This document shows, in pieces, positions 1-34,819 of a stretch of DNA of 34,819 nt. The notes beneath the pieces are model-generated. The model was given only the letters and a program-made list of their open reading frames with translations. It made no database searches and had not been told where the DNA came from. The DNA comes from Bacteroidetes bacterium CG12_big_fil_rev_8_21_14_0_65_60_17 (GTDB taxonomy: Bacteria; Bacteroidota; Rhodothermia; Rhodothermales; UBA10348), in contig PCUY01000065.1 in NCBI GenBank assembly GCA_002787815.1, forward strand, positions 1 to 34,819. The letters run 5' to 3'. The position numbers and the translations under genes are program-made. Within the stretch, counting starts at the first letter, position 1. Every line of letters starts with the position of its first letter.

Positions 1-863
1 GCAAGGTCGATGCCATCCTTCTCGGCGCGGTCGGTGGTCCGGCGTGGGACGACGCGCCGCGCGACAAGCGCCCGGAGAGTGGTTTGCTTGCCCTGCGCTC
101 AGCGCTTGGCCTGTTTTCCAATCTGCGGCCCATCCGCGTGCCCGCCCGCGGCATTGACTTTGTGATTGTGCGCGAGCTGACGGGCGGCATCTACTTCGGC
201 CAGCCCCGCGCCTACGAAAGCGGACGAGCCTACAATACCATGGTCTATGAGCGCGACGAAATCGTGCGTATTGCGGGTGTCGCCTTCCGCGAGGCCGCCC
301 GGCGGCAGGCCGACGGGCACCGCGGCCACGTGACGAGCGTCGACAAGGCCAACGTGCTCGAGGTATCGCGGCTCTGGCGCGAAGTCGTATCGGCCGAGCA
401 CACCGCCGCATTGGGCGCACCCGGCATTGCCCTCGCGCACATGTACGTGGACAACGCGGCCATGCAGATCGTGCTGCGTCCCCAGCAGTTCGACGTCATA
501 TTGACGGGCAACCTGTTCGGCGACATCCTGTCTGACGTCGGGGCCGCGCTCGCCGGCTCGCTGGGCGTGCTTCCGTCTGCCAGTCTGGGTGCTCCGGGGT
601 CGGTACCCGTCTTTGAACCCGTGCACGGAAGCGCTCCCGACGTGACGGGTACCGGCACGGCCAATCCCATGGGCGCCATCCTGAGTGGCGCCATGCTGCT
701 CAGACACGGCGGCCTCCCGGGTGCGGCCGAGCGCCTGGAGTCGGCCGTCGACGCCGTTCTTGAGCACGGCCCGAAGACCCCGGATCTCGGAGGCAGCGCC
801 CACACGGGTGACGTCACCGACGCCATTCTGAACCACATGAAAGCGACAGCACCAGTTTCATGA
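1..863 (+). CDS. leuB: 3-isopropylmalate dehydrogenase, 5' truncated by window
   Basis: LeuB oxidises and decarboxylates 3-isopropylmalate with NAD+, the third step specific to leucine synthesis. The reading frame is already open at base 3 (residues [13 protein letters not shown]), so the N-terminal ~70 residues lie outside the window. Visible family motifs are [33 protein letters not shown] with the catalytic Lys and Asp region, [20 protein letters not shown] (metal-binding Asp residues), and EPVHGSAPD followed by TANP near the NAD site. The sequence after EPVHGSAPD reads VTGTGTANP where most homologues have IAGKGIANP, a mild divergence. The stop codon overlaps the leuA start by 4 bp (ATGA). 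Closely related tartrate or isocitrate dehydrogenases are excluded by the leu neighbours. Confidence 0.97.
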
Positions 864-2482
864 AAAACCATTCCATGATCGATTATATCACTGTTTTTGA
901 CACCACCCTCCGCGATGGCGAGCAGTCGCCGGGCGCGGCCATGACCATTCCTGAGAAGGTCCGGATTGCCCACATGCTGGCGCAACTCGGCGTGGACGTG
1001 ATCGAGGCCGGCTTTCCCGTATCGTCTCCCGGCCAGTTCGATGCCGTGCGCCGGATTGCACTGGAAGTTGAAGGCCCCGTGATCTGCGCCCTGGCCCGCG
1101 CCGGAGAGAAAGACATCACGTCGGCAGCCGAGGCCCTCGATGGGGCCGCGAAGAGCCGGATCCACACGTTCATTGCCACGAGCGACATTCATCTGTTGAG
1201 TAAATTCGCCGATGCGCGGTACGGGAGCACGCTGTCGCACAAGCGGAGCACGATCATGGACATGGCCGTTCGGGCTGTCGAACAGGCGCGCACGTTCACC
1301 GACGACGTGGAGTTCAGCGCGGAAGATGCCGGGCGTACGGACCGGGGGTACCTGGCGGAAGTTGTCCAAGCGGTCGTCGAAGCCGGCGCGACGACCATCA
1401 ACATCCCCGACACGACCGGTTATTGCATACCGGACGAGTACGCGGATCTGATTGGCAGCGTGGTTTCCATCGTCCCACCGCAGGTCGTCGTATCTACCCA
1501 TTGCCATGACGATCTCGGGCTGGCGGTGGCCAACTCCCTGAGCGGCGTGCAGGCTGGGGCGCGGCAGGTCGAATGCACCATCAACGGTATTGGAGAGCGG
1601 GCGGGGAATGCGGCGCTGGAGGAAATTGCCATGGCGCTCACGGTGCGCGGCGATCATTTTGGCGTGCGCACGGGTATTGAGTCAAAGCATCTGACGGCGA
1701 CGAGCCGGCTCGTGTCGACGTCCTCCGGGTTTGTCGTACAGCCGAACAAGGCCATCGTCGGGCGGAATGCGTTCTCGCATGAAGCGGGCATCCACCAGGA
1801 CGGCGTGCTCAAGAACCGGGACACCTACGAAATCATGCGCGCCGAGGACGTGGGGCAGGAGTCGGAGGCCATCCGGCTCGGTCGACACTCCGGGCGGCAC
1901 GGCCTGTTTGACCGCCTGCAGCGGATTGGCGTCCGCGTGGAGCCGGATCAGCGGGACGTCGTATACAGCGCTTTCGTGGAGCTTGCCGACCGCAAGAAGG
2001 AAATCAACGACATCGACCTTTTCAACCTTGTAAACGAACACACAACACGTATGAGCACCGCTCATTATGCACTCGAATTCGTATCGGTCGCCGTCGGCAC
2101 CGATCGCCAGCCGGAGGCCACGGTCCGCATCCGCCACATCAAACAGGACATTTTGGAGGAGTACACGGCAACGGGCGATGGCCCGATCGATGCGCTCTAC
2201 CGCGCCATTGATCATGCGGTGAGCGAGGCCCACGACCTCGTGTCCTACAACATCCGCTCCATTTCCGAAGGAGCCGACGCGTTCGGCGAGGTATCCGTAC
2301 TTATCGGGTTCGGCGGACCCATGTTTGCGGGCAAGGCCTCGTCCACGGACGTGGTCCTGGCATCGGCCGATGCCTACCTGAACGCGCTCAACAGCCTGGC
2401 TGCCCACCGGGCCGACGAGGAGAGCGTCCGCTTCGTGAACAATGGCATCATGCAGGCCTTCGAGGGCGGAGTTGAATTGTGA
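860..2482 (+). CDS. leuA: 2-isopropylmalate synthase
   Basis: LeuA condenses acetyl-CoA with 2-oxoisovalerate, the committed step of leucine synthesis. The 540-residue protein starts with the HMGL-like TIM-barrel signature [12 protein letters not shown] (residues 14-25). It carries the metal-binding [15 protein letters not shown], the [14 protein letters not shown] signature and [11 protein letters not shown]. Residues after about 400 form the LeuA dimer/allosteric domain where leucine normally binds for feedback inhibition. Length matches the long bacterial type rather than homocitrate or citramalate synthases. The ATG at 860 overlaps the leuB stop (ATGA); an in-frame ATG at 875 is a possible alternative. 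It is the second gene of a leuB-A-C-D operon with no intergenic gaps. Confidence 0.97.
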
Positions 2483-3813
2483 CGCTTACGGAAACCATTC
2501 TGGCGGCCCACGCCTGCCGCGACCGTGTATCCCCGGGCGACAACATCTGGATTGATGTCGATACGCTCATGACGCACGACGTCTGCGGGCCGCCGACCAT
2601 TGGCATTTTCAAGCGCGAATTCGGGGACGATGCCCGCGTGTGGGATCCGGACCGCCTGGTCATATTGCCGGACCACTACATTTTCACGGAAGACCCACAC
2701 GCCCGGCGAAATATCGAAGAGATCCGCGCCTTCGCCTCCGAGCACAACCTGCGCCACTACTACGACGTGGGCACGAGCCGCTACAAGGGCGTATGCCACG
2801 TGGCACTCGCCGAGGAGGGGTTCAACCTGCCGGGTACGACGCTATTCGGAACCGACAGCCACACCTGCACGAGTGGCGCATTCGGACTCTTTTCGACGGG
2901 CGTCGGCAATACCGATGCAGCCTTCATCATGGGCACCGGCAAAATCTGGGTCCGCGTTCCGGAGACCATGCGCTTTGTCTTCGAAGGAGAGCTCCCCCCG
3001 TGGCTCATGGCGAAAGATCTGATTCTCGCCGTGATTGGCGAGATCGGGCTCGATGGCGGCACCTACCGCGCCCTTGAGTTCGACGGCCAGGCGGTGTTCG
3101 ATCTCTCCATGGAAGAGCGCATGACGCTCACGAACATGGCCATCGAGGCGGGCGGCAAGAACGGCATTATCGCGGCCGACGAAAAAACGGAAGCCTTCGT
3201 GCGCGCCCGCACCGACAGATCCTACTCGGTCGTGCGCCCCGAGGGCACGCCCCGCTACGCGTACGAAAAAGTCTACGACGTCTCGCAGATGGAGCCGGTC
3301 GTCGCCAAGCCCCACCGCCCCGACAACCGCGCCACGGTCAGCGAGGTCGAAGGCACACGCCTCGACCGCGCCTACATTGGTAGCTGCACGGGCGGCAAGT
3401 TCGAGGACTTCGTCGCCGCCGCCCGCATACTCGATGGCCGCCGCGTTGAGATCGACACCTACGTCGTCCCCGCATCGACCGAAGTCTCCCGCCGCCTCCG
3501 CGAGGAGGGGCTTCCTTCGGGAGATGCGACGCAGAACGCCGGTTCGGTCGGCCGCGGCGGCAAATCGCTCTGGCAGATTTTCCTGGATGCCGGATGCAAA
3601 ATGGGCCACGCCTCCTGCGGCGCCTGCCTCGGAGGTCCGGTCGATACCTTTGGCCGCACGCACGGCACGGAGGTCGTCATTTCCACTACGAACCGCAACT
3701 TTCCCGGCCGCATGGGCTCCAAACAATCCGCCGTCTACCTCGCTTCACCCCTCACAGTCGCCGCCTCTGCCCTCGCCGGCGTCATCACTGATCCCCGGGG
3801 GGTGCTCGTATGA
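2479..3813 (+). CDS. leuC: 3-isopropylmalate dehydratase large subunit
   Basis: LeuC is the [4Fe-4S] aconitase-type subunit that, with LeuD, isomerises 2- to 3-isopropylmalate. It is 444 residues, in the range of the shorter LeuC/HacA-like class. Cluster ligands can be seen in YIGSCTGGKFEDF and in HASCGACLGGP near the C-terminus; other aconitase features are GTDSHTCTSGAFG and NRNFPGRMGS. The start is a GTG at 2479 whose GTGA overlaps the leuA stop, the same coupling style as the other junctions. The tail overlaps leuD by 4 bp. Homoaconitase is a structural alternative, but the leu context settles the assignment. Confidence 0.96.
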   Translation: MTLTETILAAHACRDRVSPGDNIWIDVDTLMTHDVCGPPTIGIFKREFGDDARVWDPDRLVILPDHYIFTEDPHARRNIEEIRAFASEHNLRHYYDVGTSRYKGVCHVALAEEGFNLPGTTLFGTDSHTCTSGAFGLFSTGVGNTDAAFIMGTGKIWVRVPETMRFVFEGELPPWLMAKDLILAVIGEIGLDGGTYRALEFDGQAVFDLSMEERMTLTNMAIEAGGKNGIIAADEKTEAFVRARTDRSYSVVRPEGTPRYAYEKVYDVSQMEPVVAKPHRPDNRATVSEVEGTRLDRAYIGSCTGGKFEDFVAAARILDGRRVEIDTYVVPASTEVSRRLREEGLPSGDATQNAGSVGRGGKSLWQIFLDAGCKMGHASCGACLGGPVDTFGRTHGTEVVISTTNRNFPGRMGSKQSAVYLASPLTVAASALAGVITDPRGVLV

Positions 3814-4382
3814 AGGACACCATCAAAGGCCGCGCCTACGTCCTCGGCGACGCCGTCGATACGGACCAGATTATCCCCGCCGCTCACCTGGTCTACAGCA
3901 TGAGTGACCCCGAAGAGCGGCGCATGTACGGCCGGTATGCCCTCAGTGCTGTCCCCACGGCCGAGGCCGGCCTCCCCTCCGGCAACATCCCCTTCGTCGG
4001 CGAGGACGAATACGAGAGCGACTACCAGATTGTGGTTGCAGGCAGCAACTTCGGCTGCGGCTCCTCGCGCGAGCACGCTCCGTTTGCCCTCCAGGTGGCG
4101 GGCGTTGAAGCCGTCATTGCCGTCTCCTACGCCCGCATTTTCTACCGGAACGCGGTAGATGGCGGCTTCGTCGTGCCGTTTGAAGGCGTCGAGCGCCTCG
4201 CCGACATCGTTGAAACCGGAGATGAACTCGAAATCGATGTCCCCGCCGGAACGGTCCACGCCCGGCGCCTCGGCGAAACCTTCCTGCTCCGCCCCCTCGG
4301 CGAAGTCGCAGCGATTCTCCGCGCCGGCAATGTCTTTGAATACGCCCGCCAGACCGGCATGATCGAAACCCGCCCCGGTTAA
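3810..4382 (+). CDS. leuD: 3-isopropylmalate dehydratase small subunit
   Basis: LeuD is the swivelling small subunit that completes the isopropylmalate isomerase active site. The 190-residue protein has the family opening GRAYVLGDAVDTDQIIPAAH and the signature GSNFGCGSSREHAPFAL with the conserved Ser-Ser-Arg. ATGA overlap with leuC ensures coupled, roughly stoichiometric translation of the two subunits. It is the last gene of the operon: its stop codon is embedded in a perfect AT-rich inverted repeat, and the next DNA is insertion-sequence debris. Confidence 0.97.
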   Translation: MKDTIKGRAYVLGDAVDTDQIIPAAHLVYSMSDPEERRMYGRYALSAVPTAEAGLPSGNIPFVGEDEYESDYQIVVAGSNFGCGSSREHAPFALQVAGVEAVIAVSYARIFYRNAVDGGFVVPFEGVERLADIVETGDELEIDVPAGTVHARRLGETFLLRPLGEVAAILRAGNVFEYARQTGMIETRPG

Positions 4383-4405
4383 ATGTAACATTCATTGTTA
4401 CATTT
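4381..4405. repeat. Perfect inverted repeat at the end of leuD
   Basis: Two perfect 10-bp arms, AAATGTAACA (4381-4390) and TGTTACATTT (4396-4405), flank a 5-base loop TTCAT. The left arm begins inside the leuD stop codon. The following bases are GTTTTGAG. The stem is A+T-rich and lacks a good U tract, so it is either a weak terminator or mRNA 3'-end stabiliser for the leu operon, or a protein-binding palindrome. No adjacent gene suggests a regulator. Confidence 0.6.
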
Positions 4406-4475
4406 GTTTTGAGTGCTGTGCTGTAGTGGCCTGGCTGGGTCGTCTTCTGCCAGGATTACCCGGTATCCCCGACAG

Positions 4476-4616
4476 CTATTGTTTCGAGTGGAGGGCGTCA
4501 TCCAGCTCTCGCAGTCGGTACGGTCGTCCTTTGATATTGATGAGGGTAGCGTGGTGGTCGGCGATCGTAGATCGCCTAAGCCGATCGAGGATCGCCCTTG
4601 CCAGCAGGGTTCTACC
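4476..4616 (-). pseudogene. IstB-like ATPase C-terminal fragment (IS21-type)
   Basis: The minus strand, in a frame different from the adjoining IS110-type fragment, reads LLARAILDRLRRS then LINIKGRPYRLREL and a stop at 4478-4476. This matches the C-terminal end of IstB/IS21 helper ATPases, which end in an ILDRL...INIKGxSYRLRE pattern. Only about 45 codons survive, with no Walker motifs and no istA. It is a dead remnant joined directly to the transposase relic upstream, so the two were brought together by deletion or nested insertion. Identification is by pattern and moderately sure. Confidence 0.6.
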
Positions 4617-4893
4617 CCTCTTCGATGGGCAGCAGCCACTAGCGTCCGCTCAAACCCTCCCGCCGGTTCACAGGCGACAAGAAGATCAATGAGCTGCTCG
4701 TTATCCGCCAGCTCAGTCAGCACACCCGAATGTGACATGATGGCTGGCGTCGTACTCTCGACGCGCCGACAGGAATCGGTGAGCCGGACTCAGCAATCGA
4801 GGTAATGCTTGCTGACATCGACCGAGAGGACAAGTTGGCCCGAGGCATTGACGGCGGCTTCTGACGTAGTGTTAACAGGTCCTGGATTGGCCT
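4617..4893 (-). pseudogene. IS110-family transposase N-terminal fragment, decayed
   Basis: Read on the minus strand, this stretch encodes NASGQLVLSVDVSKHYLDC, an in-frame stop, then LVACEPAGGFERTLVAAA. These are the first two parts of the DEDD catalytic domain of IS110/IS1111 transposases: the D of the DVSK motif and the E of the (E/C)xxGGFER motif. The in-frame TGA and the loss of everything after about residue 90 show it is dead. No start codon is evident; the frame remains open upstream through KANPGPVNTTSEAAV. The bases encoding PVNTTS (4863-4879) recur exactly at 34443-34459. No IS110 ends can be placed with confidence. Confidence 0.7.
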
Positions 4894-4962
4894 TAAATGG
4901 TGGCGAAATCCTCACCGCAAATCACCCGGCCGCTATACGATCTGTTCATGGAAGCCTGTCGT

Positions 4963-5346
4963 TCAGGCAGCTTGAATAGAATCAAGCAGTTCGACCGGGT
5001 GTCGGGAGGCCACATTGAGCAGGCGTTCAGCTGGACCTTGTGGATCCCTACGGCCTTGCTCCCAATTCTGAAGCGTTCGTACACTCACGCCAAGCAGCTC
5101 CGCAAATCCTTCCTGTGTTTGGCGCAGAGCCTCACGAATGACTTTGGCATCGTTCTTCTTGCCCTTTGATGAGCGCAGTTTGTCAGCGGCCAGATCAAGC
5201 GTCCATACCACTTTGTCGTTCTCCCGGATCTCGACCAGGATCTTGCCTTTGTAGACATAGACGCACTCAGCGGCCTTTCCGCCTTTTCGAATGGCGCCGG
5301 CCTCTTCAACACTCTTGAGCAGGTCGTTGAACAATTCGTCTTTCAT
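4963..5346 (-). CDS. HigA-type antitoxin, XRE helix-turn-helix
   Basis: This 127-residue protein is the second gene of a toxin-antitoxin pair. The N-terminal half contains VYVYKGKILVEIRENDKVVW, probably the toxin-neutralising part. The C-terminal half is a helix-turn-helix: FAELLGVSVRTLQNWEQGRR (about residues 81-100), typical of HigA/MqsA-like XRE antitoxins. The ATG at 5346 overlaps the toxin stop by 4 bp, so both proteins are made from one transcript. As in higBA loci, the toxin comes first and the antitoxin should repress the promoter at the palindrome 5698-5714. Function is inferred from family pattern and arrangement. Confidence 0.9.
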   Translation of the reverse strand: MKDELFNDLLKSVEEAGAIRKGGKAAECVYVYKGKILVEIRENDKVVWTLDLAADKLRSSKGKKNDAKVIREALRQTQEGFAELLGVSVRTLQNWEQGRRDPQGPAERLLNVASRHPVELLDSIQAA

Positions 5347-5660
5347 AACAGGTGCCTCTTGATGTATTCGCGGAGCGTGTTGAGCTGTTCAGTCGTCAAG
5401 TTGTCTTGTTCGCCTTTCCTGAAGCCAAGCAGGAGGTAGCAACGCTGCTCGGAAGGGGAATAGAAGTAGATGATTCGGTATCCACCTCTCTTGCCTGAGC
5501 CGCGGGCGGCCCACCGAAGTTTTCGTGCCCCGCCAGAACCACGCATTATTGGAGCGAGGGCTGGATTATCAACCAAGTCGGACTGCAGAGCGCGAAGGCC
5601 ATCTTCTCCGAGTTCGCCCTTGAAGAACTGCCGAAAGATGGATGTCTCTACAAACTCCAA
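5343..5660 (-). CDS. RelE/HigB-type toxin
   Basis: This 105-residue basic protein has the RelE-superfamily core: LRWAARGSGKRGGYRIIYFY, then CYLLLGFRKGEQDNLTTEQL, typical of HigB2-like ribosome-dependent mRNA interferases. It would cleave translated mRNA when not bound by the antitoxin encoded immediately downstream. The start is a TTG at 5660, followed by residues EFVETSIFRQFF; no in-frame ATG lies nearby, so the exact start is uncertain. A 17-bp palindrome and a sigma70-like promoter sit 30-55 bp upstream. All framework residues appear intact, so the module looks live. Confidence 0.88.
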   Translation of the reverse strand: MEFVETSIFRQFFKGELGEDGLRALQSDLVDNPALAPIMRGSGGARKLRWAARGSGKRGGYRIIYFYSPSEQRCYLLLGFRKGEQDNLTTEQLNTLREYIKRHLL

Positions 5661-5687
5661 CGTGGTGCTCAGGCTGGATTGAATGGA

Positions 5688-5716
5688 TCAATAAAGGGTA
5701 CGCCAATGGCGTACAA
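5688..5716 (-). promoter_or_regulatory. HigBA promoter with palindromic operator
   Basis: A perfect palindrome, arms GTACGCC (5698-5704) and GGCGTAC (5708-5714) around AAT, lies 38 bp before the toxin start. On the minus strand it sits inside a promoter-like arrangement: TTGTAC (5716-5711), a 17-bp spacer and TATTGA (5693-5688). Antitoxin binding to the palindrome would cover the spacer and block RNA polymerase, the usual conditional-cooperativity design of type II modules. Sequence is seen; binding is inferred. Confidence 0.65.
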
Positions 5717-5787
5717 TTGTTCCGATCCTGAATACAGATCGGGATAACACACTTATGGCCACCATAGTCAAAAGCTGTAGTATTTTG

Positions 5788-5807
5788 GGCGGGCGATCTC
5801 GCCCGCC
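5788..5807. repeat. GC-rich hairpin between the TA module and lipoprotein gene
   Basis: Perfect 9-bp arms GGCGGGCGA (5788-5796) and TCGCCCGCC (5799-5807) separated by TC. There is a run of T on the 5' side only (TATTTT, 5781-5786), so in neither direction does a U tract follow the stem; a standard intrinsic terminator is unlikely. Role unknown. Confidence 0.5.
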
Positions 5808-5934
5808 AGTCTCGTGATGATTCTGCCACTCATGCCTGCTCCAACTGCGAGAGTGTTCTGCGTTCGGTTGCATTCAAGGTGGACATCCGACCACTATCCT
5901 GATCGTGAGGGCAGGGATTGGCGTATATTGCTCC

Positions 5935-7194
5935 ATGACGACCCAAGGAATCCTCCTGTCTGTCGCTCTCTCGGGCGTGCTGCTCGCCGCGTGTGCGGAG
6001 AATGGATTGCCCACTACGGACGCTGTTGTTCGTAGTGACAGTGCCGGCGTATCTATCGTATTCAACAATACGGTGCAGTTGACCAGTGCGTGCCAAATTG
6101 GCGACGAGCCGACGCTTTCCATCGGAGTTGCCGATGGCGAAGAGCCGTATATGTTTTACAGGATCTTCGGTGCGGTGACGCTCGGCGATGGTCGGATTGC
6201 GATTGCCAATCAGGGAAGCCAGGAGGTGCGGCTGTTCGATTCAGACGGGACGTATAGGGGATCCATGGGGCGCAAGGGTGAGGGACCTGGCGAGTTCAAT
6301 CGCATGTTCCACCTGTGGCGCGTGCGCGGAAATGAACTATGGGTTGGCGACACCATGCCTTGGAGTTATGAGGTTTTCGATACGGATGGGAATTTCCTGA
6401 GACAGGTCACTCCGACTCCCCGCTACGACCTGACGCCACAGCGATTCGGTGTGCTTACCGACGGCCGCTCCATTCACGCTGTAACGCAGGGCGAGCTACG
6501 GGACTTCAACCGTGTCATGCTCGCCTTCATGCTTCATGATAGCGACGGTGCGCTTGTTGACACGCTGTTTACAATTCCTGACGGGCGTTGGGGGTCGGTA
6601 GATACGGACGACTTTTCAATCACGGTCTATCCAGTCTTTGGAACGTTTACGGAATTTGACGTCCGGAAAAATCGGATAGTCATCGGTGCGGGCGGAAAGC
6701 CGGAAATATCGGTGCGAAACGCAGACCGGGATTTTGACGCTGAGCTCGTTATCCGGTGGACAACCCCGGACCGCTCCATCAGCCAGGCGGATATCGACGA
6801 GCAATACGCTGAGGTTCGTACGAGATATGCGGATCAATCAGACGGTATGAACAGGCAGCTTCTCGCTGCTATGACGCACCCTGGGAGGCCTGTGGCCGAC
6901 AGAAAACCCGCGTTTACGGCCGTGAAGCTGGGCGTCGACGAATCGATATGGGTAGAACAGTTTGAGGCGGAAGGGGAAACGGATGGATCAAACTGGATGC
7001 GCTTTGGACCGGACGGCGTCTTCACGTGCCACCTGTCGCTGCCCAGGGATCTGACCGTGTACGAATTCGGCAGCGACTACGTGCTTGGGAAATTGGTCGA
7101 CGAGAGCGGCACGGAGCGGATTGTGGTGTACGCGTTTCAGACTGCTTCGGTTGTTTCCGCGAATAATTCCGGAGCTGAGTTGCGGCGAAAGTGA
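5935..7194 (+). CDS. Lipoprotein with 6-bladed beta-propeller
   Basis: The protein begins with a lipoprotein signal: hydrophobic stretch ILLSVALSGVLLAAC, the Cys of LAAC being the lipidation site. I therefore start at ATG 5935 rather than the GTG at 5905. The mature part has the 6-bladed propeller pattern seen in many Bacteroidota and Gemmatimonadota lipoproteins: GRIAIANQGSQEVRLFDSDG, then GRKGEGPGEF, then LWVGDTMPWSYEVFDTDG. These mark consecutive blades, and further blades reach residue ~400. Such proteins are envelope-anchored and mostly of unknown ligand. It is a single gene between the TA module and relics. A TATATTG box lies only 4 bases before the ATG. Confidence 0.88.
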   Translation: MTTQGILLSVALSGVLLAACAENGLPTTDAVVRSDSAGVSIVFNNTVQLTSACQIGDEPTLSIGVADGEEPYMFYRIFGAVTLGDGRIAIANQGSQEVRLFDSDGTYRGSMGRKGEGPGEFNRMFHLWRVRGNELWVGDTMPWSYEVFDTDGNFLRQVTPTPRYDLTPQRFGVLTDGRSIHAVTQGELRDFNRVMLAFMLHDSDGALVDTLFTIPDGRWGSVDTDDFSITVYPVFGTFTEFDVRKNRIVIGAGGKPEISVRNADRDFDAELVIRWTTPDRSISQADIDEQYAEVRTRYADQSDGMNRQLLAAMTHPGRPVADRKPAFTAVKLGVDESIWVEQFEAEGETDGSNWMRFGPDGVFTCHLSLPRDLTVYEFGSDYVLGKLVDESGTERIVVYAFQTASVVSANNSGAELRRK

Positions 7195-7345
7195 ACCGGT
7201 TCCTGTATGAGGAGGTGGGCCGGGACTTGGGGTGGACGGATAAGCTGGAACAGTCCATGGACAGCTTACGTCGAGGGCTCCATTGCCGGCTATTACGAGT
7301 TGGAACGCCAGCCTTCAAGAGGGTGACGCCCGTCTGATTCCGGAA
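7191..7345 (+). pseudogene. GNAT acetyltransferase remnant, frameshifted
   Basis: Directly after the lipoprotein gene one frame reads NRFLYEEVGRDLGWTDKLEQ (7194-7253). The next frame reads WTAYVEGSIAGYYELERQP (from 7258). Together these match the start and first strands of a GNAT N-acetyltransferase of the VGxxWxWxDRL...YVEGxxAGYxELE type, but about 20 intervening residues and everything C-terminal, including the acetyl-CoA loop, are missing. It is a dead fragment. Its residual GTG-start ORF (7191-7337, 48 codons) overlaps the upstream stop. Confidence 0.6.
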
Positions 7346-7444
7346 ACCACGGTAGTGACATAACGTTACGACGCTGAATCTACGTCGTTTTCGATGAGGA
7401 CGCTGAGGGCGTGATGGATATCAACATGCGCAAGGCGGGTGGTC

Positions 7445-7667
7445 AATTATAGGATCCTCTTCAAGCGTAGCGCTCCGAAAACGCATTAATGAGCGAATCC
7501 AGGGACTTGCCACCGATCCAAGGCCCCAGGATTGCGAGAAGCTGTCCGGCCGTCCCTGCTACCGAATCAGGCAGGACGATTATCGAATCGTTTACGAGAT
7601 CAAGGACGATGTGCTGCTCATTCATATCATGAAGGTTGGCCACAGGAAAGACATCAATCGAAAATGA
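7445..7667 (+). pseudogene. RelE/ParE toxin remnant
   Basis: Two frames together spell a RelE toxin: NYRILFKRSAPK (7445-7480), then, after a frameshift and loss of roughly 20 residues, NERIQGLATDPRP (7488 onward), YRIRQDDYRIVYEIKDDVL and HIMKVGHRKDINRK to the stop at 7665-7667. The C-terminal strands and the GHRKDI(Y/N)R end are classical for this family. No antitoxin is recognisable upstream; the bases before it encode only a short open stretch (VVFDEDAEGVMDINMRKAGG) that I cannot assign. The relic's last codon and stop form the ATGA used by the next gene. Confidence 0.75.
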
Positions 7668-8737
7668 GTCCTGACGCACTGTTGCTCCTGCTCTACGTGG
7701 GCCTCGCTCTCGGCTTTTCGTTTCTGTGTTCTATCGCAGAAGCGGTGCTGCTGAGCATTACGCCGTCCTACATCGAGGCGCAGCGGGACATACGTCCACG
7801 TCTGGCCGCGCTGCTCACCCGGCTGAAACAGGAAAATGTGGATCAGTCGCTGGCGGCCATTCTGACGCTCAACACGATTGCGCACACCGTCGGGGCTATT
7901 GGCGCGGGCGCCAAGGCTACCGTTGTGTTCGGAAGCGCATGGTTCGGTCTCTTCTCGGCCGTCATGACGCTACTCATCCTGTTCGCATCGGAAATCGTGC
8001 CCAAAACGATCGGGGCCGTGTACTGGTCCCGCCTGGCTCGCCCGACGGCGCTCTTTGTGCGCACGCTGATTGTGGCGCTCTATCCCCTTGTCTGGATCTC
8101 GGAGCGGCTTACGCGGTGGATTTCCCGGGGGCGCCCGACGCATATTTTTTCCCGCGAGGAGTTCCTGGCCATGTCGCGCATGGGGGAAGAGAGCGGCCTC
8201 ATCAAGAACAAGGAGTTTCGGGTCATCCGCAATCTGTTCCGGCTCGATGGCCTGCAGGCGCGCGATATCATGACGCCGCGCCCGGTCATGGAGGCGCTGC
8301 CGGAGAATATGTCCATGGAAGATGCGTTCGAAAAAGTCACGACGCTTCCGTTCTCGCGGCTGCCGCTCTACCGGACCGACAGCGACGACATTTCCGGCTT
8401 CGTGCTCAAGGACGATATTCTGCTCGATGTGGCACGGGGCCGGCGGGATGGCCGCATTACGGAGCTCAGGCGCGAGCTGCTCGTCGTCCCGGAAATGGTT
8501 CCGCTCTCCTCGCTTTTCGATCAGCTTCTGAACGACCGCCAGCACATTGCGCTCGTCGTTGACGAGTACGGTGGCACGCGCGGACTCGTAACGCTCGAAG
8601 ACCTCCTTGAAACCCTCATCGGCATTGAAATCATGGATGAAAGTGACAAGGTCGACGACATGCGCGCACTGGCCCGCAAGCTCTGGAAAGAGCGTGCTCG
8701 GGCGCTCGGCGTCGTCGAGGACGACGATGCGGCGTGA
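7664..8737 (+). CDS. CNNM-domain (DUF21) plus CBS-pair membrane protein
   Basis: The 357-residue protein belongs to the CorC/HlyC-CNNM family linked to Mg2+/Co2+ efflux. Residues 1-150 form the DUF21/CNNM membrane domain: ALLLLLYVGLALGFSFLCSI, ILTLNTIAHTVGAIGAGAKA, ILFASEIVPKTIGAVYW with the conserved EIxPK. A CBS pair follows: DIMTPRPVMEAL, FSRLPLYRTDSDDISGFVLK, HIALVVDEYGGTRGLVTLED. The protein ends about 25 residues after the second CBS domain, so the usual C-terminal CorC_HlyC domain is missing. The ATG at 7664 is preferred because CNNM begins there; the longer ORF upstream translates the RelE relic in another frame. Confidence 0.92.
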   Translation: MSPDALLLLLYVGLALGFSFLCSIAEAVLLSITPSYIEAQRDIRPRLAALLTRLKQENVDQSLAAILTLNTIAHTVGAIGAGAKATVVFGSAWFGLFSAVMTLLILFASEIVPKTIGAVYWSRLARPTALFVRTLIVALYPLVWISERLTRWISRGRPTHIFSREEFLAMSRMGEESGLIKNKEFRVIRNLFRLDGLQARDIMTPRPVMEALPENMSMEDAFEKVTTLPFSRLPLYRTDSDDISGFVLKDDILLDVARGRRDGRITELRRELLVVPEMVPLSSLFDQLLNDRQHIALVVDEYGGTRGLVTLEDLLETLIGIEIMDESDKVDDMRALARKLWKERARALGVVEDDDAA

Positions 8738-8789
8738 CGGCTGACCGGGTGTAACAAAAGCAGTGGCTTCCTCTACTACACTGTGTGAG

Positions 8790-8822
8790 ATGAAAAAAAA
8801 GAATAAGAGGAAAACTGCATGA
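8790..8822 (+). CDS. Ten-codon lysine-rich mini-ORF before the barrel gene
   Basis: ATG at 8790 opens a ten-codon frame (MKKKNKRKTA) whose stop TGA overlaps the start of the downstream barrel gene in an ATGA arrangement. It also contains the AAGAGG ribosome-binding-site bases for that gene (8805-8810). It may be chance, or may couple ribosomes into the next gene. No independent evidence of translation. Confidence 0.2.
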   Translation: MKKKNKRKTA

Positions 8823-9424
8823 ATACGAACGTAAATTATCGCGCACGGTCATTGTTCTATGTGCTGATCATGATTGTTTTTTCAGTTGGTACATCCAACG
8901 CCCAGAACTATCCGATAAGTCTGGAAGTGCGTGGTGGTCTGGCAAATCCGACCGGTGATCTGGCAGACATTGCCGAGACCGGTTTCGACATCGGTGTGAA
9001 AGCAGGATATTTCCTGACTCCTGCCCTTGAAGCGCGTTTGGACGGAGACGTGGAGGTTTTTTCTGGAGATGGAAACGCGCCTGATATGCGGCTGTGGCAC
9101 TACACCATCGGGGCAGGTTACAATCTTCTGGCGTCCAGAGATGTGCCATGGGCGGTTATTGTCAACGGCGGCCTCGGGGCTACAACAATTGACACCGATT
9201 CTTTTCAGGGAGGATCTTTCACGGAAACATATTTTACACTCAACTTCGGGGCGAAGGTTGCATATAATTTAGCGCCGCGGATCGATCTTTTTGCATCATC
9301 CATGGGGTATGTAATTTTTGCCGATGATGATGACACCGTGTTTTTCGAAAATATTCCTGGCGGCACCGCATTCGATACGGTATTCAGTATTCCCGTAACG
9401 GCCGGAGTCAGTATACGGTTCTGA
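8819..9424 (+). CDS. Outer-membrane beta-barrel protein
   Basis: The 201-residue protein has a signal peptide (YVLIMIVFSVGTSNAQN, cleavage likely after NAQ). The mature chain alternates polar and hydrophobic residues in strands such as YPISLEVRGGLANPTGDLA, GFDIGVKAGYFLTPALEARL and TYFTLNFGAKVAYNLAPRID, ending in the aromatic C-terminal SIRF. This is the porin-family/OmpA-like 8-strand barrel pattern. No OmpA peptidoglycan domain follows. AAGAGG lies 8-13 bases before the ATG. Specific function unknown. Confidence 0.85.
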   Translation: MNTNVNYRARSLFYVLIMIVFSVGTSNAQNYPISLEVRGGLANPTGDLADIAETGFDIGVKAGYFLTPALEARLDGDVEVFSGDGNAPDMRLWHYTIGAGYNLLASRDVPWAVIVNGGLGATTIDTDSFQGGSFTETYFTLNFGAKVAYNLAPRIDLFASSMGYVIFADDDDTVFFENIPGGTAFDTVFSIPVTAGVSIRF

Positions 9425-9449
9425 TCATGATCGGGACGTTCCTTTCGAA

Positions 9450-10148
9450 ATGAGTTGCGATGGGCAGTGCCCGCTCTGCCTGGCACAGAGCCCCGCATCC
9501 ATCGTGCCAATCGAAGGGCCCCACGCGGCGCGGCTGCACCACTGCACGGTGTGTGATCTGGTTTTTCGGCACCGGGACGAGTCGCCGACGCAGGACGAGG
9601 AGCGCGCCCACTACCTGACGCACGAAAATGGCCCCGATCGGCCGGGGTATGTCCGCTTCCTGGAACAGGCCGTCAATCCGGCGCTTCTGAATATGGAGCC
9701 CGGCATGCGCGGCGTCGACTGGGGGAGCGGGCCGGGTCCCACGCTTTCGGGCCTTGTGCGCCGCGCCGGCTTTGACTGCCACGACTACGACCCCATTTTC
9801 GGACCGCACACGCTCTCGCCGCCCTATGACTTTATTTTTGCGACCGAGTGCCTCGAGCACATGCACCATCCGGGGCGCGATCTGGAGCGCATGGCGTCAT
9901 GCCTCGCCCCCGGTGGCTACTTGATTGCCATGACCGAATGTTGGATGCACCCGCCGCGCTTCCCTGCCTGGCGGTACGCCCGCGATCCGACGCACACGTC
10001 GTTTTTCAGTCGGCGCACGTTTACGTGGATCACGGAACGGTTCGATCTCGAGGAGGTGTGGACCGATGGCATCCGGGTGTTCATTCTGCGCGCTCAGCAC
10101 AGTCCTGGTCTTCCCTCAACGGACCAGGAGCAGGGACTGCGTCAATAG
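9450..10148 (+). CDS. Class I SAM methyltransferase with N-terminal zinc ribbon
   Basis: The N-terminus has two Cys pairs (CPLC and CTVC) of a zinc ribbon. A Rossmann-fold methyltransferase follows, with motif I GVDWGSGPGPTLSGLVRRAG, an acidic strand end HDYDPIF and the post-I signature FIFATECLEHMHHPGRDLER. This architecture is common in small bacterial methyltransferases of unknown substrate (methyltransferase_23-like). It has 232 residues and ATG start 9450. Its last 33 bp overlap tail-to-tail with the giant T9SS gene on the other strand. Confidence 0.88.
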   Translation: MSCDGQCPLCLAQSPASIVPIEGPHAARLHHCTVCDLVFRHRDESPTQDEERAHYLTHENGPDRPGYVRFLEQAVNPALLNMEPGMRGVDWGSGPGPTLSGLVRRAGFDCHDYDPIFGPHTLSPPYDFIFATECLEHMHHPGRDLERMASCLAPGGYLIAMTECWMHPPRFPAWRYARDPTHTSFFSRRTFTWITERFDLEEVWTDGIRVFILRAQHSPGLPSTDQEQGLRQ

Positions 10149-13100
10149 GCGACTTCCTGATACAAGACGAACGATGTACGTACCATTACTGAATTCGTGT
10201 CCAAGAACAAGGGGCACCTCATGCCAGCCAAGCAGGGTGTGACCGTCGTGCAGTGTCTGAAGCTTTCGTCCTAAAACGTCAAACAGTTCGACGCGAACAG
10301 CGGCAGGCTTGGGCAGGCCGAACTGGATGATTGCCGACCCTGAAGACGGATTTGGATAGACACTCCGAAGTGTCAGCGAGCGAGGTGTTTCATCACTTCC
10401 ATCGATGGCAACGGAGGACACCATCAGAAACGTCACTGGCTGCGGCATGGAGGTGACCTGACCACCCTGGCCGTCGTCTGCGCGTATGCGATGATAGAGT
10501 TCGACGTTTGCGCCGGGTGTCAGAGCCAGAGCTGTAGCCAGTTGGGCAGTCTCGAAAGTGATGGCGGTGGAGTCAGCTGTTTCAGTATGAAAAACAGGGT
10601 CAAATGCCGTATTGGGAGATACCTCCCACGTATAGGTCAACTTGTCGTCGTCAATATCGATCGCAGCCGGAAACGAGATCGTTATGGTGCTACCTGGTCC
10701 TCGAAGGGGTACCGGATCTTCCGTCGACATATCGACGAAAGGTTGAGGCGTTTGAACAAAGGTTGGAGGATCGTTGACAGGAAGTACAGTGATCACGACG
10801 GCAACAGGTGCTGACTCCAGTATATTGTCGGTCACCACGTATTCGAATTGCGTCATACCATTGAAATCAGCATCGGGCAAAAAGCGAACCTGATCCAGAC
10901 TACCGTTCTGGGTTACTTTTTCAACGACGCCACCGGTGAGCGGCTGTGTCAGTGCCGCGATGGAGAGGGTGTCAGCGTCCAGGTCGATGTCGTTGTTCAG
11001 TACGTTGATGAGAAGAGGCTCGTCTTCACGTGTGGTGACCGTATCGGCAACGGCGACGGGTCCATCGTTCTGATTCTCAACAAAGACCGTAACGGTCGCT
11101 GCGGCGATTTCGCCCGAATTCGCAGGACCATCGGTAATGGCGTAGGTCCACGTATCCTCGCCATGGAACCCGTTCGCTGGAGTATACCGGATGAGGCCGT
11201 CTGCCCGGTAGAGCACAGATCCGTTTGATGTCGACTCCAGACTGGCAATCGAGAGATTGTCTCCGTCCGGGTCAAAATCATTGGCGAAGACATCGATCAA
11301 AACGGGGATTTCCTGGCTGGTAAACGCGGTATCGTTCCTCGCAACGGGTGAGTCCTGTATACCAAGTACCGTGAGAGATAGAGTGGCTTGGTCGGATGCT
11401 CCTGATGGGTCGGAAATGCGATATGTTATCTGATCGCTTCCAAAAAAGTCGGAATCCGGTATATATCTGATGGAACCATCAGCAAGGACCTCTGCCAATC
11501 CATTATTGGGCGGTAAAACTGTTTCGACAGACAATACATCGCCGTCCGGATCCGTATCGTTGTTCAGAACATGCACAACTACCTGTGAATCCTCATCCAG
11601 GATTACGGTATCGGGCTGGGCTGACGGTGATTGATTGAGTCCGGCCACCGGTACACCGGGATCGACGATGACGCCATTCTCGGAAAGGTCACTGTCTCCG
11701 CGTTGTCCGTCCACGAATGAGAGTACCATCCGGTTTCCGACCACCCGGGCACCCGTAGTACCGTCGAAACCAAAATCGTACCAATGCGGCGTGGGGTTAT
11801 CGGGAGTGGGGCCGAACTTCAGGTAGCTGGTTGTAGAGGTCCCTTCCGGTAGAAAAAGTATCATTTCCGACGAACCGCCGGGGGCGACACCAGTAATCCG
11901 GAAATCCAGGAACCCGACCGGAGCCGTGGCTGCTTCTGGAAAATCGTCCGGTGACGGGTTCGGCGATGATGAAACACGCTCCAATTGCTGGTCAGGGGGT
12001 ACTTCCAATGTCACGAAGGTTTCCTGTCCCTGGTCATTGACGGCCGGGAAGGAGGAAACGTGAAGTTGTTCTCCGTCGAGTACACCGTCGCCGTTGCCAT
12101 CACCCCCATTGGGGGCGCTGTTCTCTACGGCGTCGGGAATCCCGTCTCCGTCAATACCCGCGCCAGAGACCGCAATGCGGAGTACGGCGTCGGCGGAAAG
12201 TCCCTCGGGATCCGTGATCTCGTAGCCGATTTCGACACTGCCTTCAAATGGCAGCGGGGCCGTGTACGTAATCTCGCCGCCGCTTGCCTCAACCGTCCCG
12301 GCGTCAGGCGCCGATGTGATGGACAGCGTGAGCACGTCGCCGTCCGGATCCGAGTCGTTCGCGAGCACATTTACCGTCACGCTCTCGCCCTCGAAAACCG
12401 AGCCCGTATCGGCCGTCGCCATCGGAGCCTGGTTCGTCGACAGAACAGTTATGCTGACCGAGGCTTCAGCAGTCAGATCTCCATCACTGATGGTGTAGGT
12501 GAACGCATCCAAGCCGAAAAAGCCCGCTTCGGGCGTGTATGTAATGGTGCCGTCCTCCTCCAGAATGACCGTTCCGCTCGAGGGCGCCGCATCTATCGAA
12601 ATGACCAGTGCGTCGCCGTCCGGATCGAGGTCATTGGCCAGCACGTCGATCGCTACGGGCGTGTCCTCCTCGGTCGTGGCCGCATCGTTCTGGGCAACGG
12701 GGGCATCATTGACCGCGGTGATGTTGATGGTGACCGTGTGACTGGCGGCGAGCGCTCCGTCGCTGACGTCAATGGTCAGCGAAGCGCCCGTCGTCTGGTT
12801 CGGGCTCGGCGTATAGATGAGTCCGTCGAGGGCCGCGTTCACGCTTGCCGGCGAGCCCGTGAAACTCACGGCATTCGTGCCGTTGGCGCCGCCATTGATC
12901 GTGATGCCGCCGAGCGCGCCAAGTTCGACCGTCGAGGTCGCCGTCAGGTCAACATTCAGGTTCGCGGAGTCGACGTCATCGACCGTAATGGCGTTGGTAT
13001 TGGCGGCGGAAAATGTAACGGGCGATTCTTCGAGCGTTGTTTCGGCGGCAGGCGCCGTGACCACGGGCGCGTCGTTCACGTTGACTACCGTCACCGTCAC

Positions 13101-16043
13101 CAATTGGCTGCCCGTAAGCGCACCCGTACCGTCGTCGGTGGCCGTGACTTCGACCTCATGGTCGTTGTCCGTGTCGGCATCGGCCGGGGCTTCAAAGTCC
13201 GGTGCCGCCTGGAAGGCCAGCGCACCAGTCGATGGATCGATCGAAAACAGGGCCGCATCGGCGCCGCCCGAAATGGAAAATGCAAGATTGTCGCCCGCGT
13301 CCTGGTCCGATGCCGTGACCGTCAGAACGGCGGTGTCCCCTTCGTTCACATTCGCCGAAGCCGCGCTCGTGATCACGGGCGCATCGTTGGCGTCGGTGAC
13401 CGTGACCGTTATGGTCTGCGATCCCGTGAGCGCTACCGCGCCATCGTCGGTAACGGTGATCTCCACTTCGTAGTCATTGTCGGTGTCGCTGTCCGAAGGA
13501 TTCTCGAAATCCGGAGCTGCCTGGAAGGTCAGGACGCCGGTCGCTGCATCCACACTGAAAAGGGCGGCATCGGCACCCCCGGTGATGGAAAACGTGTGGT
13601 CGTCTCCCGCGTCGGGGTCCGTGAACGTGACCGTCTGGACGGCCGTCTGGTTCTCGGCCGCGTCCACGGCGGCTGCGCTCGTAATGACCGGCGCGTCGTT
13701 GATATCGATCATTGAAATCAACAAGGACTCGCTGATGGGATCAATGCCATCTGTAGAACCCGGTTCACCCGGATCGAGTACAGTGATTGTAAGGGTTATA
13801 TTTTCACCTATGCCCGGGACAGGTGTGATCGTCAGGCCATCAAAGGTCGCGGCAAGGATTTTGTCGTCAGGCACGACCGAGCCGAAGTTGACGGTGGACG
13901 TTCCGCTCCCGTCCAGGTTCTGAAATCCCTCAGGCATGGTGATTGTTGCACCGTTATCCGCCGTGAGGGTTATACCAAGGAAGCTGGCGTCCTCATCGCT
14001 GATCGTGAACGAGTTGTTGTCGGCCGCACTAAGTGTGATGGGCGAACCCTCAGCGGTAGACCGCTCCCCTGGCATGATGGTAACCACGGGTGGATCATTT
14101 ACGTTCGCAACGGAAACGATGAAGCTGCGGGACGCGGAAAGTGTACCGTTTGCGTCTTCAGCTATTACCGTGATTTCATGCGTCGCGGAATCCTCAAAGT
14201 TAAGAACGGTGGAGGTCGTGACGACTCCCGTTGAGGCATCTATTTCAAAAAATCCATTCGCATCGTTTGTCAGGGAAAACGTGACGGGGCTTCCTCCCGG
14301 ATCGGACGAAACAACCGTGATTCCGACTTCCGCTCCGGCTGGCAGATTTTCTGCCACGAGGTCATCCTGGGAGTCGATGTCCTCGGGCTGTGACGGGGCC
14401 ACATCCGAGACGGTGACAACCACTTCAGCCGTTGCGGTATTGTTGTCAAGTTGACCATCATCTGCCTGAACGACCAGGGTGAATTGAGCCGCCTTCGCGT
14501 GATCCACGCCATCCGGCTGATTGACCGTAATGACCCCGGTGTCGGGGTCAATTGCAAAAACGGATGTCACGTCGCTGCCTTCAATTGAATTGCCACCGAT
14601 AATACTGTAGGTGACGTTCTGGTCTTCATTGAATCCGTCGCCGTCATTGGCGTCAACGTCACCGATGACATCCCCGAATTCCTTTCCTTCCACAACTGTA
14701 AATGGACCTGCAGCCACAAACGTTGGCGGCGAATTGCTCTCGATTTCACCCGTGAACGCAAACGATCGAGCCCGGCCGAGCCCGTTCTCATGAGTAGGAG
14801 ATCCGATAGCCACCCGTAATCCATCAGAGGATATACTCACGGAGGCACCCGAATTCTCAAATTTAAATGGCGTGCCGGCAATCGAATTTCCCTGGTCGAC
14901 CCAGGCGGTTCCGTTCCAGGTCTTTATAAACACCTGTCCTGAAATCTCGTTGACCGGAGCACCCACAGCCAACGTGCCGCCATCGGCCGTCAGTGAAACG
15001 GACGCCCCGAATTGGTCTCCTGCGAGAAAGCCGTCCGGTGTTTCGCTACCCATCATGGTTTCTCCTCGTTGAATCCATTCGGTGCCGGTCCATGAAAAAA
15101 CACGAACCTGACCGCTGTTCGTTCCGTTGTCATCATTCATGGGAGCGCCACCGGCAACTACGGATCCGTCCCCGGACAAGGACAGGGATGAACCAAACTC
15201 GTCAAAAACTCCAGTTCCCTCGATACGGCTGCCACGTTGGGTCCATTGTCCCCCCTCCCATGCAAATACCCGGATGGAACCTTGCCCGTTCGGTGATCCG
15301 ATTGCGACAACATTCCCGTCTGCGGAGAGTGATACGGTGGAGCCTGAGTTTTCCGAGTTCATTACGCCGTCAATGTCATCGCCTTTCTGGACCCAGGATG
15401 TGCCATTCCACGTGAATATCTGTACAAAACCGACATTTCCGATTGTGAGAACATCATTTTCGAAAATGTCGTGTCCGGTTCCTCCTACTGCCAAGGTAGC
15501 TCCATCGTCTGAGAGGGAAACGGAGCTTCCCATGAGGTCTCCCTGCCTTGTGCCAACAATGGCCCCTCCCCGTTGGACCCAGTTCGTCCCGTTCCAGGCG
15601 AAAACACGCGCGCTGCCGGCATCATTACCATTGGCGTCGTTGAAATGCGCACCTGCGGCCACGACCAGTCCGTCTGCAGACAACGAGACTACCGAGCCAA
15701 ACGCATCGGCCTCTGCCGAGCCTTCGATGTCACCGCCCATTTGAGTCCAGTCATCATTCTCCAGTTTGAACACCCGGACGTGCCCCGCATTGTTTGCCGC
15801 GCCGTCGTTGTTCGGAGAGCCGACAGCAAGCGTCTTTCCATCCGCGGACAATGACACTGACAGGCCGGCAATGTCACCATCTGCAGCACCAACTATGTCC
15901 GCTCCGACCTGCGTATAGTCCTGCGCGAGTGTTTCCGACGCGACGAAGCCCCCCAAAAAGAATAAAAACAACCATATGAGTGTGGCACTTCTGGACGGGT
16001 GATCAGATATCTGTCGACGGACATACGCGGCAAGAAAGGACAT
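10116..16043 (-). CDS. Giant T9SS-secreted multidomain surface protein
   Basis: This 1975-residue protein has a signal peptide ending near ETLAQD (about residue 41). Residues ~42-435 carry about seven ~60-residue repeats of the form FGxSVSLSxDGxxLAVGxP...VRVFxWxGxxWxQxG, an FG-GAP/propeller-like array. Residues ~440-1000 are cadherin-type repeats (VNDAPVITSAA, SITGGADAALFSVDAATG). Residues ~1110-1290 and ~1465-1770 are Ig-like/tandem domains with DEDTPVAIDVLANDLDPDGD-type boundaries. Between them, at ~1295-1465, is a choice-of-anchor-U-like block (YLKFGPTPDNPTPHWYDFGF, FVDGQRGDSDL). Residues ~1890-1975 form a type A T9SS sorting domain (VYPNPSSGSAIIQFGL, VELFDVLGRK, GTYIVRLVSG). It is probably a surface or released adhesin; ligand unknown. 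The T9SS export machinery is not in the window. Confidence 0.93.
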   Translation of the reverse strand: MSFLAAYVRRQISDHPSRSATLIWLFLFFLGGFVASETLAQDYTQVGADIVGAADGDIAGLSVSLSADGKTLAVGSPNNDGAANNAGHVRVFKLENDDWTQMGGDIEGSAEADAFGSVVSLSADGLVVAAGAHFNDANGNDAGSARVFAWNGTNWVQRGGAIVGTRQGDLMGSSVSLSDDGATLAVGGTGHDIFENDVLTIGNVGFVQIFTWNGTSWVQKGDDIDGVMNSENSGSTVSLSADGNVVAIGSPNGQGSIRVFAWEGGQWTQRGSRIEGTGVFDEFGSSLSLSGDGSVVAGGAPMNDDNGTNSGQVRVFSWTGTEWIQRGETMMGSETPDGFLAGDQFGASVSLTADGGTLAVGAPVNEISGQVFIKTWNGTAWVDQGNSIAGTPFKFENSGASVSISSDGLRVAIGSPTHENGLGRARSFAFTGEIESNSPPTFVAAGPFTVVEGKEFGDVIGDVDANDGDGFNEDQNVTYSIIGGNSIEGSDVTSVFAIDPDTGVITVNQPDGVDHAKAAQFTLVVQADDGQLDNNTATAEVVVTVSDVAPSQPEDIDSQDDLVAENLPAGAEVGITVVSSDPGGSPVTFSLTNDANGFFEIDASTGVVTTSTVLNFEDSATHEITVIAEDANGTLSASRSFIVSVANVNDPPVVTIMPGERSTAEGSPITLSAADNNSFTISDEDASFLGITLTADNGATITMPEGFQNLDGSGTSTVNFGSVVPDDKILAATFDGLTITPVPGIGENITLTITVLDPGEPGSTDGIDPISESLLISMIDINDAPVITSAAAVDAAENQTAVQTVTFTDPDAGDDHTFSITGGADAALFSVDAATGVLTFQAAPDFENPSDSDTDNDYEVEITVTDDGAVALTGSQTITVTVTDANDAPVITSAASANVNEGDTAVLTVTASDQDAGDNLAFSISGGADAALFSIDPSTGALAFQAAPDFEAPADADTDNDHEVEVTATDDGTGALTGSQLVTVTVVNVNDAPVVTAPAAETTLEESPVTFSAANTNAITVDDVDSANLNVDLTATSTVELGALGGITINGGANGTNAVSFTGSPASVNAALDGLIYTPSPNQTTGASLTIDVSDGALAASHTVTINITAVNDAPVAQNDAATTEEDTPVAIDVLANDLDPDGDALVISIDAAPSSGTVILEEDGTITYTPEAGFFGLDAFTYTISDGDLTAEASVSITVLSTNQAPMATADTGSVFEGESVTVNVLANDSDPDGDVLTLSITSAPDAGTVEASGGEITYTAPLPFEGSVEIGYEITDPEGLSADAVLRIAVSGAGIDGDGIPDAVENSAPNGGDGNGDGVLDGEQLHVSSFPAVNDQGQETFVTLEVPPDQQLERVSSSPNPSPDDFPEAATAPVGFLDFRITGVAPGGSSEMILFLPEGTSTTSYLKFGPTPDNPTPHWYDFGFDGTTGARVVGNRMVLSFVDGQRGDSDLSENGVIVDPGVPVAGLNQSPSAQPDTVILDEDSQVVVHVLNNDTDPDGDVLSVETVLPPNNGLAEVLADGSIRYIPDSDFFGSDQITYRISDPSGASDQATLSLTVLGIQDSPVARNDTAFTSQEIPVLIDVFANDFDPDGDNLSIASLESTSNGSVLYRADGLIRYTPANGFHGEDTWTYAITDGPANSGEIAAATVTVFVENQNDGPVAVADTVTTREDEPLLINVLNNDIDLDADTLSIAALTQPLTGGVVEKVTQNGSLDQVRFLPDADFNGMTQFEYVVTDNILESAPVAVVITVLPVNDPPTFVQTPQPFVDMSTEDPVPLRGPGSTITISFPAAIDIDDDKLTYTWEVSPNTAFDPVFHTETADSTAITFETAQLATALALTPGANVELYHRIRADDGQGGQVTSMPQPVTFLMVSSVAIDGSDETPRSLTLRSVYPNPSSGSAIIQFGLPKPAAVRVELFDVLGRKLQTLHDGHTLLGWHEVPLVLGHEFSNGTYIVRLVSGSRLLTQSLLLVR

Positions 16044-16097
16044 TTATCCCTGTTTTGGTCAATGGAGGCCGCGGAATATATCAAAGAACAATATTTG

Positions 16098-16637
16098 CTA
16101 CTCCGAACCGGGCTGCATCTGGCGTTCCATGAGCATGAGCCAGCGGCCGTCCTTTTTGATGAGCAGCGCCTCGAAGTGTACCGTGGCGTCGATCGGGTCA
16201 CCGTCCGGCGCATCCATCCGGTAGCGGAAGAGCCCGGATTCGTGAGCAGTAGTGGCGCCAATGAGCCGTTCGGTGAATTGGAATGACACGCTGACCGACA
16301 CGTCGCCCTGTTTCGTGCGGTCAAAATCGGGTTTCCAGCCGGAAAGCGCCGTGGTAATCGGATAACTGACACCACCGGCGCCGCTTACCAGTACCGCGTC
16401 GTCATGGTAGGTAGCGGCGTAGCCCTCGAAATCGCCTTCGGCGACGGTCCGGGACACTTCCGCCCAGTACGCGTCCAGTTCGGCAAGGATGGCCGCGCGG
16501 TCGGGACCAGCCGATGCAGTGCCGGTGTCCTGCGCGAGGGCTGCCGTGGGAAAAAGCAGAAGGGCCGCTACCAGCAGAGCCGGTAGAACGCGAGCGAACA
16601 GAGGCATGGAGGAGGCCGGGTGAGCATTCATGGGCAT
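16098..16637 (-). CDS. Secreted SnoaL/DUF4440-like NTF2-fold protein
   Basis: I start at ATG 16637 (or 16631), which places a clear signal peptide first: VLPALLVAALLLFPTAALAQ. The longer ORF upstream would run into the divergent gene's promoter. The mature ~140 residues fit the NTF2-like SnoaL/DUF4440 fold: ILAELDAYWAEVSRTVAEGD, YAATYHDDAVLVSGAGG, and the final strands VHFEALLIKKDGRWLMLMER. Such proteins are small periplasmic ligand-binding or ketosteroid-isomerase-like proteins; no substrate can be inferred. It is divergently transcribed from the acyltransferase gene. Confidence 0.85.
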   Translation of the reverse strand: MPMNAHPASSMPLFARVLPALLVAALLLFPTAALAQDTGTASAGPDRAAILAELDAYWAEVSRTVAEGDFEGYAATYHDDAVLVSGAGGVSYPITTALSGWKPDFDRTKQGDVSVSVSFQFTERLIGATTAHESGLFRYRMDAPDGDPIDATVHFEALLIKKDGRWLMLMERQMQPGSE

Positions 16638-16641
16638 GGTA

Positions 16642-16687
16642 TTGTCGAGTGACGGAAAACCAATATATATTGACACGTCATTCTCAA
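16642..16687. promoter_or_regulatory. Divergent promoter pair, Bacteroidota-like
   Basis: Both strands of the short gap between two divergent genes carry a TTG and a TATATTG box. Plus strand: TTG (16642-16644), 21 bp, TATATTGA (16666-16673), 19 bases before the ATG at 16693. Minus strand: TTG (16687-16685), 17 bp, TATATTGG (16667-16660). These resemble the -33 TTG / -7 TAnnTTTG promoters of Bacteroidota, each with one mismatch. Overlapping placement suggests the two genes compete for polymerase. Confidence 0.45.
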
Positions 16688-16692
16688 CCGCC

Positions 16693-18117
16693 ATGAACAA
16701 TCGTCTCGATTCGCTCGATGCCCTGCGCGGCCTGACCATTGCGGCCATGCTGCTCGTGAACAATCCAGGTTCGTGGAGCCATATCTACTGGCCGCTCGAG
16801 CACGCCGCGTGGAACGGCTGGACGCTGACCGATCTCGTCTTCCCGTTTTTCCTGTTCATGGTCGGCATGTCCATGATGTTTTCCTTCCCCAAGCGGATGG
16901 CGCGGGGCGAAAGTCGAAGGGCGCTTTTCGGACATGTCCTGCGCCGCGCAGGAGCGCTCATGCTGCTTGGTTGGTGGGGCGCGTCCTGGTCGGCCATTTT
17001 CTTCGCGGGAGATGCGGACGTCGGGCTCTCGGGCCTGGCGTTCCGCTCAGGATACATCCTTTTGGTGCTCGCCGCGCTCGTGCTGCTCGTGGGCACGTCC
17101 CGGGCCCGCGTATGGTGGGGCGTGCTGGCCGGCGGGGCGGTGCTGTTTGTCGTGGGCTTCGCATCCATGGGAATATGGGACCTTGTGCTCTCGACCGATC
17201 CGCTGTTGAGGCGCCTCGAGACGCTCCGCATCCCGGGCGTCCTGGTGCGCATTGCCTGGTGTTACGTGGCGGCGAGCGCCATCTGGTTCCTGACGCCGCA
17301 GTGGAAGGCAATTGGCGCCTGGATTACGGGGATGCTGCTGATCTATGCTGTCTTCATGATGTACGTGCCGGTACCGGGCTTCGGCATGCCGGATCTTGCT
17401 CGCGCATTCCCGACGGCTGCGACGCCGCCCGGTGAGCTGTTCTCGAACTGGGCGTTCTACATCGATTACCACGTATTCGGAGAGCATACCTGGAGCGCGC
17501 GGCAGCTCTTCGACGCAGATGGTAGGCTCATCTGGTCGTTCGATCCCGAGGGGCTGGTCAGCACGGTGCCTGCTACGGCATCGGTGCTCTTCGGCGTGCT
17601 GGCCGGGCTTTTTATTCGGCGGAGCGACCTGGACGCGCGGGATCGGCTGAATGGTCTTTTCGTGTCCGGGTGCTGGCTGGCGGTAGCCGGCCTCGTCTTG
17701 TCCATCTGGATGCCCATCAACAAGCGTCTCTGGACGAGCAGTTACACCGTTTTTACGGCCGGCATGGCGCTCTTGACGCTTGCCGTGCTCTACCACGCCA
17801 TAGACATGCAGGGCTGGCGGCGCTGGGCGCGGCCGCTCGTGGCTTACGGGCGGAACGCCATCTTCGCGTTTGTGGCATCGGGCATGATGGCGACGGCGCT
17901 TGCGAGTATCCGCGTGCCGGTGGGCGGCGGCGCGGGATCTGGCAATGCGGGAGCTGGCAGCACCGATGTTTTTTTCGTTTCGCTAAAGCAGTTTCTCTAC
18001 GACGCGTTGCCCGGACCGCCCGAGTTCGCATCTTTCCTGTTCGGGATCCTTTTTGTGGCGCTCTGGGCTGCGATTACCATGGCCATGGACCGGCGACGGA
18101 TTTGGCTCAAGGTGTGA
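16693..18117 (+). CDS. HGSNAT-like membrane acyltransferase (COG4299 type)
   Basis: The 474-residue integral membrane protein begins with the family signature RLDSLDALRGLTIAAMLLVN followed by TLTDLVFPFFLFMVGMSMMF, as in heparan-alpha-glucosaminide N-acetyltransferase relatives (DUF1624/DUF5009, NagX-like). About ten hydrophobic helices follow, ending in SFLFGILFVALWAAITMAMD. The family moves acyl groups across the membrane onto sugars such as glucosamine or cell-wall fragments; the substrate here is unknown. The ATG at 16693 places RLDSLDALRG at the N-terminus, as in homologues; the in-frame upstream extension from 16630 is not supported. Confidence 0.9.
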   Translation: MNNRLDSLDALRGLTIAAMLLVNNPGSWSHIYWPLEHAAWNGWTLTDLVFPFFLFMVGMSMMFSFPKRMARGESRRALFGHVLRRAGALMLLGWWGASWSAIFFAGDADVGLSGLAFRSGYILLVLAALVLLVGTSRARVWWGVLAGGAVLFVVGFASMGIWDLVLSTDPLLRRLETLRIPGVLVRIAWCYVAASAIWFLTPQWKAIGAWITGMLLIYAVFMMYVPVPGFGMPDLARAFPTAATPPGELFSNWAFYIDYHVFGEHTWSARQLFDADGRLIWSFDPEGLVSTVPATASVLFGVLAGLFIRRSDLDARDRLNGLFVSGCWLAVAGLVLSIWMPINKRLWTSSYTVFTAGMALLTLAVLYHAIDMQGWRRWARPLVAYGRNAIFAFVASGMMATALASIRVPVGGGAGSGNAGAGSTDVFFVSLKQFLYDALPGPPEFASFLFGILFVALWAAITMAMDRRRIWLKV

Positions 18118-18128
18118 ACGAGCAGAAC

Positions 18129-18266
18129 TTGCGGCGGTATTTTCCATCCATTCTGCCTGACTTCATGATTGGGGCACACGCGGCGGTTCTGGATGTGCCA
18201 CTGTTGACGCGGGACACCCGGAGATACCGGACATGTTTTCCGACGGTGCGCCTCATTTGTCCATGA
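18129..18266 (+). pseudogene. VapC (PIN-domain) toxin C-terminal fragment
   Basis: Immediately after the acyltransferase gene, in a different frame, 45 codons read LRRYFPSILPDFMIGAHAAV, LDVPLLTRDTRRYRTCFPTV and a stop. This is the end of a PIN-domain ribonuclease: the D in LPDF(M/L)IGAHA and the LLTRDxRRYRTYFP end are typical of VapC. The N-terminal two acidic residues and any vapB antitoxin are absent, so it is dead. Confidence 0.75.
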
Positions 18267-18270
18267 CGCC

Positions 18271-18621
18271 ATGTATCTTTGGCGCATGTCCGCTGCCAAG
18301 CCACTCAAGCCACTCTCGCGCGCCGATGAGGTGCTGCTCATATCCATCGTTGTTCTGGGCGACGATGCTTTCAGCACGACCATCCAAGAGGAACTCCTGC
18401 GCCGGGCGGGCAAGAAGTTGACTGTGGGCAGCCTCTGGGTTTCGCTCGACAATCTGGCCGAGCGTGGGCTCGTGCGCAAACGAAGCGCTGAAAACCCGAC
18501 GCGCAAAGGTGGACGTCCCCGGATCTATTACAGCGTCACACCGAGGGGCGTGCGTGCGCTGCGGCGTGCCCGGGATTTCCAGGAGCGCCTGTGGAAGGGG
18601 GTTTCGGATTTGAAATCCTGA
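18271..18621 (+). CDS. PadR-family transcriptional regulator
   Basis: The protein (116 residues from 18271, 111 from the ATG at 18286) is a PadR winged helix. VLLISIVVLGDDAFSTTIQE is helix 1-2, KLTVGSLWVSLDNLAERGLV is the recognition helix region, and RKGGRPRIYYSVTPRGVRAL is the wing. The short C-terminal helix makes it a class II-type PadR dimeriser. PadR genes in these bacteria often precede an ABC/FtsX-type permease, but here the next gene is hipB, so its target is not evident. Confidence 0.9.
   Translation: MYLWRMSAAKPLKPLSRADEVLLISIVVLGDDAFSTTIQEELLRRAGKKLTVGSLWVSLDNLAERGLVRKRSAENPTRKGGRPRIYYSVTPRGVRALRRARDFQERLWKGVSDLKS
18274..18281 (+). promoter_or_regulatory. TATCTTTG -7-type box at padR start
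   Basis: An exact match to the Bacteroidota -7 consensus TAnnTTTG lies 4 bases before the ATG at 18286. If used, transcription would begin at or very near that ATG, giving a leaderless mRNA and favouring 18286 over 18271 as the start codon. A -33 TTTG (18256-18259) is present but only 14 bp away, shorter than usual. Confidence 0.4.
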
Positions 18622-18629
18622 AACAATGA

Positions 18630-18681
18630 ATCATATATGATGTATTATGCCATTATACTGGCTTAAACAATCATAAATGAT
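18630..18681. promoter_or_regulatory. Paired palindromic operators of hipBA
   Basis: Two nearly identical 12-bp palindromes, ATCATATATGAT (18630-18641) and ATCATAAATGAT (18670-18681), lie exactly 40 bp apart, each preceded by AAACAAT (18621-18627 and 18665-18671). The second overlaps the first start codons of hipB. A TATACT box lies between them (18654-18659). The arrangement is that of HipB operators, where paired sites repress the hipBA promoter cooperatively. Sequence is observed; binding is inferred. Confidence 0.65.
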
Positions 18682-19039
18682 GGGTAATGTATTTACGGGT
18701 TCCGATACGGACGTGCTGAAGGAGCTCGGCCGTCGGGTGGAACGCTTGCGCCTGGATCGTAACTGGACACAGGAACAGCTGGCCCGGGAATCCGGCGTGT
18801 CGCGGCCGACGGTGGAGCGCATGGAAGCGGGGTCGTCGGGCAGCATGACTTCGTTTATCCGCGTGCTGCGGGCTCTCGACCGGCTGGAAGCGCTGGACGA
18901 TTTGGTGCCCGTTCCGGATATCCGGCCCATGGATGTGCTCCGTGCGGGTACACGGAGACGCCGCCAACGTGCCCGCCCGAGAACTTCGGACGGCGATGGG
19001 CACAACCCGTCCGCGTGGACCTGGGGAGATGAGGTCTGA
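18677..19039 (+). CDS. HipB-like XRE antitoxin/repressor
   Basis: The 120-residue protein carries a helix-turn-helix at residues ~16-70: LGRRVERLRLDRNWTQEQLA, RESGVSRPTVERMEAG, FIRVLRALDRL. The C-terminal tail is basic and probably disordered (TRRRRQRARPRTSDGDG), unlike the compact E. coli HipB end. It precedes hipA by 2 bp and would both neutralise HipA and bind the palindromes at its own start. ATGs at 18677 and 18680 are both possible starts. Confidence 0.88.
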   Translation: MMGNVFTGSDTDVLKELGRRVERLRLDRNWTQEQLARESGVSRPTVERMEAGSSGSMTSFIRVLRALDRLEALDDLVPVPDIRPMDVLRAGTRRRRQRARPRTSDGDGHNPSAWTWGDEV

Positions 19040-19041
19040 CC

Positions 19042-20349
19042 ATGGGTACGCTGGCCGAAGTGCGCTTGTGGGGCACCACGATCGGAGCCGTTTTCCTGGA
19101 CGACGGCGAAACCGTGGCATCGTTTGAATACGCCCCAGGCTTCCTGGGCAGCGGGATCGGGTTGTCGCCGGTGCATCTGCCACTCAGGCAAGGCGTGTTC
19201 CGTTTCCCGGAGCTGGACGGTGGGGCTTTCCACGGATTGCCCGGCATGCTCGCCGATTCGCTTCCCGACCGGTACGGCCATGCCCTTATCAATGCCTGGC
19301 TGGCGCGTCAGGGCAGGACACCCGAATCGTTCAATGCGGTGGAGCGCCTGTGCTATGTGGGGCGGCGAGGCATGGGAGCGCTGGAATACGAACCGGCCCG
19401 CGGACCCGATCCGTCTGAATCGCACGTGCTCCAGGTCGGAACGCTGGCCGAGCTTGCCGGGCGTGTCATCCGGGAGCGAGGACGTCTCGATACCCGCCTG
19501 GATGCCGGGGAGGATGCCATCCGGGACATCCTTCGGGTCGGTACGTCGGCAGGTGGTGCGCGGGCAAAGGCGTTGATTGCCTGGAATCCGGAAACCAATG
19601 ACGTGCGGTCGGACCAGGTTCACCCCGGGGATGGCTTCAGCCATTGGGTATTGAAGTTTGACGGTGTGTCGGGCGATGAACGTATTGAGGTCGGACGATC
19701 CACCGGGTATGGTGCGGTTGAATACGCGTATTCGGTCATGGCGCGGCGTGCGGGCATTTGCATGCCTGAGACACGCTTGTTCGAGGAAGGGGGGCGGCGC
19801 CATTTCATGGCTCGCCGCTTCGACCGGACGGACGAAGGCGACAAGCGCCACATGCAGTCGCTCGGTGCGCTCCTGCATTTTGACTACAACCTGGCTGGAG
19901 CCTACGCCCATGAACAGGCGCTCGCGCTGATCCGTCGACTCGGGCTTGGCATGGATACCGTGGAGGAGCAGTACCGTCGCATGGTGTTCAACATCGTCAC
20001 GTGCAACCAGGACGATCACGTCAAGAACATCGCGTTCCTGATGGATCGGAGGGGGCACTGGTCATTGTCTCCTGCATTCGACATTACATGGAACTACAAC
20101 CCGGAAGGCGCCTGGACCAGCCGCCACCAGATGAGGGTGAACGGCAAGCGGGACGATTTCACGACCGGGGACCTGGAAGCAGTTGCCGACGCAGCCTCCA
20201 TGAAACGCGGGCGGTGGCGTGAAATCCTGCAGGACGTGCTGAATGCGGCGGCTGCATGGACGGATGTGGCTTTCGAAACCGGCATTCCCGAGGACGATGC
20301 ACGCGCGATAGCAGCCACGTTCCGCATCATTGCGGACGAGGACGTGTGA
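19042..20349 (+). CDS. HipA-like serine/threonine kinase toxin
   Basis: The 435-residue protein has both HipA parts. The N-terminal subdomain is TLAEVRLWGTTIGAVFLDDG with the LPGMLADSLPDRYGHALINA signature. The kinase domain has a Gly/Ser loop VGTSAGGARAKALI, ATP-binding lysine in HWVLKFDGVSG, the catalytic loop FNIVTCNQDDHVKNIAFLMD and the metal-binding PAFDITWNYN. In E. coli HipA, phosphorylation of glutamyl-tRNA synthetase causes growth arrest and persistence; the target here is unknown. All catalytic residues are present, so the toxin looks active. It forms a 2-gene operon with the upstream antitoxin. Confidence 0.92.
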   Translation: MGTLAEVRLWGTTIGAVFLDDGETVASFEYAPGFLGSGIGLSPVHLPLRQGVFRFPELDGGAFHGLPGMLADSLPDRYGHALINAWLARQGRTPESFNAVERLCYVGRRGMGALEYEPARGPDPSESHVLQVGTLAELAGRVIRERGRLDTRLDAGEDAIRDILRVGTSAGGARAKALIAWNPETNDVRSDQVHPGDGFSHWVLKFDGVSGDERIEVGRSTGYGAVEYAYSVMARRAGICMPETRLFEEGGRRHFMARRFDRTDEGDKRHMQSLGALLHFDYNLAGAYAHEQALALIRRLGLGMDTVEEQYRRMVFNIVTCNQDDHVKNIAFLMDRRGHWSLSPAFDITWNYNPEGAWTSRHQMRVNGKRDDFTTGDLEAVADAASMKRGRWREILQDVLNAAAAWTDVAFETGIPEDDARAIAATFRIIADEDV

Positions 20350-20379
20350 GGTCGCATTCTTGAAGACCCGGCGTATACA

Positions 20380-20410
20380 TTGCTATCCAATGGCATGGCC
20401 CGTATTATTG
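20380..20410 (+). promoter_or_regulatory. Candidate promoter of the arginine leader
   Basis: TTG (20380-20382), a 20-bp spacer and TATTATTG (20403-20410, one mismatch to TAnnTTTG) fit a Bacteroidota-type promoter. The box ends 5 bases before the ATG of the arginine-rich leader ORF, so the transcript would start at or near that ATG. Confidence 0.4.
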
Positions 20411-20415
20411 CGCGC

Positions 20416-20514
20416 ATGACTACGAAACCATTGCACAGCACCGCCGAGCGACGCCGACTTTCGGTTCGACGTATGACCCCCAGGGGCCATCCGGCAGTCC
20501 ATGCACGCGTGTAG
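20416..20514 (+). CDS. Arginine-rich leader peptide upstream of argG
   Basis: A 32-codon ORF with seven arginines, including RRR at codons 12-14 and RR at 18-19 (AERRRLSVRR). It lies between hipA and argG. The stop at 20512-20514 is 32 bases before the strong terminator hairpin at 20547-20580. Enrichment in the end-product amino acid directly before the biosynthetic operon and its terminator is the design of ribosome-mediated attenuators. No Shine-Dalgarno is visible; a leaderless start is possible given the promoter-like box 5 bases upstream. In a high-GC genome arginine codons are common, so chance is a real alternative. Confidence 0.4.
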   Translation: MTTKPLHSTAERRRLSVRRMTPRGHPAVHARV

Positions 20515-20546
20515 TCCAGTGTAGACCACTGATTCCCATGTTGCAG

Positions 20547-20580
20547 CGCTGATCCGGAGCCCCGGGTCGGCGTTTTTTTT
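20547..20580 (+). terminator. Strong intrinsic terminator before argG
   Basis: An uninterrupted 11-bp stem, CGCTGATCCGG (20547-20557) and CCGGGTCGGCG (20562-20572) with two G-U pairs and loop AGCC, is followed directly by eight T residues (20573-20580). It is 51 bp upstream of the argG ATG and 197 bp past the hipA stop. It may simply end the hipBA transcript. Alternative pairings with the leader exist: CCGGCAG (20491-20497) can pair with the 5' arm across a 2-base bulge, and CGCCGAC (20452-20458) with the end of the 3' arm. It is therefore also a candidate attenuator. Confidence 0.8.
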
Positions 20581-20631
20581 AGCGCCCACGTTCCGGTTCC
20601 AGTCCATCCCGAAACACCTCATCCAGTACTC

Positions 20632-21828
20632 ATGTCCATACTTGTAGCCTTCAGCGGGGGACTCGATACGTCCTTCTGTGTGCCCTGGCTGAAAGAAGAA
20701 TACGATCTGCCCATCACGACGGTGACTGTCGATACGGGCGGCCTGTCATCCCGCGAACGCGTAGCCATTGAAAAGCGCGCGCTGGAACTGGGGGCCGAGC
20801 GCCATATCCTGGTCGATGCGCGGCAGGACCTGTTCGAAACGCAGATCCAGTACCTCATCAAGGGCAATGTGCTGCGCGGGGACGTGTATCCGCTCAGCGT
20901 GGGCCCCGACCGGGTGGTCCAGGCCAGGCATGTGGTCCGCGTGGCCAGGGAACTGGATGCGACGTACGTAGCCCACGGGTCCACCGGGGCCGGAAACGAT
21001 CAGATCCGGTTCGATGTGGCGCTCTCGGTATTGGCGCGGGGCCTGGAAGTGCTCACGCCCATCCGGGACGGAAACCTTTCGCGGGCCGATACGACCGCGT
21101 TCCTGAAAGCCCGGGGATTCGACGTTCCGGCGTCCACGACCACGTATTCCATCAACACCGGGATGTGGGGAACGACGATTGGCGGGCGCGAGACGCTCGG
21201 CACGAAGCAGCCGCTTCCGGAAAATGCGTATCCCGGCACGGTGAATCCGGCCGATGCGCCGGACGAAGCCCAGACCATTGAAATTGTCTTTGAAAAGGGC
21301 GTTCCGGTGGCCATCGACGGCGCCCCGTTGGATCCCGTAAGCCTCATTGAAGCCCTCAACGGAATGGGCGCGGCCCACGGGGTGGGCCGCGCCATTCATG
21401 TGGGGGACACCATACTCGGTATAAAGGGCCGCGTGGCGTTCGAGGCACCGGCCGCGCTTATTCTCATCCAGGCCCACCGGGAGCTCGAAAAACTCGTCCT
21501 CACGCGGTGGCAACGATACCACAAGGACCAATTGGCCGATTTCTATGGTATGATGGTCCATGAAGCCCAGTATTTCGACCCGGCGCTGCGCGATATCGAA
21601 GCGCTGTTCGACGCATCCCAGGAATTTGTGACCGGCGCAGTAACGGTACGGCTGTTCAAGGGCCACTCCAGCGTGGAGGGTGCGGAGAGTCCGTATTCCA
21701 TGTTCGACACGTCCGTTGCCACCTACGGCGAGACCAACTCCCTGTGGGATGGTCGGGATGCCCGCGGATTCGCGCGTATTCTGGGTGTCCAATCCATGTT
21801 GTCTCCATCCAATCGGGTCCAGTCATGA
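20632..21828 (+). CDS. argG: Argininosuccinate synthase
   Basis: ArgG joins citrulline and aspartate using ATP, the penultimate arginine step. The 398-residue protein has the PP-loop LVAFSGGLDTSFCVPWL near the N-terminus, with DTGG just after. Citrulline/aspartate-site regions appear as AHGSTGAGNDQIRFD and SINTGMWGTTIGG. Length is typical of class I ArgG. It is the first gene of the arginine cluster; the next gene starts at its stop (ATGATGA). The preceding 280 bp hold the candidate leader peptide and terminator. Confidence 0.96.
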   Translation: MSILVAFSGGLDTSFCVPWLKEEYDLPITTVTVDTGGLSSRERVAIEKRALELGAERHILVDARQDLFETQIQYLIKGNVLRGDVYPLSVGPDRVVQARHVVRVARELDATYVAHGSTGAGNDQIRFDVALSVLARGLEVLTPIRDGNLSRADTTAFLKARGFDVPASTTTYSINTGMWGTTIGGRETLGTKQPLPENAYPGTVNPADAPDEAQTIEIVFEKGVPVAIDGAPLDPVSLIEALNGMGAAHGVGRAIHVGDTILGIKGRVAFEAPAALILIQAHRELEKLVLTRWQRYHKDQLADFYGMMVHEAQYFDPALRDIEALFDASQEFVTGAVTVRLFKGHSSVEGAESPYSMFDTSVATYGETNSLWDGRDARGFARILGVQSMLSPSNRVQS

Positions 21829-22913
21829 TGAATGACACCAAGCAGGTTCGCGCCACGTACGTATCGTCCACGGCGGCCGTCACCGGAATCACGAAAGACG
21901 TCACCGTTTCGGACTACGTCGTGGCGCAGGAAGGCTACTGTCTGGTGGTTGAAGCGCTTGAATCCAAACCCCACTACAACCAGATTGAGTGCGAGGACGG
22001 CGAGTTCCGCACCATTGCCCAGGGGGACATCCTGGTGGGTGTTCTCGGTGAGCGGAAAGCGCTCAAGGGATACAGCGGCGTGGTGCCGCGCTCGGCGCAT
22101 CCGGACGATACACTGCATGTATTGAACATCGGCGGCGTCATCGGCACCTGCACGTCGGATCATCCGGATCTGGGGCCTGCGCTTCGCGTTAAGGTGGTCG
22201 GGGCGGCCATGGTGCAGCTCAACGGGCGTCTGGTCCACGCGCGTATCCAGGATTTTGCCCTGCAACCCATTGAGCGGCTCGAGCAGTCGGTGCCGCTGGT
22301 CTTTATCAGCGGAACGGCCATGAATACAGGGAAGACGTGGGCCGCCTGCGAGCTCGTGCAGCGCCTGACGGGTCACGGGCTGAAGGTGTGCGCGGCGAAG
22401 GCCACGGGTGTTGCGCTCATGCGCGACATCAACACCATCAAGCGGCACGGCGCCGTGCGCGTCATGTCGTTCACCGATGTGGGGCTCGTGTCGTCGACGT
22501 CGAAGGCCATGTCCTCCTACGTGAAGGCCATCATCAAGGAGCTTTCGCAGGAAGAGCCGGACGTGATCGTGATTGAGCTCGGGGACGGTATCATTGGGTA
22601 CTACGGTGTCGATGAGCTGTTGCAGGATAAAGAGTTGCAAGCTTTTTCCGCGGCGCACATCGTGGCCGCAGTGGACTTGGCCGGGGTCTGGGCGGCGCAG
22701 CAACTGTTCAAGGAGCGCTACCATGCCGAAATCACATGCATTACGGGGCCGGTGACGGACAACGGGGTCGGCCAGCAGTACATTCGGCAGGTGATGGGGC
22801 TGGCGGCCATCAATGCGCGCGAGGAGCCGGCCCGCATGGGCACGGTCGTGGCTGCCCGGTTGAACAAGAAAAAGGGACTCATGGAGCTCGCCAATGAATC
22901 GCAGATTGGATAG
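21825..22913 (+). CDS. P-loop protein of the arginine cluster, candidate glutamate N-acyltransferase
   Basis: The 362-residue protein has no assigned function from sequence alone. Residues 1-~150 look beta-rich (QGDILVGVLGERKALKGYSG, LHVLNIGGVIGTC). Residues ~157-330 form a P-loop domain: Walker A ISGTAMNTGKTWAACEL (GTAMNTGKT at 163-171), AAKATGVALMRDINTIKRHG, MSFTDVGLVSSTSKAM and a Walker-B-like strand DVIVIELGDG (246-255). The arrangement resembles the C-terminal domain of DUF1611 proteins and dethiobiotin synthetase folds. It sits between argG and argC, where it overlaps argC by 20 bp, and no other gene here can make N-acyl-glutamate. DgcN, a D-glutamate N-acetyltransferase, is a DUF1611 member, which motivates the functional guess. 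A regulatory ATPase is an alternative. Start at 21825 follows the argG stop overlap. Confidence 0.85.
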   Translation: MMNDTKQVRATYVSSTAAVTGITKDVTVSDYVVAQEGYCLVVEALESKPHYNQIECEDGEFRTIAQGDILVGVLGERKALKGYSGVVPRSAHPDDTLHVLNIGGVIGTCTSDHPDLGPALRVKVVGAAMVQLNGRLVHARIQDFALQPIERLEQSVPLVFISGTAMNTGKTWAACELVQRLTGHGLKVCAAKATGVALMRDINTIKRHGAVRVMSFTDVGLVSSTSKAMSSYVKAIIKELSQEEPDVIVIELGDGIIGYYGVDELLQDKELQAFSAAHIVAAVDLAGVWAAQQLFKERYHAEITCITGPVTDNGVGQQYIRQVMGLAAINAREEPARMGTVVAARLNKKKGLMELANESQIG

Positions 22914-24033
22914 GAACCACCCGGCGCGGGCCGTGTTGCTGCACGGCGCGGGCTATGTCGGGCGCGAACTGATTGGGGTGCTGCTCAGGCACGAGGGTGT
23001 GCAGTTGACACACGTGACCAGTTCCACGTTTGCCGGCGAGCCGCTCCACGCGGGCCATCCGGGGCTTCGCGGCGTGTCGGATTTGACGTTTTCCGCCGAG
23101 TGGCCTGAGCGCAGCGCGGCCGGGTCGGGTGCTTCGGGCGGTGGCGTGGCCGGTTCTGGGGTGGATGCGGCGGATGTCGTTTTCGTCACCGCCGGGCACG
23201 GACAGAGCGCCGAGGCGGTGGGGCGCGTGCGCGATGCCGGGTATGAAGGCCTTGTGGTTGACCTGAGTGCGGATTTCCGGTATCCGGACGTTTCGTCGTA
23301 TGAAACCTGGATCGGGGCATCGCACACGCGCCCCGACCTGCTTACCGGAGCCCTCTATTCTCTTCCGGAGATCACGGGCGATCTGCCGTCCGATGCGCGG
23401 CTCGTTGCCAATCCGGGGTGTTTCGCAACAGCGCTGGCACTGGCGCTCTGGCCGCTGTCGCAGCACGTGCCTGCCGGCGCGGCAGTCGCGGTGACGGCGC
23501 TCACGGGCGCATCGGGCTCCGGCGCGCGGCCATCCGCCGGAACGCATTTTCCGGACCGGGATGGCAACGTGCGAGCCTACAAGGTGCTGGCGCATCAGCA
23601 CGCCGCCGAAATTTCCCAGCTCTTTCCCGATGCCTTCCGGTTTTCGTTCGTGCCGGTCTCGGGGCCGTGGACGCGGGGTATCTGGGGAACGGCGCAGGTG
23701 GATTTGACCGGGGGCGGCCCGGCGGAGCGCAGCCCGGTGCACAGCGATGCCGCGCTGTTGGAGGAGGTCTCTGCATGGTTCCGCGCCGCGTACGGCAGCG
23801 CCCCACTGGTGCGCCTCTCGTCGCCCGGCACGCTGCCCGACATGCTCCCGGTCGTGGGAACGCCGTTTGCAGACATCGGCTGGATCGTGAAAAACGGCAC
23901 GCTTGTCGTCGGCTTCGCCATTGACAATCTGCTCAAGGGAGCGGCCTCGCAGGCCATACAGAACATGAACCTGGCGTTCGGCTGGCCCGTCGGGGCCGGA
24001 CTTCTTCCGTCGCATCTACCCGAATACGCATGA
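22894..24033 (+). CDS. argC: N-acyl-gamma-glutamyl-phosphate reductase
   Basis: ArgC reduces N-acetyl- (or N-succinyl-) glutamyl phosphate with NADPH to the semialdehyde. The 379-residue protein has the Rossmann start AVLLHGAGYVGRELIGVLLR and VVDLSADFRYPD. The catalytic Cys is in LVANPGCFATALALALWPL and GASGSGARPS follows; the C-terminal substrate region is FSFVPVSGPWTRGI. A Gly/Ala/Ser-rich insertion (AAGSGASGGGVAGSGVD) interrupts the NADPH domain near residue 80. The gene overlaps the upstream P-loop gene by 20 bp and argD by 4 bp, so translation is coupled. Confidence 0.95.
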   Translation: MNRRLDRNHPARAVLLHGAGYVGRELIGVLLRHEGVQLTHVTSSTFAGEPLHAGHPGLRGVSDLTFSAEWPERSAAGSGASGGGVAGSGVDAADVVFVTAGHGQSAEAVGRVRDAGYEGLVVDLSADFRYPDVSSYETWIGASHTRPDLLTGALYSLPEITGDLPSDARLVANPGCFATALALALWPLSQHVPAGAAVAVTALTGASGSGARPSAGTHFPDRDGNVRAYKVLAHQHAAEISQLFPDAFRFSFVPVSGPWTRGIWGTAQVDLTGGGPAERSPVHSDAALLEEVSAWFRAAYGSAPLVRLSSPGTLPDMLPVVGTPFADIGWIVKNGTLVVGFAIDNLLKGAASQAIQNMNLAFGWPVGAGLLPSHLPEYA

Positions 24034-25247
24034 CATCCATGACATCTCCCGCGGCCATGACCCGCGATGAACTCATGCAGCTCGAGGACCGTCTTCAGCT
24101 GCGCACCTACAACAAGCTGCCCATCGTGGTGGAGCGCGCCGAAGGATCGTGGCTCTGGGATGTAGATGGGAGGCGCTATCTGGATTTCTATGGGGGGCAT
24201 TGTGTTGCGCTCCTCGGGCACGCGCATCCGCGCGTTGTGAGGGCGGTTACGGAGCAGAGCCGGAGCATCCTGTTCTACTCGAATCTGGTGTATTCGCCGG
24301 TCAGGGCGCGTGCGGCGAAGAAGCTGATGGATCTGGCTCCGTGCGAGATGAAGCAGGTGTTTTTCTGCTCGACGGGGACGGAGGCGAACGAGACGGCGCT
24401 CAAACTGGCACGCAAGGCGACGGGGCGGGCGCGGGTTGTGGCCATGGACGGGGATTTTCACGGCCGCACGATGGGGTCGCTCGCCGCTACGTCGCATCAG
24501 AAGTACCGCGATGGGTATGAAAAGGTATTTCCGGAGACGGTTTTCGTGCCCTTCGGGGACGAGGCGGCGCTCCGTGAGGCGCTTCGGCATGAGGCAGGCG
24601 TGGCGGCGGTAATCGTCGAGCCTATCCAGTCCATGGCGGGCGTGACGACGGCTCCAGCCTCGTATTTCCAGGCCATGCGCCGGCTTTGTGATGAGGCGGG
24701 CACCATGCTGGTGTTCGACGAGGTGCAGACCGGCGTGGGACGCACCGGAACGTTCTCGATATCGGACCGCTACGGCATGCGACCGGACATGATTACGCTG
24801 GCCAAGAGCCTGGGGTCGGGTGTGCCTGTGGGGGCCGTGCTCGTCAACCAGAAGATTGCCGATACGGTGGGATACGGCGACCAGGGGACGACATTCGGTG
24901 GCGGCATGATGGCCATGGCGGCAATGGAAGCGACGCTCGATGCGCTGCGCGAGGATGGCCTCATGGAGCGCGCAACGGAAATACACGACCGTATTTTTGA
25001 CGGGATCCGCAAGTACGGGGGGACGCTCCGCGGGGAGGGGTGCCTGATTGGCCTGGAGGCGTCGCGCCCGGTGGCTCCCATCCTGAAGGGGTTGCGTGAT
25101 GAGGGCGTGATTGCCGGTGGGTCGCTCGATCCGAATGTGATGCGGCTCATGCCGCCGCTCACGGCGACCGACGAGGAAGTGGACTTTTTTATAGATGCGT
25201 TCGCGCGCGTCGTGGAACCCATGCTGGCTGCCGATCATGAAGACTGA
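24030..25247 (+). CDS. argD: N-acyl-ornithine aminotransferase
   Basis: ArgD is a class III PLP aminotransferase converting N-acyl-glutamate semialdehyde to N-acyl-ornithine. The 405-residue protein shows FFCSTGTEANETALKLARKA (PLP phosphate binding), MDGDFHGRTMGS, VFDEVQTGVGRTGTF (Asp contacting the PLP ring) and the Schiff-base lysine in ITLAKSLGSGVPVGAVL. It is the generic acetylornithine/succinylornithine/4-aminobutyrate class; the cluster context defines its role. ATGA overlap with argC; its last 11 bp overlap argF'. Confidence 0.94.
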   Translation: MTSMTSPAAMTRDELMQLEDRLQLRTYNKLPIVVERAEGSWLWDVDGRRYLDFYGGHCVALLGHAHPRVVRAVTEQSRSILFYSNLVYSPVRARAAKKLMDLAPCEMKQVFFCSTGTEANETALKLARKATGRARVVAMDGDFHGRTMGSLAATSHQKYRDGYEKVFPETVFVPFGDEAALREALRHEAGVAAVIVEPIQSMAGVTTAPASYFQAMRRLCDEAGTMLVFDEVQTGVGRTGTFSISDRYGMRPDMITLAKSLGSGVPVGAVLVNQKIADTVGYGDQGTTFGGGMMAMAAMEATLDALREDGLMERATEIHDRIFDGIRKYGGTLRGEGCLIGLEASRPVAPILKGLRDEGVIAGGSLDPNVMRLMPPLTATDEEVDFFIDAFARVVEPMLAADHED

Positions 25248-26340
25248 GGGGCCGCTGCGTCATCTGCTGAACTGGAATGAGGTGCCGGCGGGCGTCTGGG
25301 ATGCGTGCCTGGAGCGGGCGTTGGCGTTCGGCGCGGGTGCGGCGGATGCTTCTGGTGCGGCGGGCGCTTCTGCCATGGCGGGCGCTTCTGGCGGGGCGGC
25401 GCGGACTGGCGCGGCCGGGCCGGGCGCGGGCCGCGAAGTGGTGCTGCTTTTTTTCAATGATTCCCTGCGCACACGCGTCTCCATGGAAATGGCAGCGCGG
25501 GGCCTCGGGGCTGGCGTCTCGACGGTCGTTCCCGGGCAGGGGACGTGGGGGTTCGCCTGGGGCGACGCGCCCATGACGGGGACCGAAGCGGAGCATATCG
25601 AGGAGGCGGTGGGCGTGCTGTCGCGCTACGCCGACGTGCTGGGCGTCCGACTCTTTGCATCGGGTACGGATCTGGAGGCGGACCGGACCGATGCGCGTCT
25701 GCGCAGGATTACGGCCACGGCGTCGGTACCGGTGGTGAACCTGGAGTCGGCGTGGTATCATCCGTGTCAGGCGCTGGCCGATGCGGCGGTGCTCAGGCGG
25801 CTCGGGTTTGGCGGGGGTGGCGGCGCGGGCCGCGGCAAATTCGTGCTCTCGTGGGCGCCGCACCCCAGAGCACTTCCGATGGCGGTGCCGAATTCGGCGG
25901 TTTTGGCGGCCGCGCGGCTCGGGATGGAGGTGACGGTGGCGAGGCCGGAGGGGTTCGGGCTCGACAGCGCGGTGATACGTGCGGCCCGCGCGGCCGCAGC
26001 GGGAAGTGGCGGAAGTGTGACCGAGAGCAGTGACCAGCGGGCGGCGTTCGAAGGCGCGGACGTGATCTACGCCAAGAGTTGGGGCGGCATGGGGCGCTAC
26101 GCCGATCCGGCGGCCGAAGAGGCGGCGCGCCTCGCACTCGTGGAGGGTCCGGCGTCCTGGCGCGTGACGGCGCCGCTCATGGCGCAGACAAAAAATGCGG
26201 CTTTCATGCACTGCCTTCCCCTCAGGCGGGGCATGGTGGTCGATGCGGACGTTCTGCGGAGTGAGAACGCGGTGCACCTGGAGCAGGCGGAGTACCGGTT
26301 GCATGCGCAGAAGGCTATTCTGGAGTGGATCTGGTCGTGA
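25237..26340 (+). CDS. argF': N-succinyl-(or acetyl-)ornithine carbamoyltransferase
   Basis: This is the ArgF' class that carbamoylates N-acylated ornithine, not ornithine. Motifs: carbamoyl-phosphate site FFNDSLRTRVSME, HPCQALAD, SWAPHPRALPMAVPNS (diagnostic of the N-acyl class) and FMHCLPLRRGMVVDADVL. At the residue that separates acetyl (Glu, in TEEH) from succinyl (Pro, in KPEH) enzymes, this protein has Ala118 in GTEAEHIEEA. Mutagenesis of the Xanthomonas acetyl enzyme at that position to small residues is known to give succinyl activity, so succinyl-ornithine is the likelier substrate. Residues ~30-66 are a Gly/Ala/Ser insertion absent from homologues. Start 25237 is preferred; the longer ORF begins inside argD. 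Confidence 0.92.
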   Translation: MKTEGPLRHLLNWNEVPAGVWDACLERALAFGAGAADASGAAGASAMAGASGGAARTGAAGPGAGREVVLLFFNDSLRTRVSMEMAARGLGAGVSTVVPGQGTWGFAWGDAPMTGTEAEHIEEAVGVLSRYADVLGVRLFASGTDLEADRTDARLRRITATASVPVVNLESAWYHPCQALADAAVLRRLGFGGGGGAGRGKFVLSWAPHPRALPMAVPNSAVLAAARLGMEVTVARPEGFGLDSAVIRAARAAAAGSGGSVTESSDQRAAFEGADVIYAKSWGGMGRYADPAAEEAARLALVEGPASWRVTAPLMAQTKNAAFMHCLPLRRGMVVDADVLRSENAVHLEQAEYRLHAQKAILEWIWS

Positions 26341-27143
26341 ATATGAAGCATCCTGTGCCTGTGGTCGTGAAAGTCGGCGGCGCGCTGCTCGGCGAATCGG
26401 TGGACCGGCGTGCGTTCTGGTCGCAGATCGCGGCGCTGGGGCCCGCCGTCGTGGTACACGGCGGCGGGCCCCAGCTGACGGCGATGGCCGAAAGGCTTGG
26501 GTATTCGCCGCGCGTTGTCCAGGGGCGGCGCGTCACCGGCCCGCACGATCTGGATATGGTACGGTGGGTGCTGCGCGGTGAGCTGTCGACGCTGCTCGTA
26601 ACGGAGGCGCTCACGGCTGGCGTGCGGGCCGTCGGCGTGAGCGCCGTGGACGCGGACATGGTCCGCGTCACGCGCCGCCCCCCCTGGAACATGGACGGAG
26701 AGACGGTGGATTTCGGATTCGTGGGCGATATCGAGCGGGTTTCGCCCGGCCTGGCCCTGGATCTGCTGACAGCCGGATATACCCCCATTGTGACGCCGAT
26801 GGGCCGGGACGCGGATGGCCAGATCTATAATGTAAACGCCGACACCGTGGCGGCGGCGCTCGCCGGAGCCGTGGGCGCCGGGGTGTTGCTGCTCGTGACC
26901 GAAGCCGCGGCCGTGCGCGACGTGCACGGCGAGCGCGTAACCGAACTGACGCCAGCATCCATTGAGCGTGCAAAAACCGACGGCTGGATTGCCGGCGGCA
27001 TGCGCGTCAAGGTGGACGTCGCTCTCGGCGCGCTGGCCGCCGGCACACAGACTGTCTGGATCTGCGGTCCGGACGATATCGCGTCGCGCCAGCGTGCCAC
27101 CCGGATCGTGCCTGAACCGGACAATCGCGCGACCAACTCATGA
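26337..27143 (+). CDS. argB: N-acyl-glutamate kinase
   Basis: ArgB phosphorylates the gamma-carboxylate of N-acyl-glutamate. The protein is an amino-acid kinase: VVVKVGGALLGE with the catalytic Lys, AVVVHGGGPQLTAMAERLG, NVNADTVAAALAGAVGAG and the C-terminal GGMRVKVDVALGAL. It lacks the N-terminal helix typical of arginine-inhibited hexameric kinases, so feedback control at this step is doubtful. Start choices are GTG 26325, GTG 26337 and ATG 26343; 26337 gives the GTGA overlap used elsewhere in this window and an 11-base spacing from GGAG (26322-26325). Confidence 0.93.
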   Translation: MNMKHPVPVVVKVGGALLGESVDRRAFWSQIAALGPAVVVHGGGPQLTAMAERLGYSPRVVQGRRVTGPHDLDMVRWVLRGELSTLLVTEALTAGVRAVGVSAVDADMVRVTRRPPWNMDGETVDFGFVGDIERVSPGLALDLLTAGYTPIVTPMGRDADGQIYNVNADTVAAALAGAVGAGVLLLVTEAAAVRDVHGERVTELTPASIERAKTDGWIAGGMRVKVDVALGALAAGTQTVWICGPDDIASRQRATRIVPEPDNRATNS

Positions 27144-28231
27144 GCGCTGTATCTCCCGATATCACTACGCTCCAGCTGCACCGCGACCTCGTCGCCATTC
27201 CGTCGCTGAGCCGTCAGGAAGCCGCTGCGGCCGACCACCTGGAAGCGTGGCTGCGCGCCCGCGGTGTGGATGTGGTGCGTTACGGCGACAACGTGGTCGC
27301 CTCAACAGGCGACGGAGCAGTAGCCGACCGCACGCTGCTCCTGAACTCGCATCTCGACGTCGTGCCGCCGTCGGCCGACCACCCGTTTTCGCCCTTCGAG
27401 CCCGTCGTTCACGATGGCGCCGTCTGGGGGCGGGGATCGGTCGATGCGAAGGGGTGTGTGGCCGCCATGGCGTCGGCGCTCGTGGCCTGGTCGCGCCGGA
27501 AGGACCCACGGCGAGGCCGCCTCGTGGGCGCGTTTACGACGTGCGAAGAGCTGGGGGGTGCGGAGAACGGTCTTGAGGACATCCTGCCGAAGCTGGGAGC
27601 GCTCGACGCGGCGCTCGTCGGCGAGCCGACCCACATGCAGCCCTGCACAGCGCAGAAGGGGCTGCTCATCCTGAAACTCGTAGCGCACGGACGTTCGGCG
27701 CACGCCGCCCGCGCCGCCGAGGGCGAAAATGCCATACTGAAGGCGGCAGAGGCCGTCCGCCTGCTGGACGCCCTCTCGTTTTCGCCCGACGATCCGCTCC
27801 TGGGGCCGGTCACCTGCGTTCCGACCGTTATCGAGGGGGGCGCTGCCCGCAACGTTGTGCCCGATGCCTGCACCGTCTGGCTCGACATCCGGTCCACGCC
27901 GACGTGGCCGCACGACCGTATTTTGTCCCACGTGTCACGTCACATGGGCGGGATCGTGGATGTCGTGGTGCATAGCGACCGGTTGCATCCCGTCGGAACA
28001 GACCACGCGGAAGACATTGTGCAGGCGTGTATTCGCAGCTCAGGCCGCGAACCCTTCGGATCGCCCACCGTATCGGACTGGGTGCATCTGCGCCGCGTTC
28101 CCACCGTCAAGATCGGGCCCGGCGACAGCCGGCTCTCCCACACGCCGCGCGAGCATCTCCCCATAACCGGGTTGGAGCATGCCGTCTCGATGTATGTCAA
28201 CATCATCGACGCCTATTTCGGAAAGTCATGA
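27140..28231 (+). CDS. argE: N-acyl-ornithine/citrulline deacylase (M20 family)
   Basis: An M20 zinc amidohydrolase that would remove the acyl group from N-acyl-citrulline (in the ArgF' pathway the deacylation follows carbamoylation). Metal-site motifs: LLLNSHLDVVPPSADHPFSP, WGRGSVDAKGCVAAMASAL, FTTCEELGGAENG with the catalytic Glu, and LVGEPTHMQPC. The C-terminal HTPREHLPITGLE carries the last metal His. 363 residues. ATGA overlaps on both sides. Substrate (acetyl or succinyl) follows whatever the ArgF' uses; DapE-type activity is a less likely alternative given context. Confidence 0.92.
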   Translation: MSAVSPDITTLQLHRDLVAIPSLSRQEAAAADHLEAWLRARGVDVVRYGDNVVASTGDGAVADRTLLLNSHLDVVPPSADHPFSPFEPVVHDGAVWGRGSVDAKGCVAAMASALVAWSRRKDPRRGRLVGAFTTCEELGGAENGLEDILPKLGALDAALVGEPTHMQPCTAQKGLLILKLVAHGRSAHAARAAEGENAILKAAEAVRLLDALSFSPDDPLLGPVTCVPTVIEGGAARNVVPDACTVWLDIRSTPTWPHDRILSHVSRHMGGIVDVVVHSDRLHPVGTDHAEDIVQACIRSSGREPFGSPTVSDWVHLRRVPTVKIGPGDSRLSHTPREHLPITGLEHAVSMYVNIIDAYFGKS

Positions 28232-29544
28232 GTAAAAAACCCATCTGGTTCAAGGAAGGAGCGGCCGCTGACTGGGTCACCCGATTCACGGTCGGCGATG
28301 ACCCCTATTGGGACACCATCCTGCTGCCCTACGACCTGCGCGCGTCCCGGGCCCATGCCCGCGGCCTGGTGACGGCGGGCGTGCTAACGGACGAGGAATT
28401 CAGCGCACTCGACGAGGCCATTGCCGGGCTCGAAGCGCGCGACGACCTGACAGTCAACGTTGCGGACGAGGACTGCCACTCGCTCATTGAACGTCTGCTC
28501 ACCGAGCGGGTCGGAGACATCGGCCGCCGCATCCACACGGGCAGAAGCCGCAACGACCAGGTGCTCGCGGCCCTTCGGCTCTGGATGACAGATACGCTCG
28601 CCGCGCTCACCCGCGGTCTTGGAGACGTCGCGACCGCCCTTCTTGACATCGCAGACCAGGGCCACGACCGCTTCCTGCCGGGCTATACGCACATGCAGCG
28701 GGCCATGCCATCGAGTGTGGCGGTATGGGCGCACGGATACGCCGAAAACCTGATCGACGACCTGCGCGCCGTTCGCGACGCCCGCAGGCAGGTCAGCGCA
28801 TCGCCCCTCGGAAGCGCCGCGGGGTACGGCGTGCCGTTCCTGGATATGGCGCGTAAGCAGGTCTCCGATGAACTCGGGTTCGACCGGCTGCAGACGAGTG
28901 TGGCCGCCGTTCAGCTCTCGCGCGGCAAACTGGAACTGCACGCCGTGCACGCCATGGTGCAAGTGGCCATGACGCTTAACCGCCTTGCGTCCGATCTGGT
29001 GCTTTTTGCGAGCGCCGAGTACGGTTTTGTCACGCTTCCCCGCGAATACACGACAGGCAGCAGCATCATGCCTCAGAAACGGAATCCGGACGTGCTGGAA
29101 CTGGCCCGGGCGGCGCTGCACCGGATTACGGCCGAAATGCAGGTCCTGATATCGGTGCCTTCCAATCTGTCTTCCGGCTACCACCGCGACCTGCAACTCA
29201 CCAAGGAAGCGGTCATGCGGGCGCTGCTCCGCGGCCAGGACCTGGTGGCGGCCATGGCTGCCGTCCTGCCGGGCGTTGAGTTCGTGGATGAGCGCCTTGA
29301 AGCCGCCCGATCGGCCGATCTCTATGCCACGGCCCGCGCACTCGATCTCGTTCGCCAGGGCGTGCCGTTCCGCACGGCATACCGCCAAACGGCCGAGGCT
29401 CCGGACGCCTGGCAGGCCTACCGCACGGCCCCGGCTGCGGACACGTATACGCATGAAGGTGCTCCGGGCCGCACCCGCACAGCGGGCGCGGCCCTCCGCA
29501 CCGAACTCGCGCGCCTCATACCCGAAGCAGATACTGGAGCTTGA
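28228..29544 (+). CDS. argH: Argininosuccinate lyase
   Basis: ArgH splits argininosuccinate to arginine and fumarate, the last arginine step. The ATG at 28228 overlaps the argE stop (ATGA) and gives 438 residues. Superfamily motifs: ERVGDIGRRIHTGRSRNDQV, LPGYTHMQRAMPSS with the catalytic His, and the signature TTGSSIMPQKRNPDVLELAR with the catalytic Ser loop. The gene ends the arginine cluster; its final 29 bp overlap tail-to-tail with the DUF5916 gene on the other strand. Confidence 0.95.
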   Translation: MSKKPIWFKEGAAADWVTRFTVGDDPYWDTILLPYDLRASRAHARGLVTAGVLTDEEFSALDEAIAGLEARDDLTVNVADEDCHSLIERLLTERVGDIGRRIHTGRSRNDQVLAALRLWMTDTLAALTRGLGDVATALLDIADQGHDRFLPGYTHMQRAMPSSVAVWAHGYAENLIDDLRAVRDARRQVSASPLGSAAGYGVPFLDMARKQVSDELGFDRLQTSVAAVQLSRGKLELHAVHAMVQVAMTLNRLASDLVLFASAEYGFVTLPREYTTGSSIMPQKRNPDVLELARAALHRITAEMQVLISVPSNLSSGYHRDLQLTKEAVMRALLRGQDLVAAMAAVLPGVEFVDERLEAARSADLYATARALDLVRQGVPFRTAYRQTAEAPDAWQAYRTAPAADTYTHEGAPGRTRTAGAALRTELARLIPEADTGA

Positions 29545-31864
29545 AGAAGACCTGACGGCGGGTCTGGCCGAAGACCGTTCGCTGCAAGGCGTCCGATTCC
29601 GCCGAGGGGCTCGCCGGATTGACTCCCGTCACACGGTCCTGCAGTTCATGCGACGACCCGATGTGGAACACCGTGAACGGACTTACCCGAAAGGTTACGA
29701 GCGGGTCAATCTGGATCGATTCCGAAAAGTCATTGTACTGCACGATGACGCGTGCCAAAAGCTTGCGCGTGAACTGGTAGTTTGTCCGCGTTCGCAATAT
29801 GTACCCGGCGAAGAAGTCATCGCCGGTTTCCTTGCTCCTAAGCCGCGAGTAATTCAGGCTGGGGGAGAAAACGAGCCGGTCGTTCGGCCTGAGCGTCGCA
29901 TTCAACCTTCCGCTGAGTTGCCGGCCGAGCTCGGGCGAAGATGTCCGGAAAATAGCTTCACCGAGCGAAACAAAGGCCCCGAGCTGCACCTGCTTGGTAA
30001 GCACCGTGTTCACGTTTGCACTTCCCTTGAGCATATTGTCGAACTGGACACCCGCGAAGCGCTCACTCGACGTATTGATGTCGGCACCGACGAAGGTCTG
30101 GCGGATGAGTTGTGCGCGAACACCGCCCACAATCCAGTTGTCCTTGCGCTCACCGTCCCAGTTCCAGACGCGACCGATGGCCATCCAGGGCGTGAACCGG
30201 TCAACGTAGCGGTTGTCTTCGGTCCAGAAACTGTAGTCCTGGAAAAATGTCACGCGGCGGTTGTCATTCTGTGTAACAAAGCCGTTCTCCGTGCGAAAGG
30301 TCGGACTGGAATGCCAGTAATCGACATCGAATGACCAGTGACGGGCGTTGCGCTCCAGGCTTGAGTAGAGCGCATTGCCCCAGTACGACTCCCCATCGAG
30401 TGCCAGCGTGTGCGCGCCGTCGTCAAACGTGCCCTCCAGTCCGGCGGCACTACCCGCCGCCGCGGCATCGGCGCCATCCGCCTCACGCGTTCGATGTCCG
30501 AGCGCCTGCCACTCGAACTGGTACTTGGTGCTAAACCGCAGCGCCCCGTCGACGCCGAACGTCGTTCCCGATCCGCCCATGTCATACCGGCGGTCCGATA
30601 CCAGCCCGGCCACAAAGGAATTGTTTTCGAACGAGCGCCGTGCCCGGGCCACAGTGGCCCAACTTTCCCCGGCCGAGACCAGGCGGCTGCTTTCCTCGAG
30701 CGGAATCAGCAGCGGAGAGTTCTCGTCGCGGGCCGCGATATACCCGAGTGTCCAATTTCCGCTGCGTCCTGACAGTTTGCTGGCTGCAATCGGGTCATTG
30801 ATGGAGCGCGTATAGACGACGTCGAAATTGGTGTTGTAGAGGTCGGATCCCTCCTGGAAGAACTCCCGGCGCTCCGGAAAAAAGAGTGCGAACGGGGTAT
30901 TCACATCGATCTGGGCCGCATCCGATTCAATCTGACTGAAATCCGGATTGATCGTGGCATCGACCGTGATTTCCGACGTCACGCCGTACTTCAGGTTGAG
31001 GGAGGGAATCGAACTGGCGCCGTCGTTGTCAAGTCGGCCGGATAGGGCATTCCACTCAGAGCTCTGGCTTCCCGTGAACGACGGCAATATTTCCAGATTC
31101 CTGCCCGGCGAAACGCCCTCAATTCCGGTAATATGACCCAACTGGCACGGCATGCACGGGTTGTCCCGATCCAAGGCTGCCCATGAGTACGTATTGCGAG
31201 TCTCCCGCGGATGCGTTATCCAGTGCGTGAGGCGCCACGACTGCACGTCCCGCTCGGGAAAACGGAGGCTGCGGAAGGGAATGGCCATCTCCACTACATA
31301 CCCGCGGTCCGTGATGGTACCCGCCGACGTGTAGATCAGGTCGAACGAGCCGTCTTCTCCCTGCGGGCTGGTTCGCGTATCTCCCTGGATGCCATACGGA
31401 TTTGCTGACACGAAATAGACCGTCTGACCGTCCCCGTTGGTGTCCAGCATGAACCCGGCATAGTCATCCTGCCACATGGCATCGCGCTCGGAGTAACGCG
31501 CTCGGATGCGCGCAGGATCGTCCTCGATTTCATAGGCCACATACAGATTCTCGCTGTCATAGGCCATCCATGCCGTAATACCGATCGGCGGTTCGGCCAT
31601 TTCGTCCGGAAAGGTCTCGGAGAAGCCGGTCATCCGGCGGGCGTCCTTCCAGACAGCGTCCGACAGATCACCGTCCACTGCAGGCGCCACCTGGACGCGG
31701 GGAATTTCGGCGCGCGGCTCAATAAGGGGCGCGAATTCGGCGCCGGGCGAATTGTCCGGTTTCTCCGGCCGGGGGCCGACAAGTTGGACGGCGGCGGTCA
31801 AAACGAAGGTGGTCAGGACGAGGGCCCACCCGGCCAGTCCATGGGGCAGTGGCATACGGTGCAT
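29516..31864 (-). CDS. DUF5916/CBM9-like outer-membrane protein
   Basis: The 782-residue protein has an N-terminal hydrophobic signal (LVLTTFVLTAAVQLVG). A carbohydrate-binding-family-9-like sandwich follows at ~55-250: VAPAVDGDLSDAVWKDARRM, AWMAYDSENLYVAYEIEDDP, DDYAGFMLDTNGDGQTVYFV, VEMAIPFRSLRFPERDVQSW. The rest, from ~260, matches DUF5916, a putative TonB-less beta-barrel: SLNLKYGVTSEITVDATINP, FALFFPERREFFQEGSDLYN and amphipathic strands to the C-terminal FFKLQYLLRV. The family is widespread in Bacteroidota/Gemmatimonadota outer membranes; substrate unknown. The ATG at 31864 or 31855 could be the start. Confidence 0.9.
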   Translation of the reverse strand: MHRMPLPHGLAGWALVLTTFVLTAAVQLVGPRPEKPDNSPGAEFAPLIEPRAEIPRVQVAPAVDGDLSDAVWKDARRMTGFSETFPDEMAEPPIGITAWMAYDSENLYVAYEIEDDPARIRARYSERDAMWQDDYAGFMLDTNGDGQTVYFVSANPYGIQGDTRTSPQGEDGSFDLIYTSAGTITDRGYVVEMAIPFRSLRFPERDVQSWRLTHWITHPRETRNTYSWAALDRDNPCMPCQLGHITGIEGVSPGRNLEILPSFTGSQSSEWNALSGRLDNDGASSIPSLNLKYGVTSEITVDATINPDFSQIESDAAQIDVNTPFALFFPERREFFQEGSDLYNTNFDVVYTRSINDPIAASKLSGRSGNWTLGYIAARDENSPLLIPLEESSRLVSAGESWATVARARRSFENNSFVAGLVSDRRYDMGGSGTTFGVDGALRFSTKYQFEWQALGHRTREADGADAAAAGSAAGLEGTFDDGAHTLALDGESYWGNALYSSLERNARHWSFDVDYWHSSPTFRTENGFVTQNDNRRVTFFQDYSFWTEDNRYVDRFTPWMAIGRVWNWDGERKDNWIVGGVRAQLIRQTFVGADINTSSERFAGVQFDNMLKGSANVNTVLTKQVQLGAFVSLGEAIFRTSSPELGRQLSGRLNATLRPNDRLVFSPSLNYSRLRSKETGDDFFAGYILRTRTNYQFTRKLLARVIVQYNDFSESIQIDPLVTFRVSPFTVFHIGSSHELQDRVTGVNPASPSAESDALQRTVFGQTRRQVFFKLQYLLRV

Positions 31865-32095
31865 GCTGTATCGTGGTATGGGTCATGGATATGTCAGCGG
31901 CGTGGTGGGAATTCGCATGTGTCCCTACGGAGTTTCTCCGAAAGGGGTTACAGGCACTTGGAGCGTGGCGCGATGAAAAAGTTGGCAGACGGCCCGAAAA
32001 AAATTCATCAGACTTGCAAATATGGCCGCCAGGCTCCTTCTTTGATCGTTGTAACAGCTGAATCCATCAAAACACCCCATCCGAACTCCGAAGAC

Positions 32096-32188
32096 ATGAA
32101 CAAAAAGCTCAAAAAACAGCTCATTACCGCCGCTCTTATCCTGGTGGGCATCTTCATCGTCTTTGCCGTGGTAAGCCGGATTGCCTGA
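32096..32188 (+). CDS. Small one-TM membrane peptide
   Basis: A 30-codon ORF: basic start MNKKLKKQ, then a single hydrophobic helix LITAALILVGIFIVFAVVSR and the end IA. Lysines at the N-terminus and the length fit a small single-spanning inner-membrane protein. The frame extends upstream to an ATG at 31973 (71 codons, MKKLADGPKK...), but that part looks non-coding. It lies 59 bp before the transaldolase gene, same strand. No family recognised. Confidence 0.5.
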   Translation: MNKKLKKQLITAALILVGIFIVFAVVSRIA

Positions 32189-32207
32189 TGAGCGCTGGCC
32201 CGTTACC

Positions 32208-32240
32208 TTTGAGCAGAATCAACCTGCTACGATATTTTCG
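32208..32240 (+). promoter_or_regulatory. Candidate promoter of transaldolase gene
   Basis: TTTG (32208-32211), a 21-bp spacer and TATTTTCG (32233-32240) resemble the -33/-7 Bacteroidota promoter with one mismatch in the -7 box. The ATG of the transaldolase follows 7 bases later, implying a very short or absent 5' leader. Confidence 0.4.
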
Positions 32241-32247
32241 GTAACGC

Positions 32248-32904
32248 ATGAAGTTTTTTATAGATACGGCGGATCTCGACGAAATCCGCGAAGCCAACGA
32301 CCTGGGCGTCCTGGACGGCGTCACGACGAATCCGTCGCTGATGAAGAAGACGGGTGGCGTGGACTTCCACGCGCACATCCTCAGGATCTGTGAGATTGTG
32401 GATGGGGACGTGTCGGCCGAGGTCACGGCGACCGACTACGATGGGATGATGACGCAGGCCCACGAACTGGCGGCCATCCATGAGAACGTCGTGGTCAAAA
32501 TTCCGCTCATCAGGGAGGGCATCAAGGCCATCAAATCGCTCTCGGGCGAGGGCATAAAGACCAACTGCACCCTCTGTTTCTCGGCCTCGCAGGCACTCAT
32601 TGCCGCCAAGGCCGGTGCCACGTACATATCGCCATTCGTCGGGCGACTCGATGACATCTCGACCAATGGTATGGAACTCATTGGACAGATCGTTCAGATC
32701 TATTCCAACTACGGCTACGAGACGGAGGTACTCGCTGCATCCATCAGGCATCCCCTGCATGTGGTGGAGTCGGCCATGATGGGAGCTGACGTCGCTACGA
32801 TTCCCTTCAAGGTGATTACGCAGCTGTTGAAGCACCCGCTCACGGACAGCGGGCTGGAGCGGTTCATGGCCGATTGGGACGCGTTCGAAAACGCATCCCG
32901 GTAA
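32248..32904 (+). CDS. Transaldolase (small, TalC/MipB type)
   Basis: The 218-residue protein is the short transaldolase/fructose-6-phosphate aldolase class of the non-oxidative pentose phosphate pathway. The start [20 protein letters not shown] and [14 protein letters not shown] are diagnostic. The Schiff-base lysine lies in [39 protein letters not shown] and [11 protein letters not shown] complete the barrel. Whether it acts as transaldolase or F6P aldolase cannot be settled here. The next gene starts 12 bp downstream, so they probably form an operon. Confidence 0.95.
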
Positions 32905-32916
32905 GGGGCGGCTCCC

Positions 32917-34323
32917 ATGCTGTATGTACCTCTTGGCGGTGCGGTCGAAGAAATCGGAGCGAGTTGCCATTTCCTGTTCGTGGACGGCACGGGGATCCTG
33001 CTGGATACGGGGTCCGATCCGGAAAAAGAAGGCCGCGCCAGTGTGCCGGATTTCCATCGCATCCATGACCGGCCGGACTGGCATATAGACCACATCGTGC
33101 TCTCACATGCCCACCACGACCATATCGGCTCGCTGCCTGTGGCCGTACGCGAATTTCCGCACGCCCACGTGCACATGACTGCTCCGACGCGCAAGCTCCT
33201 GGACACCCTGCTCCCGGCCTCGGCGCGCCTGCAACTCCGTCGCCGGATGGAGGGCGTGACGACGGAAGATCCGCTCTATACGGAGGACGACCTCGAAACA
33301 AGCTCATACCTGTATCTGGTCCACGACTACGAGACCGATTTCGACCTGACGGGCCTGAAAGGTGGATTTCCCATTACCGGTCGCTTTTACGACGCCGGAC
33401 ATATCCTGGGCTCGGCCGGTGTGCTGATCACGGCTGAAGACGACGGGCGCACGCGCCGCATTTTCTATACGGGAGATACGGGGCTTCAGTCGCAGACCAT
33501 TATTCCAGGCGCCGTCTATCCGGAGGAGCCGGTAGATGTGCTGCTCCTGGAATCGACGCTGGGGGCCGATACGGAAGCGGAGAAATACCCCAGGCGCGGC
33601 GAAGAAAAGCGGCTCGGCGCATCGGTAGCCCGCGTGTTGGCAAAAGGCGGTGTGGTGCTCATTCCAGCATTCTCGCTCGGACGCAGCCAGGAAATGATTG
33701 CGCTCATGGATCAGTACAAGCGTCGAAAGCTGATTCCCGACGACACGCCCATCTATACGGCGGGCATGATGCGCGCCATTTCCGATACGTACGACAAGAC
33801 GCGGTTCATATCCCCGCGCCTGAATGAGGAATTTGAAGTGTACGGGGTTCCACAGCGCCGCCTGCCGCGGGGCAACTCGGGACTCAACGAAGCGCTCCGC
33901 GAGCCCAGCATATTCATTGTGGGTAGCGGCATGATGTTCGAGAATACCATTTCAAACAAGATTGCGCAGCGCATTGCCTCCCACGAGAAAAACGGGATAT
34001 TCCTGGTCGGGTTTGCCCGTGAGGACTCGCCGGCCGACCTGCTGCTGCGCGCCGCCGAGGAAAAGGGGCCGGGTGCGGAGGTCGTCATAAGCCGCGCCCA
34101 CGGACCGCAGCGCGTACTGTGCGCCGTAGAACGCTTTCGCTTCAGCGGTCACAGCAACCGTCGCGACCTGCTTGGAATTGTGGAGGAACTGGAACCCGAG
34201 ACCGTGATCCTGCTGCATGGAGAACAGGAGGCGCGGCAGTGGATGAGAGACAATATCGGGTATTTCCACCCGGATGTGGACGTGCGTATGCCGGAGAAGG
34301 GCGACGAAGTCTTCGTGGATTGA
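32917..34323 (+). CDS. Beta-CASP metallo-beta-lactamase-fold RNase-like protein
   Basis: The 468-residue protein has the MBL metal motif VLSHAHHDHIGSLPVA, later metal ligands in YDAGHILGSAGVLI and FYTGDTGLQSQ, then DVLLLESTLGADTEAE. The beta-CASP cap follows: VLIPAFSLGRSQEMIALMDQ, FIVGSGMMFENTISNKIAQR and the final RFSGHSNRRDLLGIV. This is the Ysh1/CPSF73-like group of RNA-processing nucleases; closely related bacterial members act on RNA ends. Specific substrate unknown. Follows transaldolase by 12 bp. Confidence 0.92.
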   Translation: MLYVPLGGAVEEIGASCHFLFVDGTGILLDTGSDPEKEGRASVPDFHRIHDRPDWHIDHIVLSHAHHDHIGSLPVAVREFPHAHVHMTAPTRKLLDTLLPASARLQLRRRMEGVTTEDPLYTEDDLETSSYLYLVHDYETDFDLTGLKGGFPITGRFYDAGHILGSAGVLITAEDDGRTRRIFYTGDTGLQSQTIIPGAVYPEEPVDVLLLESTLGADTEAEKYPRRGEEKRLGASVARVLAKGGVVLIPAFSLGRSQEMIALMDQYKRRKLIPDDTPIYTAGMMRAISDTYDKTRFISPRLNEEFEVYGVPQRRLPRGNSGLNEALREPSIFIVGSGMMFENTISNKIAQRIASHEKNGIFLVGFAREDSPADLLLRAAEEKGPGAEVVISRAHGPQRVLCAVERFRFSGHSNRRDLLGIVEELEPETVILLHGEQEARQWMRDNIGYFHPDVDVRMPEKGDEVFVD

Positions 34324-34357
34324 GCCCGGCCAAGTCCTGAAAGTTTGGGCGTGTTCC

Positions 34358-34414
34358 CACTACATCGGAGTCCGCTGTAGTGCTGGAAAGGGACGTTCGT
34401 CCGCCTTGGCGGAC
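34358..34414. repeat. Two palindromes after the beta-CASP gene
   Basis: The first is a 25-bp imperfect palindrome: arms CACTACATCGGA (34358-34369) and TCCGCTGTAGTG (34371-34382), one mismatch, central G. The second has perfect 7-bp arms, GTCCGCC (34399-34405) and GGCGGAC (34408-34414), around TT. No U tract follows either, so classical termination is not supported, though stable hairpins at the mRNA 3' end are possible. Confidence 0.5.
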
Positions 34415-34442
34415 ACCATATTGGCCTCCGTCAGCGGGCTCA

Positions 34443-34459
34443 GACGTAGTGTTAACAGG
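34443..34459. repeat. 17-bp exact repeat shared with the IS110 relic
   Basis: GACGTAGTGTTAACAGG occurs here and at 4863-4879, same strand, ~29.6 kb apart. At the first site it lies at the start of the IS110-type remnant and encodes PVNTTS on the minus strand. Here the minus strand continues PVNTTSEPADGGQ, a weak echo of PVNTTSEAAVNASGQ, suggesting another, tiny fragment of the same element. Confidence 0.55.
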
Positions 34460-34507
34460 CTCTAGTCGCCGCGATAGGAAGCGAGATGGTTCCTGAACGA
34501 ATCTTGA

Positions 34508-34819
34508 TCAGAAGTTGATCAGAGGCAGCACCTTGAAGCGTTTCTTGTTGGCTGCATGGTTGATCAGGCCGATTTGCACGCCTTCCAGCTTGCGCGCGTA
34601 ATTGTAGAGCCCGATTGTCACGCCCCGCTGGTCACCCCGGACCACCGAGACCGCACTCGCGGCCAGTCCGTTCTGGAATCCTTCCTCAATCCGGAAATAC
34701 CCGGGGGCCACGATGAGGCCGTTGACGCTCTCGGCGCCTATGGCGAAGCCAGCCACGTGCAGCCCGGTCATGGTGCCACCCGAGCCGGATGCCAGGCCAC
34801 TCAGGGTGATTCCTTTTAT
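34508..34819 (-). CDS. LA_2272-like surface repeat protein, partial
   Basis: The minus-strand frame is open to the window edge, so the N-terminus lies beyond 34819; at least 103 residues are present. The chain consists of short repeats of the form GxxIGLxNxAxxLxGVQIGL: TMTGLHVAGFAIGAESVNGL, GVTIGLYNYARKLEGVQIGL and the ending INHAANKKRFKVLPLINF. This matches the C-terminus of LA_2272-type surface repeat proteins, usually exported, function unknown. A start at 34771 is possible but would split a repeat. Confidence 0.8.
   Translation of the reverse strand: MKGITLSGLASGSGGTMTGLHVAGFAIGAESVNGLIVAPGYFRIEEGFQNGLAASAVSVVRGDQRGVTIGLYNYARKLEGVQIGLINHAANKKRFKVLPLINF

Follow-up and report, generated by a model that had tools for sequence, protein, structure and literature searches.

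A P-loop protein as the probable replacement of the GNAT-type N-succinylglutamate synthase in arginine clusters of Rhodothermia

The first step of arginine synthesis is known from textbooks as a point of control. To our knowledge, its known forms are GNAT enzymes, ArgJ-type enzymes and LysW-carrier enzymes, and a P-loop fold is not among them. DgcN, which has D-glutamate as its substrate and acetyl-CoA as its donor, is the sole characterised remote relative of the P-loop protein described here. The GNAT protein BT3761 (ArgA2) was assigned as N-succinylglutamate synthase by genetic data and comparative genomics (PMC7311316; also PMC9026213). The GNATs surveyed below were equated with BT3761 by fold, position and co-occurrence. 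In the open-licence literature, we found no report of the P-loop family in arginine synthesis and no paper linking DUF1611, N-acetyltransferase and glutamate.

The window (the whole stretch of DNA analysed, 34,819 nucleotides) belongs to a Rhodothermales genome of 2.9 Mb that is 95.5% complete. It carries argG, the P-loop gene, argC, argD, argF', argB, argE and argH in this order on the forward strand, mostly overlapping. Model matches identified argG (argininosuccinate synthase, 20632..21828), argC (N-acyl-gamma-glutamyl-phosphate reductase, 22894..24033), argF' (N-acylornithine carbamoyltransferase, 25195..26340), argB (N-acylglutamate kinase, kinase domain only, 26325..27143) and argH (argininosuccinate lyase, 28228..29544, the start at 28228 being picked by eye). 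Judged by eye, the true start of argF' is probably the ATG at 25237. The argD-type aminotransferase (24030..25247) had argD models as its best matches, below their curated cut-offs, and the argE/dapE-type M20 deacylase (27140..28231) was closest to the dapE-gram_pos model, also below cut-off. With argD and argE taken at this level, argB, argC, argD, argE, argG and argH of the succinylated pathway are all present. No ArgA, ArgJ or GNAT was found within the cluster, and family scoring of the flanking genes thus bore out the initial annotation of a full arginine cluster that lacks these acyltransferases. A synthase fused to ArgB or ArgH was considered and rejected, since each has its own domains only. 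Just upstream of argG (18677-20349), a small helix-turn-helix protein precedes a HipA-like protein of 435 aa (by eye); from their sequences, the two look like a HipBA toxin-antitoxin pair.

The candidate gene for the N-acylglutamate step (21825..22913, forward strand) runs from ATG to TAG, encodes 362 aa and shares 4 bp with argG and 20 bp with argC. Its Walker A motif, GTAMNTGKT, occupies residues 163-171 (22311..22337, forward strand). The open reading frame, the motif, the place between argG and argC and the 20-bp overlap were all as first described. No Pfam or NCBIfam model matched the protein over any cut-off, the nearest being DUF1611, and a sequence search of the PDB with the single protein as query gave no match. 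Of 59 relatives, 36 have an orthologue, and further orthologues were found in other Rhodothermia; their identity to the window protein is 43-97%, and among the relatives searched, they were seen in this class only. An alignment of 34 orthologues has 70 invariant columns, which, together with the occurrence in relatives, indicates that the reading frame is more than a chance one.

The search for a first-step enzyme was extended to the rest of the genome. ArgJ was not found in the window's genome, nor in any of 60 Rhodothermales genomes, and classical ArgA was not found over cut-off in the ten genomes tested; in the window's genome, the only match to the ArgA model was argB, below the ArgA cut-off. 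The profile of the Bacteroidota-type GNAT synthase likewise had no match there. The genome encodes eight GNAT domains, none of them NAGS-like, and the idea that one of these is a hidden NAGS was rejected, as they are generic GNATs and one AblB-like protein. The survey for an ArgA, ArgJ or GNAT elsewhere, which had been proposed with the initial annotation, therefore revealed no alternative synthase in the window's genome.

The distribution of the P-loop gene and the GNAT synthase was compared across the 60 Rhodothermales genomes. The P-loop gene alone was present in 36 (counting G041, where the gene is a fragment at a contig end), the GNAT alone in 18, both in one (G036) and neither in five. 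In four of these five, neither argC nor argF' was detected, and G034, the fifth, has no argF'. The GNAT profile scores were all-or-none, at least 314 bits or no match. Each of the 48 genomes with argC and argF' has the P-loop gene alone (32), the GNAT alone (15) or both (1). The association between the two genes in these 48 genomes gives a Fisher p of 1.5e-11, in a test that ignores relatedness. The GNAT synthase was also not found in six more Rhodothermia carrying the P-loop gene. A canonical synthase in all carriers had been named as the finding that would speak against the proposal; the GNAT was present in one of 37 surveyed carriers.

Relatedness was taken into account with a tree of concatenated ArgG, ArgC, ArgD and ArgB, genes that may themselves have moved. 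On this tree, the P-loop and GNAT states require 6-7 changes, at least 3-4 of which fall on branches with good support. Supported branches offer four independent contrasts: the two genes change in opposite directions in three, and in one the GNAT does not differ. These independent switches are too few for a significant sign test, so the evidence for exclusivity is strong, not conclusive. G036 has the P-loop gene in the usual slot and the GNAT elsewhere, and its family mate G047 has the GNAT only; G036 is possibly an intermediate of a swap between the two genes.

The position of the P-loop gene is conserved. It fills the slot between argG and argC in 27 of 27 other intact clusters (23, and four more from Rhodothermia); one further cluster with the gene, cut by a contig end, lies outside this count. 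In 15 Rhodothermales clusters without the P-loop gene, argC directly follows argG. Outside Rhodothermales, 13 Bacteroidota clusters, four of them from another family of the same class, have a GNAT of 188-255 aa directly upstream of argG. A GNAT at this site was sought in the Rhodothermales clusters lacking the P-loop gene and was not found; the GNAT of those genomes is located elsewhere, with no arg gene nearby in the four inspected. Unlike in other Bacteroidota, the ArgA2-type GNAT has left the arginine cluster in Rhodothermales.

Comparison with a congener (G001) gave 86% DNA identity over positions 20357-23085, which span argG and the P-loop gene, with most 250-base bins at about 0.86-0.92. 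Outside this block, the flanking arg genes are 66-73% identical and the upstream DNA does not align. Judging from these sequences, it is as if argG and the P-loop gene had moved as one block. The ends of this recombination mosaic lie near the argG start and in early argC.

The genus Rhodothermus connects this distribution to growth data. A protein of one surveyed genome (G042) matches the cellulase of PDB entry 2bw8, which we take to be Rhodothermus marinus Cel12A, without a difference over 224 residues, and on this one protein match the genus of G042 was identified as Rhodothermus. All five genomes of the genus have the P-loop gene and none of the five has the GNAT. Glucose medium free of amino acids supports growth of R. 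marinus DSM 16675 (PMC9590192). Since R. marinus grows in this way and no GNAT synthase was found in its genus, something must make acyl-glutamate, and the P-loop gene is the obvious candidate.

The carbamoyltransferase of the cluster indicates which acyl group to expect. The best PDB alignment of the window's ArgF' was to 3l02, an Ala variant of the Xanthomonas N-acetylornithine enzyme (wild-type Glu, 3kzc), and ArgF' of the window likewise has Ala at this position, which governs acetyl/succinyl specificity. Ser, Pro, Ala or Val at this position is associated with a preference for succinylated substrate (PMC7311316). The other Rhodothermales P-loop clusters scored have Ala in all cases, once Pro; the two most distant Rhodothermia have Thr and Gln. 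From the Ala at this switch, N-succinyl-L-glutamate is the expected product of the P-loop protein. The nearest model to argE, a succinyl-diaminopimelate desuccinylase, fits a succinylated pathway. Of the acetyl or succinyl product initially envisaged, the same ArgF' residue thus favours the succinyl form and speaks against the acetyl form.

An AlphaFold2 model built from the 34 orthologues (mean pLDDT 92.4, pTM 0.90) predicts two domains. The N-terminal one is a beta domain (about residues 1-148; 21825..22268, forward strand), for which comparison with the PDB gave no usable match (Foldseek best E 0.09; VIA best Z 3.8, LexA C-domain type). The C-terminal one is a SIMIBI-class P-loop domain (about residues 149-351; 22269..22877, forward strand). 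No match of the protein to GNAT sequence or fold was found. The P-loop domain matches 2g0t (Z 17.0), 2obn (Z 16.0) and DgcN (7xrj, Z 15.2; an N-acetyltransferase by its PDB title); 2g0t and 2obn both match the DUF1611 profile. BioD (Z about 15.8), CTP synthase and ApbC tie with these DUF1611 structures.

The sequence kinship to DUF1611 is remote. The DUF1611 model PF07755 scored the window protein at 18.8 bits (E 0.0012), below its gathering cut-off of 25 bits, and reached E<0.1 in 32 of the 34 orthologues (best E 1.2e-4); true DUF1611 members from this order reach 180-214 bits. The Rossmann domain DUF1611_N (PF17396) was found in 13 of 13 true members vs none of the 34 orthologues. An hhalign comparison of the P-loop family and the true DUF1611 proteins from this order gave a probability of 60% over 175 columns, in the P-loop domain. 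Filing the protein under DUF1611 was rejected because it falls below the Pfam cut-off and has no DUF1611_N domain; its relationship to DUF1611/DgcN is a remote, structural one that falls short of membership. The comparison with DUF1611/DgcN and dethiobiotin synthetase that had been suggested thus upheld a distant relationship of the P-loop domain and not membership, and the original label "DUF1611-like" proved weak, with a beta domain standing in place of DUF1611_N. True DUF1611 proteins of the DgcN type are common in the window's family, but the search found none in G000-G003, the genus of the window. A sister family is homologous to the P-loop protein over both domains (hhalign 99.9%, E 3e-34); it differs in having 22-29% identity to it and in lying outside arg clusters. 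By eye, one branch of this sister family has M20-peptidase-like and flavin-reductase-like neighbours, and another has ABC-transporter-like neighbours.

Because the P-loop protein is encoded in the arginine cluster and occurs nearly only where the GNAT is missing, it probably performs the first step. We propose that the N-succinylglutamate synthase has been displaced non-orthologously by this non-GNAT P-loop enzyme in Rhodothermia, with a probability of roughly 0.7. Near-exclusivity with the GNAT and the conserved position lend strong support to the proposal in the initial annotation that a non-GNAT enzyme carries out the missing N-acylglutamate step. The P-loop protein would take the place of the BT3761-type GNAT synthase ArgA2 and transfer a succinyl group onto the alpha-amino group of L-glutamate, with the reaction, the L-stereochemistry and the donor all inferred, and ArgB, ArgC, ArgD, ArgF', ArgE, ArgG and ArgH would take N-succinyl-L-glutamate on to arginine. 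By analogy, succinyl-CoA is slightly more likely as the donor than succinate plus ATP, since DgcN is an N-acetyltransferase. Against displacement stand the presence of both genes in G036, the remoteness of the kinship with DgcN and the usual role of P-loop folds as ATP or GTP machines.

The displacement would take another form if the protein were an ATP-dependent ligase, which would form the acyl phosphate of succinate at the P-loop and then couple the succinyl group to L-glutamate without CoA. This version does not exclude displacement, and its overall probability makes it a tentative one. BioD activates a carbamate in a comparable way. In the P-loop family the Walker A motif is intact, and two further residues, K192 and E251, are invariant; K192 is aligned with the Lys that follows the P-loop in BioD. 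BioD also gives the best PDB sequence matches of the family profile, at a weak E of 0.025, in addition to the structural tie of BioD and CTP synthase with DUF1611. The BioD model TIGR00347 itself reached 13.9 bits against a cut-off of 83.3, the P-loop Lys pattern is common to many SIMIBI proteins, and DgcN, with a similar structural likeness, is described as an N-acetyltransferase.

A different role altogether seems unlikely: the protein would bind one of the pathway enzymes, or sense arginine or a nucleotide, and so act as a P-loop regulator or chaperone of the cluster, with acyl-glutamate made by another enzyme. Regulation and maturation are frequent roles of SIMIBI proteins, and the structural matches of the P-loop domain include HypB, ApbC and SRP GTPases; however, neither the exclusion of the GNAT nor the presence in every genome that has argC and argF' and no GNAT is expected of a regulator, and the window's genome yielded no alternative synthase. 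It is more improbable still, to the point of being a marginal consideration, that the cluster carries a DgcN-like enzyme of D-glutamate or ornithine side metabolism. The remote kinship with DgcN-type DUF1611 would suit such an enzyme, but true DUF1611 genes have loci of their own, whether or not the genome carries the P-loop gene, none was found in the window's genome, and the neighbours in the cluster are all L-arginine genes.

If displacement is correct, the P-loop enzyme would be a separate evolutionary solution for the entry into arginine synthesis, the gap in arginine annotation would be closed in Rhodothermia, Rhodothermus included, and a family below every curated Pfam and NCBIfam cut-off would gain a function. 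In the ligase version, the entry would be CoA-independent as well as non-GNAT, and an uncharacterised two-domain family would receive its first function.

Compared with known systems, the P-loop protein resembles ArgA2/BT3761 in its expected reaction and pathway and in being encoded in an arg cluster. In contrast, ArgA2 has a GNAT fold, is about 200 aa long, occupies another slot and has no homology to the P-loop protein. With DUF1611/DgcN, it shares a C-terminal P-loop domain of the same class, whereas the Rossmann DUF1611_N domain found there is replaced by an unrelated-looking beta domain. With BioD, it shares the SIMIBI P-loop domain and the Lys aligned with K192, but identity is 13-15%, BioD is without the N-terminal beta domain and its substrates are different.
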